Assembly (NCBI RefSeq): GCF_001984035.1
Contig: NZ_CP019449.1
Coordinates: forward strand, 2,480,001-2,544,000
DNA: 64,000 bases
Source of the DNA: Sphingopyxis sp. QXT-31
GTDB lineage: Bacteria; Pseudomonadota; Alphaproteobacteria; Sphingomonadales; Sphingomonadaceae
Reading direction: 5' to 3'
Part shown: positions 1-64,000 of the stretch, piece after piece
How positions within the stretch are numbered: the first letter of the stretch is position 1
Layout of the letters: every line of letters starts with the position of its first letter
Program-made: the position numbers and the translations under genes
The notes under the pieces: generated by a model
The model's input: the letters and a program-made list of their open reading frames with translations, nothing else
What the model was told of the DNA's origin: nothing
The model's database searches: none

Positions 1-7
1 TTGAACG

Positions 8-2101
8 ATGGATGGACATGGCTCGGGCATGGATCGCGGTAGGGACGCTTTTGTGACAGGCCTTTGGCGCGGCCTGCTGGCGATATTGGCACTGATGGCC
101 TTGTCGTTCGCCCCCGCGCGCGCGCAGTCCGTGAACATCACGCCGCAGCTGGTCGCCGAATCGGCGGCGCCCGCGCCCGGCCAGACCTCCACGCTCGCAC
201 TCGCCATGACCCCGGCCAAGGGCTGGCACGGCTATTGGATCAACGGCGGCGACGCCGGGTTCGGGATGAGCGTCGAATGGAACGCGCCCGAGGGCGTCAC
301 CGTCGCGCCCTTCCGCTATCCGGTGCCCGAGGCGCTGACGCTCTTCGGCATGATGAACCATGTCTATGAGCATCCCTATGCGCTGCTCGCCGATGTCAGC
401 GTCGACAAGAGCGTAGCGCCGGGGACCGACCTGACGCTCTCGGGGGTCGCCGAGTGGCTCGCCTGTACCGACAAGATCTGCGTGCCCGAAAAGGCGGTGA
501 TCTCGGTCAAGCTGACCGCCGGCGACGGCGCGGTCGCCCCGGCGACGCGCGCACAGTTCGACGGCTGGCGCGCACGCCTGCCGCAGCCGCTCGACCGCAC
601 AGGCGCGTGGCAGCGGCGCGGCGACACCGTGCGCTTCGAAATCCCGCTGCCCCGCGGCGTCGCGATCGAGGCGCCGCACCTGTTCCTCGAAACCCCCGAG
701 TTGATCGACTATGCCGCGCCGCAGGCGATCAGCCGCAACGGCGACTGGGTGGTCGTCGAGACGCGCGCGAACGGCGAGGCCGCGGGTCCGGTGGCCGCGC
801 TGCTCAAGCTGGCCGACGGCCGCGGTCTCGCGGTCAAGTTCGAGCCCGGCGCGGTGCGCGCAGCAGGCGAACCGCTGACCCCGCCCGCCAAGGGCGTCGA
901 CCTCGCGCTCTTCTGGACCGCGCTCGGCGGCGCGATCCTCGGCGGGCTGATCCTCAACCTGATGCCGTGCGTTTTCCCGATCCTGAGCCTCAAGGCGCTC
1001 AGCCTCGCGCGTTCGGGCGGCAATGCCCGCGAAGCGAAGGTCGAAGCGCTCGCTTTTACCGCAGGCGCGGTGCTCGTCAGCCTCGCGCTCGGCGGCGGGC
1101 TGCTGGCGCTACGCGCGGCGGGCGAGCAGGTCGGCTGGGCGTTTCAGTTGCAGCATCCGCTGAGCGTCCTCATCCTGCTGCTGCTCGCGGTCGCGATCAC
1201 CCTCAACCTGCTCGGCACTTATGAACTGCCGTCCTTTGGCGGCGGACAGAAGCTCGCCGGTCAGGGCGGCGCGGCAGGCGGCTTCTGGACTGGGGCGCTC
1301 GCCGCTTTCGTCGCGACCCCGTGCAGCGGCCCTTTGCTCGGCGCTGCGCTCGGCGCGACGCTGGTGCTGCCGGCCTGGGCCGCACTACCGATCTTCGGCG
1401 GCCTGGGGCTGGGGCTCGCCCTGCCCTTCCTCGCCGTCGGCTTCATCCCCGCGCTCCGCAACCGCCTGCCCAAGCCCGGTGCTTGGATGGCGACCTTCCG
1501 CAAATGGATGGCACTGCCGATGGGGCTCACGGCGACGGCACTGGTCTGGTTGCTTTGGCGTCAGGCAGGTTTCTGGGGGCTGACCTATGCTTTGATCCTG
1601 ACGCTATCCATGATTGTCCTCGCCCTGCTCTATGGCCGGTTGCAGGCGGGCAAGGCGCGGTCATGGGGAGTTATCGCGGCGATTATCGTGATCGCACTCG
1701 TCGCCGTGCGCGCCAACGCCGACCTGGCTGCAGCGCATCGATACGACACCGGGGCGCCGGACGCGTCGTCGCCGCCCTATTCCGACGCCGCACTGGCGCG
1801 TGCGCGCGCCACCGGCAAGCCCGTCTTCGTCTATTTCACCGCCGACTGGTGCCTGTCGTGCAAGGCCAACGAGGCCGGTGCGATCAACCGCGAAGCCGTT
1901 CAGCAGGCGTTCGAGAAAAAGGGCGTCGTCACCCTCGTCGGCGACTGGACCAATGGCGATCCGATGATCACCCGCACCCTCGCCGAGCATGGCCGCAACA
2001 GCGTGCCGCTCTACCTCTGGTACGCGCCCGGCGCCGCCAGCCCCGAAATCCTGCCGCAGATCCTGACCCCCTCGATGCTCACCGAGCTGGCCGCGCGCTG
2101 A
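8..2101 (+). CDS. dsbD: DsbD-family thiol:disulfide interchange protein
   Basis: Inner-membrane protein that carries reducing power from the cytoplasm to periplasmic thiols. The 697-residue product has a hydrophobic signal ending near residue 40 (ARAQS), a periplasmic N-terminal domain with Cys153 and Cys158, a multi-pass membrane core from about 295 to 575 with the paired cysteines of the transport module (LMPC321VFP and TPC439SGP), and a C-terminal thioredoxin-like domain with the CLSC pair at 615-618. This is the complete three-part DsbD/ScsB architecture. An in-frame TGA at 2-4 bounds the frame; the ATG at 29 is an equally plausible start and would give a cleaner signal peptide. Its stop overlaps the next start by one base, so the two are probably cotranscribed. 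Confidence 0.9.
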   Translation: MDGHGSGMDRGRDAFVTGLWRGLLAILALMALSFAPARAQSVNITPQLVAESAAPAPGQTSTLALAMTPAKGWHGYWINGGDAGFGMSVEWNAPEGVTVAPFRYPVPEALTLFGMMNHVYEHPYALLADVSVDKSVAPGTDLTLSGVAEWLACTDKICVPEKAVISVKLTAGDGAVAPATRAQFDGWRARLPQPLDRTGAWQRRGDTVRFEIPLPRGVAIEAPHLFLETPELIDYAAPQAISRNGDWVVVETRANGEAAGPVAALLKLADGRGLAVKFEPGAVRAAGEPLTPPAKGVDLALFWTALGGAILGGLILNLMPCVFPILSLKALSLARSGGNAREAKVEALAFTAGAVLVSLALGGGLLALRAAGEQVGWAFQLQHPLSVLILLLLAVAITLNLLGTYELPSFGGGQKLAGQGGAAGGFWTGALAAFVATPCSGPLLGAALGATLVLPAWAALPIFGGLGLGLALPFLAVGFIPALRNRLPKPGAWMATFRKWMALPMGLTATALVWLLWRQAGFWGLTYALILTLSMIVLALLYGRLQAGKARSWGVIAAIIVIALVAVRANADLAAAHRYDTGAPDASSPPYSDAALARARATGKPVFVYFTADWCLSCKANEAGAINREAVQQAFEKKGVVTLVGDWTNGDPMITRTLAEHGRNSVPLYLWYAPGAASPEILPQILTPSMLTELAAR

Positions 2102-2841
2102 TGGCGAAGCTCCGCGCCGACCAGCTGCTCGTCGACCGCGGCCTCGCCGAGAGCCGGACGCGCGCGCAGGCGCTGATCCTTGCCGGGCTCGCCTTCACGG
2201 GCGACCGCAAGATCGACAAGGCGGGGCAGCAGCTTCCCGAGGACGCCGACATCAGCGTCAAGGGCCGCGACCATCCCTGGGTCTCGCGCGGCGGGATTAA
2301 GCTCGACCATGCGCTCATACGTCTCGGCTGGGACGTCACCGGCGCGGTCGCGATCGATGTCGGGTCTTCGACGGGCGGTTTTACCGACGTGCTGCTGAGC
2401 CGCGGCGTGCGCTGCGTCTACGCGGTAGATTCGGGCACCAACCAGCTCGCGTGGAAGCTGCGGCAGGATGCGCGCGTGATCGTCCACGAACAGACGAGCG
2501 CGCGCATCCTGACGCCCGCGCATATTCCCGAACCGATCGACCTGATCGTCTGCGACGCGAGCTTCATCGCGCTGTCGAAGGTGCTGCCGGTCCCGATGTC
2601 CTTCGCGAAACCCGGCGCACGCATGGTCGCGCTGATCAAGCCGCAGTTCGAGGCCGAACGCGGCGAGGTCGGGAAGAAGGGCGTAGTGCGCGACCCCGCA
2701 GTGCACGAACGCGTCTGCGGCACGGTGCGCATATGGCTGGAGGGCGAAGGCTGGGCAGTCGCCGACCTGGTCGAAAGTCCGATCACCGGGCCCGAGGGCA
2801 ATGTCGAATTCCTGATCGCGGCGACCAAAGCAGCCGCTTGA
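2101..2841 (+). CDS. tlyA: TlyA-family rRNA methyltransferase (S4 + FtsJ-like)
   Basis: The 246-residue protein begins with an S4 RNA-binding domain (about residues 1-65, LRADQLLVDRGLAESRTRAQ) followed by an RrmJ/FtsJ-type Rossmann methyltransferase containing the SAM-binding stretch AIDVGSSTGGFTDVLL and the IKPQFE motif. Family members are 2'-O-methyltransferases of 16S/23S rRNA cytidines, often misnamed hemolysin A. The ATG at 2101 shares its A with the TGA of the upstream dsbD (TGATG), which fixes the start; longer frames extending back into dsbD are not credible. Length is normal for the family. Translational coupling with dsbD is likely, though no functional link between the two is obvious. 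Confidence 0.92.
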   Translation: MAKLRADQLLVDRGLAESRTRAQALILAGLAFTGDRKIDKAGQQLPEDADISVKGRDHPWVSRGGIKLDHALIRLGWDVTGAVAIDVGSSTGGFTDVLLSRGVRCVYAVDSGTNQLAWKLRQDARVIVHEQTSARILTPAHIPEPIDLIVCDASFIALSKVLPVPMSFAKPGARMVALIKPQFEAERGEVGKKGVVRDPAVHERVCGTVRIWLEGEGWAVADLVESPITGPEGNVEFLIAATKAAA

Positions 2842-2902
2842 CGCTGCGCCGCACAATCGCGACACGAATGCAACGGATTCGCAGGTGGGGAATATTGCGG
2901 AC

Positions 2903-3454
2903 ATGACCGAGATCGCTACGCCGGGCCAGCTACGCATGTCCTATCTCCGCTGGGCGCTGTTCACCGTCCCCGCGATCGTCCTGCTCGGCAGCCTGTCGGG
3001 CTTGCTCTCCAACAGCGGTTACAACAATCGCTGGTTCGCGTCGCTCGACCTGCCCGCGATCACGCCGCCGGGATGGGTGTTCGGCACTGTGTGGCCAATC
3101 CTCTACGTTCTGCTCGGCCTGTCGCTTGCGATGGTGCTCCACGCGCGCGGCGCGAAGGGGCGCGGGATGGCCTTGACGCTCTTCTTCGTCCAGCTGATTG
3201 CCAATTTCGGCTGGTCCCCGCTCTTCTTTGGTGCGCACCAAGTCACCACCGCCTTCTACCTGATCGTCTTCATCCTGCTGATGACGATCGCCACCGCCTT
3301 CGCCTTCGCGCCGATCCGCAGGGCCGCGGCGTGGCTGCTCGTGCCCTATATGGTCTGGCTCAGCTTCGCCGCGATCCTCAATTTCCAGATCGACCAGCGC
3401 AATCCCGATGCCGAAACCCTTGCCCCCGCCGCGGCGAGCACCCAGATAAGGTGA
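2903..3454 (+). CDS. tspO: TspO/MBR family membrane protein
   Basis: A five-helix integral membrane protein of 183 residues from the ATG at 2903. The family signature is visible: PAITPPGWVFGTVWPILY in the first loop and second helix, NFGWSPLFFG in the third, and the WLSFAAILNFQI motif in the last helix. TspO binds porphyrins and sterol-like ligands and in alphaproteobacteria affects tetrapyrrole and stress responses. An alternative in-frame ATG at 2885 would add six residues; 2903 matches the usual short cytoplasmic N-terminus, though this sphingomonad copy still has about 15 residues before the first helix. It lies 61 bases after tlyA on the same strand. Confidence 0.9.
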   Translation: MTEIATPGQLRMSYLRWALFTVPAIVLLGSLSGLLSNSGYNNRWFASLDLPAITPPGWVFGTVWPILYVLLGLSLAMVLHARGAKGRGMALTLFFVQLIANFGWSPLFFGAHQVTTAFYLIVFILLMTIATAFAFAPIRRAAAWLLVPYMVWLSFAAILNFQIDQRNPDAETLAPAAASTQIR

Positions 3455-3498
3455 CGGCAAGGGTTTTTGGGGCTCGCCCCACAAAGGAAGTGACGAAC

Positions 3499-3819
3499 AT
3501 GCAGAGCGAAAACCGCTTTTTCGACGATCTGGCCAAGATGATCAACGGCGTCGCGGGCACCGTCGCCGGCGCCGGCCGCGAGGCCGAGGCCGCGATGCGC
3601 GAGCGCGCGAAGGAATTCGTCGGCCGTATGGATTTCGTCAGCCGCGAGGAATTCGAGGCGGTGAAGCAAATGGCCGCGACCGCGCGTGCCGAGGCCGAAG
3701 CGCTCAAGGCCCGCCTCGACAAGCTGGAGGGCGCCGCGGCACCGAAGGCCGCGGCGGTCAAGACTCCCGCCGGCAAGCCCGCGGCGAGGCCTGCATCGCT
3801 GCGCAAGCCCAAGGCCTGA
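3499..3819 (+). CDS. ubiK: UbiK/BMFP-family accessory protein
   Basis: A 106-residue hydrophilic protein. Residues 1-75 match the BMFP/YqiC family: a conserved N-terminal amphipathic helix (NRFFDDLAKMINGVAGTVAG) followed by FVSREEFEAVKQMAATARAEAEALKARLDKLE, a coiled coil that trimerises in characterised members. UbiK assists late ubiquinone biosynthesis by contacting UbiJ and has membrane-fusing activity in vitro. The tail from about 78 to 106 is rich in Ala, Pro and Lys, as is common in alphaproteobacterial versions. The ATG at 3499 is preceded by GGAAG 6-10 bases upstream, supporting this start over longer frames running back into tspO. Confidence 0.85.
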   Translation: MQSENRFFDDLAKMINGVAGTVAGAGREAEAAMRERAKEFVGRMDFVSREEFEAVKQMAATARAEAEALKARLDKLEGAAAPKAAAVKTPAGKPAARPASLRKPKA

Positions 3820-3864
3820 CGCAGCGACTCGCCACCTTGCGCGTTTCCCGCTAAAGGCGCGCGC

Positions 3865-4371
3865 ATGAGCGACGATATCTACGACGACGAAGACGGCCAG
3901 GACGCCGCGCCGATGGAAATGCTGGCGTCCTATTTCGCCGCGCACGACTGGCCGCACGAGATGGTCGGCGAGGACGAGATCGTCGCGACCGCGCAGGGCA
4001 GCTGGACGACCTATGAGCTGCGCGCCGTGTGGCGCGCCGACGACGGCGTCATCCAGCTGCTCGCCTTTCCCGACATCCGCGTCGTCGAGGACAAGCGCGC
4101 CGTCGCGCACGAGGCGCTGGCGCTGATCAACGAACAGCTCTGGCTCGGCCATTTCGAACTCTGGTCGAACAGCGGCACGATATTGTTCCGCCACGGCATG
4201 CTGCTCGGCAGCGACGCCGCGCTGCCGCTCGACCTCACCGAGACGCTGATCGAGAGCGCGATCGACGAATGCGAGCGCTTCTACCCGGTGTTCCAGTTCG
4301 TGCTTTGGGGCGGCAAATCGCCCGCCGAAGCGCTGGCTGCCTCGCTTATCGAAACGCGCGGCGAAGCCTAG
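3865..4371 (+). CDS. YbjN domain-containing protein
   Basis: A 168-residue soluble protein with no signal peptide. It begins with an acidic stretch (SDDIYDDEDGQD), then reads like the YbjN/DUF1790 fold, which resembles type III secretion chaperones: MEMLASYFAAHDWPHEM, a WTTYELRAVWR strand segment and LALINEQLWLGHFELW, ending in a helix with ECERFYPVFQFVLWGGKSP. The molecular role of the family is not settled; E. coli YbjN has been linked to motility and stress phenotypes. The gene follows the UbiK-like gene by 45 bases on the same strand and may be the last gene of the run starting at dsbD. Confidence 0.82.
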   Translation: MSDDIYDDEDGQDAAPMEMLASYFAAHDWPHEMVGEDEIVATAQGSWTTYELRAVWRADDGVIQLLAFPDIRVVEDKRAVAHEALALINEQLWLGHFELWSNSGTILFRHGMLLGSDAALPLDLTETLIESAIDECERFYPVFQFVLWGGKSPAEALAASLIETRGEA

Positions 4372-4390
4372 ACCTTCCCCTATTCCGTTC

Positions 4391-4457
4391 GTGTCGAGCG
4401 AAGTCGAGACACGTGAAGGCGCGCACGATGTCAGCGTGGCCCGACTTCGCTCGACAC
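4391..4457. repeat. Inverted repeat, family A (GTGTCGAGCGAAGTCG)
   Basis: GTGTCGAGCGAAGTCG at 4391-4406 is mirrored perfectly by its reverse complement at 4442-4457, making a 16-bp stem with a 35-base loop. It lies between the convergent ends of the YbjN gene and the beta-helix gene. A second, longer copy is at 10479-10556. No T-run follows, so it is not a typical intrinsic terminator. Confidence 0.9.
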
Positions 4458-4477
4458 CAAAGGGTGGAGAGGGCGTT

Positions 4478-5431
4478 TTAGTTGGAGCGCTTCTCGAAGC
4501 GCGTCAGCCCCGCGCCCAGCTCGTTCGCGCCGATCGCCAGCGCTTCGCCGCTCCAGTCCGCGACAAACACCGACTTGCGGTCCATGCCCGCAGGCAGGCT
4601 CGCGCGATTGCCTTGGATTACCAGTCCGCGCGAAGGATTCTTGCGCTCCTCGGCAGCCACTGCGATCAACGCCGAATAATTTTCCTTGTCGCGGCCCTGC
4701 ACAAACATATTGCCCGCGATCTGCCCTACCGAGCCCGAGGGCAGATCGATCATATAATTGGTGCCGGTGCCCTGCGTGTCGTCGAAGCTGTTGTCGCGCA
4801 CATCGACCATAATCCCGCGCGACTTCAGATAATGGCCGCCGCTGCCCTTTTCGAACCGGGTGCGGGTGACGATCACGCGGCCGTAGATTCCGGTGTAGAC
4901 GCTGTGCGCGCAACTCAGCCCGCGGTCGCAGCGGCCGAGGCGCGAGAAGGTCGAGCGGTCGATCGTCAGCGTCGCCTCGGGATCGTCGGCCGTCAGAATG
5001 CCTTCCTCGCTGTTGCGGAACATGCTGTTCGCGACCTCAAGGTCGCTCGTCTCGAGCCGGATGCCCGCGCCATTGCCGTCGGGGACGCGCATATTCTGGA
5101 AAACGATGCCGTCGACCTTCGCGCCCGCGCCGCGCAGCACCAGCGCCGCCTTGCCCTCGCAGGTCACGCCGTCGAAGATCGCCTGCCCCGGCGCCGCAGC
5201 GACAAAGGCAATGCGCCCCGCGGTCTGCACCGCGCAGTCGCGGTGATAGCCCGGCGCGATGGTGATCGTCCCCTGGCCTTCCCCTATGAAGTCCACTGCA
5301 TCCTGCAGGCGCGAGAAGCCGCGGCCGTCGATGCTGTAGGGGGCGCCGCCGGTCTGGGCGGGTGCGGGGGCGGCAATGACCGCGGCGGCGATGAGCAGCG
5401 CGGCGACGAGGCTGGGGCGGATACGGACCAT
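4478..5431 (-). CDS. Secreted right-handed parallel beta-helix protein
   Basis: The 317-residue product starts with a clear Sec signal (MVRIRPSLVAALLIAAAVIAAPAPAQ, cleavage near residue 26). The remainder has the short strand-turn repeats of a right-handed parallel beta-helix: DGRGFSRLQDAVDFIG, then repeated blocks such as VDGIVFQNMRV, LEVANSMFRNSEEGI, LTIDRSTFSRLG and VIVTRTRFEKGSGG. This fold is typical of pectate lyases and polysaccharide-binding proteins, but I see no catalytic signature that would identify a substrate. A periplasmic or secreted carbohydrate-related role is an inference from the fold. It is transcribed alone, convergent with the YbjN gene. Confidence 0.8.
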   Translation of the reverse strand: MVRIRPSLVAALLIAAAVIAAPAPAQTGGAPYSIDGRGFSRLQDAVDFIGEGQGTITIAPGYHRDCAVQTAGRIAFVAAAPGQAIFDGVTCEGKAALVLRGAGAKVDGIVFQNMRVPDGNGAGIRLETSDLEVANSMFRNSEEGILTADDPEATLTIDRSTFSRLGRCDRGLSCAHSVYTGIYGRVIVTRTRFEKGSGGHYLKSRGIMVDVRDNSFDDTQGTGTNYMIDLPSGSVGQIAGNMFVQGRDKENYSALIAVAAEERKNPSRGLVIQGNRASLPAGMDRKSVFVADWSGEALAIGANELGAGLTRFEKRSN

Positions 5432-5535
5432 GCGGGACTTATAGGGCAGCGCGGCGCGCCAGTCGTTTGCAAGGCTGGTTAATTTGCGCCTCGTCCCGAA
5501 AGCGGACGGGTGCGGCGGCGCGGGTTAACGCGCGC

Positions 5536-6636
5536 CTATTCCTCGGTGCGTATGAGGATCATCTCGCCGATCAGCGCGAAGAGGATGAAGGGCCCCCACG
5601 CCGCGAGGAAAGGCGAGTAGGCGCCGAGATCGCCCATCGCGAGCGCAAAATTGTCGGCGACGAAATAGGCGAAGCCCAGCGCCATGCCCAGAATGGCGCG
5701 CACGAAGAGCTTGCCCGACCGCGCGAGGCCGAACGCCGCGACCGCGCCGAGCAGCGGCATCAGGATCGCCGACAGCGGCCCTGAAATCTTGTGCCAGAGC
5801 ACGCCCTTGAGCGCGCTGACCGGGCGGCCCGCGGCTTCGAGTTCGTCGATCGCGCTCTTGAGTTGGAGGAAGGGCAGTTGGTCGCCCTTGACCTGCGCCA
5901 GGGTGAACTGGTCGGGGGCAACGCCCTTGGCCGCGACGATCGTGCCCAGCGGCTGGGTCGTGCCCGAGCGGCGGATGAAGCGCCGCGCATTGGTGAGTTC
6001 CCAGCCGCCGTCGACCGCGCGCGCGCTGTCGGCCGACAGGATCGACGACAGCACTCCGCCGGTGCGTTCGTAGATCTTGACCCCGGTCAGCCGCACCACC
6101 GGCCCACCGGTCTCGACCGTCGTCGCGTTGATCAGGTCGTCGCCCGCGCGCACCCAGATGTTGCTGCGCACGCCGTTATCGGGCGGCACCTGCGCATATT
6201 GCACCTTCTGCCACGCCGCGAGCGAGGCGGTAGCGCGCGCGACGATGCGTTCGTTGAAGGCAAAGCTGATCCCTGCCACCAGGAACGCCGCCAGGAACAA
6301 GGGCGCCAGCACCTGGTGCGCCGACATGCCCGCGCCCTTCATTGCGATGACCTCGCTGTTCTGGTTCAAGGTCGCGAGCGTCAGGATGGTGCCCAGCAGC
6401 ACCGAAAAGGGCAGGAAGGTCTCGATGATCTGCGGGATGCGGAGCCCCACATAGCGCCACACCTCGGCATCGCCATTGCCCGCCACCGCCAGGATCTTGC
6501 CGCTCTCGCCGAGCAGGTCGAGCGTCTGGAGGATCAGCACCAGCGCGAACAGGATCGCGAAGGTGCGGACGAGGAACAGCCGCCCGACATAGAGAGCCAT
6601 CGTGCGCGAGGGGAAAAAAGCGAGCGCGTGCATCAT
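5536..6636 (-). CDS. lptG: LPS export ABC transporter permease LptG
   Basis: A 366-residue membrane subunit of the LptB2FG complex that extracts LPS from the inner membrane and feeds it to the Lpt bridge. It has three N-terminal helices (including LVRTFAILFALVLILQTLDLL), a periplasmic beta-jellyroll domain from about 140 to 270, and three C-terminal helices with HKISGPLSAILMPLLG. The start is set by the ATGA overlap with lptF: ATG at 6636-6634 shares bases with the lptF stop at 6635-6633, so longer frames running back into lptF are rejected. Gene order lptF-lptG is the standard one. Sphingomonads are known for replacing LPS with glycosphingolipids, which makes the cargo here an open question. 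Confidence 0.93.
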   Translation of the reverse strand: MMHALAFFPSRTMALYVGRLFLVRTFAILFALVLILQTLDLLGESGKILAVAGNGDAEVWRYVGLRIPQIIETFLPFSVLLGTILTLATLNQNSEVIAMKGAGMSAHQVLAPLFLAAFLVAGISFAFNERIVARATASLAAWQKVQYAQVPPDNGVRSNIWVRAGDDLINATTVETGGPVVRLTGVKIYERTGGVLSSILSADSARAVDGGWELTNARRFIRRSGTTQPLGTIVAAKGVAPDQFTLAQVKGDQLPFLQLKSAIDELEAAGRPVSALKGVLWHKISGPLSAILMPLLGAVAAFGLARSGKLFVRAILGMALGFAYFVADNFALAMGDLGAYSPFLAAWGPFILFALIGEMILIRTEE

Positions 6637-7856
6637 TCGGCCGCCTGCAGCGCCGCCAACGGCTTGCGCTGGAACATCTTGGCGAATCCGCGGATCTTCT
6701 GCCCGGCCTTGGCCGCGACGCGTTCGAGCGCGCCGATCGGCTGCCCGCCCGGCACATGCGCGGTCTGGTAATACATCCACACCGCCAGCGCCGCGAACAG
6801 CAGGAAGGGCACCCACAGGGCGATCAGCGGATCGACGGTGCCGCGCGCGCCCATATCCTCGGCATATTCGTTGATCTTGTGCTGGGTCACCAGCAGCACG
6901 ATCGACAGGAAGATGCCGAGCGACGAGGTGGACCTCTTGGGCGGGATGGCGAGCGCGATCGCGATCAGCGGAATCAGGAACATCGAGGCGACCTCGACGA
7001 TCCGGAAATGGAAATTCGCCCGCGATTCGAGGCGGGTCTTCAACGGTTCGCTGCTGTCCTTGCCCGCCACGAACAGTTCGGGAATCGTCTTTTCGCGGTC
7101 GGCGCCGCCGCGGGTGCGAAAGGCATCGATCTTGGGCAGCGGGATCGGCAGGTCGTGATTGTCGAAGGTCAGGACGCGCGGCACCGCGAATTTGGGCGAT
7201 TCGTGGATCAGCACGCCCTTGGTCAGTCGCAGGATGATCGTGTCGGGGTCGTCGGTGGCGAGGAACTGGCCCCCGGCCGCGGTCGCCGACACTGCCTGCC
7301 CGTCCTTCTGCTCGCCGCGCACGAAGATGCCGCGCAGCGTGCGCCCCTCGTTCGCGCTTTCCTCGATGCGCAGCGTCATCCGCTCGCCGAGGTTGGTGAA
7401 TTCGCCGACCTTGATCGACGCCCCGAGCGCGCCCGAGCGCAGTTCGAACTGCAGCCCTTCATAGGCGTAGCGCGCATAGGGCTGGATGAAGCCGACGATC
7501 GCAAGGTTGAGCAGCGCAAGCGCGATCGCATAGGCATAGGGCACGCGCAGCAGTCGCCCGAAGCTCATGCCGACGCCCTTCAGGACGTCGAGTTCGCTCG
7601 ACGTCGCGAGGCGGCGAAAGGCCAGCAAGATGCCCAGCATCAGCCCGATCGGGATGCCGAGCGAGAGATATTCGGGGATCAAATTCGCCAGCATGCGCCA
7701 CACGACGCTGACCGGGCCGCCCTCGGTCGCGACGAAATCGAACAAGCGGAGCATCTTCTCGAGCACGAGCAGCATCGCCGACAAAACCAGCGTGCCGAGC
7801 ATGGGGAAGAAGATGAGCCGCGATATGTAGCGGTCGATGGCGGGCAATCTATTCAA
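6633..7856 (-). CDS. lptF: LPS export ABC transporter permease LptF
   Basis: A 407-residue partner of LptG. N-terminal helices (FPMLGTLVLSAMLLVLEKMLRL; IPIGLMLGILLAFRRLATSSELDVLKG, the coupling-helix region), a periplasmic domain about residues 125-285, and C-terminal helices (ASMFLIPLIAIALAIPPKR) reproduce the family layout. The C-terminus extends about 35 residues past the last helix with a basic tail (KAGQKIRGFAKMFQRKP). The upstream 120 bases up to the divergent DUF2141 gene should hold the promoter for lptFG; I see no convincing motif there. Confidence 0.93.
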   Translation of the reverse strand: MNRLPAIDRYISRLIFFPMLGTLVLSAMLLVLEKMLRLFDFVATEGGPVSVVWRMLANLIPEYLSLGIPIGLMLGILLAFRRLATSSELDVLKGVGMSFGRLLRVPYAYAIALALLNLAIVGFIQPYARYAYEGLQFELRSGALGASIKVGEFTNLGERMTLRIEESANEGRTLRGIFVRGEQKDGQAVSATAAGGQFLATDDPDTIILRLTKGVLIHESPKFAVPRVLTFDNHDLPIPLPKIDAFRTRGGADREKTIPELFVAGKDSSEPLKTRLESRANFHFRIVEVASMFLIPLIAIALAIPPKRSTSSLGIFLSIVLLVTQHKINEYAEDMGARGTVDPLIALWVPFLLFAALAVWMYYQTAHVPGGQPIGALERVAAKAGQKIRGFAKMFQRKPLAALQAAE

Positions 7857-7976
7857 GCTTTCGTCGCCCTATTACCATGATTTGGCCGCAAATGATTCCG
7901 ATATGCCGAAGCAAGGGCGACAGGGACCCATGCCGGCTTGGCTGGCATGGCTATAGCCACTGGGAGCTAATGCGTC

Positions 7977-8450
7977 ATGTCGAAATTTGTGTCGACTTCA
8001 CTCTGTTTCATTCTGCTGGCGGCCTCCGTGCCTGCCAATGCGGAAGGACAGGTCTTGTCGAACGATCTGTCGAAATGCCGGAGCGGCCCGTCGACGCTGG
8101 TCCAGATCAACGGCCTGAAGGCCGGGTCGGGCAAGGTGCGCGTGCAGAGTTATCGCGCGAATGCCTCGGATTGGCTGGCGAAGGGCCGCTGGATCAATCG
8201 TATCGAAGTGCCGGCGCGCGCCGGGTCGATCACCGTCTGCGTGCCGCTGCCCGCTTCGGGCAGCTATGGCATCGCGGTGCGCCACGACGTCAACGGGAAC
8301 GGCAAGACCGACCTGTCCTCGGACGGCGGCGGCATGTCGAACAACCCCAGCATCAACATCTTCAACCTCGGCAAGCCGAGCTACAAGAAGACCGCCTTTG
8401 CGGTCGGCGATGCGCCGAAAACGATCTCGATCACCATGAAATATATGTAA
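7977..8450 (+). CDS. DUF2141 exported protein
   Basis: A 157-residue protein with a signal peptide (KFVSTSLCFILLAASVPANAEG) and one DUF2141 domain, recognised from VQINGLKAGSGKVRVQSYRA, the GSYGIAVRHDVNGNGKTD turn and the C-terminal KKTAFAVGDAPKTISITMKYM. Family members are small periplasmic or outer-membrane-associated beta proteins of unknown function. Its importance is its position: it is the first gene of a three-gene unit, with only six bases to the lipid kinase that follows and ten more to the Tam41-like nucleotidyltransferase. That linkage hints at a role in lipid handling, which is inference only. Confidence 0.85.
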   Translation: MSKFVSTSLCFILLAASVPANAEGQVLSNDLSKCRSGPSTLVQINGLKAGSGKVRVQSYRANASDWLAKGRWINRIEVPARAGSITVCVPLPASGSYGIAVRHDVNGNGKTDLSSDGGGMSNNPSINIFNLGKPSYKKTAFAVGDAPKTISITMKYM

Positions 8451-8456
8451 GGGTAT

Positions 8457-9431
8457 ATGGCCAGCGTCGCGCTCCTTTCCAATCCGCGCTCGACGGGCAA
8501 CCGTGCCCTGTTGCCGCGCGTCCGGGAATATTGCGCCGCGCATCCCGATATCTTTCATTACGAGGTCGAGGACGTCGCCCAGATCGGCGAGGCGATCCGC
8601 ACCATCGCGATGGTCAGCCCGCGCATCGTCGTGATCAACGGCGGCGACGGCACCGTCCAGGCGGCGCTGACCGAGCTTTATTCGGGCGGCCATTTCGACG
8701 GCACGCCGCCGCCGGTCGCGGTGCTGCCCAACGGCAAGACCAATTTGATCGCGCTCGATCTCGGCGCCGAGGGCGACCCGCTGAAGGCGCTCGAACGCGT
8801 GATCGAACTGGTCGAAGCCGGCCGGCTCGAGGATCATGTGATCCAGCGCCAGCTGATCTCGCTCGACAGCGGCGGCGAAGCACGGCCGGTGCTCGGCATG
8901 TTCCTCGGCGGCGCCTATCTCGCCGACGTGATGCTCTATTGCCGCAACCGCATCTATCCGCTCGGCTTGCCCAACGGCGTATCGCATTTCCTCGCGGCGA
9001 TGCTCGGCCTCTTCGCGATGGTGCTCGGCCTCGGCGGCGGGCGGCTGCCGCCCAAGCCCGAGGCGATGACCGTGTCGCTGATCCGCCAGGGCGAGTTCAA
9101 GGGCAAATTCTCGCTGCTGATCGTCACCACGCTCGAGAAACTGCTGCTCAGCATCCGCACCAGCGAAGCGCATGGCACCAACGGCCATATGAAATTGCTC
9201 GCGACCGACACCAGCGTCGGCGCGCTGTTCCGCATGCTCGGCGGCGCGTGGCGCGGTACGCTCGGCCAGCGCCCGCTCGACGGCGTGCATTTCGAGCAGG
9301 GCGACGAGATCCGCATCGAGGGCCGGCGCTCGAACGTCATCCTCGACGGCGAGATTTTCGAGTCGATCGGCGGCAAGCCGATCGTGCTCACCTCGACCCA
9401 GCCGGTGCCCTTCCTGCGCCTTGCCGCCTGA
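8457..9431 (+). CDS. Diacylglycerol-kinase-family lipid kinase
   Basis: A 324-residue protein of the DAGK/sphingosine-kinase/YegS superfamily, which phosphorylates lipid hydroxyls with ATP. The N-terminal catalytic domain shows SNPRSTGN (residues 8-15), the nucleotide-binding NGGDGT (61-66) and LPNGKTNLIALDLG in place of the usual GTANDFA segment; the C-terminal beta domain carries ILDGEIFE with the conserved DGE. There is no signal peptide; a hydrophobic stretch (MLGLFAMVLGLGGG, about 181-196) may contact the membrane. The substrate cannot be read from sequence: diacylglycerol is the default, but a ceramide-like lipid is possible given the serine palmitoyltransferase 3 kb away. Tight spacing to both neighbours argues for one transcript. 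Confidence 0.87.
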   Translation: MASVALLSNPRSTGNRALLPRVREYCAAHPDIFHYEVEDVAQIGEAIRTIAMVSPRIVVINGGDGTVQAALTELYSGGHFDGTPPPVAVLPNGKTNLIALDLGAEGDPLKALERVIELVEAGRLEDHVIQRQLISLDSGGEARPVLGMFLGGAYLADVMLYCRNRIYPLGLPNGVSHFLAAMLGLFAMVLGLGGGRLPPKPEAMTVSLIRQGEFKGKFSLLIVTTLEKLLLSIRTSEAHGTNGHMKLLATDTSVGALFRMLGGAWRGTLGQRPLDGVHFEQGDEIRIEGRRSNVILDGEIFESIGGKPIVLTSTQPVPFLRLAA

Positions 9432-9441
9432 AGGCACCACC

Positions 9442-10305
9442 ATGTCCGACAGCCTGGCCGATCTGGTCCGCGCCGAACTTTCCACCCCGGTCGATCCGCG
9501 CGCCAAGGCGATGGCCGCGGCGATCGCGGCGCAATATCCCGGCTCGGCGCGCGCGGTCCTTTTCTACGGCAGCTGCCTGCGCGAAAGCGAACTCGACGGG
9601 CTGATGCTCGATTTCTACCTGATCGTCTCGGACTATGGCGACGCCTATGACCGGCGCTGGATGGCGGCGGCGAACCGGCTGATCCCGCCCAATGTCTTCC
9701 CCTTCCAGCACGAGGGGCTTATCGCCAAATATGCCGTGCTGAGCGAGGCCGACTTCGACCGGCTCAACGGCCCCGAGACCCGCAACGTGTCGGTCTGGGC
9801 GCGCTTTGCCCAGCCCTCGCGGCTGGTGTGGAGCGTCGACGACACCGCCACCGACCGCGCCATCGCCGCGGTTGCGCGCGCCACGCCAACGCTCCTCGCG
9901 GCCGCTGGCCGCGTCGAGGGCGAGGATGTCCTCGACTGGTGGCGCCGCGCCTTTTCGCTGACTTACTCGGCCGAGCTCCGCGCCGAGCGCAGTGGCCGCG
10001 CGCAGTCGGTTGTCGACGCCGATCCCGATCGCTACCGCCGCTTCGGCCCGCCCGCGATCGCCGCGATCCCGGCCAATGCCAGCAGCGGCGGCTGGCCGCG
10101 CCGCCGCCTCGAGGGCAAGGCGCTCAGCATCGTCCGCCTCGCCAAGGCCAGCCTGACCTATGCCGGCGGGATCGATTATCTCGCGTGGAAGATCAATCGC
10201 CACGCGGGCACGAAGATCGAGATCAAGCCCTGGCAGCGAAAATGGCCGCTGGTCGCGGCGCTAACGCTCGTGCCGCGGCTGATGAAGAGCGGGGCTATCA
10301 AATAG
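9442..10305 (+). CDS. Tam41-like lipid nucleotidyltransferase (putative CDP-DAG synthase type)
   Basis: A 287-residue soluble protein. It carries a nucleotidyltransferase G-S motif (FYGSCLRE, 41-48) and a downstream acidic strand MLDFYLIV (55-62). From memory, the order of segments matches mitochondrial Tam41/Mmp37 CDP-diacylglycerol synthase: G-S motif, M-x-D-F strand, LIAKYAVLS (93-101) like the Tam41 LIKYGVIS, WARFAQPSRLVW (119-130) like AGRLxKPVKI, and LTYSAELR (173-180) like LSYSGDxR. The family transfers CMP from CTP to phosphatidate. The gene upstream is a lipid kinase that could supply the phospholipid substrate. The assignment rests on remembered family sequences, not on a search; a different nucleotidyltransferase subfamily remains possible. 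The ATG at 9442 follows an 10-base gap after the kinase stop. Confidence 0.6.
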   Translation: MSDSLADLVRAELSTPVDPRAKAMAAAIAAQYPGSARAVLFYGSCLRESELDGLMLDFYLIVSDYGDAYDRRWMAAANRLIPPNVFPFQHEGLIAKYAVLSEADFDRLNGPETRNVSVWARFAQPSRLVWSVDDTATDRAIAAVARATPTLLAAAGRVEGEDVLDWWRRAFSLTYSAELRAERSGRAQSVVDADPDRYRRFGPPAIAAIPANASSGGWPRRRLEGKALSIVRLAKASLTYAGGIDYLAWKINRHAGTKIEIKPWQRKWPLVAALTLVPRLMKSGAIK

Positions 10306-10332
10306 GGCGGGTATCGGGCGGGAACTGCCGCA

Positions 10333-10427
10333 GGCTATATAATATTCGCGCAGAGACGCAGAGACCGCGGAGAGGATGGCCTTTCCTCTCTGCGGTCTCT
10401 GCGTCTCTGCGCGCATTGATATAGCAG
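10333..10427. repeat. Inverted repeat, family B (CAGAGACGCAGAGA type)
   Basis: A near-perfect hairpin: GCGCAGAGACGCAGAGACCG from about 10348 pairs with CGGTCTCTGCGTCTCTGCGC ending about 10413, with a short loop near 10376-10384. Weaker pairing continues outward through CTATATAA on the left and GATATAGCA on the right. A related, A/T-substituted copy lies at 58343-58520. It sits 28 bases past the Tam41-like gene stop and lacks a T-run. Confidence 0.88.
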
Positions 10428-10478
10428 ATGCGGTTCGGCCGTTTTCGGGCGTCAATGGACAAGCCGCCCTATAAAACC

Positions 10479-10556
10479 CGTTCGTGTCGAGCGAAGTCGA
10501 GACACGCTTGGAAAGCGCCGGCCTTCACGTGTCTCGACTTCGCTCGACACAAACGG
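10479..10556. repeat. Inverted repeat, family A (longer copy)
   Basis: A 23-base arm at 10484-10506 beginning GTGTCGAGCGAAGTCG is mirrored perfectly at 10528-10550; with one mismatch the stem extends outward through CCGTT on the left and AACGG on the right. It is the same element as at 4391-4457. Together with the family B hairpin it fills most of the 290-base gap between the convergent Tam41-like gene and the histidine kinase gene, where I see no gene. Confidence 0.9.
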
Positions 10557-10595
10557 AAATAAGGGGGCAGTCTGGAGCACCCCCAAAACGCCGCC

Positions 10596-12554
10596 CTAAC
10601 CGAACGCCGCGATCTTCTCCGCCGTCCGCGGTTCGGTGCTGCGCCTTATCGCCTGCTCGAGCTGGGTCAGCGTGAAGGGCTTCCGCAGCACGTCATGGTC
10701 GCCGAAGCTCGCGATCTCGCTCGCGTCGCCCGCGAAGCCGGTGACGAACAGCACTGCAATGTCGGGCCAGCGCGCCTTCAGCCCCGCGACCATCTCGGGC
10801 CCGGTGAGCTCGGGCATCAGCACGTCGGAGAGGATCAGGTCGAATTCCTGCGTCTCGACCAGCGCCGCGGCGGCGCGCGGATCGCTGCACGCGATGGTGC
10901 GGTGGCCGAGTTCCTCGACCGCATCGACCGTCGCCGCGAGCACGCGCAGATCGTCCTCGACGACCAGGATGTGCAGCGCCTGGCTCGCCGCCTCGGGCTC
11001 GGCGACCGGGGCGACGAGTTCGGGCTCTGCCGCCTCGACCGGGCGCGCGACGGGCAGCAGCATCGCGACGCGCGTCCCCTCGCCCTCGGTCGACGCGATC
11101 TGTACCTCGCCCCCCGACTGGCGGCAGAAGGCGAAGACCTGGCTCATGCCGAGCCCGGTGCCCTGCCCCGCGGGCTTGGTCGTGTAGAAGGGGTCGAAGA
11201 CGCGCTCGAGCACCTCGGGCGCCATGCCGCAGCCGGTGTCGATCACCTGCACCGCGAGTGCGCCGGCCTCCGTCTGCTCGTCGCGCAGCGTGCGGATCGT
11301 CAGCGCGCCATGGCCGTCCATCGCGTCGCGCGCGTTGACCGCGAGGTTGAGCAGCGCATTTTCGAACTGCTGGCGGTCGAGCCACGCGGCGAGTCCCGCG
11401 GCGCGCAGGTCGAGCGTCAGCGCGATGCGGTCGCCAATCGTGCGCTCGATCAGCTCGGCGAAGGAGGCGATGCTCTCGTCGACGACGATCATTTCGGGCC
11501 GCGCGGGTTCGGAGCGCGCGAAGGCGAGCAGGCGCCGCGTCAGGTCGGCGGCGCGGTTAGCGCCGTCCATCGCATTGCTCAAATGCCGCTGCGCCTTTTC
11601 GGGGGCATCGACTACCAGCCGCTGCGCCAGTTCGAGCCCGCCGACGACGACCGCGAGCATATTGTTGAAGTCGTGTGCGATGCCGCCGGTCAGCTGGCCG
11701 ACCGCCTCCATCTTCTGTGCCTGGCGCAGCTGCGCCTCGGCGGCCGCGCGGTCGGCCATCTCGCCGCGCAGCGCGACGTTGGCGCGCGCCAGTTCGGCGG
11801 TGCGCTCGGCGACCGCCGCTTCGAGCAGCGACGCTCGGTCGCTTTCGGCAAGCTGCTCGCGGCGCGCGAGGCGGCGCTCGCCCTCGGCGCGGACGAGCGA
11901 GAAGGTCGCGATAATCGCGATCAGCGCCGCGACCGCGCCGAGCAGCGAGAAGAGCAATATCGCCTGATTGAGGCTGTCGCGGTCCGACGCCGCGATCTGG
12001 TTGCGTTGGGTCAGGATCGCGCGTTCGTTGCGGATCAGGTCGCTCAGGATCCGGTCGATGCGGATCAGCGCCTCGTCGTGCCCCGCGGCATTATATTTCG
12101 AGATCGCCGCGACGGTCTGTCGGTAATTGGCGCTGAGCGCGGCATCGCCGAGCTGCGCGCCGCGGCGGTCGAATTCGGTGGTCAGTCTAGCAACCAGTTC
12201 AGCCTGCTCGGGATTGTCGCGCACTTTGCGTGTCAGCAACGTCAGATATTGGCGCGCGACGCCCCATTGCTGCTGATAGACGCGGCCGTCCTCCTTCTGC
12301 AATCCGACGGCGAAACGCCCGAGCGCCGCCTCGGCCCGCGCAAGCGAGGCGTCGAGCGAGCGCGTTTGCGAAATGACGTCCAGGCTGTGCGCCTGCCAGC
12401 CCAGAGAGCGGTCGTAATTGTCGTTGGCGCGCATGAGCAGCAGCACCAGCGCCGCGACGACGCCGGTCAGGATCGCGCCGACGCCGACCGTCAGCCAGAA
12501 GCGCAGCCGCTCCCGCCGATTGTCGTTTTCGCTATCATAATCCGCCTCGAACAC
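10596..12554 (-). CDS. Hybrid sensor histidine kinase with C-terminal receiver
   Basis: A 652-residue membrane kinase. Two membrane helices (about 19-41 and 198-222) bracket a helical periplasmic sensor that resembles CHASE3 in size and in features such as [17 protein letters not shown] coiled coil (225-285) leads into a HisKA domain with the phospho-accepting His294 in [11 protein letters not shown], a HATPase domain with the [13 protein letters not shown] N box and TGCGM and [10 protein letters not shown] boxes, and a receiver domain at about 525-645 with Asp577 (ILSDVLMP) and Lys in LRKPFT. No PAS domain and no separate response regulator are next to it. It lies 113 bases downstream of the serine palmitoyltransferase gene on the same strand, so cotranscription is possible. 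Confidence 0.88.
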
Positions 12555-12667
12555 GCGGCCGTTGTACCGGAATCGCGCCGCGCGGGAAAGCGGCGAACGA
12601 ATCGCGGCGCGTCCGCCAAATCGGCTCGCCCCGAAAAGGAGTCCGTCCGTCGGCGGCTACGCTCGCT

Positions 12668-13870
12668 TCAGCCGATAATGCCGACGCGCTTGCCCGCGCG
12701 CTCGAAGCGGCCCAGGATTTCGCCGACCTGCTCGCTCGAATGCTCGGCGCAGAGCGAGCAGCGCAGCAACGTCATGCCGGCGGGGGTCGCCGGCGGGCGC
12801 GCGAGATTGACGTAAAGCCCTTCCTCAAGCAGCGCTTCCCACATCATCGCGCCGCGTTCGAGGTCGGGCATGATGACCGCGATGATCGCCGATTGCGGCT
12901 CATCGGTGCCGAGCGTGAAGCCCAGGTCGCGGAGGCCCTTGTGCAGGTCCTTCGAATTTTCCCACAGATGCGCGCGCTTGTTCGAACCGTGCATCAGCTT
13001 GCGGATGCTCGTCGCCGCGGTCGCGACGACGCTCGGCGGCAGCGAAGCGGTGAAGACGTACGGACGGCAGACGAGGCGCAAAATCTCGAACTTCGGATGG
13101 TTCGAAACGCAGAAGCCGCCGACGGTGCCGACGCTCTTCGAAAAGGTTCCTATGATGAAGTCGACATCGTCGATGACGCCCTGCGCCTCGGCGACGCCGC
13201 GGCCGTGCTCGCCGATGAAGCCCATCGAATGCGCCTCGTCGACCAGCACCATCGCGCCATTCTCCTTGGAGACGCGGATCATCTCCTTGAGCGGCGCGAT
13301 GTCGCCGAGCATCGAATAGACGCCCTCGAGCACAACGAGCTTGCCCGCTTCGGGGGGCAGGCGCTTCAGCCTTTTCTCCAGCGCCTCGACGTCGTTGTGG
13401 CGGAAGGCGACGATTTCGGCGTTGCCCATCGCGCAGCCGTCATAGATCGAGGCATGGCTGTCGATGTCGAGGATGACATAGTCGCCCTTGCCCGCGATCG
13501 TGCTGATGATGCCGAGGTTCGCCTGATATCCGGTCGAGAACACCATGGCATGGTCCATGGCGTAGAATTCCTTGAGCGCGTCCTCGCACTCCTTGTGCCC
13601 CTGATAGGTGCCGTTGAGGACGCGGCTGCCGGTGGTGCCGCTGCCGAATTTGTCGAGCGCATCTTTGCCCGCGGCAATGACATCCGCGTCGAAGGTCATG
13701 CCCATATAATTATAGGTGCCGAGCAGGATCGTCTCGCGCCCGTTGCAGATCGCGACGGTCGGCGAGACCACGCGCTCCATCACCAGGCTGAACGGGTCGG
13801 TCACCCCGGTCGCGAGCAGATCCTCGCGCTGCTGGATCAGCGGGTCGAACTTGCTGAAAAGATCGGTCAT
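12668..13870 (-). CDS. spt: Serine palmitoyltransferase
   Basis: A PLP-dependent alpha-oxoamine synthase of 400 residues that condenses L-serine with palmitoyl-CoA (or acyl-ACP) to 3-ketodihydrosphingosine, the first committed step of sphingolipid synthesis. The PLP lysine is Lys245 in GTFSKSVGT; His139, Asp211 and His214 (DEAHSMG) align with the known active-site residues of the soluble Sphingomonas enzyme at a constant offset of 20. GSGTTGSRVLNGT (77-89) is the usual substrate loop. Discrimination from 8-amino-7-oxononanoate synthase or KBL rests on overall resemblance to the sphingomonad enzyme and on the adjacent acyl carrier protein, seven bases upstream, an arrangement known from the Caulobacter ceramide locus. 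Confidence 0.93.
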   Translation of the reverse strand: MTDLFSKFDPLIQQREDLLATGVTDPFSLVMERVVSPTVAICNGRETILLGTYNYMGMTFDADVIAAGKDALDKFGSGTTGSRVLNGTYQGHKECEDALKEFYAMDHAMVFSTGYQANLGIISTIAGKGDYVILDIDSHASIYDGCAMGNAEIVAFRHNDVEALEKRLKRLPPEAGKLVVLEGVYSMLGDIAPLKEMIRVSKENGAMVLVDEAHSMGFIGEHGRGVAEAQGVIDDVDFIIGTFSKSVGTVGGFCVSNHPKFEILRLVCRPYVFTASLPPSVVATAATSIRKLMHGSNKRAHLWENSKDLHKGLRDLGFTLGTDEPQSAIIAVIMPDLERGAMMWEALLEEGLYVNLARPPATPAGMTLLRCSLCAEHSSEQVGEILGRFERAGKRVGIIG

Positions 13871-13877
13871 GCGTGGC

Positions 13878-14111
13878 TCAGCCCTGCAGCTTTTCGACCG
13901 CGGCGATCAGCTGGCCGACGGTCTCGATCTCGGCCTGCATGTTCATGCTGATGATGATGTCGAAGGTGTCCTCGACCTCGGCGACGAAATCCATCACCGT
14001 CAGGCTGTCCCATTCGAGGTCGCCGGCAAAGGTCGTGGCGTCGGTCAGTTCGACGCCCTTCTTGTTGAACGGCGCAATCAGGCCGTGAATCTGGTCCGTG
14101 AGGCTGCTCAT
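13878..14111 (-). CDS. Acyl carrier protein of the sphingolipid locus
   Basis: A 77-residue acyl carrier protein. The 4'-phosphopantetheine attachment serine is Ser36 in the motif EWDSLTVMDF, close to the canonical DSL. It differs from housekeeping AcpP in its N-terminus (SSLTDQIHGLIAPFNKKGV) and in helix II. Placed seven bases upstream of the serine palmitoyltransferase gene and cotranscribed with it, it is probably the dedicated acyl donor carrier, as in the Caulobacter ceramide cluster. The other ceramide genes found in Caulobacter (acyl-ACP synthetase, ketosphinganine reductase, ceramide synthase) are absent from this window. Confidence 0.9.
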   Translation of the reverse strand: MSSLTDQIHGLIAPFNKKGVELTDATTFAGDLEWDSLTVMDFVAEVEDTFDIIISMNMQAEIETVGQLIAAVEKLQG

Positions 14112-14276
14112 TGGCTGCGTCCCTTGAAGATAGAAAGTTGCGCGCGGGAATGCCGCTATGATCTCCGCTTGGCAAGCGAATGCGGCGGGATTCGGGCAGC
14201 ATCTTGCCGCCCGCGGGACTTCATGTCATTCCCGTTACAGGGTCGCCCGTCGCCGTGTCGGCAGGGAAGGGGTACT

Positions 14277-14837
14277 ATGGACAGCGAAAAACCGGCACCG
14301 CCGCCGATCAGCTTCCCGCCGAACGCGGTCCATCTGGTGCGCACCAACCAGCAATTGACGATGAACCTGTCGCAAATGGCCGACCAGAAAGCGTCCATCC
14401 TGATGGGCGCGACCTTCGTCGTCTTCACCCTCGCGATCGGCCAGGCGCGCGCCGGGGCGGGCGCGCTAGCGATCCCGCTCGCGATCCTCGCCACCTTTTC
14501 CTTCCTGTCGGCGCTGCTCGCGATCTCGGCGGTGCTGCCCCGCGTCGGAAAAGCGCCGCCGATCGTCTACAAGGACGGCAAGGACCACAGCAACATCCTC
14601 TTCTTCGGCCGCTTTGCGCAGATGGAGGAGGATGAGTTCATCGATGCGGTCAAGGCGCGGCTGCGCACCGAGGAAGATTTGTACGAAACGATGCTGCGCG
14701 ACACCTATCAGAACGGGATCGTGCTCGCGCGGCGCAAATATCGCTATCTTGCTTATGCTTATCGCTTGTTCGTCGTCGGCCTGACGCTGACCTTTGTCGC
14801 CTTCGCGGTCGAAATGGCGCTATTGTGGAGCAAATGA
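14277..14837 (+). CDS. Pycsar-effector-like (DUF5706/PycTM) membrane protein
   Basis: A 186-residue protein with the sequence NAVHLVRTNQQLTMNLSQMA followed by DQKASILMGATFVVFTLAIG, which I recognise as the start of the DUF5706/PycTM fold of Pycsar effectors. Helices run at about 41-60 and 64-83, then a soluble segment with SNILFFGRFAQMEEDEF and a final helix near 160-180 (LFVVGLTLTFVAFAVEMALL). In Pycsar defence, PycTM proteins are triggered by cCMP or cUMP to damage the membrane. No cyclase is nearby, so defence cannot be claimed; similar stand-alone proteins are frequent in alphaproteobacteria. The ATG at 14277 was chosen because a ribosome site (GGAAGGGG) lies just upstream. Confidence 0.7.
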   Translation: MDSEKPAPPPISFPPNAVHLVRTNQQLTMNLSQMADQKASILMGATFVVFTLAIGQARAGAGALAIPLAILATFSFLSALLAISAVLPRVGKAPPIVYKDGKDHSNILFFGRFAQMEEDEFIDAVKARLRTEEDLYETMLRDTYQNGIVLARRKYRYLAYAYRLFVVGLTLTFVAFAVEMALLWSK

Positions 14838-15026
14838 CGCGCTGGGGCGTGGCGCGTCCGCCGACCGTCGGCGTCACGAAACTTCCTTTGCAGGGCGGGA
14901 ACTACCCGCCTGAGGCCCGACACCACGGCCGCCCTGTTGCCATTATGCCACCCCCTGCGAACGAAACGTTGCGCAACCCAATCCCCCGATTGAACCCATA
15001 ACCGTACGCGCCTATCCGGGCCGGCT

Positions 15027-16424
15027 GTGTTGCAGACGACCACCCCCCTGACCGCGGATGTGCCGCAGGGTCTCGGCGCCGAGTTTCGCGCGACGCTGGC
15101 GCTCGCCTGGCCGCTGGCGGCGGCGAACCTGCTCCAGATGCTGGTCCATGCGATCGACGTGATTTTCGTGGCGCGGCTCGGCGATGCGGCGCTCGCCGCC
15201 TCGTCACTCGGCGTCTCGATCTTCGGGCTGCTGCTGTGGACCGGCACCGGGCTGGTCGGCGCGGTCGCGCCGCTCGTCGCCGCCGAACTGGGGCGCCGCA
15301 AGCATGCAGTGCGCGAGGTGCGGCGGTCGGTGCGCATGGCGCTGTGGCTGAGCGCGCTCGTCTCGCTGGTCTTCATGGGCGTCTGCGCGCTGGGCGGGCC
15401 GATCATGCTCGCGACCGGTCAGCCGCCCGAAACCTCGGCGCGCGCCGCCGATTTCCTCCTGATCCTCTTGTGGGGCATGTTCCCGATGATCGCCGCCGCG
15501 GTGCTGCGCATCTTCGTCTCGGCGCTCGGCCGGCCCAAGATCGCGACCGCGATCACCTTCTGCGCGCTCGGGGTCAACGCGCTCGGCAATTGGGCGCTCG
15601 TGTTCGGCAACCTCGGCATGCCTGCATTGGGCCTCGAGGGATCGGCGCTGTCGAGCGTCATGACCAGCACGCTGATGCTGCTCGCCTATGTCGTGATCAT
15701 CCAGACCGACCGGCGGCTGCGGCGCTACCATCTGTTCGGCAAATGGTGGCGCGCCGAATGGACGCGTTTTTTCGAGATGCTGCGCATCGGCACCCCGATC
15801 GCGCTGACCATCCTGGCCGAGGCAGGGCTGTTCACCGGCGCCGCCTTCCTGATGGGGCGCATCGGCGAGGCCGAACTCGCGGGGCACACCATCGCGCTGC
15901 AGGTCGCGGCGCTCGCCTTCCAGATTCCTTTCGGGGTCGCGCAGGCGGCGACGATCCGAGTCGGGCTTGCCTATGGCGCGCGCGACCATCGCGGCATCGC
16001 GCACGCGGGGACCGCGGCGATGGTGCTCGGCATCGGCTTCATGGCCTTTACCGCGCTCACCATTTGGCTGTTCCCGTCGCTCGTCCTGTCGATCTATGTC
16101 GACGTCGACGCCGCGAAGAACGCCGCGCTCGTCGGTTTCGCGATGCAGTTCCTCGTCGTCGCCGCCGCCTTCCAGCTGTTCGACGGTGCACAGGCCGTCG
16201 CCGCGGGCGCGCTGCGCGGGCTTCAGGACACGCGCACCCCGATGATCATCGCCATCTGCGGCTACTGGATCGGCGGGTACGGTACCGCCATCTACTTGGG
16301 CTTCTGGACGCCTTGGGCCGGGGTCGGGGTGTGGATCGGCCTCGCCGTGGGCCTTGTCCTGGTGGCGGGTCTTCTCATGTTGCGCTGGCGGATGCGCAGC
16401 CGTCTCGGGCTCTTACCGGCCTGA
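15027..16424 (+). CDS. MATE family efflux transporter
   Basis: A 465-residue transporter of the multidrug and toxic compound extrusion family, which exports cationic drugs using a Na+ or H+ gradient. About twelve hydrophobic helices are visible, arranged as two related halves; the first half starts ATLALAWPLAAANLLQMLVHAIDVIFVARLGD and the second TRFFEMLRIGTPIALTILAE. It resembles the NorM branch. The start is uncertain: GTG at 15027 and TTG at 15030 are adjacent candidates. The 190 bases upstream contain a small GGCGGG-CCCGCC hairpin (14894-14910) and no gene. Confidence 0.9.
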   Translation: MLQTTTPLTADVPQGLGAEFRATLALAWPLAAANLLQMLVHAIDVIFVARLGDAALAASSLGVSIFGLLLWTGTGLVGAVAPLVAAELGRRKHAVREVRRSVRMALWLSALVSLVFMGVCALGGPIMLATGQPPETSARAADFLLILLWGMFPMIAAAVLRIFVSALGRPKIATAITFCALGVNALGNWALVFGNLGMPALGLEGSALSSVMTSTLMLLAYVVIIQTDRRLRRYHLFGKWWRAEWTRFFEMLRIGTPIALTILAEAGLFTGAAFLMGRIGEAELAGHTIALQVAALAFQIPFGVAQAATIRVGLAYGARDHRGIAHAGTAAMVLGIGFMAFTALTIWLFPSLVLSIYVDVDAAKNAALVGFAMQFLVVAAAFQLFDGAQAVAAGALRGLQDTRTPMIIAICGYWIGGYGTAIYLGFWTPWAGVGVWIGLAVGLVLVAGLLMLRWRMRSRLGLLPA

Positions 16425-16447
16425 CGCAAAAAACTTGCAGCGGCGTG

Positions 16448-16476
16448 CTTGACGGCCTCTGGACTCCCACCCATAT
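16448..16476 (+). promoter_or_regulatory. Predicted RpoH (heat-shock sigma) promoter of groESL
   Basis: CTTGACG at 16448-16454 and CCCATAT at 16470-16476 are separated by 15 bases, matching the RpoH-type -35 and -10 elements. Transcription would begin around 16483-16485, immediately before the CIRCE operator. Confidence 0.65.
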
Positions 16477-16485
16477 GGCCGTCTG

Positions 16486-16512
16486 TTAGCACTCTCGCTC
16501 AGCGAGTGCTAA
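16486..16512 (+). promoter_or_regulatory. CIRCE operator (HrcA binding site)
   Basis: A perfect CIRCE element: TTAGCACTC (16486-16494), nine-base spacer, GAGTGCTAA (16504-16512). HrcA binds this site to repress groESL under non-stress conditions. It is located 35 bases before the groES start codon, in the 5' leader of the predicted transcript. Confidence 0.97.
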
Positions 16513-16547
16513 GAACGACATCATTTGCATCTCTGGAGGGATAACCC

Positions 16548-16835
16548 ATGCAATTTCGTCCGCTGCACGACCGCGTGCTCGTCCGCCGTATCGAAGCCGA
16601 AGAAAAGACGGCCGGCGGGATCATCATCCCCGACACCGCCAAGGAAAAGCCGCAGGAAGGCGAAGTCGTCTCCGTCGGCACCGGCACCCGCGCCGACGAC
16701 GGCAAGGTCACCCCGCTCGACGTCAAGGCCGGCGACCGCATCCTGTTCGGCAAATGGTCGGGCACCGAGGTCAAGGTCGACGGCGAAGAGCTGCTGATCA
16801 TGAAGGAATCGGACATCCTCGGCGTCATCGCCTGA
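16548..16835 (+). CDS. groES: Co-chaperonin GroES
   Basis: The 95-residue heptameric lid of the chaperonin. Sequence is canonical: [36 protein letters not shown] with the mobile loop, and the [13 protein letters not shown]-terminus. It is preceded by a good ribosome site (GGAGGG at 16535-16540) and followed after 63 bases by groEL. Regulation is expected from both RpoH and HrcA given the promoter and operator just upstream. Confidence 0.98.
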
Positions 16836-16859
16836 GCGTTTCCATCGAATTCAGTGTGA

Positions 16860-18542
<1,683 letters not shown>

Positions 18543-18580
18543 AGTCCACGCCGGCTTGCCGAACGGCCAAGTCACAGGAA

Positions 18581-18611
18581 GGGCCGGGAGAGCGATCTCC
18601 CGGCCCTTTTT
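18581..18611 (+). terminator. Intrinsic terminator of groESL
   Basis: GGGCCGGGAGA (18581-18591), loop GCGA, TCTCCCGGCCC (18596-18606), followed by five T residues. An 11-bp perfect GC-rich stem with a U-tract, 38 bases past the groEL stop. Confidence 0.95.
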
Positions 18612-18629
18612 CTGTTTCCCCGCAGCCGA

Positions 18630-19856
18630 ATGGCGGGCATGAAGCGGCCAATGACGCCCGCTTCGCCGATCGACCGCCTCCGCGCCGCGCTGCTCGCCGA
18701 CGAGGCGGCGCAGCTTCGCCTCGCCCCGATCGTCGAGGTCGAAACCTTCCTCGACGCGATCACTGCCTATGCCGACGGGCTGGGCCTGGCGATACCGTGC
18801 CAGACCTTCGCCGCCGGGCTGGCGCGCGCCGCGACGCCGCAGATGGAGCAGGATTTGCCCGCGCTGCGGCTCGCCGAGGCGCCGCCGCGCCACTGGCTGC
18901 CCGTCGAGCTCAAGGGCTATCAGGGCGCGGTCGTCGTCGAATGGCTGCATTTCGCAGGCCTGCCGCTGACCGATCCCTTTTTCGAGGAAACATGGCGCAA
19001 GGTGCGCGTGCTGCCGTTCAACCGGCTGATGCGCTGCGCGACGCCGCTCGCCGCGATCGAGGCCTTCGCCGACGCGCCGCCGCCGGACGGCCTCGTCTTC
19101 CATATGTCGCGCTGCGGCTCGACGCTCGTCGGGCAGATGCTGGGCACGGTGCCGCAGCATATCGTCGTGTCCGAGCCGCCGGTGCTCGACACCATGATCC
19201 AGCTCGCCGGGCACGGGCAGGTGCCGCCCGCGATGATCCGCGCGCTGGCAGGCGCGCTGACCCGCGACCGCGGCGAGGGCGTGCGCCACCGCTTCCTTAA
19301 GCTCGACGCGTGGCACAGCTTCGTGCTGCCGCTGCTCCGCACCCTATGGCCCGACGTGCCGTGGGTTTTCCTCTACCGCGACCCGATCGAGGTGCTCGTC
19401 TCGCAGCAGCGCCGGCCGGGCATGCACGTCCGCCCCGGGGTGCTGCCGCTCGAAACCTATGGCATCGACCCCGCCGAGGGCGCAGCGGCGGGCGATTATG
19501 CCGCCTGGATCCTCGACCGCATCTGCCGCGCCGCCGCCGACGCGGTCGACGCGCAGTGCCTGCTCCTCAATTATCGCGAGCTGCCGGGGGCGCTGGCCGA
19601 TGCGATCCTGCCGCACTTCGGGGTCGCGCCCGATCCCGCGGCGCTCGACCGGATCGTCGCGGCGGGCGGCCGCTATTCGAAGGCGCCTGGCCAGGCCTTC
19701 ACCGGCGACAGCGAAGCGAAGCAGCGCGCGGCCTCCGACGCCCTGCGCGGCGCCGCGGCGCCGCTGCTCGCAACCTATGCGCGGCTCGAGGCGATGCGCA
19801 GCGCGCTTCCGGCCATGGGCAGTTCATCGGCGCCCATGCAGGGGGAAAAGGTATGA
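18630..19856 (+). CDS. Sulfotransferase-family protein
   Basis: A 408-residue protein. The C-terminal two thirds carry a sulfotransferase-type P-loop for PAPS, GLVFHMSRCGSTLVGQML (about residues 155-172), and the downstream WVFLYRDPIEVLVSQ element that corresponds to the 3'-phosphate-binding region. The first 145 residues form a separate domain (with GYQGAVVVEWLHFAGLPLTDPFFEETW) that I do not recognise. The acceptor substrate is unknown. No signal peptide is present. It overlaps the glutaminyl cyclase gene by ATGA, implying translational coupling. ATG at 18630 is used; ATG codons at 18639 and 18651 are alternatives. Confidence 0.75.
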   Translation: MAGMKRPMTPASPIDRLRAALLADEAAQLRLAPIVEVETFLDAITAYADGLGLAIPCQTFAAGLARAATPQMEQDLPALRLAEAPPRHWLPVELKGYQGAVVVEWLHFAGLPLTDPFFEETWRKVRVLPFNRLMRCATPLAAIEAFADAPPPDGLVFHMSRCGSTLVGQMLGTVPQHIVVSEPPVLDTMIQLAGHGQVPPAMIRALAGALTRDRGEGVRHRFLKLDAWHSFVLPLLRTLWPDVPWVFLYRDPIEVLVSQQRRPGMHVRPGVLPLETYGIDPAEGAAAGDYAAWILDRICRAAADAVDAQCLLLNYRELPGALADAILPHFGVAPDPAALDRIVAAGGRYSKAPGQAFTGDSEAKQRAASDALRGAAAPLLATYARLEAMRSALPAMGSSSAPMQGEKV

Positions 19857-20620
19857 GCTTCGCCCTCGCCTTCGCCGCCCTGCTCGCCGCGCCCGCCGCC
19901 GAGCCCGCGCCCCCGGCACCCGTCCCACGCTGCGGTTATCGCGTCGTCCAGAGCTATCCGCACGACACGAACAGCTTCACCCAGGGGCTCTTCTGGCACG
20001 GCGGGCATCTCTATGAGACCACGGGCCAATATGGCAGCTCGCGCATTGCACGGCTCGACCTCGCGACGGGAAAGGCGCTCGCCGAGACGAAATTGCCCGC
20101 CGACCAGTTCGGCGAGGGCAGCACGCGCTGGAAGGATCAGATCATCGGGGTCACCTGGCAGCGCGGCATCGGCCACCGCTGGCGGATCAAGGACCTGAAG
20201 CCGGTCGGCGATTTCCGTTACGCCGGCGAAGGCTGGGGCGTGACGATGGTCGGCGACAGCCTGGTGCTCAGCGACGGCACGCCCGAGCTGCGCTTCTTCG
20301 ACCCCGCGACGATGACCGAGCAAAAGAAGCTGACGGTCCGCCTGTCGAACACCCCACTGCCGATGCTCAACGAGCTCGAGACGATCGACGGCGAAATCTG
20401 GGCCAATGTCTGGATGACTGAGGCGATCGTGCGCATCGATCCCGACAGCGGCGCGGTCAAATATATCGTCGATCTGGACGGCCTGCGCGACCAGGCTGGC
20501 GGCAACGACCGCGACGCGGTGCTCAACGGCATCGCCTGGGACGCGAAGGCCAAGCGCCTGTTCGTCACGGGCAAATATTGGTCGAAACTGTTCGAGATCG
20601 CGCTGACCGACTGCGGCTAG
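19853..20620 (+). CDS. Glutaminyl-peptide cyclotransferase (plant/bacterial type)
   Basis: A 255-residue exported protein of the five-bladed beta-propeller glutamine cyclotransferase family, which converts N-terminal glutamine to pyroglutamate. Signal peptide residues 1-18 or so (MSFALAFAALLAAPAAEPA). Family hallmarks are PHDTNSFTQGLFW, LYETTGQYGSSRI, the ELETIDGEIWANVW segment, and the C-terminal NGIAWDAKAKRLFVTGKYW. The ATG at 19853 overlaps the stop of the upstream sulfotransferase gene (ATGA), fixing the start. The stop TAG at 20618-20620 overlaps the stop of the convergent PfpI-family gene through a shared CTAG. Confidence 0.9.
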   Translation: MSFALAFAALLAAPAAEPAPPAPVPRCGYRVVQSYPHDTNSFTQGLFWHGGHLYETTGQYGSSRIARLDLATGKALAETKLPADQFGEGSTRWKDQIIGVTWQRGIGHRWRIKDLKPVGDFRYAGEGWGVTMVGDSLVLSDGTPELRFFDPATMTEQKKLTVRLSNTPLPMLNELETIDGEIWANVWMTEAIVRIDPDSGAVKYIVDLDGLRDQAGGNDRDAVLNGIAWDAKAKRLFVTGKYWSKLFEIALTDCG

Positions 20621-21297
20621 GGCGCGGTCAGCGCCGCCGCCATCCGCGCCGCCGCCCCGTCATAGACGCGCGCCTTCAGCCCTTCGGTCACCGCCGCAGG
20701 GGCATGGTCGGGATGGCCGCCGACGAAAGGCGGCGCGGGGTCATATTCGATCGCGAGCTGAATCGCCTGCGCCGCCGCGTCGCCGCGGATGCTCGCGATC
20801 AGCGTCAGCGCGAAATCGAGCCCCGAGGTCACCCCACCGCTGGTCACGATCGTCCCGTCCTCGACGATCCGCGCATGCTCGTAGGTCGCGCCGACCAGCG
20901 GCAGCAGATGCGTATAGCCCCAATGCGTCGTCGCGCGCTTGCCCGTCAACAGCCCGGCGCGGCCAAGCAGGAAGGCGCCGGTGCACACGCTCGTCACCCA
21001 CGTCGCGCCCGCCGCCTGCCGCGCGATAAAATCGATCGTGGCGGCATCGTGCAGCGCTTCGGCGACACCATGGCCGCCGGGGATGCACAATATGTCGGCC
21101 TGCGGAGACGACGCAAAATCATGCGTCGGCAGGATCGAAAAGCCGCTGTCGGTGGCGATCGGATCGAGTGACTTCGCGGCGCCCGCGAGCAACGCGCCGG
21201 GCATCCGGCACAGCGCCTGCGCGGGCGCGGTGAAGTCGAGCTGGGTGATGCCCGGGAACAGCAGGAAGACGATCTGGGTTGCGGCGGGGTCGGTCAT
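20617..21297 (-). CDS. DJ-1/PfpI-family protein (isonitrile hydratase-like)
   Basis: A 226-residue class I glutamine-amidotransferase-like protein. The nucleophile elbow is VTSVCTGAFLLGRAGLL, followed by KRATTHWGY, as in isonitrile hydratase InhA and the sensor domain of GlxA-type regulators. Upstream it has FLLFPGITQLDFTAPAQALCR, also typical of the InhA branch. No DNA-binding domain is attached, so an enzyme is more likely than a regulator; isonitrile hydration is possible but not certain. The start at 21297 excludes an Arg/Pro-rich extension that has no homology character. It is convergent with the cyclotransferase gene. Confidence 0.85.
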   Translation of the reverse strand: MTDPAATQIVFLLFPGITQLDFTAPAQALCRMPGALLAGAAKSLDPIATDSGFSILPTHDFASSPQADILCIPGGHGVAEALHDAATIDFIARQAAGATWVTSVCTGAFLLGRAGLLTGKRATTHWGYTHLLPLVGATYEHARIVEDGTIVTSGGVTSGLDFALTLIASIRGDAAAQAIQLAIEYDPAPPFVGGHPDHAPAAVTEGLKARVYDGAAARMAAALTAP

Positions 21298-21442
21298 GGC
21301 GCACTCCTGTCGGCAGGAAGGGACGTCCAGGCGCGCGGCTCGTTCGCCGGTCGGCGAAATCCCGCTCCCTGATGGGTCTCCATCGTCAGCGCCAGTTGCG
21401 GGACGGCAGCGGTCTACGCCTTCGCCTGGCGCAGGGGAAGCG

Positions 21443-21646
21443 CTATTCGCCGGTGCTTTCCTTTGCCGCCGCTTCGGCCTCGGCGGGCGGCACGGCGTCG
21501 CGGCTTTCGAGCATTTCGGCGGCATCGTCGAGCGCCTTGGCCTCGGCGACGGTCACTCCACCGGGGCCCGGCTCGTTGTCGGTGCGGCTGCACGCCCCCA
21601 GCATGAGCGCGGCGACGGCGGGGAGGAGCAAAAGGGTCCGGTTCAT
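21443..21646 (-). CDS. Small lipoprotein
   Basis: A 67-residue predicted lipoprotein from the ATG at 21646. Signal and lipobox read NRTLLLLPAVAALMLGAC, with lipidation expected at the Cys following LG-A. The mature part is short, acidic and Ala/Glu-rich (AEAKALDDAAEMLESRDAVPP) and probably helical. I do not recognise a family. It is the last of three consecutive small lipoprotein genes on this strand, but a strong terminator between it and the next gene upstream suggests separate transcription. Confidence 0.65.
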   Translation of the reverse strand: MNRTLLLLPAVAALMLGACSRTDNEPGPGGVTVAEAKALDDAAEMLESRDAVPPAEAEAAAKESTGE

Positions 21647-21662
21647 GCGCGGTCTCCCGACG

Positions 21663-21694
21663 AAAAAGGGCTCCATTCTTTCGGAATGGAGCCC
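21663..21694 (-). terminator. Intrinsic terminator of the Ala-rich lipoprotein gene
   Basis: Read on the minus strand: GGGCTCCATTC, five-base loop, GAATGGAGCCC, then TTTTT (plus-strand A-run 21663-21667). The perfect 11-bp stem lies at 21668-21694, about 30 bases after the stop of the lipoprotein gene at 21726. Confidence 0.92.
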
Positions 21695-21725
21695 CTGTTC
21701 AGTGCACCCAAGGTGCGCCGACGAC

Positions 21726-22025
21726 TTACTTCTTCTCGTCGTTGGCTTCGGCCTTGGCGGTTTCGGCTTCGATCTTGTCGCCCGCGGCAGCGGCGGCGTC
21801 GCCGGCGGCGTTCACGGTGCCTTCGACGGCGTTGCCGGCGTCCTTGGCGGCTTCGGCGGTGGCGTCGGCGGCTTCGGCGGTCGCTTCGGCAGCGGCATCG
21901 CCCGCAGCGGCGGCGTCGTCAGCGGCCGAGTCCGCGGTCGCTTCCGCAGCGTCCTGGGTCTTTTCCGAGCAGGCGGTCAGGCTGAAAGCAGCCGCGGCGA
22001 CCGAAGCGATGATGAATTTGCGCAT
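21726..22025 (-). CDS. Ala-rich low-complexity lipoprotein 1
   Basis: A 99-residue predicted lipoprotein: RKFIIASVAAAAFSLTAC with the lipid-accepting cysteine at residue 19, then an almost purely Ala/Asp/Glu/Thr/Lys sequence (for example AADATAEAAKDAGNAVEG and AAAAAGDKIEAETAKAEA). This should form a long polar alanine-rich helix, similar in composition to LEA-type or Lpp-like helices. It is a paralogue in style of the gene at 22213-22527. Function unknown; envelope tethering or stress protection is speculation. Bounded downstream by a strong terminator, so it is probably abundant and singly transcribed. Confidence 0.75.
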   Translation of the reverse strand: MRKFIIASVAAAAFSLTACSEKTQDAAEATADSAADDAAAAGDAAAEATAEAADATAEAAKDAGNAVEGTVNAAGDAAAAAGDKIEAETAKAEANDEKK

Positions 22026-22147
22026 GAATTATCCTTTCGAATGCCAAAGGTGACCGGCATCCGGCCCCTGCGGCAGAGGACTAACCCCCGTCGGCGCGAT
22101 TGGCAACCGTCAACGGCCCCGCCCCCGCGCCGAGTTGTTCCAGAACG

Positions 22148-22197
22148 AAAAAGGGGCCGTCGGCTGAAACCGGCGACCCCCTTTTTCCTCCGGCCGA
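22148..22197 (-). terminator. Probable intrinsic terminator of Ala-rich lipoprotein 2
   Basis: An A-run, a GGGGCCGTCGG/CCGGCGACCCC imperfect stem with a CTGAAA loop, and a T-run on the other side (about 22148-22187). On the minus strand this reads as a GC stem followed by TTTTTCG, 16 bases after the stop of the gene at 22213. It could work in both directions. Confidence 0.75.
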
Positions 22198-22212
22198 AAA
22201 CCGGGAAGAAGC

Positions 22213-22527
22213 TTACTTCTTGGCTTCTTCGACGGCGGTCTTGGCTTCGCCGGCAGCAGCCTTGGCGGCGTCGGCAGCTTCGGTGGCCTTGTCGGTCGCG
22301 GCGGCGGTGTCGCCAGCGGCAGCCGCGTCGGCGGCACCGGCAGCAGCATCGGTCGCGGTCGCAGCAGCGTCGGCGGCGCCGGCAGCGGCGTCCATCGCGC
22401 CGTCGGCAGCGGCTTCGGGCTCGGCGGTCGCTTCGGTGGTCGCGGCTTCGTCAGCCTTCTTTTCGCCGCAAGCGGCGAGGCCCAGCGAGGCGGCGAGGAC
22501 GAGCGACAGAGTGATGGTCTTTTTCAT
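22213..22527 (-). CDS. Ala-rich low-complexity lipoprotein 2
   Basis: A 104-residue predicted lipoprotein starting KKTITLSLVLAASLGLAAC, with lipidation at the cysteine of the LAAC box. The mature protein is built from repeated AADAAA-type units (GAADAAATATDAAAGAADAA), then KATEAADAAKAAAGEAKTA, predicted to form a single amphipathic or polar helix. Composition and layout match the neighbouring lipoprotein at 21726-22025, which suggests duplication. The ATG at 22527 is selected because the signal peptide starts there; the upstream in-frame extension is not signal-like. Confidence 0.75.
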   Translation of the reverse strand: MKKTITLSLVLAASLGLAACGEKKADEAATTEATAEPEAAADGAMDAAAGAADAAATATDAAAGAADAAAAGDTAAATDKATEAADAAKAAAGEAKTAVEEAKK

Positions 22528-22611
22528 ATGGGAATACCCCTCTCGATTGAACTGATCGGTAGCATTCCGGATAATCCGGCGAATTGCCAACCGCCCTCAC
22601 CGCTACAGTTT

Positions 22612-22641
22612 CGCAAAAAACCGCGCAACGGGGTTTTTGCG
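22612..22641. repeat. Short AT-stem inverted repeat
   Basis: CGCAAAAAACC (22612-22622) faces GGTTTTTGCG (22632-22641), with one bulged A. It is in the 220-base region between the divergent lipoprotein and methionine-regulator genes. It could be a weak terminator or a protein-binding site; there is no further evidence. Confidence 0.5.
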
Positions 22642-22713
22642 CCGCCCAGCGCAATTGCGACGCTGCGCCCGTTCATCTGGGCGAAAGCTGTGGAAAAGCA
22701 GCGTGCGGTCCGG

Positions 22714-22742
22714 TTGACTGGATATAAAGAAATCTTTATATG
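22714..22742 (+). promoter_or_regulatory. Promoter and palindromic operator of the methionine-cycle operon
   Basis: A perfect palindrome ATATAAAGA-AA-TCTTTATAT occupies 22722-22741. TTGACT (22714-22719) and TATATG (22737-22742) are spaced by 17 bases and could be the -35 and -10 elements, placing the transcription start at about 22749-22750. The palindrome therefore fills the spacer and -10, a repressor position, and is most likely bound by the ArsR-type protein encoded immediately downstream. There is no Shine-Dalgarno sequence between it and the ATG at 22750. Confidence 0.75.
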
Positions 22743-22749
22743 TCCCATC

Positions 22750-23736
22750 ATGACCGAGTTGCTCGACATTTTCCGTGCGCTGGCCGACCCGACCCGCTTG
22801 CGAGTCGTCGCCCTGCTGCGCGAAATGGAGCTGGCGATCGGCGAGCTCGCGGTCGTGCTCGAGCAAAGCCAGCCGCGCGTGTCGCGCCACGTCCGCATCC
22901 TCGCCGACGCCGGGATCATCGAACGCCGCCGCGAGGGCAGCTGGGTGTTCCTGCGCATTGCCGAGGACGGCCCGGTCGGCCAAATCCTGGCCCGCGCCGA
23001 ATTATGGCCGTTCTCGCCGCGCGAAGCCTTGATCATCGGCTACGACGCCCAGCGGCTCGCCGCGATCCGCACCGAACGCGCGGCGGTCGCTGAACGCTAT
23101 TTCGCCGACCACGCCGCCGAATGGGACAAGATCCGCTCGCGCCACGTCGCCGAGAGCGAGGTCGAGGCGGCGATGCTGGCGATGGTGGCGGGCCGCCGGC
23201 TCGGCCATCTGCTCGACATCGGCACGGGCACCGGCCGCATGGCCGAAATCTTCGCGCCGACGGTGCGCCGCATCACCGCGCTCGACCGCAGCCCCGAAAT
23301 GCTGCGCATCGCGCGCGCCAAGCTCGCCGACCAGCCGGTGCCGATCGACCTGGTGCAGGGCGATTTCCTCAATCTGCCGCTGGCCGATGCCAGCATCGAC
23401 AGCATCGTCATCCATCAGGCCTTGCACTTTGCGCACGAACCCGACCGGGTGATTGCCGAGGCGAGCCGCGTGCTGCGCGGCGGCGGGCATCTGCTGATCG
23501 TCGATTTTGCGCCGCACGAGGACGAGGAAATGCGCACGGTTGCGGCGCACGCGCGCCTCGGTTTCTCCGACGCGCAGATCCGCGGCTGGTTCGCCTCGGC
23601 GGGCATGGTGCTCGAAACGGCGCAAACGCTCGAAGGCGGCGACCTCGCGGTCAAGCTCTGGCTCGGCCGCCGCCGCAGCGACGAAGATCAATCCCCCGTC
23701 CGCGAGGACGGGCAACGCAAAAGGCTTGCGGCATGA
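22750..23736 (+). CDS. ArsR-type regulator fused to a SAM-dependent methyltransferase domain
   Basis: A 328-residue fusion. Residues 1-95 are an ArsR winged helix (LLDIFRALADPTRLRVVALL, recognition helix QSQPRVSRHVRILADAGIIERR), without the metal-binding cysteines of ArsR metal sensors. From about 140 on there is a class I methyltransferase domain with LLDIGTGTGRMAEIFAP and DRSPEMLRIARAKL. Fusions of this type sit before metF/metH in alphaproteobacteria and are thought to sense SAM or S-adenosylhomocysteine; the methyltransferase part may act only as ligand sensor. The ATG at 22750 follows the palindromic operator by eight bases. Its stop overlaps the metF start (ATGA). Confidence 0.88.
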   Translation: MTELLDIFRALADPTRLRVVALLREMELAIGELAVVLEQSQPRVSRHVRILADAGIIERRREGSWVFLRIAEDGPVGQILARAELWPFSPREALIIGYDAQRLAAIRTERAAVAERYFADHAAEWDKIRSRHVAESEVEAAMLAMVAGRRLGHLLDIGTGTGRMAEIFAPTVRRITALDRSPEMLRIARAKLADQPVPIDLVQGDFLNLPLADASIDSIVIHQALHFAHEPDRVIAEASRVLRGGGHLLIVDFAPHEDEEMRTVAAHARLGFSDAQIRGWFASAGMVLETAQTLEGGDLAVKLWLGRRRSDEDQSPVREDGQRKRLAA

Positions 23737-24677
23737 CGACGACTTCCCTTCCCTCGCAGTCGGAGGCGCGCCGCGCCGCCGCCTCGCCGCTGTTCGCGGG
23801 GCTCGCCGGTGACATCGGCATCAGCTTCGAATTCTTCCCGCCCAAGACCGAGAAGATGGGCGAGACCTTGTGGGAATCGATCCGCACGCTCGAACCGCTC
23901 GGCCCGAACTTCGTGTCGGTGACCTATGGCGCGGGCGGTTCGACGCGCGAGCGCACCCACGCGACGGTCGCGCGCATCGTCCAGGAAACGAGCATCCCCG
24001 CCGCCGCGCACCTGACCTGCGTCGATGCGAGCCGCGACGAGATCGCCGAGGTCGCGCAGGCTTATTGGGATGCGGGGGTGCGCCACATCGTCGCGCTGCG
24101 CGGCGATCCGCCGGTGCAGGGCGAGAAGTTCCAGGCGCGGCCCGACGGCTATAGCTGCGCCGCCGAACTGGTGTCGGGGCTGCTGGAGATCGCGCCGTTC
24201 GAAATCTCGGTCGCCGCCAATCCGGAGACGCATCCCGAGGCGCTGAGCGCAGCGGCGGACATCGACAATCTCAAGCGCAAGCTCGACGCCGGGGCGACGC
24301 GCGCGGTGTCGCAATTCTTCTTCGAACCTGACACCTTCTTCCGCTTCCGCGATGCGGCGGCGGCGGCGGGGATCACCGCGCCGATCCTGCCCGGGATCAT
24401 GCCGGTCAGCAATTTCGGCGCGATCATCCGCATGTCGGCGATGTGCGGCACCGACGTGCCGCGCTGGCTGGCGCAACTCTTCGACGGGCTCGACGACCTG
24501 CCCGCCGCGCGCCAGCTCGTCGCCGCGACAACCGCCGCCGAGCTTTGCCGCCGGCTCTATGCCGGCGGTGTCCGCGACTTCCATTTCTACACGCTCAACC
24601 GCGCCGAACTCAGCTATGCGATCTGCCATATGCTGGGGGTTCGCCCGGCGGCACCCGCGACGGAGAAAGCCGCGTGA
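23733..24677 (+). CDS. metF: 5,10-methylenetetrahydrofolate reductase
   Basis: A 314-residue flavoprotein that reduces 5,10-methylene-THF to 5-methyl-THF, the methyl donor for methionine synthase. The TIM-barrel family signature is clear: ISFEFFPPKTEKM, FVSVTYGAGGSTRERTH, HIVALRGDPP, VAANPETHPEA and the QFFFEPDTFFRFRD segment. Length is normal. The start at 23733 overlaps the regulator stop by ATGA and its stop overlaps the following GTG start (GTGA), so regulator, metF and metH part 1 are translationally coupled. Confidence 0.96.
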   Translation: MTTTSLPSQSEARRAAASPLFAGLAGDIGISFEFFPPKTEKMGETLWESIRTLEPLGPNFVSVTYGAGGSTRERTHATVARIVQETSIPAAAHLTCVDASRDEIAEVAQAYWDAGVRHIVALRGDPPVQGEKFQARPDGYSCAAELVSGLLEIAPFEISVAANPETHPEALSAAADIDNLKRKLDAGATRAVSQFFFEPDTFFRFRDAAAAAGITAPILPGIMPVSNFGAIIRMSAMCGTDVPRWLAQLFDGLDDLPAARQLVAATTAAELCRRLYAGGVRDFHFYTLNRAELSYAICHMLGVRPAAPATEKAA

Positions 24678-25738
24678 CCGCCAGTTCGACGATGAGCGCC
24701 CGCGAAGCCCTGCTCGCCGCTGCGAAGGAGCGCATCCTGATCACCGACGGCGCCTTCGGGACCGAGATCCAGAACTGGAAATTGTCGGAAGGCGACTATG
24801 CCGGCACGCTGGGGCTGTCGCACGACCAGAAGGGCAACAACGACATCCTCGCGCTGACCCGGCCCGACGTGCCCGAGAGCATCCACCGCGCCTATTTCGC
24901 GGCGGGCGCCGACATTGCCGAGACCAACACCTTCAGCGCCAACCGCATCAGCCAGGCCGATTATGGTGCCGAACATCTGGTGCGCGACATCAATGTCGAA
25001 AGCGCGAAGCTGGCGCGGCGCATCGCCGACGAGTTCCAGGCCAAGGATGGCCGCCCGCGCTTCGTCGCCGGCGCGATCGGGCCGACCAACAAGACGCTGT
25101 CGCTGTCGCCCGACGTCAACGACCCCGGCTTTCGCGAGATCGACTTCGACTATCTGAAAGAGGTGTACCGCGAACAGATCGACGCGCTGGTCGAGGGCGG
25201 GGTGGACTTCATCCTGATCGAGACGATCTTCGATACGCTCAACGCCAAGGCGGGGATCATGGCGGCAATCGAGGCGGGCGACGCGCTGGGCCGCGACCTG
25301 CCGATCATGTTGTCGATGACGCTGACCGACCTGTCGGGCCGCAACCTGTCGGGGCATACGGTCGAGGCCTTCTGGCACGCGGTGCGCCATGCGCGACCGC
25401 TGACGATCGGGCTCAACTGCTCCTTCGGCGCGACGCAGCTGCGCCCGCACGTCAAGACGCTCAGCGAGATCGCCGACACGCTGATCATGGTCTATCCCAA
25501 TGCGGGGCTGCCCAACGAGCTCGGCGAATATGACGAGCTACCCGATACCACCGCCGGGCTGGTCGGCGAATGGGCGGGTCATGGCCAGGTCAACATCCTC
25601 GGTGGCTGCTGCGGCTCGACCCCGGCGCATATCGCCGCGATCGCCAAGGCGGTCGAAGGCCTGCCTGCGCGCGCGCTGCCCGAGGTACCGGTGCGGACGC
25701 GGCTCGCGGGGCTGGAACCCTTTACGATGGCGGCATAA
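24674..25738 (+). CDS. metH: Methionine synthase, homocysteine-binding part
   Basis: A 354-residue protein equivalent to the N-terminal homocysteine S-methyltransferase module of cobalamin-dependent methionine synthase. The zinc ligands are present: Cys249 in LNCSFGA and Cys312-Cys313 in GGCCGSTP. The module ends at a natural domain boundary, and a separate gene 148 bases downstream encodes the folate, cobalamin and activation modules; together they give 1,228 residues, the length of a full MetH. The GTG start at 24674 overlaps the metF stop; ATG at 24692 is an alternative. Splitting at this point is seen in other alphaproteobacteria, so it is not a frameshift. Confidence 0.93.
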   Translation: MTASSTMSAREALLAAAKERILITDGAFGTEIQNWKLSEGDYAGTLGLSHDQKGNNDILALTRPDVPESIHRAYFAAGADIAETNTFSANRISQADYGAEHLVRDINVESAKLARRIADEFQAKDGRPRFVAGAIGPTNKTLSLSPDVNDPGFREIDFDYLKEVYREQIDALVEGGVDFILIETIFDTLNAKAGIMAAIEAGDALGRDLPIMLSMTLTDLSGRNLSGHTVEAFWHAVRHARPLTIGLNCSFGATQLRPHVKTLSEIADTLIMVYPNAGLPNELGEYDELPDTTAGLVGEWAGHGQVNILGGCCGSTPAHIAAIAKAVEGLPARALPEVPVRTRLAGLEPFTMAA

Positions 25739-25746
25739 TCAAATTC

Positions 25747-25872
25747 GCCCCTCCCCTTCAGGGGAGGGGCAGCGAGACTTGGCAGCTTACTGCCTAGTCT
25801 CAGCGGGGTGGGCATCGAAGTCTGCGCAACCTCGCGACCCCCACCCCAACCCCTCCCCTGAAGGGGAGGGGC
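25747..25872. repeat. Intergenic repeat, family D-I, copy 1 (between the metH halves)
   Basis: Left end is itself palindromic (CCCCTCCCCTTCAGGGGAGG from 25748), followed by GCAGCGAGACTTGG and CAGCGGGGTGGGC, and closed by the inverted end at 25850-25872. It occupies nearly all of the gap between the two metH genes. Confidence 0.9.
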
Positions 25873-25885
25873 TTGAAAGAGCCCG

Positions 25886-28510
25886 ATGACCGAGAATAGT
25901 TCCGCCTCCTCCACCTTCGTCAACATCGGCGAGCGCACCAACGTCACCGGCTCGGCGGCGTTCAAGAAGCTGATCCTCGCCGACGACTATACCGCGGCGG
26001 TCGAGGTCGCGCGGCAGCAGGTCGAGAACGGCGCGCAGATCGTCGACGTCAACATGGACGAGGGCCTGCTCGACGCCGAATATGCGATGACGACCTTCCT
26101 GAAGCTGATCGCGGCCGAGCCCGATATCGCGCGCGTGCCCGTGATGATCGACAGCTCGAAATGGAGCGTGATCGAAGCGGGCCTCAAATGCGTCCCCGGC
26201 AAGCCGATCGTCAATTCGATCAGCATGAAGGAAGGCGAGGCGCAATTCCTCGCCCATGCGAAGAAATGCATGGATTATGGCGCCGCGGTCGTCGTCATGG
26301 CGTTCGACGAGGTCGGGCAGGCCGACACCCGCGATCGGAAAATCGAGATCTGCGAACGCGCCTACAAATTGCTCATGACCATCGGCTTCCCCCCCGAGGA
26401 CATCATCTTCGACCCCAATATCTTCGCGGTCGCCACCGGCCTCGAAGAGCATGACAATTATGCGGTCGACTTCATCGAGGCGGTGAAGGAAATCCGCCGC
26501 CGCTGCCCGCATGTCCATTTCTCGGGCGGCCTGTCGAACCTGTCGTTCGGCTTCCGCGGCAACGAGGTCGTGCGCCGCGCGATGCACAGCGTCTTCCTCT
26601 ATTATGCGATCCCCGCCGGACTCGACATGGCGATCGTCAACGCGGGGCAGCTCGACGTTTACGACACGATCGACCCTGAGCTCAGGCAGGCGGTCGAGGA
26701 TGTCGTGCTCAACCGCAAGGTCGAGGGCGAGGCCGAGAGCCCGACCGAACGGCTGATCGCGCTTGCCGAACGCTATAAGGGCAGCAATCCCGCGCAGGAA
26801 AAGGCGGCCGAGGAATGGCGCGGCTGGCCGGTCGAAAAGCGGCTGGAACATGCGCTGGTCAAGGGCATCGACGCGTTCGTCGTCGAGGATACCGAGGAAA
26901 TGCGCCTGCTGCTGCCACGCCCGATCGAGGTCATCGAAGGCCCGCTGATGGACGGGATGAACGTCGTCGGCGACCTGTTCGGGTCGGGCAAGATGTTCCT
27001 GCCGCAGGTCGTCAAATCGGCGCGCGTGATGAAGAAGGCGGTCGCGCATCTGCTGCCCTTCATCGAGGCCGCGAAGGAGCCGGGTGCCAAGGGCAAGGGC
27101 AAGGTCGTGATGGCGACGGTCAAGGGCGACGTCCACGATATCGGCAAGAATATCGTCGGCGTCGTGCTCCAGTGCAACGGCTTCGAGATCGTCGATCTGG
27201 GCGTGATGGTGCCGTGGAGCAAGATCCTCGAGGCCGCGAACGAGAATGACGCCGACATCATCGGCCTCTCGGGCCTGATCACGCCCTCGCTCGACGAGAT
27301 GGTGACCGTGGCCGAGGAAATGCAGCGCGCGGGGATGACAATGCCGCTGCTCATCGGCGGCGCGACGACGTCGAAGGTCCACACCGCGCTGCGCATCGAT
27401 CCCGCCTATGCCGGGCCGGTGCTGCATGTGCTCGATGCGAGTCGCGCGGTCGGCGTCGCGACCGCGCTGGTCAGCGACACCGGGCGCGAAGCCTATGTCC
27501 AGGGCTACAAGGACGACTATGCCCATGTCCGCGACGTGCGCGCGGGCAAGGGGCAGAGCGTGCTGCACACGCTCGAAGAGGCGCGTGCGAACTATTACGA
27601 CGCCTATTTGAGCGACAAGCCCGCGCCGCCGCTGCAGCCCGGGCTGCACCGCTTCGACGATTGGAGCCTTGAGGACCTGCGCGAGTGCATCGACTGGACG
27701 CCCTTCTTCCGCGCGTGGGAATTGCACGGCACCTGGCCGTCGATCCTCGAGGACGAGGTGGTCGGCGAGACGGCGGTGGCGCTGAAGGCCGACGCCGACG
27801 CGATGCTCGACAAGCTGATCGCCGAGAAATGGCTGACCGCGCGCGGCGTCTGCGCGCTCTGGCCCTGCGCGCGCGACGGCGACAGCGTGACGATCCATTT
27901 GGCCGAAGAAGAGCGCCATGTGACGCTTCCCTTCCTGCGCCAGCAGATCAAGAAGAGCCGCGACCGCGCGAACATGTGCCTCGCCGACTTCATCGACCCG
28001 GCGGGCGACTGGATGGGCGGCTTTGCGGTCGGCATCCACGGCATCGAACCGCACTCCGAGCGCTTCCGCGCCGACAAGGACGATTATTCGGACATTTTGC
28101 TGAAAGCGCTCGCCGACCGCTTTGCCGAGGCCTTTGCCGAGCGGCTGCACCAGCATGTCCGCACGACGCTCTGGGGTTATGCCCCCGGCGAACAGCTGAC
28201 TAACGAGGCGCTGATCAAGGAAGAATATCGCGGTATCCGTCCGGCGCCGGGCTATCCCGCCTGCCCCGACCACAGCCTGAAACCGATCCTGTTCGACCTG
28301 CTTCAGGCGGGCGACAATGCCGGGCTGGTGCTCACCGAAAGCTTTGCGATGCTGCCCACCGCAGCGGTCAGCGGTTTCTATTTCGGGCACCCGGAGAGCC
28401 AATATTTCGGGGTGGCGCGGATCGGCAGCGACCAGCTTGAGGACTATGCACGACGGCGCGGGGTCGATATCGAGACCGCAACGCGCTGGCTGCGCCCCAA
28501 TCTCGACTGA
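25886..28510 (+). CDS. metH: Methionine synthase, folate/cobalamin/activation part
   Basis: An 874-residue protein with three modules: a pterin-binding barrel ([19 protein letters not shown], residues about 10-270), a cobalamin module with cap (about 310-550) containing the lower-axial motif D415-V-H417-[13 protein letters not shown] and the [11 protein letters not shown] loop, and a C-terminal SAM-binding reactivation domain (about 590-874) with [17 protein letters not shown]. It transfers the methyl group from 5-methyl-THF to cobalamin, then to homocysteine bound by the separately encoded first half. The start follows the family D-I repeat by 13 bases, so its translation may depend on that hairpin region. 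Confidence 0.96.
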
Positions 28511-28521
28511 CGAAGGCCCTT

Positions 28522-29490
28522 ATGTCCGAACCGCTCGAAATCGCCTGTCTCGAGGAATTCTGGGCGTCGCATACGGGGAACGGTCCGCCGCTCGACGAGA
28601 TGGTCGGCAAGCTGCTGCTCGACACGCTCGGCCTCGGCAACCAGCAGGTCTTCGAACAGCTGTATCTGGTGAAGCCCGACTATGCGGGCTTCGTGCAATG
28701 GATAATCGAAACCGCGGGCCAGCCCGACCCGCGCCTCGTCGACCGCTATCACGCCTGGCTCTACGACATGCCGCCGGGCGAGGAGGCAAAGGCGCAGCTC
28801 GATGCGGTCGCGGCGATGCCCGATGTGCTCGATGCCGCGGCGCTCGCGTATTGGGACGAGCATGGTTATGTCGTCCTGCCCGACGCGATTTCGGCGGACG
28901 AGATAGACGCCGTCAAGGCGCTGCTGTGGCAGACCATCGGGGCCTCGCCCGACGATCCCGAGAGCTGGTATCGCGCCAGGACAAACGGCATCATGGTCCC
29001 GCATTTCCAAGGACCCGCGCTCGAAGCCGCGCGCCGCTCGCCCCGGGTGCATAAGGCGTTCGCGCAACTATGGGGCAGCGAGAATCTGTGGGTGCTGATC
29101 GATCGCATGGGTTTCAACCCGCCCGAGCGGCTGGGGCATTCGTTCAGCGGATCGGATATCCACTGGGACGCGAGCCTGGTCCAGCCGATCCCGTTCCATA
29201 CGCAGGCGGTGCTTTATCTCAGCGATACCGCCGAGGATCAGGGCGCGTTCCGCTGCGTGCCCGGATTCCACAAGCGCATCGACGACTGGCTCGCGAGCCT
29301 CGATGGCGCGAACCCGCGCGAGGCCGATCTGTCGGCCGGGGTGAAGCATGTCGCGGGCCGCGCGGGCGACCTGATCATCTGGCGGCAGGACCTGCCGCAC
29401 GCGGCGAGCCCGAACCGCTCGGACAAACCGCGGCTCGCGCAATATCTGACCTATTACTCGCCCGATATGGTTATCCGCCCTTGGCGGTGA
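28522..29490 (+). CDS. Phytanoyl-CoA dioxygenase-family protein
   Basis: A 322-residue Fe(II)/2-oxoglutarate oxygenase. The iron-binding His-x-Asp is SDIHWDASLVQPI (about residue 213), the distal histidine is in RQDLPHAASPNRSDKPRLA, with the Arg that binds 2-oxoglutarate just after. An N-terminal segment of about 105 residues precedes the barrel (which begins near YWDEHGYVVLPDAIS); I do not recognise it. Eleven bases separate it from metH part 2, so it may be the last gene of the methionine operon. Substrate unknown. Confidence 0.85.
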   Translation: MSEPLEIACLEEFWASHTGNGPPLDEMVGKLLLDTLGLGNQQVFEQLYLVKPDYAGFVQWIIETAGQPDPRLVDRYHAWLYDMPPGEEAKAQLDAVAAMPDVLDAAALAYWDEHGYVVLPDAISADEIDAVKALLWQTIGASPDDPESWYRARTNGIMVPHFQGPALEAARRSPRVHKAFAQLWGSENLWVLIDRMGFNPPERLGHSFSGSDIHWDASLVQPIPFHTQAVLYLSDTAEDQGAFRCVPGFHKRIDDWLASLDGANPREADLSAGVKHVAGRAGDLIIWRQDLPHAASPNRSDKPRLAQYLTYYSPDMVIRPWR

Positions 29491-29524
29491 TTAGTTGATT
29501 TCGGGCGGTTGCGGACGTTCTAAA

Positions 29525-29672
29525 TCCTCCCCGCTTGCGGGGAGGGGGACCGCCGCCGCAGGCGGTGGTGGAGGGGGCTCTCGGCCTAAGACGCCGCTTC
29601 AGGCCGAGAGCCCCCTCCGTCAGCGCTCCCCGCTGCCACCTCTCCACCAGTGGCGAGGATCGTCTTGTTTCC
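29525..29672. repeat. Intergenic repeat, family D-II, copy 1
   Basis: Starts CCTCCCCGCTTGCGGGGAGG, has an inner pair GAGGGGGCTCTCGGCCT / AGGCCGAGAGCCCCCTC, and ends CGAGGATCGTCTTGTTTCC. Read in reverse it aligns with the element at 35744-35905 over its whole length. It fills the gap between the convergent dioxygenase and desaturase genes. Confidence 0.9.
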
Positions 29673-29705
29673 ACCCAAAACGGTCATCCGCAAATACAGC
29701 TGAAG

Positions 29706-30821
29706 TCAGGCCGCGGCCCCGCCGCGCGCCGAGCCCTGGACCAGCCGCACGACCAGCCCCGGCAGCCCATCGTAATTCGCGCCATGATATTGCGAATCGA
29801 CCGGCAGCGCGTCCTTCAGGCGGCGGTGAGCCTCGGCGAGCGCATGATAGGGCACGCCCGGCAGCAGATGGTGCAGCGCGTGATAGCGCAGCCCGACCGG
29901 CGCCCAGATTTCGGGCAGCAGCCCCGGCGGCGGCACGTTGACGCTGTCGAGGAACTGCGCGGTGACGGTCAGCTCGCCGCCGTCATTTTCCCACAGATGC
30001 GCGACGAGCGTGCGGATCTGGTTGAACACGAGCGTCGTCGAGGCGATCGCGCCGAAGATCAGCAGCGCGCGCAGCGGCACCCAGCCGAACACGCCCGCGG
30101 CGATCAGCAACGTCGACCACGCCCAGGCGCCGCCCTCCTGCCACGCCCATATGCGGCGGAACTCGCCCTCGGGCGGGCGGCGGCGGAACAGCGGGTTGAT
30201 GATCAGCCCCGAATAGCGCTCCATCACCAGCTTGCGCAGCGGCGGGATCAGGAAAGACAAAGGCGTCAACACCGCGAAACGGAACAGCAAGGCGACCGGC
30301 GCGATCGCCGCGACGACCACGAACAGCGGCACCGTCCACGGCTTCATCAGCGCGAGCGGCAGATATTCGGGGTCCTCGACCGTGCCATATTTGGTGCGGT
30401 TGTGGTGCAGGCTGTGGATGCCTTCGTAGAGAAAGGACGGGATCAGCATCGGCACGCCGATCAGCACGTTCCACGCGAGGCGGAAGCCCGGCAGCGCATT
30501 TTTGCGGATATGCGTGAGTTCGTGGATGAAGCTGCCCGCGCGGTAGAGCGCGAGTACCGCGACCAGCGCCGCAGCGAGCATCAATGGCAGCGTCGGCGCG
30601 AGGATCGCACCCGCGACGCCGGCATAGCCGAGGAAAGCCGACGCGAGGAAATCGGTCCAATAGATGCGCGCGCTGGGATTGACGAGGTCGCGCGTCAGCT
30701 CCGACGCCGCGCGCAACATCGCCTTGTCGTCCGCAATGGCCGATTTGGGCGCCTTGGCCGCGGCCGGTGCAAAGGGGGTCGCGAGCCGATCGGCGGGGGG
30801 ATTGATCGTCGTCATATCCAT
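29706..30821 (-). CDS. Membrane fatty acid desaturase family protein
   Basis: A 371-residue di-iron membrane enzyme. Three histidine clusters are present in the right order: HELTHIRKN (HxxxH), HSLHHNRTKYG (HxxHH) and YHALHHLLPGVPYH (HxxHH). Four or so membrane helices separate them. Family members desaturate or hydroxylate acyl chains, carotenoids or related lipids; the exact substrate is not clear. The N-terminal 50 residues are Ala/Pro-rich and soluble. It is divergent from the acetyltransferase-like gene across 112 bases that must contain both promoters. Confidence 0.88.
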   Translation of the reverse strand: MDMTTINPPADRLATPFAPAAAKAPKSAIADDKAMLRAASELTRDLVNPSARIYWTDFLASAFLGYAGVAGAILAPTLPLMLAAALVAVLALYRAGSFIHELTHIRKNALPGFRLAWNVLIGVPMLIPSFLYEGIHSLHHNRTKYGTVEDPEYLPLALMKPWTVPLFVVVAAIAPVALLFRFAVLTPLSFLIPPLRKLVMERYSGLIINPLFRRRPPEGEFRRIWAWQEGGAWAWSTLLIAAGVFGWVPLRALLIFGAIASTTLVFNQIRTLVAHLWENDGGELTVTAQFLDSVNVPPPGLLPEIWAPVGLRYHALHHLLPGVPYHALAEAHRRLKDALPVDSQYHGANYDGLPGLVVRLVQGSARGGAAA

Positions 30822-30933
30822 GCCTTCACCATGATTTCATGGCAGCAAAATGGCTAAATGCGGGTCGCCAGCGCCACAGCTATGCCCTAATGCCTCGCCC
30901 AATATATAGGCATCATCAACCGGGAAACCAGCC

Positions 30934-32103
30934 ATGGCCGCACATCAACAGGGCCCCGTCACCATTCATCCGGTCAAGACCAAGGCCGACAAGCGCGAAT
31001 TCGTCGAGCTTTCCTATCGCCTCAACCGCGGCGATCCCGCGTGGGTGCCGCCGCTCCGGAACGAAGTCTATGCCCTGCTGACCCCGGGCAAGAATCCCTG
31101 GTACGAGCATGGCAAGGCGCAGTTGTTCACCGCGCGCCGTGACGGCCGGACGGTCGGGCGCATCTCCGCCCATATCGACACGCTCGCGCTCGAACAGCCC
31201 GCGCAGCAGGGCATGGGGCCAGGCACCGGCAATTGGGGAATGCTCGAGGCCGAGGATGGCGAAGTCGCGCGGGCTTTGCTCGTCACCGCCGAGGACTGGC
31301 TGCGCGGCCAGGGCATGACGCGCGCGCTCGGCCCGCTGTCGATTTCGGTCTGGGACGAACCCGGGCTGCTGATCGAGGGCTTCGACGATGTCCCGACGAT
31401 CATGATGGGGCATAACAGCCCGCTCTATCGCGGCTGGATCGAGGATGCGGGTTACAACCCGGTCAAGAAATTGCTCAATTATGGCGTGCGCGTCGACGAC
31501 GGCTTTCCGCCGCTGGTCAACCGCATCGTCGCGGCGGGCGAGAAGAACGAGCGCATCCGCATCCGCAAGGTGAACAAGAAGAGGTTCGACGCCGAAGCAA
31601 AGCTGATCATGGGCCTGCTCAACGACGCCTGGTCAGACAATTGGGGCTTCGTCCCGCTCAGCGACACCGAGATCGACTTCATCGGCAAGAAATTGAAGGA
31701 CATCGTCTTCGAGGATCTGATCCGCGTCGCCGAGCTTGATGGCGAGCCCGTCGCCTTCATGATCGTGCTGCCCAATATCAACGAGTTGCTGATCGACATG
31801 GACGGCTCGCTCTGGCCCTTCAACTGGGCGCGGCTGCTCTGGTGGCTGCGCAAGCCCAAGAGCGTCACCCTGCGCGTACCCTTGATGGGCGTCGCCAAGA
31901 AGCTGCAGAACAGCCGCATGGCGAGCACCCTCGCCTTCATGATGATCGAGTTCATCCGCCGCGACGCGGTGCGCGATTATGGCACCGTTTACGGTGACAT
32001 CGGCTGGGTGCTCGACGACAATCAGGGGATGAACGCGGTCGCCGCGGCGATCGAGGCCAAGGTCAACCGCGTCTACCAGATCTACGACCAGGTGCTCGGC
32101 TGA
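30934..32103 (+). CDS. GNAT-like acetyltransferase superfamily protein, function unknown
   Basis: A 389-residue soluble protein conserved in sphingomonads as I recall it. It has an unusual opening (VTIHPVKTKADKREFVELSYRLNRGDPAWVPPL), then a GNAT-like region with RDGRTVGRISAHIDTLALE and VTAEDWLRGQGMTRALGPLS. The C-terminal half (VAELDGEPVAFMIVLPNINELLIDMDG; YGTVYGDIGWVLDDNQGMN) resembles a second, degenerate acetyltransferase domain. There is no clear acetyl-CoA pyrophosphate loop of the usual Q/RxxGxG/A type in the second half, so substrate and activity are undetermined. Confidence 0.65.
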   Translation: MAAHQQGPVTIHPVKTKADKREFVELSYRLNRGDPAWVPPLRNEVYALLTPGKNPWYEHGKAQLFTARRDGRTVGRISAHIDTLALEQPAQQGMGPGTGNWGMLEAEDGEVARALLVTAEDWLRGQGMTRALGPLSISVWDEPGLLIEGFDDVPTIMMGHNSPLYRGWIEDAGYNPVKKLLNYGVRVDDGFPPLVNRIVAAGEKNERIRIRKVNKKRFDAEAKLIMGLLNDAWSDNWGFVPLSDTEIDFIGKKLKDIVFEDLIRVAELDGEPVAFMIVLPNINELLIDMDGSLWPFNWARLLWWLRKPKSVTLRVPLMGVAKKLQNSRMASTLAFMMIEFIRRDAVRDYGTVYGDIGWVLDDNQGMNAVAAAIEAKVNRVYQIYDQVLG

Positions 32104-32178
32104 GGCGAAGCGTTCGGGCTGGGAAGGTTTTGCGACAAAAGGGGTCGATAATGCGTTTCCGTCAGGAAAGGCAAAATC

Positions 32179-33609
32179 ATGGCGATCCAATATCTTGCCG
32201 CCAACCGCTTCGGGCTCGGGCGCCGCTGGGACGATCCCGCGATCGATGACCCCAAGGCATGGCTGCTGCGCCAGCTCGCCGAGTTCGATCCCGCGCCGCC
32301 GGCGATCGCGGCGCTCGAAGGGCGCGCGGCGATCGCAAGTGCCTATATCGATTATCGCCAGGACCGGCAGGCGATGCGGCGCGAGGCCGCCGATGCGGCA
32401 GAGATGAGCGAGGAGGAGAAGGGCATGGACCCTGAACTCCGCCGCCTGTCCCGCTCGGCGATCCGCCGCCATTATGTCGACGGCGCAGCGGCGCGGCTGA
32501 CGACCGCGGTCGCCTCGCCCACCCCCTTTGCCGAGCGGCTCACCCATTTCTGGGCCAATCATTTTGCGGTGTCGGCCGACAAGATCGCGGTGATCGGCTT
32601 CACCGGCAATTACGAGTTCGAGGCGATCCGCCCCAATATCATGGGCAAGTTTTCGGACCTGCTGATCGCCGCGGTGCGCCACCCGGCGATGCTGCTCTAC
32701 CTCGACCAGGCGCAGAGCTTCGGCCCCGACAGCCCCGTCGCGGCGCGGCGCCAGCGACGCGGCGCCCAAGGGCCCGGGCTCAACGAGAATCTGGCGCGCG
32801 AGATTTTGGAACTGCACACGCTCGGCGTACGCACCGGCTACACCCAGGCCGACGTCACCGACTTCGCCAAGGCGCTCACCGGCCTCACCGTCGCGGGGCT
32901 CGGGCGCGGCGCGGGGCAGCGGCTGATGCCCGCGGGCGCACAGCCCGGCGAGACGGTGTTCATCGCGCAGCTCCACCAACCCGGCGAGCAGACCATCCTC
33001 GGCAAGCGCTACGCCGACGGCGGCGCGAAACAGGCTGAGGCGGTGCTGCGCGACCTCGCGATCCATCCCGCGACCGCGAAACATGTCGCGACCAAGCTCG
33101 CGCGTCACTTCACCGCCGACGATCCCCCGCCCGCGCTGGTCGCGCGGCTGTCGGCCGATTTCCAGAAGACCGGCGGCGACCTCCCGTCGCTCTACCGCAC
33201 GCTCATTACCTCGCCGGAGCCGTGGCAGGCGGGGCCGGCGATGTTCAAATCGCCGTGGGACTGGACGGTGTCGCTGATGCGCGGGCTCAAGCTCCCCGCG
33301 CTCGGCGAGCGGCAGAATATTCCGGCGCTCTTCACCCAATTAGGCCAGCCGGTTTGGCGCCCGGGATCGCCCGCGGGTTACGACGACAAGGTCGCGACCT
33401 GGGCAGGATCGGCGGCGCTGATGCAGCGCGTCGAGCTCGCGAGCCGCATCGCGGGGCGGATCGGCGACCGCACCGACGCGCGCCGCCTGGCTCCCCTGCT
33501 CCTATCCGACGCGCTCGACCCCGCCACCGGCGAAGCGATTGCGCGCGCCGACAGTCCGGGCCAGGGCCTGGCGATGCTCTTCGCCAGCCCGGCCTTCCTG
33601 CGGAGATAG
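32179..33609 (+). CDS. DUF1800 domain-containing protein
   Basis: A 476-residue member of the DUF1800 family, recognised from LAANRFGLGRRW, ERLTHFWANHFAVSADK, LLYLDQAQSFGPDSP, NENLAREILELHTLGV and YTQADVTDFAKALTGL. The function of the family is unknown. It almost always accompanies a DUF1501 protein, as here: the next gene starts three bases after its stop. Unlike many members it lacks an obvious signal peptide in this reading. An ATG at 32179 with AGGAAAGG nearby supports the start. Confidence 0.9.
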   Translation: MAIQYLAANRFGLGRRWDDPAIDDPKAWLLRQLAEFDPAPPAIAALEGRAAIASAYIDYRQDRQAMRREAADAAEMSEEEKGMDPELRRLSRSAIRRHYVDGAAARLTTAVASPTPFAERLTHFWANHFAVSADKIAVIGFTGNYEFEAIRPNIMGKFSDLLIAAVRHPAMLLYLDQAQSFGPDSPVAARRQRRGAQGPGLNENLAREILELHTLGVRTGYTQADVTDFAKALTGLTVAGLGRGAGQRLMPAGAQPGETVFIAQLHQPGEQTILGKRYADGGAKQAEAVLRDLAIHPATAKHVATKLARHFTADDPPPALVARLSADFQKTGGDLPSLYRTLITSPEPWQAGPAMFKSPWDWTVSLMRGLKLPALGERQNIPALFTQLGQPVWRPGSPAGYDDKVATWAGSAALMQRVELASRIAGRIGDRTDARRLAPLLLSDALDPATGEAIARADSPGQGLAMLFASPAFLRR

Positions 33610-33612
33610 ACG

Positions 33613-34740
33613 ATGACCCTCACCCGCCGCACCGCCCTCATCGCCGGACTCGGCACGCTGGCCGTGGGCGCGCTGCCAGGCATGGCCTTTGCCGCCGCAC
33701 CGACGAACCGCCGCCTGCTCTTCGTGATCCAGCGCGGCGCCGCCGACGGGCTCGCGATCGCCGCGCCGATCGGCGATCCCGCCTTCGCCGCCGCCCGCCG
33801 CACGCTTGCTGACGAGGCGGCGACGGGCGCGAAGCTCGACGGCATGTTCACACTGCATCCGGCGCTGAGCGGCGCCGCGGGGCTGTTCGTGGCGCGTGAG
33901 GCGCATGTAGCGCATGCGGTCGCGACGGCGTATCGCGACCGCTCGCATTTCGACGGGCAGAATATGCTCGAGGCGGGCGGCACGCGCCCCTATGGCCGCG
34001 ACGACGGCTGGCTCAACCGGCTGCTCGCCCTGCTTCCCGCGAGCGAGCGCGACGCGCTGGCGATCGCCCCCGCGGTGCCGCTCGCGCTGCGCGGCGCGCT
34101 TCCCGTCGGCACCTATGCGCCGAGCCGGCTGCCGCAGGCCGACGCCGACCTGATCGCGCGATTGTCGTCGCTCTATGCCAAGGACGAACTGCTCCATCCC
34201 TTGTGGGACAGCGCGATCAAGACGCAGGAACTGGCGGGCGACATCGGCGGCAACAACGGCCGCAACGGCGCCGAGCTCGGCGCGCTCGCCGCCTCGCTGA
34301 TGGCACCCGCCGACGGCGCGCGCGTGATGATGGTCGAAACCGGCGGCTGGGACACGCACAGCGGCCAGCGCGGCCGCCTCGCGGCACAGCTGCGCGGGCT
34401 CGACCAGCTCGTCGGCGCGGTCAAGACGGGGCTGGGCGCAGAGTGGAGCAGCACCCTCGTCATCGTCGCGACCGAATTCGGGCGGACGGTCGCGGTCAAC
34501 GGCACCGGCGGCACCGACCATGGCACCGGTTCGGCCGCGCTGCTGTTCGGTGGCGCGCTCGCGGCAGGCGGCAAGGTGTCGGCCGACTGGCCCGGGCTGA
34601 GCGCGGGTTCTTTGCTCGACGGCCGCGACCTCAAGCCCACGCGCAGCCTCGAGGGCGTAATCGCTGAGGCGGTCGCGCATCATTATGGACTCGACCCGGC
34701 GCGCGCGAAGAAGGCGCTCTACCCGGAGGTGCTGGCCTAA
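33613..34740 (+). CDS. DUF1501 domain-containing exported protein
   Basis: A 375-residue protein whose N-terminus (TLTRRTALIAGLGTLAVGAL) has a twin-arginine-like RR followed by a hydrophobic stretch, so Tat export is likely. The body resembles the alkaline-phosphatase/sulfatase-like DUF1501 fold: FVIQRGAADGLA, RDRSHFDGQNMLEAGG, MMVETGGWDTHSGQ and VATEFGRTVAVNGTGGTDHG, where the D-x-H and TDHG residues may bind metal. It forms an operon with the DUF1800 gene. The biochemical role is unknown. Confidence 0.9.
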   Translation: MTLTRRTALIAGLGTLAVGALPGMAFAAAPTNRRLLFVIQRGAADGLAIAAPIGDPAFAAARRTLADEAATGAKLDGMFTLHPALSGAAGLFVAREAHVAHAVATAYRDRSHFDGQNMLEAGGTRPYGRDDGWLNRLLALLPASERDALAIAPAVPLALRGALPVGTYAPSRLPQADADLIARLSSLYAKDELLHPLWDSAIKTQELAGDIGGNNGRNGAELGALAASLMAPADGARVMMVETGGWDTHSGQRGRLAAQLRGLDQLVGAVKTGLGAEWSSTLVIVATEFGRTVAVNGTGGTDHGTGSAALLFGGALAAGGKVSADWPGLSAGSLLDGRDLKPTRSLEGVIAEAVAHHYGLDPARAKKALYPEVLA

Positions 34741-34790
34741 GCCCCGCCCCTCGTGTAGCCTCGCGGCGTGGGGCAAGACGGGGACAGCCT

Positions 34791-35717
34791 ATGTGCCGGG
34801 CGATGATGTATCTGGGCGAGCGCGTGACGCTCGACGAACTGTTGTTCAAGCCCGATAGCAGCCTGGTCAACCAGGCCTATATGCCCAAGATGCTGCACAT
34901 GCTGAACCTAGCGGGGTTCGGAATGATGGCGTGGGATTCGGCCTCGCACGAGGCGCACGAGCCGCACCGCTACCGCTCGCCCTCGCTTCCGATCTTCGAC
35001 GGGAACCTCAAGTCGCTCGCGACCAAGACACGCGCCGAATGCGTGATCGCGCACGTCCGCGGGGTCGCCTATTCGACGACGGTCAAGGTCAGCGAGCAGA
35101 ACACCCACCCCTTTCATTTCCCCGGCGCCGCGGTCGCGATGGCGCATAATGGCGACATTTATCGCATCGGCGAGATGAAGGGCACGCTGATGCCCGACAT
35201 GACCCCCGAACTGCTCGCGCAGATATCGGGGTCGACCGATAGCGAATGGGTCTATGCGCTGCTGCTGTCGCAGCTTCCCGACTGGCGCGTCGAGCCCGAA
35301 GGTAGCGAACTGATCGCGGCGGTGCAGGCGACGGTCGATATCCTCGAGCGCGCGCGGCGCCACCACGGCATCGCCATCTCGTCGAGCTGCAACCTGTTCC
35401 TGACCACCGGCCGGCAGATATTGGGGCTGCGCCACTGCTTCGACTTCGGCCATTACCGCACCGGATCGCCTGACCAGGTGCATGAGGCGAACATGAATTT
35501 CCTGTCGATGTGGTTCACCACCGGCCGCGACTACGGCCTGCACGACGGCGAGTGGCAAATGGTCGGCGGCGAAGAGGAACCCCGCGCAATCATCGTGGCG
35601 TCCGAGCCGCTGTCGTCGAACAGCGCGACGTGGATGCCGGTCCCCGAATATGCGATGGTGCATGCCGAGATGACGGGCGACCGACCGAAGTTCCGCGTGG
35701 TGCCGCTGGCGCGGTAG
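34791..35717 (+). CDS. Class II glutamine amidotransferase
   Basis: A 308-residue Ntn-type glutamine amidotransferase. After removal of the initiator Met, Cys2 (MCRAMMYLG) is the nucleophile. The Arg-rich glutamine-binding region appears as ECVIAHVRGVAYSTTVKVSEQNTHPF followed by AMAHNGDIYRI, the usual Asn-Gly oxyanion site. It resembles EgtC and YafJ-type stand-alone amidotransferases, which hydrolyse gamma-glutamyl amides; without other ergothioneine genes nearby the substrate is open. It is transcribed alone after a 50-base gap. Confidence 0.87.
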   Translation: MCRAMMYLGERVTLDELLFKPDSSLVNQAYMPKMLHMLNLAGFGMMAWDSASHEAHEPHRYRSPSLPIFDGNLKSLATKTRAECVIAHVRGVAYSTTVKVSEQNTHPFHFPGAAVAMAHNGDIYRIGEMKGTLMPDMTPELLAQISGSTDSEWVYALLLSQLPDWRVEPEGSELIAAVQATVDILERARRHHGIAISSSCNLFLTTGRQILGLRHCFDFGHYRTGSPDQVHEANMNFLSMWFTTGRDYGLHDGEWQMVGGEEEPRAIIVASEPLSSNSATWMPVPEYAMVHAEMTGDRPKFRVVPLAR

Positions 35718-35743
35718 GCCGCGGGTTGGCGTCGAATGTCCGC

Positions 35744-35905
35744 ATTGGGGTGGAAACAAGACGATCCTCCCCACTTGTGGGGAGGTGGCAGCGCGAAGCG
35801 CTGACGGAGGGGGCTTTCGTCCTCAAGCGGCGCGTCAGGCCGGTAGCCCCCTCCCCCACGCCCTTCGGGCGCGGTCCCCCCCCCCACAGGGCGGGGAGGA
35901 TTACG
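35744..35905. repeat. Intergenic repeat, family D-II, copy 2
   Basis: Begins GGTGGAAACAAGACGATCCT, includes CGCTGACGGAGGGGGCT and AGCCCCCTCCCCC, and ends GGGCGGGGAGGATTA. It is the reverse-orientation equivalent of the copy at 29525-29672, with matching flank (GGTGGAAACAAGACGATCC) beyond the stem. It fills the gap between the amidotransferase and Anbu genes. Confidence 0.9.
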
Positions 35906-35949
35906 ATGACCGCTACCGCCCAATACCGGACAACCCGCCCGCTCCGCGC

Positions 35950-36681
35950 CTAAAAATGAAAGTCCGGCAGTTCCGCCAGCGCGATGCCCAGCGCCTCGGC
36001 CCAGCCGTCGGCGACGCTCTGGAAATAGGGGTCGCCGCGCTCGAAGCGGCGTTCGCGGACCGTGCTGTAATCGTCGCGCTCGTGAATCTTGAGGTCGATC
36101 GGCAGGTCGACACCGGCGTTGGCGCGGATCGTCGAATCGAACGAGACGCAGAGCAATTTCACCGCATCCTCGAACGACATGGCGGGGTCGTAGGAGCGCA
36201 CGATGATCGGACGGCCGTATTTGGTCTCGCCGATCTGGAAGAAGGGATTGTCCTCGCCTGCCTCGATGAAATTGCCCTCGGGATAGATCATGAACAGCCG
36301 GGGTTCGGAGCCCTTGATCTGCCCGCCGACGATCAGCGAGGCGCGAAAGGCCGAGGCCGCTGCGGGCCCCTCGGCATTGAAGCGCATGACGATCTGGCGC
36401 AGCGTCTCGCCCACCGTCGTTGCGACCTGGAACATCGACGGTGCGGCCAGGATCGACGGATGGCGGTCTTGCGGCGCCTTGGTGCGTTCGTCGAGCAGGC
36501 TGACCACTGCCTGTGTCGTCGCGAGATTGCCCGCCGACATCAGCGTGATCACGCGCTCGCCGGGGACGTGCCAGCTGCGCATCTTGCGCACCTGCGCGAT
36601 GTCGTCGACCCCAGCATTGGTGCGGGTGTCCGACATGAACACCAGCCCCTTGTTCAAACGCATGCCGACGCAATAGGTCAT
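35950..36681 (-). CDS. Anbu (proteasome-related Ntn peptidase)
   Basis: A 243-residue member of the proteasome beta/HslV superfamily, the Anbu branch (also labelled proteasome-type protease). After Met removal Thr1 (TYCVGMRLNKGLVFMSD) would be the nucleophile, with Asp17 and Lys32 completing the usual Thr-Asp-Lys set. Other family blocks are ERVITLMSAGNLATTQAV and GSEPRLFMIYPEGNFIEA. Its neighbours upstream (transglutaminase, alpha-E and ATP-grasp proteins) are the classic Anbu companions. The physiological substrate is not known. The gap to the transglutaminase gene is 55 bases. Confidence 0.92.
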   Translation of the reverse strand: MTYCVGMRLNKGLVFMSDTRTNAGVDDIAQVRKMRSWHVPGERVITLMSAGNLATTQAVVSLLDERTKAPQDRHPSILAAPSMFQVATTVGETLRQIVMRFNAEGPAAASAFRASLIVGGQIKGSEPRLFMIYPEGNFIEAGEDNPFFQIGETKYGRPIIVRSYDPAMSFEDAVKLLCVSFDSTIRANAGVDLPIDLKIHERDDYSTVRERRFERGDPYFQSVADGWAEALGIALAELPDFHF

Positions 36682-36736
36682 TAGCTACTTTCGGCCCCCC
36701 AGCCGTGCCCCGATTATCTTCCGTCCCGCTTATAGC

Positions 36737-37546
36737 TTATTGCTGGACCTGCAACTCGACAATCAGATTTTCTTGCGCTGCACCATAGCGCATGCCGCGC
36801 ACCGGCGCCGCGTCGTGATAGTCGAGCCCGGTCGCGACGCGGATATAGCGCTGGTCGGGCGAATAGCCGTTCGACACGTCGAAGCCGACCCAGCCGATCG
36901 CATCGAAATGCGCCTCGGCCCAGCCGTGCGTCGCATCCTGCTGCGTCCGGTCGTTCATCTTGAGATAGCCCGACACATAGCGCGCCGGATGCCCCAAGTG
37001 GCGCATCGCCGAGATGAAGATATGCGCATGGTCCTGGCACACCCCGCCGGCGCCGCCGAGCGCCTGTTCGGCGGTCGTCTCGGCGCCAGTGACCCCGATG
37101 CTGTACGGCAGCCTCCGGAGGATCAGCGCCGACAGCGCGTGCGCGCGCTCGATATCCGATCCGAAATCGCGGCCCAGTTCGCCGATCAGGGTGCGCACAT
37201 GGCGCCCCGCGCGGGTCAGCGGGGTCGGACGCAGGAAAGTCCAGAGCGGCATCGCCCCGCGATGCACCCCGATCACCCCGTCCCAGCTGATCAGCTCCAC
37301 CTCGCCGCTGCAATGGATGACCAGTTCCTGCGCGCCGGGATCGACCGCGATCAGATCGACGCCATTGCCATGATGGTCGGTGTAGTGGAGTTGGTTGGTG
37401 CCGCCCGTAATCTCGATGGTCCAGCCGTGAATCAGCTGTTGCCCCGGTCGCTCCTTGGGCGTCAGCTTCACCTGCTGCAGCGCATAGGCGACGGGGGCGT
37501 CGTACTGATAGCGGGTGGTATGGTCTACACGAAGGCGCATGGTCAT
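36737..37546 (-). CDS. Transglutaminase-like protein of the Anbu operon
   Basis: A 269-residue protein with an N-terminal beta domain (RLRVDHTTRYQYDAPVAYALQQVKLTPKE, the bacterial transglutaminase-like N-terminal domain) and a cysteine-protease-fold transglutaminase domain with the triad Cys in GGVCQDHAHIF, His in ATHGWAEAHF and Asp in FDVSNGY. Start at 37546 is set by the ATGA overlap with the alpha-E gene; a longer frame into that gene is rejected. It may cleave or ligate amide bonds, possibly on a peptide made by the ATP-grasp protein in the same operon. Confidence 0.92.
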   Translation of the reverse strand: MTMRLRVDHTTRYQYDAPVAYALQQVKLTPKERPGQQLIHGWTIEITGGTNQLHYTDHHGNGVDLIAVDPGAQELVIHCSGEVELISWDGVIGVHRGAMPLWTFLRPTPLTRAGRHVRTLIGELGRDFGSDIERAHALSALILRRLPYSIGVTGAETTAEQALGGAGGVCQDHAHIFISAMRHLGHPARYVSGYLKMNDRTQQDATHGWAEAHFDAIGWVGFDVSNGYSPDQRYIRVATGLDYHDAAPVRGMRYGAAQENLIVELQVQQ

Positions 37547-38484
37547 TCCACGAATCGGTAATCGCGCTCGATCTGCCGCGCGAGCGCGGCGTTGGCGCGA
37601 AGGAAATCGGTGATATATTCGTGCAGCCCGCCGTCGAAGATCGACTGGATCGGGCGCGACAGCCGGTCGCGACAAATCGCCGCCGCCAACCGCCCCGCCT
37701 CGGTCTCCTGTCCGTAGGAGCGTTGGAGCCAGTCGAGATTTTCGAGCATCTTGTCGCAGCAAAAGGCCAGACTGCGCGGCATCTGTTTGTAGAGGATCAG
37801 GAATTCGGCAATCTTCAAGGCGCTGATCTCAGTCCCGTAGAGCCAGCGATAGGCGCGGTGCGCCGACACCGAGCGCAGGATCGTCTCCCACTGCACATTG
37901 TCGATCGACGTCCCGATATGCGCGACCGAGGGCAGCAGCAGGAAATATTTGACGTCGAGGATGCGCGCGGTGTTGTCGGCGCGTTCGAGGAAGGTGCCGA
38001 GCCGCGCGAAATTATAGCCGTCGTTGCGCAGCATCGTGCCCGTCCACGCGCCGCGCACCTGCGCGCTCTGTTGGCGGATCGCGGCGAGCACGTCGGGCAG
38101 GTCGTCCTCGCGCACCTGGCGCCGCAGCAGGCCGCCCAGGGTCATCCAGCTGGTGTTGACGGCCTCCCAGACCTCGCGGGTCAGGTAGGTGCGCGCGGTG
38201 CGCGCATTGTCGCGCGCCTGCTTGACCACCGAGATGATGCTCGACGGGTTGGCCGGATCGCGCAGCAGGAAATCGACGACGCGCGACGAGTTGTAATCGC
38301 CATGCGCTTCCTTGAAGCGCCGGTCGGACCCCGCGGTCACCAGCACCGATCGCCATTCGGCCTGCGCGGTGTTCGACCGCGTCAGCGCAATGCGAAACCC
38401 CGCCTCGATCAGCCGCGCATTATTCTCGCTGCGCTCGAGGTAGCGCGCCATCCAGTAAAGCGAGCCTGCGGTCTTGCCGAGCAT
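37543..38484 (-). CDS. Alpha-E domain protein of the Anbu operon
   Basis: A 313-residue, all-helical protein of the alpha-E family, identified from GKTAGSLYWMARYLERSENNARLIE at the start, ARTYLTREVWEAVN in the middle and WLYGTEISALKIAEFLILYKQMPRSL. No catalytic residues are known; it is always found with the circularly permuted ATP-grasp protein. The start at 38484 shares a base with the ATP-grasp stop (TGATG). It ends in overlap with the transglutaminase start. Confidence 0.92.
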   Translation of the reverse strand: MLGKTAGSLYWMARYLERSENNARLIEAGFRIALTRSNTAQAEWRSVLVTAGSDRRFKEAHGDYNSSRVVDFLLRDPANPSSIISVVKQARDNARTARTYLTREVWEAVNTSWMTLGGLLRRQVREDDLPDVLAAIRQQSAQVRGAWTGTMLRNDGYNFARLGTFLERADNTARILDVKYFLLLPSVAHIGTSIDNVQWETILRSVSAHRAYRWLYGTEISALKIAEFLILYKQMPRSLAFCCDKMLENLDWLQRSYGQETEAGRLAAAICRDRLSRPIQSIFDGGLHEYITDFLRANAALARQIERDYRFVE

Positions 38485-39917
38485 CAATCCTCCAGCACCC
38501 AGGTATCCTTGGTGCCGCCTCCCTGGCTCGAATTGACCACCAGCGACCCCTTGGTCATCGCGACGCGCGTCAGCCCGCCCGGAGTGATCGTAATCCCCGC
38601 GGGCGACATCAGCACGAAGGGGCGGAGGTCGACGTGCCGCGGCGCGAGCCCGCTGCGCGTGAAGATCGGCACGGTCGAGAGCGACAGCGTCGGCTGCGCG
38701 ATATAGCCGCGCGGGTTGGCCTCCAGCTTCTTGCGGAAAGCCGCGATCTCCTTCTTGGTCGCCGCGGGACCCACGAGCATACCGTAACCGCCCGACCCGT
38801 GGACCTCCTTGACCACCAGTTCGGGCAGGCGGTCGAGCACCTCCTTCAGATGCTCGGGCTCGCTGCAGCGCCACGTCGGCACATTGGGCAGCAGCGCCTT
38901 TTCGCCGGTGTAGAATTCGATGATGTCGGGCATGTACGAGTATAACGCCTTATCATCGGCGATCCCGGTCCCCGGCGCGTTGGCGATGGTGATGCCGCCG
39001 GCGCGATAGACGTCCCAGATGCCCGGCACGCCGAGCACCGAGTCGGGCCGGAAATTGAGCGGATCGAGAAAATCATCGTCGACGCGGCGATAGAGCACGT
39101 CGATCGGCTTGTAGCCCTGCGTCGTGCGCATCGCGACGCGGCCGTTCACGACGCGCAAATCATGCCCCTCGACCAGTTCGGCGCCCATCTGGTCGGCGAG
39201 GAAGCTGTGCTCGAAATAGGCGCTGTTGTGGATGCCGGGGGTCAGCACCGCGACCGTCGGCGTGCCGCCGCACATCGGCGGCGCGCAGGCGGCGAGCGAG
39301 CGCAGCAGGTTGATCGGATAGTCGCTGACCTCGCGCACCGGCACCTTCGCGAACAGCTCGGGGAACATCTGGAGCATCGTCTCGCGATTCTCGAGCATGT
39401 AGGACACGCCCGACGGCGTCCGCGCATTATCCTCGAGCACGTAGAATTCGTTGGCGCCGGTGCGCACGATGTCGATGCCGCTGATATGCGTATAGACCCC
39501 GCCCGGCGGGTCCATGCCCATCATCATCGGCAGGAACGCCTCGTTGCGCGAGATGAGCTCGGTCGGCACACGCCCGGCGCGCAATATTTCCTGGCGATGG
39601 TAGATGTCGTGAAGGAAGGCGTTGAGCGCCCGCACGCGCTGCTCGATGCCGCGCGACAGCCGCCGCCACTCGCTCGCCGAAATGATTCGCGGCACGACGT
39701 CGAAGGGGATCAACCGCTCGTCGGCCTCGTCCTGGCCATAGACGGCGAAGGTGATGCCGGTGGTGCGAAAGAAAGCCTCGGCCTGCTGCGCCTTGCGGTG
39801 GATGCGCGACGGCTCCTCGGCGTCGAACCACTCGCAAAATTCGCGATAGGGCGCCCGCGTTTCGCCCCCCTGGCCCTGCATCTCGTCGAAGAACTGAATA
39901 GAGTCGGCCCTTTCCAC
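38484..39917 (-). CDS. Circularly permuted ATP-grasp protein of the Anbu operon
   Basis: A 477-residue member of the type 2 circularly permuted ATP-grasp family. Recognisable parts are RNEAFLPMMMGMDPPGGVYTHISGIDIVR, the VLEDNARTPSGVSYMLENRE block, and the C-terminal VVKEVHGSGGYGMLVGP, which forms the ATP-binding lysine and glycine-rich loop. ATP-grasp enzymes activate carboxylates to form amide or thioester bonds, so peptide synthesis is likely. It is the first gene of the four-gene minus-strand operon ending with Anbu; its promoter should lie in 39918-40056. Confidence 0.92.
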   Translation of the reverse strand: MERADSIQFFDEMQGQGGETRAPYREFCEWFDAEEPSRIHRKAQQAEAFFRTTGITFAVYGQDEADERLIPFDVVPRIISASEWRRLSRGIEQRVRALNAFLHDIYHRQEILRAGRVPTELISRNEAFLPMMMGMDPPGGVYTHISGIDIVRTGANEFYVLEDNARTPSGVSYMLENRETMLQMFPELFAKVPVREVSDYPINLLRSLAACAPPMCGGTPTVAVLTPGIHNSAYFEHSFLADQMGAELVEGHDLRVVNGRVAMRTTQGYKPIDVLYRRVDDDFLDPLNFRPDSVLGVPGIWDVYRAGGITIANAPGTGIADDKALYSYMPDIIEFYTGEKALLPNVPTWRCSEPEHLKEVLDRLPELVVKEVHGSGGYGMLVGPAATKKEIAAFRKKLEANPRGYIAQPTLSLSTVPIFTRSGLAPRHVDLRPFVLMSPAGITITPGGLTRVAMTKGSLVVNSSQGGGTKDTWVLED

Positions 39918-40056
39918 GCAACATGCCTTACACCGCCGCGGGGGTCGCGGCGTCCACTGGTTCCGGCTGCTGCGCGCCTGCCGGCTACGCGGCCGTCAGA
40001 CTTGTGGGAGCGATGCTAGCACTCCGGCGCGGGAAGGCAAGATGCGTAAAAAGGCG

Positions 40057-40800
40057 TCAGAAACCAAAGAGCAGGCGCACCGCCACAAACCCCACCAGCA
40101 GCGCGGTCAGCCGCCGGATCAGCACCGCGGGCCCGGTCTTCACCGCGATCTGGGTGCCGATCGCACCGCCGATCAGCACCGCGACCAGCAAGGGCCAGTG
40201 ATCGATCACGGCATGCGCCATCTCCAGCCCCTTGCCCTTGATCAGCTGGCCCGTGAGTCCGAACAGGCTGTTGACAAGGATGAACAGGCTGGCGGTCGCC
40301 GCGACCGCGCGCGCCTCGGCCCAGCGGATGAGGTGGAGGATCGGCGCGAGGAAGATGCCGCCGCCGACGCCGACGACGCCCGCGAGATAGCCGAGCCCCG
40401 CGGCGATTGGCAGCAACAGCTTCGGCGACAGCGCGACGGGTTTGGCGGTCTGCGGCTGGACCAGCAGCGCGATCGCCGAAGCGAGCAGCGAGACGCCGAG
40501 CAGCACGACGAGCACGCCCTGCTTGACCGGGGTCAGCCCGCCGAGGAAAGCGAGCGGCGCCGCCACGACTATTAGGGGAAGCGCCTTGGCCCAGGGCATC
40601 ACCCCCGCGCGCGCGAAGCGGATCGTGCCGCCGGTGACGACGATGACATTGCACGCGAGGCTGATCGCCGGGACCAGCCCGACCGCGACCCCGCCGAGGA
40701 TCAGCAGCGCGGTATAGGTCGACCCGCCGCCGAAGCCGACCGCGGCATAGAGCAAGGCGGTGAACCCGAACCCGATCGCGAGCCCGGCCATGCTTCCCAT
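40057..40800 (-). CDS. TSUP/TauE-SafE family transporter
   Basis: A 247-residue membrane protein with two similar halves of about four helices each. Family signatures are GLAIGFGFTALLYAAVGFGGGSTYTALLI in the first half and GYLAGVVGVGGGIFLAPIL in the second. TSUP proteins export sulfite, sulfoacetate or related organosulfur anions. The start at 40800 is preferred because the frame upstream lacks hydrophobic character and would overlap the divergent exported-protein gene. No regulatory site is visible in the 70 bases between the two. Confidence 0.87.
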   Translation of the reverse strand: MGSMAGLAIGFGFTALLYAAVGFGGGSTYTALLILGGVAVGLVPAISLACNVIVVTGGTIRFARAGVMPWAKALPLIVVAAPLAFLGGLTPVKQGVLVVLLGVSLLASAIALLVQPQTAKPVALSPKLLLPIAAGLGYLAGVVGVGGGIFLAPILHLIRWAEARAVAATASLFILVNSLFGLTGQLIKGKGLEMAHAVIDHWPLLVAVLIGGAIGTQIAVKTGPAVLIRRLTALLVGFVAVRLLFGF

Positions 40801-40870
40801 TTTTCGATCTCCCCTTGCTCCGCCCGCATGGCCATATACAGAAGGATATAGCTTTGCCAGTTCGAAGGAC

Positions 40871-41302
40871 ATGCCCGCCATGATCGCCCGCCTTGCCGCC
40901 GCTCTGATGCTGTCCATCGCGCTGCCCGCTTTGGCCGCCGAGCCGACAACCTGCGCCGCGCCCGCCGACCTTTCGGCGACGCCCTATGCGGCGTGGACCG
41001 CATCCGACGGCGACGCCGCGGCGCCGGGCGTGGGCACGCCCGCGACGCTGGTCATGACCGACGGTACCGCCTCGCTGAGCCTCCGCATCGCGCAGGCGGG
41101 GAAATATGGCGTCGCCGCGGACGGCAAGGTGTGGATCGACCTCGTTGCGGACGGCAAGCCGCTGACTTCGGTCGACCATGGTCATGGGCCCGACTGTTCG
41201 GGGATCCGCAAGGTGGTGTGGTTCGACCTCGCGGCGGGCGACTATGAGCTGGCGCTGACCAAGGCGGAGACGGTGCGGCTGCTGGTGGTGAAGGCGCCGT
41301 AG
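40871..41302 (+). CDS. Small exported protein, unknown function
   Basis: A 143-residue protein with a signal peptide (PAMIARLAAALMLSIALPALAAEPTTC, cleavage near ALAA-EP). The mature part is beta-rich with a pair of cysteines (one after the signal, one in HGPDCSGIRKVVWF) that could form a disulfide. The motif GKYGVAADGKVWIDLVADGK followed by AAGDYELALTKAETVRLLV is reminiscent of small carbohydrate-binding or jelly-roll domains, but I cannot name a family. Start could be 40871 or 40880. Confidence 0.7.
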   Translation: MPAMIARLAAALMLSIALPALAAEPTTCAAPADLSATPYAAWTASDGDAAAPGVGTPATLVMTDGTASLSLRIAQAGKYGVAADGKVWIDLVADGKPLTSVDHGHGPDCSGIRKVVWFDLAAGDYELALTKAETVRLLVVKAP

Positions 41303-41329
41303 GGAGCGTCGGCTTTGGGGTGGTGAGCG

Positions 41330-41516
41330 GACGTTAAGCCTCTCCCCTTGAGGGGAGAGGCTAGCGCAGCTTGCTCCGTCAGGAGCTAGCGAAGCTTGGA
41401 GAGGGGTGCTTGGACGCCGGCGTGCGGAAACCCCTCTCAACTCCGGCTAGGCAGCAAGCTGCCGAGCCTGCGTATCTCTCCCCTCAAGGGGAGAGAGCAT
41501 AACCCTGCCAACGGCA
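41330..41516. repeat. Intergenic repeat, family D-III, copy 1
   Basis: Contains CCTCTCCCCTTGAGGGGAGA, GCAGCTTGCTCCGTCAGGAG, CTAGCGAAGCTTGGAGAGGG, GGCTAGGCAGCAAGCTGCCG and CTCTCCCCTCAAGGGGAGAG. It is close to identical in order and sequence to the copy at 46198-46415, including its flanks (GCGGACGTTAAGCC on the left, GCATAACCCTGCCAAC on the right). Confidence 0.92.
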
Positions 41517-41517
41517 G

Positions 41518-41873
41518 CTAACGCCCGACCCCACGAGGCTTCAACCCCGCCACCACCGGGCCCAACACCCGCACCGCCGCTTCCTCCGCCGCAACTTCCG
41601 CCGCGCGATACGCCGCCAGCACCGTCCGCGCCGCATCGCTCAGCATCGCGCCCGCGCCCGGCCGCGTCTCGACGAGCGATGCAGCGAAGCAGCTATTCAT
41701 CTCCTCGACCAGCAGCCACGCGCGGCGGTAGCTCATGCCGATCGACCGCGCCGCGGCCGAGATCGAGCCGTGCGCGTCGATCGCTTCGAGCAGCGCCGCC
41801 TTGCCCGGCCCCATTGCGATGGCGTCGCCGCGCCGGATTCGCAGCCTGAGCGCGATCCGGCCGGCGTCCGCCA

Positions 41874-41874
<1 letters not shown>
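41518..41874 (-). CDS. ModE-type winged-helix regulator without molybdate-binding domain
   Basis: A 118-residue protein comprising only the LysR/ModE-like winged helix: GPGKAALLEAIDAHGSISAAARSIGMSYRRAWLLVEEMN is the HTH, followed by FAASLVETRPGAGAMLSDAARTVLAAY. The C-terminal TOBE (Mop) molybdate-binding domains of full ModE are absent, so it may respond to something else or act constitutively. The start at 41874 shares one base with the secA stop (TGATG), which suggests translational coupling to secA. Its targets are unknown; no molybdate transporter is in the window. Confidence 0.82.
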
Positions 41875-44609
<2,735 letters not shown>

Positions 44610-44721
44610 AGAGATTTCCTTGGGATATGAAGCGGGAGAGACCCATTTGGGCCAAACGGCGGCGCACGAAGCGTCGCCGCGAATTCAGGGATTCAGGCGC
44701 GGGGCGCCCGGAAATCCGGCG

Positions 44722-44988
44722 CTATTCGAGCGCGCGGTCGCTGCCGATGAGCAGACCGGGCAGGTGCGGCGGCGCGGTCTTGCGCGGCTTGCGGCCCGTC
44801 GTGGCCGTGCGGCGCGTCGGCGCGGTGGCGACGGGGCGGCGTTCGGCGTCGGTCGTCTCGGCCTGCCCGCTCGTCTCGGCGAGCAGCATCAGCGACCCCA
44901 TGGCGGCCGGCGTCGCGGGCGCCGCCATCGCGCGATCCGCGCTGGCGAGTCCGGTGAGCAAAGCCAACAGGGTCAGCAACAAACGCAA
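44722..44988 (-). CDS. Possible small exported protein upstream of secA
   Basis: An open frame of 88 codons with a TTG start. The first 23 residues (MRLLLTLLALLTGLASADRA) look like a signal peptide, and the rest is Thr/Ala/Arg/Pro-rich with no recognised domain. No strong Shine-Dalgarno is seen before the TTG, and the frame could be spurious; the signal-like start and position just before secA are the only support. SecA regulation by an upstream secreted peptide is known in enterobacteria (SecM), but there is no sequence similarity here. Confidence 0.4.
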   Translation of the reverse strand: MRLLLTLLALLTGLASADRAMAAPATPAAMGSLMLLAETSGQAETTDAERRPVATAPTRRTATTGRKPRKTAPPHLPGLLIGSDRALE

Positions 44989-45130
44989 AGAAAAAGGCCC
45001 CTTTTTCGTTCAACATGCGATCTATAGCACGTTGGATGCTGAACATAGGGTGAAAGCGGCGCCACGTCCAGAGCCGAGGTGCGCGTATTGGCGGGAAGGC
45101 AAGAGCGGGCACGGGCGGTTCCGTTCGTTC

Positions 45131-45283
45131 CTAATCCTCCCTGCGGCGAAGCCGTGGGGAGGGGGACCGCCCGCAGGGTGGTGGAGGGGCGGATGCCTGA
45201 AACGTCGGCCTAATTCGCCGCCCCTCCACCATGCTTCGCATGGTCCCACTCCCCATCGCTTCGCGACAGGGAGGATCATTATG
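45131..45283. repeat. Intergenic repeat, family D-II, copy 3 (diverged)
   Basis: Opens AATCCTCCCTGCGG and GGGGAGGGGGACCGCCCG, contains GTGGTGGAGGGGCGG and CCGCCCCTCCACCATGC, and closes AGGGAGGATCATTA. The outer ends match the other D-II copies; the centre differs. It occupies much of the stretch between the small ORF upstream of secA and the SDR gene (44989-45376), in which I see no other gene; a GAAAAAGG-CC-CCTTTTTC hairpin-like sequence is at about 44990-45008. Confidence 0.82.
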
Positions 45284-45376
45284 GTGCCCCCCAAACCGCC
45301 ATCGCCGCCTTTCGGCTTGACCTCTCCACCCGCTTCGCATCATCTGTCACTGACACAAATGTAAGGAGAGGGCCGG

Positions 45377-46225
45377 ATGAGCAGGAAGGCGATTTTCATC
45401 ACCGGCGGCGGATCGGGCATCGGCCGCGCGACCGCGCGCCATTTCGCAGGCCAGGGCTGGTTCGTCGGTATCGCCGACGTCAACGCGCAGGGGATCGACG
45501 AAACCTCGGCGCTGCTGCCCGAGGGCGCCTCGTCGCGCCATGTCATGGACGTCCGCGACCGCGACCAATGGCAGGCCGCGCTCGCGGACTTTGCCAAAGC
45601 CAGCGGCGGGCGACTCGACGTGCTGTTCAACAACGCCGGCATCGGGTCTGGCGGACAATATATGGACATGGCCCCGGAGGAGGCCGACCGGCTGATCGCG
45701 ATCAACTTCGGCGGCGTCGTCAACGGCATCTATATGGCGCTGCCCCTGCTCAAGGCCACGCCGGGAGCGACGATACTCAACACCGGATCGGCGTCGGGCT
45801 TCTACGGCGTCGCCGGGCTCGCGGTCTATTCGGCGACGAAGTTCGCGGTGCGCGGGCTGACCGAGGCGCTCGAGATCGAATTCGCCAAACATGGCATCAA
45901 AGTGCGCTCGCTGATGCCCGGCTTCATCGACACCCCCCTGCTCGACCAAGTCAGCGCCGACAGCAACGAACCCGCGCGCAACCGCCTGTCGGCGAGCGGG
46001 TTCGAGATCGTGCCGGTCGAGCGCGTCGGCGAAGCGGCGTGGGACGCGGTGCACGGCGCGAGCGTCCATGTCACCGTCGGCAAAATGGCCAAGCGCCTGT
46101 CGCGCCTCGCGCGCTGGTTCCCGGGGCTGATCGTGCGGCAGTCGAAAAAGATCGATGCGCTGGGGGCCGCCGGGGGAATTGATCGGGCTGGCGACGGCGG
46201 CGTTGGGGTGGGGGCGGACGTTTAG
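45377..46225 (+). CDS. Short-chain dehydrogenase/reductase
   Basis: A 282-residue classical SDR. The NAD(P)-binding motif is FITGGGSGIGRATARHF, followed by NNAGIG, and the active site is Ser in TGSASGF, with YSATK (Tyr and Lys). Substrate unknown. The last dozen codons (ending GVGVGADV and the TAG) read directly into the family D-III repeat, so the natural C-terminus was probably replaced or extended by repeat insertion; the conserved part ends near SKKIDALGA. Ribosome site AGGAGAGG is 7-14 bases before the ATG. Confidence 0.9.
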   Translation: MSRKAIFITGGGSGIGRATARHFAGQGWFVGIADVNAQGIDETSALLPEGASSRHVMDVRDRDQWQAALADFAKASGGRLDVLFNNAGIGSGGQYMDMAPEEADRLIAINFGGVVNGIYMALPLLKATPGATILNTGSASGFYGVAGLAVYSATKFAVRGLTEALEIEFAKHGIKVRSLMPGFIDTPLLDQVSADSNEPARNRLSASGFEIVPVERVGEAAWDAVHGASVHVTVGKMAKRLSRLARWFPGLIVRQSKKIDALGAAGGIDRAGDGGVGVGADV

Positions 46226-46415
46226 CCCTCTCCCCTCGATGGGAGAGGATAGCGCAGCTTGCTCCGTCAGGAGCTAGCGAAGCTTGGAGAGGGGTGCTTG
46301 GACGCCTCTGGCGGTCGGAAACTCCTCTCAACTCTGGCTAGGCAGCAGGCTGCCAAGCCTGCGTATCTCTCCCCTCAAGGGGAGAGAGCATAACCCTGCA
46401 AACGCCAGCTCCCGC
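46198..46415. repeat. Intergenic repeat, family D-III, copy 2, overlapping the SDR gene end
   Basis: Same order of blocks as the copy at 41330-41516: CGTTGGGGTGGG, GCGGACGTTTAGCC, CCTCTCCCCTCGATGGGAGA, GCAGCTTGCTCCGTCAGGAG, GGCTAGGCAGCAGGCTGCCA, CTCTCCCCTCAAGGGGAGAG, GCATAACCCTGCAAAC. The left flank shared with the other copy extends into the coding sequence of the SDR gene and supplies its stop codon. Confidence 0.92.
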
Positions 46416-46432
46416 CCGAAACCCGTCGCCTG

Positions 46433-47143
46433 CTACTTCCCCGGCCCGCACTGTACCGAACCGCTGCCGCCATTGCGCACGGTGCACACCGGCTTGCCCA
46501 GCACCACCACCTTGCCCAGCCCGCGCGTCGTCACCGCGGCGCTCCTCACCGCGCGGAAGAGATGGTCGCCCGCGCCTTCGCTGTCGCTGACCAGCGCATC
46601 GACCGCCAGCGCGCCCGCGTCGACCGCGCCCGCGCCTGACAGCGTCATCTGCGCGTCCTTGGCGGTGCCGCCGAGCGTCATCGTGCCGTTGCCGATCATC
46701 ACGACCCCCAGCCGGTCGGTCGTCACCGCGCCGACCACCAGTCGGCCCGGCCCACGCAGCCCGATCGACACGCGCGTGCCCTTGAGCTGGTCGATCTGCA
46801 GCGACCCGGCCCCGACCAGCGTCGCCGACCGCAAATTCGCGGCGTTGATCCGCACGGTCACGCTGCCCAGCGGGGTGCGGCGCTTGTCGTCGCCCGCGAA
46901 CTGGCGCTGGCCGATCACCAGTCTGCCGTTCTGCGCCTCGACGGTCAGCCGGTCGAGCGCGTCGGCGGGGCCGGTCGCGACCGCGCTGACCGGGCTTTTG
47001 GCGACGATTTCGACGATCACGTCGGCGGTCACCTCGACCGCCTCGAAGCTGGTCAGGCCATAGCGTTTCTCGGCCGCCGCAGCGGGTGCGGCGGCGGCGA
47101 GCATCGCGGCGCCCAGCACCGCGCATCGGATAATCGACGTCAT
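46433..47143 (-). CDS. Exported GIN-domain (DUF2807) protein
   Basis: A 236-residue exported protein with signal TSIIRCAVLGAAMLAAAAPAAAAE. The mature part is a DUF2807/GIN auto-transporter-adhesin-like beta-solenoid, beginning KRYGLTSFEAVEVTADVIVEIV and built from short strands (LRSATLVGAGSLQIDQLKG, TRVSIGLRGPGRLVVGAV). A C-terminal Cys pair in PVCTVRNGGSGSVQCGPGK is shared in style with its neighbour. GIN proteins are common in sphingomonads and Bacteroidetes; their function is unknown. It lies 43 bases downstream of the second GIN gene on the same strand. Confidence 0.85.
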   Translation of the reverse strand: MTSIIRCAVLGAAMLAAAAPAAAAEKRYGLTSFEAVEVTADVIVEIVAKSPVSAVATGPADALDRLTVEAQNGRLVIGQRQFAGDDKRRTPLGSVTVRINAANLRSATLVGAGSLQIDQLKGTRVSIGLRGPGRLVVGAVTTDRLGVVMIGNGTMTLGGTAKDAQMTLSGAGAVDAGALAVDALVSDSEGAGDHLFRAVRSAAVTTRGLGKVVVLGKPVCTVRNGGSGSVQCGPGK

Positions 47144-47186
47144 GGCGCCACCCTAGCCCGCGCGGTCGGGCGGCGCCAGCGCCGCG

Positions 47187-47945
47187 TCATTTGCAGGTCG
47201 CGGTGCCCGATCCCATCGTCTTGGTCGAGCAGGTACCGCCGCCGCCGATGTCGACGTCGCCCGATCCCAAAATGCCGATATCGGCCTTGCCCGTCGCCTG
47301 CGCCGCGACATTGCCCGAGCCGGTCACAGACACGTCGAGCGTCGTCGCGACCAGCCCGCCGGCGTCGATATCGCCCGATCCGGTGACGTTGAGGTCGCCC
47401 GAGCCGATCGTGCCGCCGACGACTTCGATATCGCCCGAGCCCGAGACGGTGAGCTTGGCGCTCCTGCCCGTCATCTTCGCGACCTTGAGGTCGCCCGAGC
47501 CGGTCAGCACCGCCTCGACCGCGTCGCCGTCGACGGTGTCGGCGTCGACCGAGCCCGATCCGGTCAGGCGCACGCCGGTGAGTTTGGGCATGGTGATCGC
47601 GATCTCGACCCCATCATGGTCGCGGCTCGAGAAGCTGAAACCCTCGCGCTTGCGCCCGATCGACAGCGTCGTGCCGTCGAGCTTGATCTCGAGGTCGTCG
47701 ATCTCGGCCTTCGGGCCCTTGGCGGTGATCGAGAATTTTTCGCCCTGGCGGATGGTGACGTCGTCGGGGCCCGCGACCTCGACCGCGGAGAAGCCGGTGA
47801 GCGCGAAATCCTGCGTCGTCGGCGGACCCGCGTCGGCGCGCGTCTCGCCCTTGGCGTCCTTGTCGCCGACGGTGACCTTGCCGTCGCACGCCGTCACCGT
47901 CATCGCGAGAGCCAGCGGCAGCGCCGCGATCGTCCATTTCCGCAT
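47187..47945 (-). CDS. GIN-domain (DUF2807) lipoprotein with GSGD repeats
   Basis: A 252-residue predicted lipoprotein: RKWTIAALPLALAMTVTACDG with the lipid-accepting Cys of VTAC. The beta-solenoid contains at least eight regularly spaced Gly-Ser-Gly-Asp/Asn turns (LTGSGSVDAD, LTGSGDLKVA, VSGSGDIEVV, GSGDLNVTGSGDIDAG, VTGSGNVAAQ, LGSGDVDIGG), each marking one coil. It ends in a cysteine-bearing segment (GGTCSTKTMGSGTATCK) as in the adjacent GIN protein. The start at 47945 is chosen because the signal peptide begins there. Probably cotranscribed with the downstream GIN gene. Confidence 0.87.
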   Translation of the reverse strand: MRKWTIAALPLALAMTVTACDGKVTVGDKDAKGETRADAGPPTTQDFALTGFSAVEVAGPDDVTIRQGEKFSITAKGPKAEIDDLEIKLDGTTLSIGRKREGFSFSSRDHDGVEIAITMPKLTGVRLTGSGSVDADTVDGDAVEAVLTGSGDLKVAKMTGRSAKLTVSGSGDIEVVGGTIGSGDLNVTGSGDIDAGGLVATTLDVSVTGSGNVAAQATGKADIGILGSGDVDIGGGGTCSTKTMGSGTATCK

Positions 47946-48070
47946 AATCCATCTCCTTCGTGTATTGCTTGCATAACACACGGCGAGCGCGTCTGTCCAC
48001 CCCGGCCTGCCATCTTGTCGCCACCTTCGCGCGCCACAGACGCCCTTCCCCCTCACCGAAAGCAGAGACG

Positions 48071-48547
48071 ATGAGCGTAGCCTTTCGCCGCGAAAGCGAC
48101 GACGAGCATATGGAACCCGCGTTCGAATGGCCGATCCCGATCGGCCCGAACCTGGTCACCCCGCGCGGGCTGCGGCTGCTCGGTGAAGAGGGTGCGCGGA
48201 TGGCCGAGGCGATCGCGAACGCGACCGACGAGGAGGCGCGCAAGAAGCTCCAACGCCGCCAGCGCTATATCCACACGCGCCAGTCGACCGCCGAGGTGCA
48301 GGCCGCGCCCGGCGCCGATACTGTCGGCATCGGCAGCCGCGTGACCTTCACGTTGAACGGCGCCGAACGCGCGCTGACGATCGTCGGCCACGACGAGGCC
48401 GACCCGGCGCAGGGGACGATCGCCTTCTCCGCGCCGCTCGCCCGCGCGCTGATGGGCGCCGAGGTGGGCGAAGCAGTGGAATATCAGGGCCGCGAGGATG
48501 CGATTACCATCCTCGCCGCCGCGACCGACCCGGAGACGCAGGCATGA
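48071..48547 (+). CDS. GreA/GreB-family transcription elongation factor-like protein
   Basis: A 158-residue protein. The C-terminal half is the FKBP-like Gre domain (VGIGSRVTFTLNGAERALTIVGHDEADPAQG, SAPLARALMGAEVGEAV). The N-terminal helical part is present but the canonical coiled-coil tip GDLSENAEY of GreA is not; instead there is ANATDEEARKKLQRRQRYI. It may therefore bind the RNA polymerase secondary channel without, or with altered, cleavage-stimulating activity, as in Gfh1- or Rnk-type relatives. It overlaps the next small gene by ATGA. Confidence 0.8.
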   Translation: MSVAFRRESDDEHMEPAFEWPIPIGPNLVTPRGLRLLGEEGARMAEAIANATDEEARKKLQRRQRYIHTRQSTAEVQAAPGADTVGIGSRVTFTLNGAERALTIVGHDEADPAQGTIAFSAPLARALMGAEVGEAVEYQGREDAITILAAATDPETQA

Positions 48548-48723
48548 AGGACAAGTTCGAGCGCCACAAACAGCCGTGGACCGCGGCAGAGATCGACAAG
48601 CTGCACACGCTGGCCAAGAAGGGCATAGCGCTGAAAGCCATCGCCAAGGCGCTGACGCGCAGCGAAGAATCGGTGAAGACCCGCGCCAAGGCCGATGGCC
48701 TCTCGATCGCCAAGCTGCACTGA
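48544..48723 (+). CDS. 59-residue Myb/SANT-like helix-turn-helix protein
   Basis: A short, basic protein: KDKFERHKQPWTAAEIDKL, then HTLAKKGIALKAIAKALTRS and EESVKTRAKADGLSIAKLH. The WTAAEIDKL ... ALKAIAKALTRSEESVKTRA pattern is a SANT/Myb-like HTH, as found in small proteins predicted to bind DNA or RNA. The ATG at 48544 overlaps the stop of the Gre-like gene (ATGA), so the two are translationally coupled, suggesting a shared role in transcription. Codon usage is like that of neighbouring genes. Confidence 0.75.
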   Translation: MKDKFERHKQPWTAAEIDKLHTLAKKGIALKAIAKALTRSEESVKTRAKADGLSIAKLH

Positions 48724-48756
48724 CGAAAAGTGCGTTCTCCTCGTTCCCTCATTTCC

Positions 48757-48935
48757 TCCCCCCTCGATGGGGGAGGCAGCGAGACTTGGCGACATAGTCG
48801 TCCAGTCGCAGCGGTGGGGGTGCGCTCGCGGCCTGCTGACATGGCAGCGCAAGGGCGCGCCATCACCCCCATCCAACTTCGCCTAGCCGCTCCGCGGCAA
48901 GGCTTCGTATCCTTCCCCCATCAAGGGGGAAGGGG
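48757..48935. repeat. Intergenic repeat, family D-I, copy 2 (variant)
   Basis: Begins CCCCCCTCGATGGGGGAGGC, AGCGAGACTTGGCGAC, CGCAGCGGTGGGGGTGCG; ends CGGCAAGGCTTCGTATCC and CCCCCATCAAGGGGGAAGGG. The right part resembles the variant at 62601-62781 in reverse. It ends four bases before the HI0933-type gene start. Confidence 0.85.
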
Positions 48936-48938
48936 TTC

Positions 48939-50102
48939 ATGAATTACGATGCCATCGTGCTGGGCGCGGGCGCGGCCGGGCTGATGTGCGCCGCGGTCGC
49001 GGGGCAGCGCGGCCGGCGCGTGCTGCTGCTCGACCATGCCGATCAGGTGGGCAAGAAGATCCTCATCTCGGGCGGCGGCCGGTGCAATTTCACCAACATC
49101 CACACACGCCCCGACGCCTATATCTCTGCGAACCCGCATTTCGCGAAGTCGGCGCTCGCGCGCTATACGCCCGCCGATTTCATCGCGCTCGTCGCCGCTT
49201 ATGGCATCGCCTATCATGAAAAGACGCTGGGCCAGCTGTTCTGCGACGGTTCGGCAAAGCAGATCGTCGCGCTGCTGCTCGAAGAATGCGCCAAGGGCCA
49301 GGTCGATGTCCGCGTCGGCCAGCCGGTCGGCGCGGTGTCGCACGCCGACGGGCGCTTCACCGTCCGCTTCGGCGATCAGGATTTTACCGCTCCCGCCCTT
49401 GTCATCGCGACCGGCGGTCCCTCGATCCCCAAGATGGGCGCCACCGGCTTCGCCTACGACCTCGCGCGCCAGTTCGGGCTGAAGGTCGTCGAGCCGCGCC
49501 CCGCGCTCGTCCCGCTGACGCTTGGCGGCGACGATGTGCTGTTCCGCGACCTCTCCGGCATCGCTGCCCCGGTCGAGGCGCGCGCGGGCAAGGCCGCTTT
49601 CCGCGAGGCCGCGCTTTTCACGCACAAGGGGCTTTCGGGTCCCGCGATCCTGCAGGTCAGCAGTTACTGGCGCCATGGCGAGCCGGTGACGATCGACTTC
49701 CTGCCAGATGCCGCGCCAGGCTGGCTGACCGAGGCCAAGCGCAGCCGTCCGCGCGCAACACTCGCCTCGGTGCTGGCCCTCCCCGACCGCCTCGCCCAGA
49801 CCCTCGCCGATCGGCTCGCGCTGCCGGGCGAACTGGCGGCGCAGACCGACCGCAAACTCGCCGACGCCGAAGCGCGCCTCAAGCGCTGGACCTTCCGCCC
49901 CAACGGCACCGAAGGCTTTGCCAAGGCCGAGGTCACCATCGGCGGAATCGCGACCGCAGGACTGTCCTCGCAAACAATGATGGCCAAAAGCGTCGCAAAC
50001 CTCTATGCGGTCGGCGAGGCCGTAGATGTCACAGGGTGGTTAGGCGGCTATAATTTTCAATGGGCCTGGGCGAGCGGGAACGCTGCCGGACAGGTGATTT
50101 AA
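48939..50102 (+). CDS. HI0933/BaiN-family flavoprotein
   Basis: A 387-residue NAD(P)/FAD-dependent oxidoreductase. The FAD-binding motif is AIVLGAGAAGLMCAAVAGQRG, followed by the family-specific KKILISGGGRCNFTN and, at the C-terminus, EGFAKAEVTIGGIATAGLS and GEAVDVTGWLGGYNFQWAWASG. Family members (HI0933, YhiN, BaiN) are widespread flavoproteins whose physiological substrates are mostly unclear. The ATG directly follows the repeat copy, whose terminal AAGGGG may double as ribosome-binding site. Confidence 0.9.
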   Translation: MNYDAIVLGAGAAGLMCAAVAGQRGRRVLLLDHADQVGKKILISGGGRCNFTNIHTRPDAYISANPHFAKSALARYTPADFIALVAAYGIAYHEKTLGQLFCDGSAKQIVALLLEECAKGQVDVRVGQPVGAVSHADGRFTVRFGDQDFTAPALVIATGGPSIPKMGATGFAYDLARQFGLKVVEPRPALVPLTLGGDDVLFRDLSGIAAPVEARAGKAAFREAALFTHKGLSGPAILQVSSYWRHGEPVTIDFLPDAAPGWLTEAKRSRPRATLASVLALPDRLAQTLADRLALPGELAAQTDRKLADAEARLKRWTFRPNGTEGFAKAEVTIGGIATAGLSSQTMMAKSVANLYAVGEAVDVTGWLGGYNFQWAWASGNAAGQVI

Positions 50103-50168
50103 GCCCATTGAGCCCCTTTCTGTCGGCCCGCCACCGCACCGGTGGCCGCCTATATTATTGAGATCATA

Positions 50169-52016
50169 ATGACTTTCGAAAATCTGTCCCCCGTCCTTTC
50201 GGACGCCCTTACCGCGCGCGGCTATGAAGCGTTCACCCCCGTCCAGACGCATGTGACCGAAGATGAGGCCAAGGGCCGCGACCTGCTCGTCTCTGCCCAG
50301 ACCGGCTCGGGCAAGACCGTCGCCTTCGGCCTCGCCATGGCCGACCAACTGATCGAGGGCGATCGCCTGCCCTTCGCCACCTCACCGCTCGCGCTCATCA
50401 TCGCGCCGACGCGCGAGCTAGCGCTGCAGGTCAGCCGCGAACTGAGCTGGCTCTATGCCAAGGCCGGCGCACGCATCGCGACCTGCGTCGGCGGCATGGA
50501 CGCCAGCAAGGAACGCCGCGCGCTGAGCCAAGGCGTGCAGATCGTCGTCGGCACCCCCGGCCGCCTGCGCGATCACCTCGAACGCGGCGCGCTCGACCTT
50601 GCCGCTTTGCGCGTCGCGGTGCTGGACGAGGCCGACGAAATGCTCGACATGGGCTTTCGCGAAGACCTCGAGGAAATCCTCGACGCGACCCCCGAGACGC
50701 GCCGCACTTTGATGTTTTCGGCGACGATCCCCAAGCCGATCGCCCAGCTCGCCAAGCGTTACCAGCGCGATGCGCTGCGCATCTCGACCGTCGGCGAGGA
50801 TCGCGGCCATGGCGATATCAGCTATCAGGCGGTGACCGTCGCCCCCGCCGACATCGAGGGCGCGGTGATCAACCTGCTGCGCCTCCACGACGCCGAGACC
50901 GCGATGCTATTCTGCGCGACACGCGACAATGTCCGCCGCCTGCACGCCAGCCTGACCGACCGCGGTTTCGCCGCCGTCGCTTTGTCGGGCGAGCATAGCC
51001 AGAACGAACGCAATTCGGCGCTGCAGGCGCTGCGCGATCGCCGCGCCAAGGTTTGCGTCGCGACCGACGTCGCCGCGCGCGGCATCGACCTGCCCAGCCT
51101 CAGCCTGGTGATCCATGTCGAAATCCCGCGCGACGCCGAAACGCTCCAGCACCGCTCGGGGCGCACCGGCCGCGCGGGCAAGAAGGGCACCGCGGTCCTC
51201 ATCGTCCCCTATCCGCGCCACCGCCGCGTCGACGGCATGCTGCGCGGCGCGCGGATCAACGCCGAATGGATGGACGCGCCGACCGCCGCCGACGTCCGCC
51301 TGAAGGATCAGGAACGGCTGATCGAGAAACTGCTTGCGCCCGTCGAGCATGAGCCCGAGGATATCGAACTCGCGCAGCGGCTGATGGCCGAACGCACGCC
51401 CGAAGATATCGCCGCTTCGCTCGTCCGCGCGCACCGCGCATCGATGCCCGTGCCCGAGGATCTGATCGACAACAGCGCGCGCGGCCGCGACAGCGCCGGT
51501 CGTCCCGAGCGCGGCGAACGGTTCGAGCGCCCCGAACGCAGCGGCGAACGCCGCGAAGGCTTCGACGACAGCGTCTGGTTCAAGCTCAATATCGGCCGCC
51601 GCCAGAACGCCGACCCGCGCTGGATCCTGCCGCTGCTCTGCCGCCGCGGCCATGTGACCAAACAGGAAATCGGCGCGATCCGCATCGGACCGAGCGAGAC
51701 GATGTTCAACATCCCGCGCGCAATCGCAGACCGCTTCGCCGAAGCCGTGGTGCGCAGCGCCAACGAGGATGGCGAGGACGACGCCGGCGTCGCGATCACG
51801 CCGGCGCCCGACGGTCCGACCTATCCGCCGCGCCGCGAAAAGGGATCGGGCGACCGCCCGCCGCGTGCGACGCTGGGCCGCGGTCCGGGCGGCGACCGCG
51901 ACCGCGCCCCTGGCCCGCGCGGACCGCGGGGCCCGAGCACGCCGGGCGGCCCCACCGAACGCTACAAGCCCAAGCCCTTTGGCCAGCGCGGGCCGCGCAA
52001 GACCGGGAAATATTGA
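50169..52016 (+). CDS. DEAD-box RNA helicase
   Basis: A 615-residue RNA helicase. Motifs seen in order: Q motif (FTPVQ), AQTGSGKT, PTREL, GTPGRL, DEAD, SAT, and HRSGRTGRAG. The C-terminal part holds a DbpA-like RNA-binding domain (VWFKLNIGRRQNADPRWILPLLCRRGHVTKQEIGAI ... FNIPRAIADRF) and an Arg/Gly/Pro-rich tail. It resembles CsdA/DeaD or DbpA-like helicases acting on ribosome assembly or mRNA. The start at 50169 is preferred over an upstream ATG at 50142 because MTFENLSPVLSDAL is the conserved N-terminus. Confidence 0.93.
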   Translation: MTFENLSPVLSDALTARGYEAFTPVQTHVTEDEAKGRDLLVSAQTGSGKTVAFGLAMADQLIEGDRLPFATSPLALIIAPTRELALQVSRELSWLYAKAGARIATCVGGMDASKERRALSQGVQIVVGTPGRLRDHLERGALDLAALRVAVLDEADEMLDMGFREDLEEILDATPETRRTLMFSATIPKPIAQLAKRYQRDALRISTVGEDRGHGDISYQAVTVAPADIEGAVINLLRLHDAETAMLFCATRDNVRRLHASLTDRGFAAVALSGEHSQNERNSALQALRDRRAKVCVATDVAARGIDLPSLSLVIHVEIPRDAETLQHRSGRTGRAGKKGTAVLIVPYPRHRRVDGMLRGARINAEWMDAPTAADVRLKDQERLIEKLLAPVEHEPEDIELAQRLMAERTPEDIAASLVRAHRASMPVPEDLIDNSARGRDSAGRPERGERFERPERSGERREGFDDSVWFKLNIGRRQNADPRWILPLLCRRGHVTKQEIGAIRIGPSETMFNIPRAIADRFAEAVVRSANEDGEDDAGVAITPAPDGPTYPPRREKGSGDRPPRATLGRGPGGDRDRAPGPRGPRGPSTPGGPTERYKPKPFGQRGPRKTGKY

Positions 52017-52119
52017 CGCCATTCCGCCTCTCCCCTGACGGGGAGGGGCTTTTGCCGCATCGACCCTTGCGCACCTCCTGCCGACGCCCCAAATCCGGGC
52101 GAACAGCAGGAGCAGGGTC

Positions 52120-53097
52120 ATGCAAGCAGTCCAGGCCTTCATCGAAACCCAGGGCGGGCCCGAGGTCATCGACTGGCGCGAGGTGACGCTCGGCGCACCC
52201 GGCCCCGGCGAGGTGCTGCTGCGTCACACCGCGATCGGGCTCAACTATCTCGACACCTATCACCGCGACGGCACCTATCCCGTGCCGCTGCCGAGCGGCC
52301 TCGGCGTCGAATCGGCGGGCGAGGTCGTCGCGGTCGGCGAGCATGTCCATGGCCTCCAGCCGGGCGACCGCGTCGCGACCTTCGGCCCCGACCGCAACGC
52401 CTATTCGAGCGCCCGCATCCTCCCCGCCGCCTCGCTGTTCAAGCTGCCCGCGGGCATCGATGACGAAACCGCCGCCGCGGCGCTGCTCAAGGCGTGCACC
52501 GTCGAGATGCTCGTCGAGCGCTGCGCCAAGGTCGAGGCGGGCTGGCCCGTGCTCGTCCACGCCGCCGCGGGCGGGGTCGGACTGATCCTGGTGCAGTGGC
52601 TGAAGGCCGTGGGCGCGACCGTGATCGGCACCGTCAGCACCGAGGCCAAGGCCGAGGCGGCGCGCGAAGCGGGCGCCGACCATGTGCTGCTCTACAAGAG
52701 CGACGATGTCGCGGCGCATGTCCGCAGCCTCACCGAGGGCCAGGGCGTGCCGGTGACCTTCGACGGCATCGGCATGGCGACTTGGGAGGTTTCGCTCAAA
52801 GCCACGGCGCGGCGCGGGCTGATCGTCAGCTACGGCAATGCCGGCGGGCCGGTGACCGGGGTGAATCTCGGCATCCTCGCGCAGCACGGCTCGCAATTCG
52901 TGACGCGCCCGACCTTGTTCGATTATTACCTGCACCCCGGCGAACGCGCCGCGGGCGCGGCGCGGGTGTTCGAGATGATCGAGAGCGGCGCGGTGAAGGT
53001 CAGCATCGGGCAGCGTTACGGGTTGCAGGATGCCGCGCGCGCGCATGCGGACCTGCAGGCGGGGCGCACGACCGGATCGACGGTGCTGATTCCCTAG
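52120..53097 (+). CDS. NADPH:quinone oxidoreductase (zeta-crystallin type)
   Basis: A 325-residue zinc-independent MDR protein. It starts MQAVQAFIETQGGPEVIDWREV, has the coenzyme-binding motif VLVHAAAGGVGLILVQWLK and the GNAGGPVTGVNLGIL segment typical of QorA-type quinone reductases, and lacks the zinc-ligand cysteines of alcohol dehydrogenases. It reduces quinones by one or two electrons using NADPH. Ribosome site AGCAGGAG lies 8 bases before the ATG. It is transcribed alone and followed by a D-I repeat. Confidence 0.9.
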   Translation: MQAVQAFIETQGGPEVIDWREVTLGAPGPGEVLLRHTAIGLNYLDTYHRDGTYPVPLPSGLGVESAGEVVAVGEHVHGLQPGDRVATFGPDRNAYSSARILPAASLFKLPAGIDDETAAAALLKACTVEMLVERCAKVEAGWPVLVHAAAGGVGLILVQWLKAVGATVIGTVSTEAKAEAAREAGADHVLLYKSDDVAAHVRSLTEGQGVPVTFDGIGMATWEVSLKATARRGLIVSYGNAGGPVTGVNLGILAQHGSQFVTRPTLFDYYLHPGERAAGAARVFEMIESGAVKVSIGQRYGLQDAARAHADLQAGRTTGSTVLIP

Positions 53098-53100
53098 TCC

Positions 53101-53219
53101 CTCCCCCTCCCGCAGGCGGGAGGGGGAGCGAGACTTACGAGCTTGCTCGTTAGTCGCAGCGGGGTGGGCCACTGCAGCGTCGCTGCCCACCCCCAACCCC
53201 TCCCGCCTGCGGGAGGGGT
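53101..53219. repeat. Intergenic repeat, family D-I, copy 3
   Basis: CCCTCCCGCAGGCGGGAGGG at the left, GAGCGAGACTTACGAG, TCGCAGCGGGGTGGGCC in the middle, and CCCTCCCGCCTGCGGGAGGG at the right. Blocks and order match the copy at 25747-25872. It lies between the convergent quinone reductase and fghA genes. Confidence 0.9.
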
Positions 53220-53223
53220 GCAA

Positions 53224-54072
53224 TTACGCCTTCAACCTCTCCGCATGCCACGCGACATGCTCGGCCATGAAGCTCGAAATGAAATAATAGCTGTGGTCGT
53301 AACCCGGCTGCATCCGGATTTCGGCTTTCTGCCCATTGCGCTCGCACGCGGCGACCAGCAGGTCGGTCTTCAATTGCTCGGCCAGGAAATTATCGGCTTC
53401 GCCCTGGTCGACGAGCAGGTCGGGCACGCGGAGCCCCTGTTCGAGCAGCATGCACGCGTCATAGGCGTACCAGTCCTCGCGGTTGTCGCCGAGATAGCCC
53501 CCGAACGCCTTTTCGCCCCATGGGCATTGCGACGGCGCGACAATCGGCGAGAAGGCCGACACCGAGCGGAAGCGGTCCTGATTGCGCAGGCCAATGGTAA
53601 GCGCACCATGGCCGCCCATCGAATGGCCGGTGATCGCCTGCCGCGACAGGTCGGCCGCGGGGAAGTTGCGCAGCACCAGCGACGGCAATTCGTCCTCGAT
53701 GTACGAGCGCATGCGGTAATGTTTCGCCCAGGGTTCCTCGGTCGCATCGACATAGAAGCCGGCGCCGAGCCCGAAGTCCCACGCGCCCTCGGGATCGTCG
53801 GGCACGCCTTCGCCGCGCGGCGAGGTGTCGGGCGCGATGAAGATGATGCCGTGTTCGGCGCAGGCGGCGCGATACTCACCTTTTTCCATCACATTGGCGT
53901 GGGTGCAGGTCAGCCCCGACAGATACCAGAGCACGGGCAGCCGCGCGCCCTTTTCATGATCGGGCACGAAGACCGCAAAGGTCATGTCGGTGCCGGTCGT
54001 GGTGCTGGCGTGCTTGTACACGCCCTGCGTGCCGCCGTGGCTGCGGGCGGTGGAGAGGGTTTCGATGGGCAT
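53224..54072 (-). CDS. fghA: S-formylglutathione hydrolase
   Basis: A 282-residue alpha/beta hydrolase (esterase D family) that cleaves S-formylglutathione to formate and glutathione, the second step in glutathione-dependent formaldehyde oxidation. The nucleophile is Ser in TGHSMGGHGAL, with Asp in LVDQGEADNFL and His in GYDHSYYF. Also typical: PVLWYLSGLTCTHANVMEKG and FGLGAGFYVDATEEPW. The partner dehydrogenase adhC is 3-4 kb away, with other genes between. The start at 54072 is used rather than a longer one with MRKHKQDET. Confidence 0.95.
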   Translation of the reverse strand: MPIETLSTARSHGGTQGVYKHASTTTGTDMTFAVFVPDHEKGARLPVLWYLSGLTCTHANVMEKGEYRAACAEHGIIFIAPDTSPRGEGVPDDPEGAWDFGLGAGFYVDATEEPWAKHYRMRSYIEDELPSLVLRNFPAADLSRQAITGHSMGGHGALTIGLRNQDRFRSVSAFSPIVAPSQCPWGEKAFGGYLGDNREDWYAYDACMLLEQGLRVPDLLVDQGEADNFLAEQLKTDLLVAACERNGQKAEIRMQPGYDHSYYFISSFMAEHVAWHAERLKA

Positions 54073-54140
54073 GGTCTCGTCCTGCTTGTGTTTTCGCAAG
54101 CCTAGTCCATGCTCGCACAGAATCCAAAGGGGAGGGCGGC

Positions 54141-55274
54141 TTGTTCGGCAATAATATCCACGGGACCTGTCAGGACCGCTTCGCCGCCGTCCGCCTCGGC
54201 ATGGCCGCCAGCCTCGCCAGCGGCGCCGACGTCGGCCTGTCCTTCTGCGCGACGATCGATGGCGAGACGGTGGTGGACCTGTGGGGCGGCCATGCCGACG
54301 AAGCGAAGACGCGGCCGTGGCAGGCCGATACGATCGTCAACGTCTATTCGACGACCAAGACGATGACCGCGCTCACCGCGCTGCTGGTGGCCGACCGCGG
54401 TGACCTCGATTTCGCGGCGCCCGTCGCGCGATACTGGCCCGAGTTCGCCGCCAACGGCAAAGCCGAGGTCACGGTGGCGCAATTGATGAGCCACAGCGCC
54501 GGCCTGTCGGGCTGGGATGCGCCGATCGCGCATGGCGACCTCTACGACTGGGACAAGGTCACCGCGCTGCTCGCGGCGCAGGCGCCCTGGTGGCCGCCGG
54601 GCAGCGCGCCGGGCTATCATGCGATCACCCAGGGCTATCTGGTGGGCGAGGTGGTGCGGCGGATTACCGGCAAGTCGCTCGGCACCGTGTTCCGCGAGGA
54701 GATCGCCCAGCCGCTCGGCGCCGACTTTCACATCGGCCTGCCTGCGTCGGAGGATCACCGCGTCGCAGACCTGATCCCGCCGCCCGAGACGATCAGCGAC
54801 TTCGCGACCGACGTCCAGCGAAAGACCTTCACCAACCCCGGCGTCGATGTCGCGGCGACGCGCACCCGCGCCTGGCGCGGCGCCGAAATCCCCGCGGCGG
54901 GCGGCACCGGCAACGCGCGCAGCGTCGCCGAAATCCACGCGCTGCTGGCGAACGGCGGCGTCGCCAAGGGCAAGCGGCTGCTCTCGGAAGCCGGGTGCCG
55001 CAAGGCGCTCGAGCTGCAGAGCGCGGGCACCGACCTGATCCTCGGCATCCCGATCCGCTACGGCATGGGCTTCGGCCTGCCGGGCGAACTCGTGCCTTTG
55101 CCCAACCCCAACACCATCTATTGGGGCGGCTATGGCGGCTCGCTGATCATCATCGACATGGATGCCCGCGCGACCTTCAGCTATGTGATGAACAAGATGA
55201 ACAGCGGGCTGACCGGCGACCCGCGTTCGTTCACGCTGATCGGCGCGATGTGGATGGCGATGGCGGCGGGCTAG
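54141..55274 (+). CDS. Serine hydrolase (class C beta-lactamase/EstB-like)
   Basis: A 377-residue cytoplasmic protein of the beta-lactamase/family VIII esterase group. The catalytic Ser-x-x-Lys is VYSTTKTMTAL, the Tyr motif is GYHAITQGYLVGEVVRR, typical of EstB-like esterases, and the third motif appears as WGGYGGS. No signal peptide is present, arguing for an esterase rather than a periplasmic beta-lactamase. The TTG start at 54141 follows GGAGGG by about six bases. The stop overlaps that of the convergent YbaK-domain gene through CTAG. Confidence 0.85.
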   Translation: MFGNNIHGTCQDRFAAVRLGMAASLASGADVGLSFCATIDGETVVDLWGGHADEAKTRPWQADTIVNVYSTTKTMTALTALLVADRGDLDFAAPVARYWPEFAANGKAEVTVAQLMSHSAGLSGWDAPIAHGDLYDWDKVTALLAAQAPWWPPGSAPGYHAITQGYLVGEVVRRITGKSLGTVFREEIAQPLGADFHIGLPASEDHRVADLIPPPETISDFATDVQRKTFTNPGVDVAATRTRAWRGAEIPAAGGTGNARSVAEIHALLANGGVAKGKRLLSEAGCRKALELQSAGTDLILGIPIRYGMGFGLPGELVPLPNPNTIYWGGYGGSLIIIDMDARATFSYVMNKMNSGLTGDPRSFTLIGAMWMAMAAG

Positions 55275-55771
55275 GCTTGCACGGGGATCGCCGCCACCAG
55301 CGGCGCATGCCCCCAGTGGCGCAGCAGGTCGAGGATCGCGGCGCCGGCGAGGCCCAGCGTGCCGGTGTTGCGCAGCGGATGAACGTTGACCGTCTCCGTC
55401 GCTGCCAACCCCGCGTCGATCACCACCGTGATGCTCCCCGGCGGCGCGTTGATCGCCGCGAGCGGGGTCACCGAGCCCGGCGCGATGCCGAGCAGCCGCT
55501 CCAAATCCTCGGCCTTGCCGAAGCTGACGCGCTTGCTGCCGATCGCGGCGGGCAGCGCTTTCAGATCGACGCGCGCCTCGCCCGGGACGGTGACGAGCCA
55601 ATAGGCGCCGCCATTGTCCTTGAGGAACAAGTTCTTGTTGTGCGCGCCCGGTATCGCGGCGTTCACCTGATCGCTCTCGGCGACGGTGAACACCGCGACA
55701 TGCTCATAAGAGGCGAAGGGGATGGCGAGCGCGTCCAGATCCGCCAGCAATCCCGCTTCGCCCCGCATCAT
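55271..55771 (-). CDS. YbaK/ProX-type aminoacyl-tRNA deacylase domain protein
   Basis: A 166-residue stand-alone prolyl-tRNA-synthetase-associated editing domain. Family features are NAAIPGAHNKNLFLKDN, the conserved Lys in LFLKD, then WLVTVPGEARVDLKAL and the GSVTPLAAIN segment. Such proteins hydrolyse mischarged Ala-tRNA-Pro or related misacylated tRNAs in trans. Six bases separate it from the VOC gene upstream. The stop shares a CTAG with the convergent serine hydrolase gene. Confidence 0.9.
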   Translation of the reverse strand: MMRGEAGLLADLDALAIPFASYEHVAVFTVAESDQVNAAIPGAHNKNLFLKDNGGAYWLVTVPGEARVDLKALPAAIGSKRVSFGKAEDLERLLGIAPGSVTPLAAINAPPGSITVVIDAGLAATETVNVHPLRNTGTLGLAGAAILDLLRHWGHAPLVAAIPVQA

Positions 55772-55777
55772 TTTTCC

Positions 55778-56158
55778 TCACACAACGCGATGGAGCGCGC
55801 AGAGCTTGTTGCCCGACGGATCGCGCAGATAGGCGAGATAGAGCTGGCCAAAACCGCCTTCGCGCACGCCCGGCGGGTCTTCGATCGAGGTGCCGCCATT
55901 GGCGACGCCGGCGTCGTGCCACGCCTTCGCCTGCTCGGGCCCCTCCATCGCGAAACCGATGGTGCAGCCGTTGCCGACCGTCGCGGCTTCGCCGTCGATC
56001 GGCTTGCCGACGAGGAACAGCCCGCCGTTGTGCATGTAAATCAGCCGGCCCTTATCGTCGACGATCGCGGGCTTGCCGCCGAGCGCCGCGAAGGTCGCGT
56101 CGTAGAATTTCTTGGACGCCTCGATGTCGTTCGATCCGACCATATTGTGACTGTACAT
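55778..56158 (-). CDS. VOC/glyoxalase-fold protein
   Basis: A 126-residue protein of the vicinal oxygen chelate fold. It begins MYSHNMVGSNDIEASKKFYD, contains GFAMEGPEQAKAWHDAGVANGG and ends FGQLYLAYLRDPSGNKLCALHR, the usual pattern of small glyoxalase-like proteins, with the metal-binding Glu not obvious. Function unknown; the close neighbours purU and adhC suggest a link to C1 or aldehyde detoxification, which is inference. The start at 56158 excludes an upstream Gly/Arg-rich extension. Confidence 0.85.
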   Translation of the reverse strand: MYSHNMVGSNDIEASKKFYDATFAALGGKPAIVDDKGRLIYMHNGGLFLVGKPIDGEAATVGNGCTIGFAMEGPEQAKAWHDAGVANGGTSIEDPPGVREGGFGQLYLAYLRDPSGNKLCALHRVV

Positions 56159-56259
56159 ATCCTCTGCTCCTCCGGTTTTTGGTTGCGATTCGATACCTAC
56201 CCTGCCCGTCCGCCCGGGACCAGCCACGATGATGGTGGCGGTTCACCGAAAATGACGAA

Positions 56260-57120
56260 TTAGCGGAAGACCACGGTCTTGTGCCCGTCGATGAGCACGC
56301 GCTGCTCGGCGACCCAGCGCACCGCGCGCGCGAGCACCTGTGCCTCGACGTCCCGGCCGATGCGGATCAGGTCGTCCACGCCGTCGCGGTGGTCGACGCG
56401 CTCGACCGCCTGCTCAATGATCGGCCCCTCGTCGAGGTCGCCGGTGACGAAATGCGCGGTCGCGCCGATCAGCTTGACCCCGCGCTCGTGCGCGCGGTGA
56501 TAGGGTTTGGCGCCCTTGAAGCCCGGCAGGAAGCTGTGGTGGATGTTGATGCAGCGCCCCGCGAGCTGTCCGGACAGGTCGCTCGACAATATCTGCATAT
56601 AGCGCGCGAGCACCAGATATTCGGCGCCGCCGCGCGCCATGACGTCGAGGATCGCCTGTTCCTGTTCGGCGCGGTTCGCGTCGCCTACCGGCAGGTAATG
56701 GAAAGGCACGCCGTGCCATTCGCTGAGCCGCCGCTGCGCCTCGTGGTTCGACACCACGCCGACGATGTCGATCGCGAGATTGCCGGTCGACCAGCGGTGG
56801 AGCAGGTCGTTGAGGCAATGGCTGCCCTGCGACACCGCAATGACGAAGCGCGGCTTCGCGGCGCGGTCGCTGATCCGCGCGTCCATTGCGAAGCGGGTGA
56901 CGATCGGCGCGAAGGCCGCTTGCACGCCCGCCAGTCCCTCGGGAAAGCGCGGGCCTTCGCCGCGAAACTCGACGCGCATGAAGAACCGCCCGGTGTCGAG
57001 GTCGGCATATTGCTGGCTGTCGAGGATGAAGCCGTCGTGGTCGGCGAGCAGCCCCGTCACCGCCGCGACGATGCCCACCGCGTCGCCGCAGCTGAAGGTC
57101 AGGACATAGGGGCCGCTCAC
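56260..57120 (-). CDS. purU: Formyltetrahydrofolate deformylase
   Basis: A 286-residue enzyme that hydrolyses 10-formyl-THF to THF and formate. The N-terminal ACT domain (VLTFSCGDAVGIVAAVTGLLADHDGFILDS) precedes a formyltransferase-type catalytic domain with CINIHHSFLPGFKGAKPYHRAHERGVKLIG and THFVTGDLDEGPIIEQ-like blocks. The start is GTG at 57120. It follows adhC by seven bases on the same strand, so the two are cotranscribed, placing folate-bound C1 disposal with formaldehyde oxidation. Confidence 0.95.
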   Translation of the reverse strand: MSGPYVLTFSCGDAVGIVAAVTGLLADHDGFILDSQQYADLDTGRFFMRVEFRGEGPRFPEGLAGVQAAFAPIVTRFAMDARISDRAAKPRFVIAVSQGSHCLNDLLHRWSTGNLAIDIVGVVSNHEAQRRLSEWHGVPFHYLPVGDANRAEQEQAILDVMARGGAEYLVLARYMQILSSDLSGQLAGRCINIHHSFLPGFKGAKPYHRAHERGVKLIGATAHFVTGDLDEGPIIEQAVERVDHRDGVDDLIRIGRDVEAQVLARAVRWVAEQRVLIDGHKTVVFR

Positions 57121-57127
57121 GTCCGCG

Positions 57128-58240
57128 TCAGAACACGACCACGCTGCGGATGCTCTCGCCCGCGTGCATCAGGTCGAAGCCCTTGTTGATCTCTTCCAGC
57201 CCCATGACGTGGGTGATCATGGGGTCGATCTCGATCTTGCCGGTCATATACATGTCGACGATCTTCGGCACGTCGGTGCGGCCCTTGGCGCCGCCGAAGG
57301 CGGTGCCGCGCCAGTTGCGCCCGGTGACCAGCTGGAACGGCCGCGTCGCGATCTCCTTGCCCGCCTCGGCGACGCCGATGATGATCGAAGTGCCCCAGCC
57401 GCGATGGCAGGCTTCGAGCGCGGTGCGCATCACTTCGGTATTGCCCGTGGCGTCGAAGGTATAATCGGCGCCGCCGTCGGTCAGCTGCACGATCGCGGCG
57501 ACCGTGTCTTCGCGGCTCATGCCCCGGGTATTGAGGAAGTCGGTCATGCCGAACTTGCGGCCCCATTCCTCTCGGGTTGGGTTGATGTCGACGCCGATGA
57601 TCTTGTTGGCGCCTGCGAGCCGCGCGCCCTGGAGCACGTTGAGCCCGATCCCGCCCAAACCGAACACCACCACATTGTCGCCGACCTGGACCTTGGCCGT
57701 GTTGGTCACCGCGCCGACGCCGGTGGTCACCCCGCAACCGATATAGCACGCGCTCTGGAACGGCGCGTCCTCGCGGATCTTCGCGACCGCAATCTCCGGC
57801 AGCACGGTGAAGTTCGAGAAGGTCGAGCAGCCCATATAGTGGAAGATCGGCTGGCCCTTGTACGAAAAGCGCGTCGTGCCGTCGGGCATCAGCCCCTTGC
57901 CTTGGGTGGCGCGGATCGCGGTGCAGAGGTTGGTCTTGCCCGAAAGGCAGCTTTTGCACTGGCGGCATTCGGGGGTGTAGAGCGGGATGACGTGGTCGCC
58001 GGGTTTGACGCTCGTGACGCCCGCGCCGACCTCGCGCACCACCCCCGCGCCCTCATGGCCGAGCACGCTCGGAAAGATACCCTCGCTGTCGAAGCCGTCG
58101 AGCGTGTACGCATCGGTGTGGCAGATGCCCGTCGCCATGATCTCGACCAGCACCTCGCCCGCTTTCGGGCCCTCGAGGTCGAGTTCGACGAGTTCGAGCG
58201 GCTTTTTCGCCTCGAACGCAACGGCGGCACGGGTCTTCAT
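57128..58240 (-). CDS. adhC: S-(hydroxymethyl)glutathione dehydrogenase (class III ADH)
   Basis: A 370-residue zinc alcohol dehydrogenase that oxidises the formaldehyde-glutathione adduct to S-formylglutathione. Catalytic zinc ligands are in [13 protein letters not shown] and GHEGAGVV, the structural zinc uses four cysteines in [17 protein letters not shown], and the NAD-binding motif is [19 protein letters not shown]. Length and start ([20 protein letters not shown]) are canonical. It is the first gene of the adhC-purU pair and its product feeds the fghA enzyme encoded at 53224-54072. Confidence 0.97.
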
Positions 58241-58303
58241 GGGCGGGTCTCCTTTTCGGCGCTCCCAATCAGGCAAAGCGCGCGGCAATGCAAGATGCGA
58301 GAG

Positions 58304-58561
58304 CTTGTTTCAGCATCCATGGCCCAGGCTGTCCGGCCAGGCGGCGCCAGTTGTTTTTCGCGCAAAGACGCAAAGATGTCGCGCCGGCCGCGAAGCGGGT
58401 TTTCATTTTAACCGCGCGACCAGCCGCGCCGTTGACGTGGAAACGGATCCGTCGGCCCAGACCTTCCTCTTCGTGTCTTTGCGCCTTTGCGCCTTTGCGC
58501 GAAACAAAAAAAGCTGCGCCTAAGGACAGGTCCGGCCATGGACCCTGAAACAAGTTCAGGG
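58304..58561. repeat. Nested repeat array (family B copy 2 inside family C ends)
   Basis: Outer parts carry CTTGTTTCAGCATCCATGG (58304-58322) and CCATGGACCCTGAAACAAG (58536-58554), the latter running into a small CCCTGAA-ACAAG-TTCAGGG hairpin (58543-58561). Inside lies a family B hairpin: TCGCGCAAAGACGCAAAGA (58358-58376) against TCTTTGCGCCTTTGCGCC (from 58476) and TTTGCGCGAAA (to about 58504), with pairing extending to 58343 and 58520. No gene is seen in 58241-58790; 58568-58790 has no recognisable feature, only short coding-like frames that may be a gene remnant. Confidence 0.82.
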
Positions 58562-58790
58562 TGACGAAGATAAGGGCGCTCCGGCGTGCCGGTTCCGCGT
58601 GATGCCGCACCTGCAAAGCGGCGCGCTCGACTCGCTCCTCGACCCGCTCCGCCAGCAGGTGAAAGTGATCCGGAGCGGCCTATCCGCAGCGCCGCCATTT
58701 GCTGCCGAAGGTGCGGTGCTGATCGACAAACTGCGCGAGGAATTGCCAAGGGCGTTGCGACGGATTGAGGGGCGTAGCGTACGTCGGCGC

Positions 58791-59249
58791 CTATTCTGGC
58801 AGGGGCATGACCGAGACCATGACCACACGATCTTTCGTCTCACTATACTCAAAATGGATTTTTACGCCATCATGCGCAAACCAATCCCAAGGCAAGATTG
58901 GTGGAGGGAAATCAAACCGAGCGTCTTCCAGCCAATACACTGGCACCCCCATCGCGCTTCGAACGTCGGTGCGACTGCTATCGAAAGTGAGGCCGTAGGG
59001 AAACGTTCCCGCATATTGTTCGTAATCCGGCTCTTTTCGACCATCGAAAAACTGGACACAACTACAAACGTCAGCGGAATTGACCAAGATCGTGAAGCCT
59101 CTGTCAGGATACTCGATATATCGATCCATGCCATATTCGGGATCGCCTTCAGGAAAACGATCCGGCACGACGACGGTAAACCCTAGCACGTCCGCAAACG
59201 AAGAAATGTGACGGCCAACGAGGCGTGCTTCGATCATGCTGCTATCCAT
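58791..59249 (-). CDS. Unrecognised protein with atypical base composition
   Basis: A 152-residue soluble protein: MDSSMIEARLVGRHISSFAD, then VLGFTVVVPDRFPEGDPEYG, DRGFTILVNSADVCSCVQFF and YGLTFDSSRTDVRSAMGVPVYW. I do not recognise the family; the style resembles small immunity-type or SMI1-like proteins. The DNA is much less GC-rich than its surroundings (29 of 60 bases G/C at 58861-58920, against 43 of 60 at 57061-57120), which suggests recent transfer. The neighbouring gene at its 5' end is 3 kb of housekeeping genes; no toxin partner is visible. Confidence 0.6.
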   Translation of the reverse strand: MDSSMIEARLVGRHISSFADVLGFTVVVPDRFPEGDPEYGMDRYIEYPDRGFTILVNSADVCSCVQFFDGRKEPDYEQYAGTFPYGLTFDSSRTDVRSAMGVPVYWLEDARFDFPPPILPWDWFAHDGVKIHFEYSETKDRVVMVSVMPLPE

Positions 59250-59267
59250 ATCGATGAGCCAAGTTGC

Positions 59268-60643
<1,376 letters not shown>

Positions 60644-60647
<4 letters not shown>

Positions 60648-62530
60648 GGTTGGGGCATGCCGGCAAGCGGTGCGCCGATCGCGTCGAGGGGTATCCGGAC
60701 CGCCAGGTCGCGCGCCGCCCCCAAAGTATAATGGCCATAGTCGAAATGAAAGGGCGAGCCGTCCGACGCGAAGAGCGGGCAGACCCCCTGCGGGCACTCG
60801 ATATCCTGCATCGAGACATAGGTCGCGCCCGCCGCGGTCACGCCCGTGCGCATCGCGCGATCGGTGACGAGCAGGTCCAGCCGCCGGCTGCCGCGCGCCA
60901 CATCGGCATCGCCGCGCGCGGTGAGGCGCGCAAGCAGCCGCGGCAGCGGCTCGTCATATTCGACTGCGGGACCGAGGACGGTCACCGCGATGCCCTGGGC
61001 CCGGAAATGTTCGATGGCGCGGACCAGCCCCGGAAGCCGGTCGGGGCGCCAGCGCGAGGACAGGATCACGCGCGCGATCGGCCCCTCGCCTAGGGTGCGG
61101 CCCTCGAACCCGATCGCCATGACGTCGGTGCAACGCCGATCGCCCGCGACCGGCCACACCGGATCGCATCCCGATGCGGTCAGCCGCAGGACGTTCATGT
61201 CGGGCATCCGCTCGGCCAGCGCCTGGACGATGTGACCCGCATGGCTGTCGCCCATGACCATGATGTTCGGCCGGTCGGTCCGCCGCGTCGCACAGACCGC
61301 AGGGTCGAAGGTCGGCCGCGCGCTGTCGGCCATGCACACCCCGCGCCGGAACTGGAAATTCGCTTCCTTGCTGTCGTCATAGTCGAGATAGGTGAGCAGC
61401 TTCGCCACCCGCGGATCGGCGATCCGCGTCGCGGTTGCCTGCATCGCGAGCAACGCGGCTGCGCCCGCCACGGCCACCATCGCCGTCACCGCCCCGCACA
61501 GCACGCGCGGGGTCGCCCACGCCTTGCCGCGCTGGAGGAAGGGCTGCTCGATCAGCCGGTAGCTGAGCACCGCCAGCACGAAGGAGATCGCGATCGTCGC
61601 CGCCATCTCGCCGGCATCGAGCGTCAGCCCGCGCTCGAAGCGCCAGAAGGCCATCACCGGCCAGTGCCAGAGGTAGAGCGAATAGCTGATGTCGCCGACG
61701 AAGCGCATCGGCGGAAGCGACAGCAGCCGCGCGGTGCCGCCGCTCTCGCCATAAGCGATCAGCAGCGCGGTGCCGATGCACGGCAGCAGCGCCCATGGCG
61801 CGGGAAAGGCGCTTTCCTCGGTGATGACGAACAGTCCGGCGATCACCAGCGCGAGGCCGAGCCACGCCGCCACGGGCTTCGTGCGCTCGCCGAGCTTCGG
61901 GAAACCGCCGGTCGCGACGAGCGCGCCCAGCCCCAGCTCCCATGCGCGCGCAGGGAGCAGGTAGAAGGCGGCGGCGGCCTTGTTCACCGCGATCAGCGCG
62001 AAACCCGCGGCAAGCGATGCGGCGACGATGACCCACAGCACCGGCACGATGCGCCGAGGCAGCCAGCGGTGCAATGCGATCAGCAGCAGCGGATAGAAGA
62101 TGTAGAATTGCTCCTCGACCCCCAACGACCAGGTGTGGAGCAACGGCGTGAGCTCGGCATCGCCGAAATAATTGACCGTGCGCCAGAACCAGATGTTCGA
62201 CCCCGACAGCGCCGTCGCCGCGGTGCTCCACGACAGGTCGCGCATGTCCTGCGGGAAGAGGCGCCACCAGCCGACGGCGAGCACCACCACGAGCATCACG
62301 AGCAGCGCGGGCAGGATGCGCAGCGCGCGGCGGCGATAGAAACCCGCCAGCGTGAAGCGACCGCCCTCCATCTCCTTCAGGATGATGCGGCTGATCAGAT
62401 AGCCCGAGATGACGAAGAAGATATCGACGCCGACGAAGCCGCCGGGGATGGCGGTCAGCCCGGCGTGGACGAGCAGAATCGGCAGGACGGCAAGCGCGCG
62501 CAGTCCGGCGATGTCGTTGCGATACTGCAT
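60644..62530 (-). CDS. OafA-type acyltransferase with SGNH domain
   Basis: A 628-residue integral membrane O-acyltransferase. Residues 1-360 form the acyltransferase-3 domain with about ten helices; the start reads YRNDIAGLRALAVLPILLVHAGL, and FVGVDIFFVISGYLIS is the conserved motif. The C-terminal periplasmic part is an SGNH hydrolase-like domain with the nucleophile block MVMGDSHAGHIVQAL and a C-terminal SPFHFDYGHYTLGAA containing the catalytic Asp/His. Such two-domain proteins O-acetylate surface polysaccharides, lipids or peptidoglycan. The gene overlaps sdaA by four bases. Confidence 0.92.
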
Positions 62531-62600
62531 GGTCCCCCGAAAAGCTGGCCGGCGGATGCCCTCTAGCCCTTTGGGGTCCTTTGGGAAAGGGGGCGCATAG

Positions 62601-62781
62601 TCTTCCCCCTCGATGGTGGAAGGATATACGGAGCCTTATCGCGAAGCGATTAGGCGAAGTTGGATGGGGGTGCGGGTGCGTCCTTGTGCCGTCGTTTCAG
62701 GCCGAGAGCCCACCCCCACCGCTGCGACTAGGAAGCAAGCTTCCAAGTCTCGCTACCTCCCCCATCGAGGAGGAGGAGCAA
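62601..62781. repeat. Intergenic repeat, family D-I, copy 4 (variant)
   Basis: TCTTCCCCCTCGATGGTGGA at the left; GCGATTAGGCGAAGTTGGAT, CACCGCTGCGACTAGGAAGC and CCAAGTCTCGCTACCTCC at the right. In reverse it parallels the copy at 48757-48935. An inner block TTTCAGGCCGAGAGCCC echoes family D-II, so this copy looks mosaic. It fills most of 62531-62789. Confidence 0.82.
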
Positions 62782-62789
62782 CCGAAAGA

Positions 62790-63404
62790 TCAGCCCGGAT
62801 AAGTCCAGGTGCCTTCGCGCGCGAAATTCTCGGCGGCGAAATCCCAGTTCAGCAGGTTGTCGACCGTGGCGTTGACATAGTCGGGGCGCACATTCTTGCG
62901 GTCGATATAATAGGCATGTTCCCACACATCGACGACGAGCAAAGGCTTGATCCCCGCGACCAGCTCGGTGCCCGCGTCGTGCGTGTCGGTGACCGACAGC
63001 GTGCCGTCGCGCGAGACGAGCCACGCCCAGCCCGACGCGAAATGGTTGATCGCGGTTTCCTTCAATTTCTTCTTTAGTTCGTCGAGCGAGCCGAAGTCGC
63101 GGTCGATCGCGGCGGCAAGGTCGCCCTCGGGCGCGGTCTTGTCGGGGCTCAGGCTGTTCCAGTAAAAGCCGTGGTTCCACGCCTGAGCCGCGTTGTTGAA
63201 CATGCCCTTGTTGCCCGAACCCTCGGCGTGGTGGATGATTTCCTCGAGCGGCTTGTCGGCGAGCTCGGTGCCATCGATCGCGGCGTTGAGCTTGTCGACA
63301 TAGGTCTTGTGGTGCTTGCCATGGTGCGTCTGCAGCGTTTCGGCCGAGATATGCGGTTCGAGCGCGTCCTCGGCATAGGGCAGGACGGTGAGAGCGATCG
63401 TCAT
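62790..63404 (-). CDS. sodB: Superoxide dismutase (Fe/Mn family)
   Basis: A 204-residue cytoplasmic superoxide dismutase. Metal ligands are His in THHGKHH, His in AWNHGFYW, and Asp/His in VVDVWEHAYY. The Gly-Gln pattern NNAAQAWNHGFYWNSL with the central Ala-Gln before the Trp favours the iron form, as usual in alphaproteobacteria. The start at 63404 (MTIALTVLPYAEDALEPHIS) is preferred over a longer basic extension. It is monocistronic between two repeat copies. Confidence 0.96.
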   Translation of the reverse strand: MTIALTVLPYAEDALEPHISAETLQTHHGKHHKTYVDKLNAAIDGTELADKPLEEIIHHAEGSGNKGMFNNAAQAWNHGFYWNSLSPDKTAPEGDLAAAIDRDFGSLDELKKKLKETAINHFASGWAWLVSRDGTLSVTDTHDAGTELVAGIKPLLVVDVWEHAYYIDRKNVRPDYVNATVDNLLNWDFAAENFAREGTWTYPG

Positions 63405-63489
63405 GGCAGTCTCCATATTATTTGGGGAGGTTTTGGATTTCCTAACTCGGGATCGAGCCACGCGGTTGCAAGGTTATGGCGGCAAATTA

Positions 63490-63608
63490 TTCCCCTCCCT
63501 GGAAGGGAGGGGTTAGGGGTGGGTCGCAAGCGCAGCGAGCACGAGAAGCGTCCCGTAAATCCGAGAGGTTCGACCCACCCCCGACCCCTCCCTTCCAGGG
63601 AGGGGAGA
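63490..63608. repeat. Intergenic repeat, family D-I, copy 5
   Basis: CCCCTCCCTGGAAGGGAGGG at the left and CCCTCCCTTCCAGGGAGGGG at the right, each self-complementary, enclosing TAGGGGTGGGTCG and CGACCCACCCCCGACCCC. The core differs from the other D-I copies (GCGCAGCGAGCACGAGAAGC). It separates sodB from the DNA ligase gene on the same strand. Confidence 0.85.
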
Positions 63609-63610
63609 CA

Positions 63611-64000
63611 TCACGTCGCCATGCCCAGCAGCGTCGCGATGCGGTCGGCTTCCTCGGCGGGCTTGTCGCAGCGGATGCGCGAAATGCGCGGGAAGCGCAT
63701 CGCGAGGCCCGACTTGTGGCGCTTCGACGCATGGATTGAATCGAAGGCGACCTCGAGCACCAGCGACTTCTCGACCTCGCGCACCGGCCCGAAGCGATTG
63801 AGCGTGTTGTCGCGGACGAACTTGTCGAGCCACTTCAGCTCCTCGTCGGTGAAGCCCGAATAGGCCTTGCCCACGGGTAGCAATTCGCCCTGCTCGCTCC
63901 AGCAGCCGAAGGTATAGTCCGAATAGAAGCTCGCGCGCCGCCCGTTGCCGCGCTGCGCATACATCATCACGCAATCGGCGATGAGCGGATCGCGCTTCCA
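63611..64000 (-). CDS. ATP-dependent DNA ligase, C-terminal part (runs off the window)
   Basis: Only the last 129 codons are present; the gene continues beyond base 64000. The visible sequence WKRDPLIADCVMMYAQRGNG, FYSDYTFGCW, PVGKAYSGFTDEELKWLDKF and DSIHASKRHKSGLAMRFPRI is the C-terminal OB-fold region of the bacterial ATP-dependent DNA ligases (LigB/cisplatin-type annotation) found in many alphaproteobacteria, often together with an exonuclease of the metallo-beta-lactamase fold. These ligases are thought to act in repair rather than replication. No start can be assigned. Confidence 0.9.
   Translation of the reverse strand, partial: WKRDPLIADCVMMYAQRGNGRRASFYSDYTFGCWSEQGELLPVGKAYSGFTDEELKWLDKFVRDNTLNRFGPVREVEKSLVLEVAFDSIHASKRHKSGLAMRFPRISRIRCDKPAEEADRIATLLGMAT

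Follow-up and report, generated by a model that had tools for sequence, protein, structure and literature searches.

A lipid kinase and a Tam41-fold nucleotidyltransferase (predicted) encoded beside sphingolipid genes in Sphingopyxis sp. QXT-31: a probable sphingomonad counterpart of Caulobacter cpgB-cpgC

The closest described system is the cpgB-cpgC gene pair of Caulobacter (PMC10331486, PMC11324152, PMC12275187), which converts ceramide to a membrane lipid carrying phosphate and in Caulobacter crescentus corresponds to CC_1160 and CC_1161 (CCNA_01218 and CCNA_01219). CpgB phosphorylates ceramide (PMC10331486). CpgC is needed for ceramide phosphoglycerate (CPG): CC_1161 mutants make none, and besides CC_1161 no transferase for CPG is known (PMC11324152). 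CpgA is required for CPG2 and not for CPG (PMC11324152), while CpgD (CCNA_01210) is a CTP:phosphoglycerate cytidylyltransferase of the COG1213 type (PMC12275187) that makes CDP-glycerate and is dispensable for CPG (PMC11324152, PMC12275187). An NDP-activated ceramide was proposed as the product of CpgC already in 2024 (PMC11324152), and in papers from 2025 and 2026 the mechanism of CpgC is still described as unidentified. Our literature search found no assay showing CTP use or CDP-ceramide for CpgC; none of four phrases for a CDP-ceramide-type intermediate turned up among 5.39 million papers, PMC11324152 wording the idea differently. Orthologues are reported in S. wittichii and Z. mobilis (PMC11324152).

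A sequence-only reading of the window, the whole 64,000-nucleotide stretch of Sphingopyxis sp. QXT-31 DNA that was analysed, had described three genes separated by 6 and 10 bases and had known of no bacterial system of that composition. The open reading frames and gaps were confirmed from the sequence, with all three genes on the + strand, and the supposed novelty was wrong in view of the published Caulobacter pair. The features of the locus are as follows, in window coordinates.

5536..6666, - strand: LptG-type permease (TIGR04408, 302.5 bits, cut-off 240)
6633..7856, - strand: LptF-type permease, divergent neighbour (TIGR04407, 263.8 bits, cut-off 230)
7857..7976, no strand: intergenic stretch of 120 bases from which lptF and DUF2141 diverge, from the gene ends
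7977..8450, + strand: DUF2141 protein, 157 aa, first gene of the run (PF09912, E 1e-22)
8457..9431, + strand: lipid kinase of the CpgB type, predicted ceramide kinase, 324 aa (PF00781)
9442..10305, + strand: CpgC-type nucleotidyltransferase with Tam41 fold, predicted CTP:ceramide-1-phosphate cytidylyltransferase, 287 aa
10596..12554, - strand: hybrid histidine kinase (CHASE3-HisKA-HATPase-REC, Pfam), between the gene pair and spt
12668..13870, - strand: serine palmitoyltransferase, spt (NF047603, 814 bits, cut-off 670)
13878..14111, - strand: acyl carrier protein-like (AcpR-like) open reading frame, 77 aa, upstream of spt (family F3)

The LptF and LptG designations are NCBIfam names. The LptG-type gene start at 6666 is provisional, and its open frame extends to 6816. 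The stretch at 7857..7976 is presumed to be a control region; no sigma-70-like site was seen on its + strand. Read by eye, the N-terminus of the DUF2141 protein resembles a signal peptide. A DUF2141 gene was found at most 2.5 kb upstream of the nucleotidyltransferase gene in all 39 Sphingopyxis-type loci with sufficient upstream sequence (42 loci in total), and it adjoined the kinase gene in each of the six Sphingobium kinase loci examined.

Sphingomonads are known to carry glycosphingolipids instead of LPS, and serine palmitoyltransferase is the first enzyme of sphingolipid synthesis. Its gene lies 2.4 kb from the nucleotidyltransferase gene; the sequence-only reading had given 3 kb. The 77-aa open reading frame upstream groups with family F3, one member of which is a PP-binding protein (PF00550). 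Class-wide alphaproteobacterial loci were taken from 26 of the 27 matching genomes besides Sphingopyxis sp. QXT-31, G163 being excluded because its match was broken across two contig ends. The kinase gene adjoined the nucleotidyltransferase gene in 21 of 24 of these loci (exceptions L128, L130 and L134), an LptF-type permease homologue was near it in 18 of 24, and a convergent spt gene lay within 3 kb in 15 of the 21 with enough flank. The block lptF/lptG - kinase - nucleotidyltransferase - serine palmitoyltransferase recurs across alphaproteobacteria. The Caulobacter locus likewise has the kinase beside the nucleotidyltransferase, near spt and with LptF/LptG close; LptF2/LptG2 are the proposed sphingolipid exporters of that cluster (PMC11324152). 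In contrast, the DUF2141 gene before the kinase and the hybrid histidine kinase between the pair and spt set the Sphingopyxis locus apart from that of Caulobacter, and the search of the Sphingopyxis genome turned up no CpgA. At the histidine kinase position, the Sphingobium locus L045 has a gene whose product is 48% identical to that of 10596..12554, and members of the same family occupy this position in L054, L075 and L078.

The nucleotidyltransferase was matched in 91 of the 119 genomes of the same family, the count being again 91/119 when the L131 nucleotidyltransferase was used as query. Both genes were present in 90 of the 119, and in all 90 the kinase gene was directly upstream on the same strand, an order that is therefore not due to chance. 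The sequence-only reading had suggested a survey of this linkage, and the outcome was divided: outside these genomes, 37 other sphingomonad loci were examined and 27 had no adjacent kinase (S. deserti and 26 that are mostly Sphingobium), and the figure of 90/90 overstates the linkage because the 119-genome sample evidently lacks this split group. The kinase was nonetheless found in all 12 split-group genomes searched. Across the alphaproteobacteria sampled, the nucleotidyltransferase gave one strong match per genome.

The GGDGT lipid-kinase motif pointed out earlier in the second gene is present, and the 324-aa product matched DAGK_cat (PF00781) above the cut-off with an E value of 1.1e-13; against the NCBIfam lipid-kinase families it reached at most 27.7 bits, far under every listed cut-off. 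It shares DAGK_cat and GGDG with the lipid kinases of the E. coli YegS / BmrU family, but CpgB is placed in a clade separate from YegS in PMC10331486. The same paper gives CxxxCxxC as the motif of eukaryotic ceramide kinases; this motif is absent from the 324-aa kinase, which has only two cysteines, far apart. In a tree of 44 rows, 26 cluster-type kinases were split from 18 other DAGK_cat proteins by one branch (100/99), a result to be read with the tool's warning of long branches meeting and for rows that include neither Caulobacter nor E. coli sequences. The kinase at 8457..9431 grouped with the 25 other cluster-type kinases, including four from Sphingobium, where kinase and nucleotidyltransferase lie apart. 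GGDG was absent from one of the 26 (G456). The tree omits L156, whose contig stretch was too short, and the PF00781 matches with no assigned locus (four weak ones and G123:C3). C. vibrioides, a named control genome, has a PF00781 match. The kinase at 8457..9431 probably makes ceramide-1-phosphate.

All the motifs quoted for the third protein, YGSCLRE, LDF, LIAKYAVLS, WARFAQPSRLVW and LTYSAELR, were found in the 287-aa sequence. Residues invariant across 21 diverse homologues include Y42, G43, S44, D57, K96, W119, R121, Q124, P125, E178, R180 and E182. Tam41 has only one of the three acidic residues of a nucleotidyltransferase active site; at the two positions mapped in these 21, D57 was invariant and the residue two further on was non-acidic. 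The proposal that the protein is Tam41-like agreed with the predicted fold and found no counterpart in profile searches. Predicted models showed the Tam41 arrangement of a nucleotidyltransferase and a winged-helix domain, with Foldseek TM-scores of only 0.47-0.54 by query. The 287-aa protein matched no Pfam family at E <= 10, Tam41_Mmp37 (PF09139) included, and nothing in NCBIfam at E <= 1; nor did it match the CdsA-type CDP-diacylglycerol synthase profiles of either collection. The best relative scored 23.1 bits against PF09139 (cut-off 24), and L135 alone matched it among 20 scanned members of profile A2. PF09139 searches returned nothing in the protein's own genome and one below-cut-off match in 398 genomes of Pseudomonadota, weak negatives that show little because all 14 control genomes were silent as well. 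Sequence searches of the PDB found no Tam41, either with the single protein (best 3m1t, E 0.56) or with profile A2 (best 9xbd_E, E 0.019). Identity to the Tam41 CDP-diacylglycerol synthases of S. pombe (6ig2/6ig4) and Firmicutes (7ecd) is about 15%; unlike Tam41, the 287-aa protein lacks a PF09139 match and is set among sphingolipid genes, a context that makes a different lipid substrate likely. Caulobacter was absent from the named rows among the 120 matches listed, both for a query from G037 (named relatives Dongia) and for profile A3, most of the rows being without an organism name.

We consider that the pair is the sphingomonad cpgB-cpgC and acts from ceramide through ceramide-1-phosphate to CDP-ceramide rather than on a CDP-diacylglycerol route, with a probability of about 0.65. 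The proposed orthology to CpgB and CpgC was drawn from gene order, the kinase tree, published orthologue statements and the one strong match per genome. The CTP step is predicted with moderate confidence from fold and context. The kinase would convert ceramide to ceramide-1-phosphate; the 287-aa protein, possibly anchored by its basic C-terminus, would hold CTP-Mg in a Tam41-like pocket and transfer CMP to ceramide-1-phosphate, yielding CDP-ceramide and pyrophosphate. A further transferase would then replace CMP with the head group, which would be glycerate if Caulobacter is a guide, and the neighbouring LptF/LptG might help to export the product. Counting against this reading are the missing profile match, the low TM-scores, the loci in which the kinase lies apart, the want of an assay for CpgC and the want of a known glycerate transferase for the step after CDP-ceramide. 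CpgD is also a cytidylyltransferase of ceramide phosphoglycerate synthesis, as the 287-aa protein is predicted to be, but its substrate is soluble, it is of the COG1213 type and, compared by description, it shows no sign of kinship.

The sequence-only reading had preferred a salvage or alternative route to CDP-diacylglycerol and had offered a CDP-ceramide-like intermediate as an option; linkage to sphingolipid genes favours the latter. It is quite unlikely that the 287-aa protein uses phosphatidate and is a genuine CDP-diacylglycerol synthase of the Tam41 kind, with a diacylglycerol kinase beside it and an incidental sphingolipid neighbourhood. The nearest folds of known activity, by Foldseek on the predicted models, are CDP-diacylglycerol makers, a Firmicutes Tam41 makes this product (Kimura 2022, as cited in PMC11646218), and relatives P0036, P0124 and P0155 among the matches listed bear the UniRef name 'Phosphatidate cytidylyltransferase'. 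However, other ceramide-lipid-type genes were found in 25 of the 26 class-wide loci (21 of 26 once the CerS-like family, which is named by place only, is set aside), and the Caulobacter findings on CpgB and on mutants in CpgC (PMC10331486, PMC11324152) speak for ceramide. No more than 28 of the 240 alphaproteobacterial genomes searched have the nucleotidyltransferase, although CDP-diacylglycerol is a general cellular need. It is very improbable that the protein acts on some other target, such as a protein or, like ANT enzymes, an aminoglycoside, and is linked by chance, even though the fold matches that follow Tam41 are nucleotidyltransferases of the ANT and MNT types.

Readings that keep ceramide-1-phosphate and alter the later steps also have to be weighed. 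According to a model that PMC11324152 ascribes to Zik and colleagues, CpgC would join glycerate or phosphoglycerate directly to ceramide-1-phosphate; the donor might be CDP-glycerate or another activated compound, and no free CDP-ceramide would form. The CPG-less CC_1161 mutants, the want of another known CPG transferase and the mechanism left open in 2025 and 2026 suit this model, but PMC11324152 calls the reaction energetically not very favourable, CPG is made without the CDP-glycerate maker CpgD, and the Tam41 fold speaks for an enzyme that transfers a nucleotidyl group from CTP; we hold it to be unlikely. Because the genome shows no CpgA, the sphingomonad pair might have taken on the making of a head group different from phosphoglycerate, which we think unlikely. 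A CpgA-type query, in a search run with no positive control, had no match in the Sphingopyxis genome, and the open frames that hold the genome's three CDP-alcohol transferase domains are 199, 304 and 238 aa long, whereas ten CpgA-type open reading frames measure 372-460 aa. The 304-aa frame nevertheless matches one of these weakly (34% over 65 residues, E 9e-06), the Caulobacter requirement for CpgA concerns CPG2 and not CPG, and CC_1159 is also missing from Z. mobilis.

If the pair is indeed cpgB-cpgC, the predicted CTP step would fill the CpgC gap left by the two latest pathway papers found, and with no CpgA seen in the genome, another transferase would have to complete the head group. Speculatively, CDP-ceramide could be an alphaproteobacterial liponucleotide branch point, equivalent among sphingolipids to CDP-diacylglycerol and produced by an enzyme of Tam41 fold. 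In sphingomonads lacking CpgA it would feed a further transferase, and the ceramide enzyme would share a common origin with mitochondrial Tam41, the organelle being derived from alphaproteobacteria; we regard this broader scheme as unlikely. The conserved pair leads to the prediction that sphingomonads make phosphosphingolipids too, as PMC11324152 already expects for S. wittichii and Z. mobilis.

The three-gene run proposed in the sequence-only reading proved sound. Its open reading frames follow one another with gaps, read from the sequence, of 6 and then 10 bases, and the nearest named relatives are Sphingopyxis. Searches with the 287-residue product of the third gene gave no match in Pfam (E ≤ 10) or in NCBIfam (E ≤ 1). 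The run and its flanks are arranged as follows.

5536-6666, upstream, divergent: LptG permease gene, over the NCBIfam LptG cut-off
6633-7856, upstream, divergent: LptF permease gene, over the NCBIfam LptF cut-off
7977-8450, + strand: DUF2141 gene (PF09912, E 1e-22)
8457-9431, + strand: gene for a kinase whose catalytic domain is of diacylglycerol-kinase type (PF00781, E 1.1e-13)
9442-10305, + strand: third gene, open reading frame
10596-12554, - strand, downstream, convergent, between the pair and the next gene: hybrid histidine kinase gene, CHASE3-HisKA-HATPase-REC (Pfam)
12668-13870, downstream, convergent: serine palmitoyltransferase gene, spt (NF047603, 814 bits)
13878-14111, downstream, convergent: acyl-carrier-like open reading frame

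The kinase and the third gene appear to be a known gene pair, the counterpart of Caulobacter cpgB-cpgC, judging from gene order, the kinase tree and orthologues reported in print. According to the published accounts, CpgB (CC_1160) of Caulobacter crescentus is a ceramide kinase, as shown with the purified protein (PMC10331486), and mutants in CC_1161 (CpgC) contain neither CPG nor CPG2, both of which return on complementation (PMC11324152). The latter source also reports an InterPro domain on CC_1161 that suggests a CDP-DAG synthase, proposes an NDP-activated ceramide as its possible product, and lists cluster orthologues in Sphingomonas wittichii and Zymomonas mobilis. CpgD is described as making CDP-glycerate for the second phosphoglycerate while being dispensable for the first (PMC12275187), and a CDP-DAG-making Tam41 has been described in Firmicutes (Kimura 2022, via PMC11646218). 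The earlier idea that no bacterial system of this composition had been described was therefore mistaken, as the literature already contains the pair, the pathway and the very notion of an activation step. What is new, within the literature searched, is the evidence from predicted structures for a fold of Tam41 type, together with the sphingomonad anatomy.

The pair most likely works by ceramide phosphorylation, CMP attachment and a head-group swap. The kinase would phosphorylate ceramide, judging from its apparent orthology to the proven enzyme. The nucleotidyltransferase would then place CMP, from CTP, onto ceramide-1-phosphate, as its fold and context suggest; the guess of a Tam41-type fold for this protein looks good on structures that are predictions throughout the family. 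On chemical grounds, a transferase would finally exchange CMP for the head group. A CDP-ceramide-type intermediate was not found by name in the literature searched, which covered few subscription journals, and the CpgC mechanism is called unidentified in a 2025 paper (PMC12275187) and in a 2026 preprint. The finding is of moderate interest because this explicitly open enzymatic step becomes directly testable.

CpgA is the CDP-alcohol transferase of the pathway; a CpgA-type query found no match in the window's genome, a search run without a positive control in that genome. Three CDP-alcohol transferase domains are present there; the open frames that hold them span 199, 304 and 238 residues, compared with 372-460 residues in ten CpgA-type frames; the 304-residue frame matched one of these weakly, over 65 residues. 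Since CpgA in Caulobacter reportedly serves CPG2 and not CPG, CPG or another single head group would, by analogy, be the natural prediction for this genome.

The nucleotidyltransferase family was found in 28 of 240 evenly sampled alphaproteobacterial genomes, including the window's own. From the 27 others, 26 class-wide loci were fetched, leaving out G163, whose match is broken over contig ends. Genes were named from Pfam/NCBIfam (spt, SDR, acyl-AMP ligase, CDP-alcohol transferase, ACP, metallophosphoesterase, NTP-transferase). The 383-amino-acid family F6 had no match at E ≤ 1e-5 in Pfam or NCBIfam, so its name, 'CerS-like', is presumed from genomic place only. By the family lists, at least one further gene of type spt, CerR, AasR, CpgA or CerS lies in 25/26 loci, the single exception, L115, being at a contig end (21/26 once the CerS-like family is left out), and spt is inside the fetched stretch in 20/26. 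Outside the class, genome G456 has a compact cluster (L146) of CerS-like, NTP-transferase, LptF/LptG-like, CpgA-like, kinase and nucleotidyltransferase genes, and its nucleotidyltransferase was the sole PF09139 match, one below the cut-off, among 398 Pseudomonadota genomes.

Linkage of the two genes in relatives held in part. In the window's family, the nucleotidyltransferase was found in 91/119 genomes, the kinase in 92 and both in 90 (nucleotidyltransferase alone in one, kinase alone in two). The kinase is just upstream on the same strand in all 90 co-holding genomes (match-end gaps 6-561 bases, median 63). Where the flank was long enough to tell, kinase and nucleotidyltransferase are neighbours in 40/40 Sphingopyxis-type and 21/24 class-wide loci, but in only 10/37 other sphingomonad loci. 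In the same order (Sphingopyxis-type, class-wide, other sphingomonad), 34/35, 15/21 and 35/37 loci have a convergent spt no more than 3 kb away, and 39/39, 2/24 and 7/36 have DUF2141 within 2.5 kb upstream. The Sphingobium block is broken between kinase and nucleotidyltransferase; some 2 kb separate the latter from spt, and the 10 kb fetched upstream of it contain no kinase. The kinase was found in 12/12 genomes searched, out of those of the 27 split loci, and in one of them, S. deserti, is 3.8 kb away.

In Sphingobium, the permease, DUF2141 and kinase genes remain together elsewhere (6/6 loci checked, L139-L144). Since DUF2141 (7977-8450 in the window) accompanies the kinase and an LptF/LptG permease gene even at loci from which the nucleotidyltransferase has separated, its product may have its role in lipid export or at the outer membrane, not in activation. 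The histidine kinase (10596-12554) shares 48% identity with its positional counterpart in Sphingobium locus L045, and its family also occurs in L054, L075 and L078; it is a possible envelope-lipid sensor. A REP-like palindromic pair of GTCTCGACTTCGCTCGAC occurs at 10486-10548 and 4393-4455 (4 matches at ≤2 mismatches vs 0.02 expected), and another inverted repeat, its arms 33 nt long (10344-10416), lies directly 3′ of the third gene.

A tree was built from 44 DAGK_cat proteins. Of these, 26 were of cluster type, among them the window kinase and four Sphingobium kinases from separated loci, and 18 were others, taken from the window's genome and from sampled relatives. One branch set apart all 26 (support 100/99; present in 100% of 200 bootstrap trees), at a point where, as the tool warned, long branches meet. 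The window's genome encodes a second DAGK_cat protein (L138), which fell on the opposite side. Its gene lacks the GGDG motif and adjoins metallophosphoesterase and NTP-transferase genes (L182, G000:C1:2374932-2378414), the latter with 37% identity to one from the ceramide clusters; L182 is possibly another lipid or surface-glycan locus.
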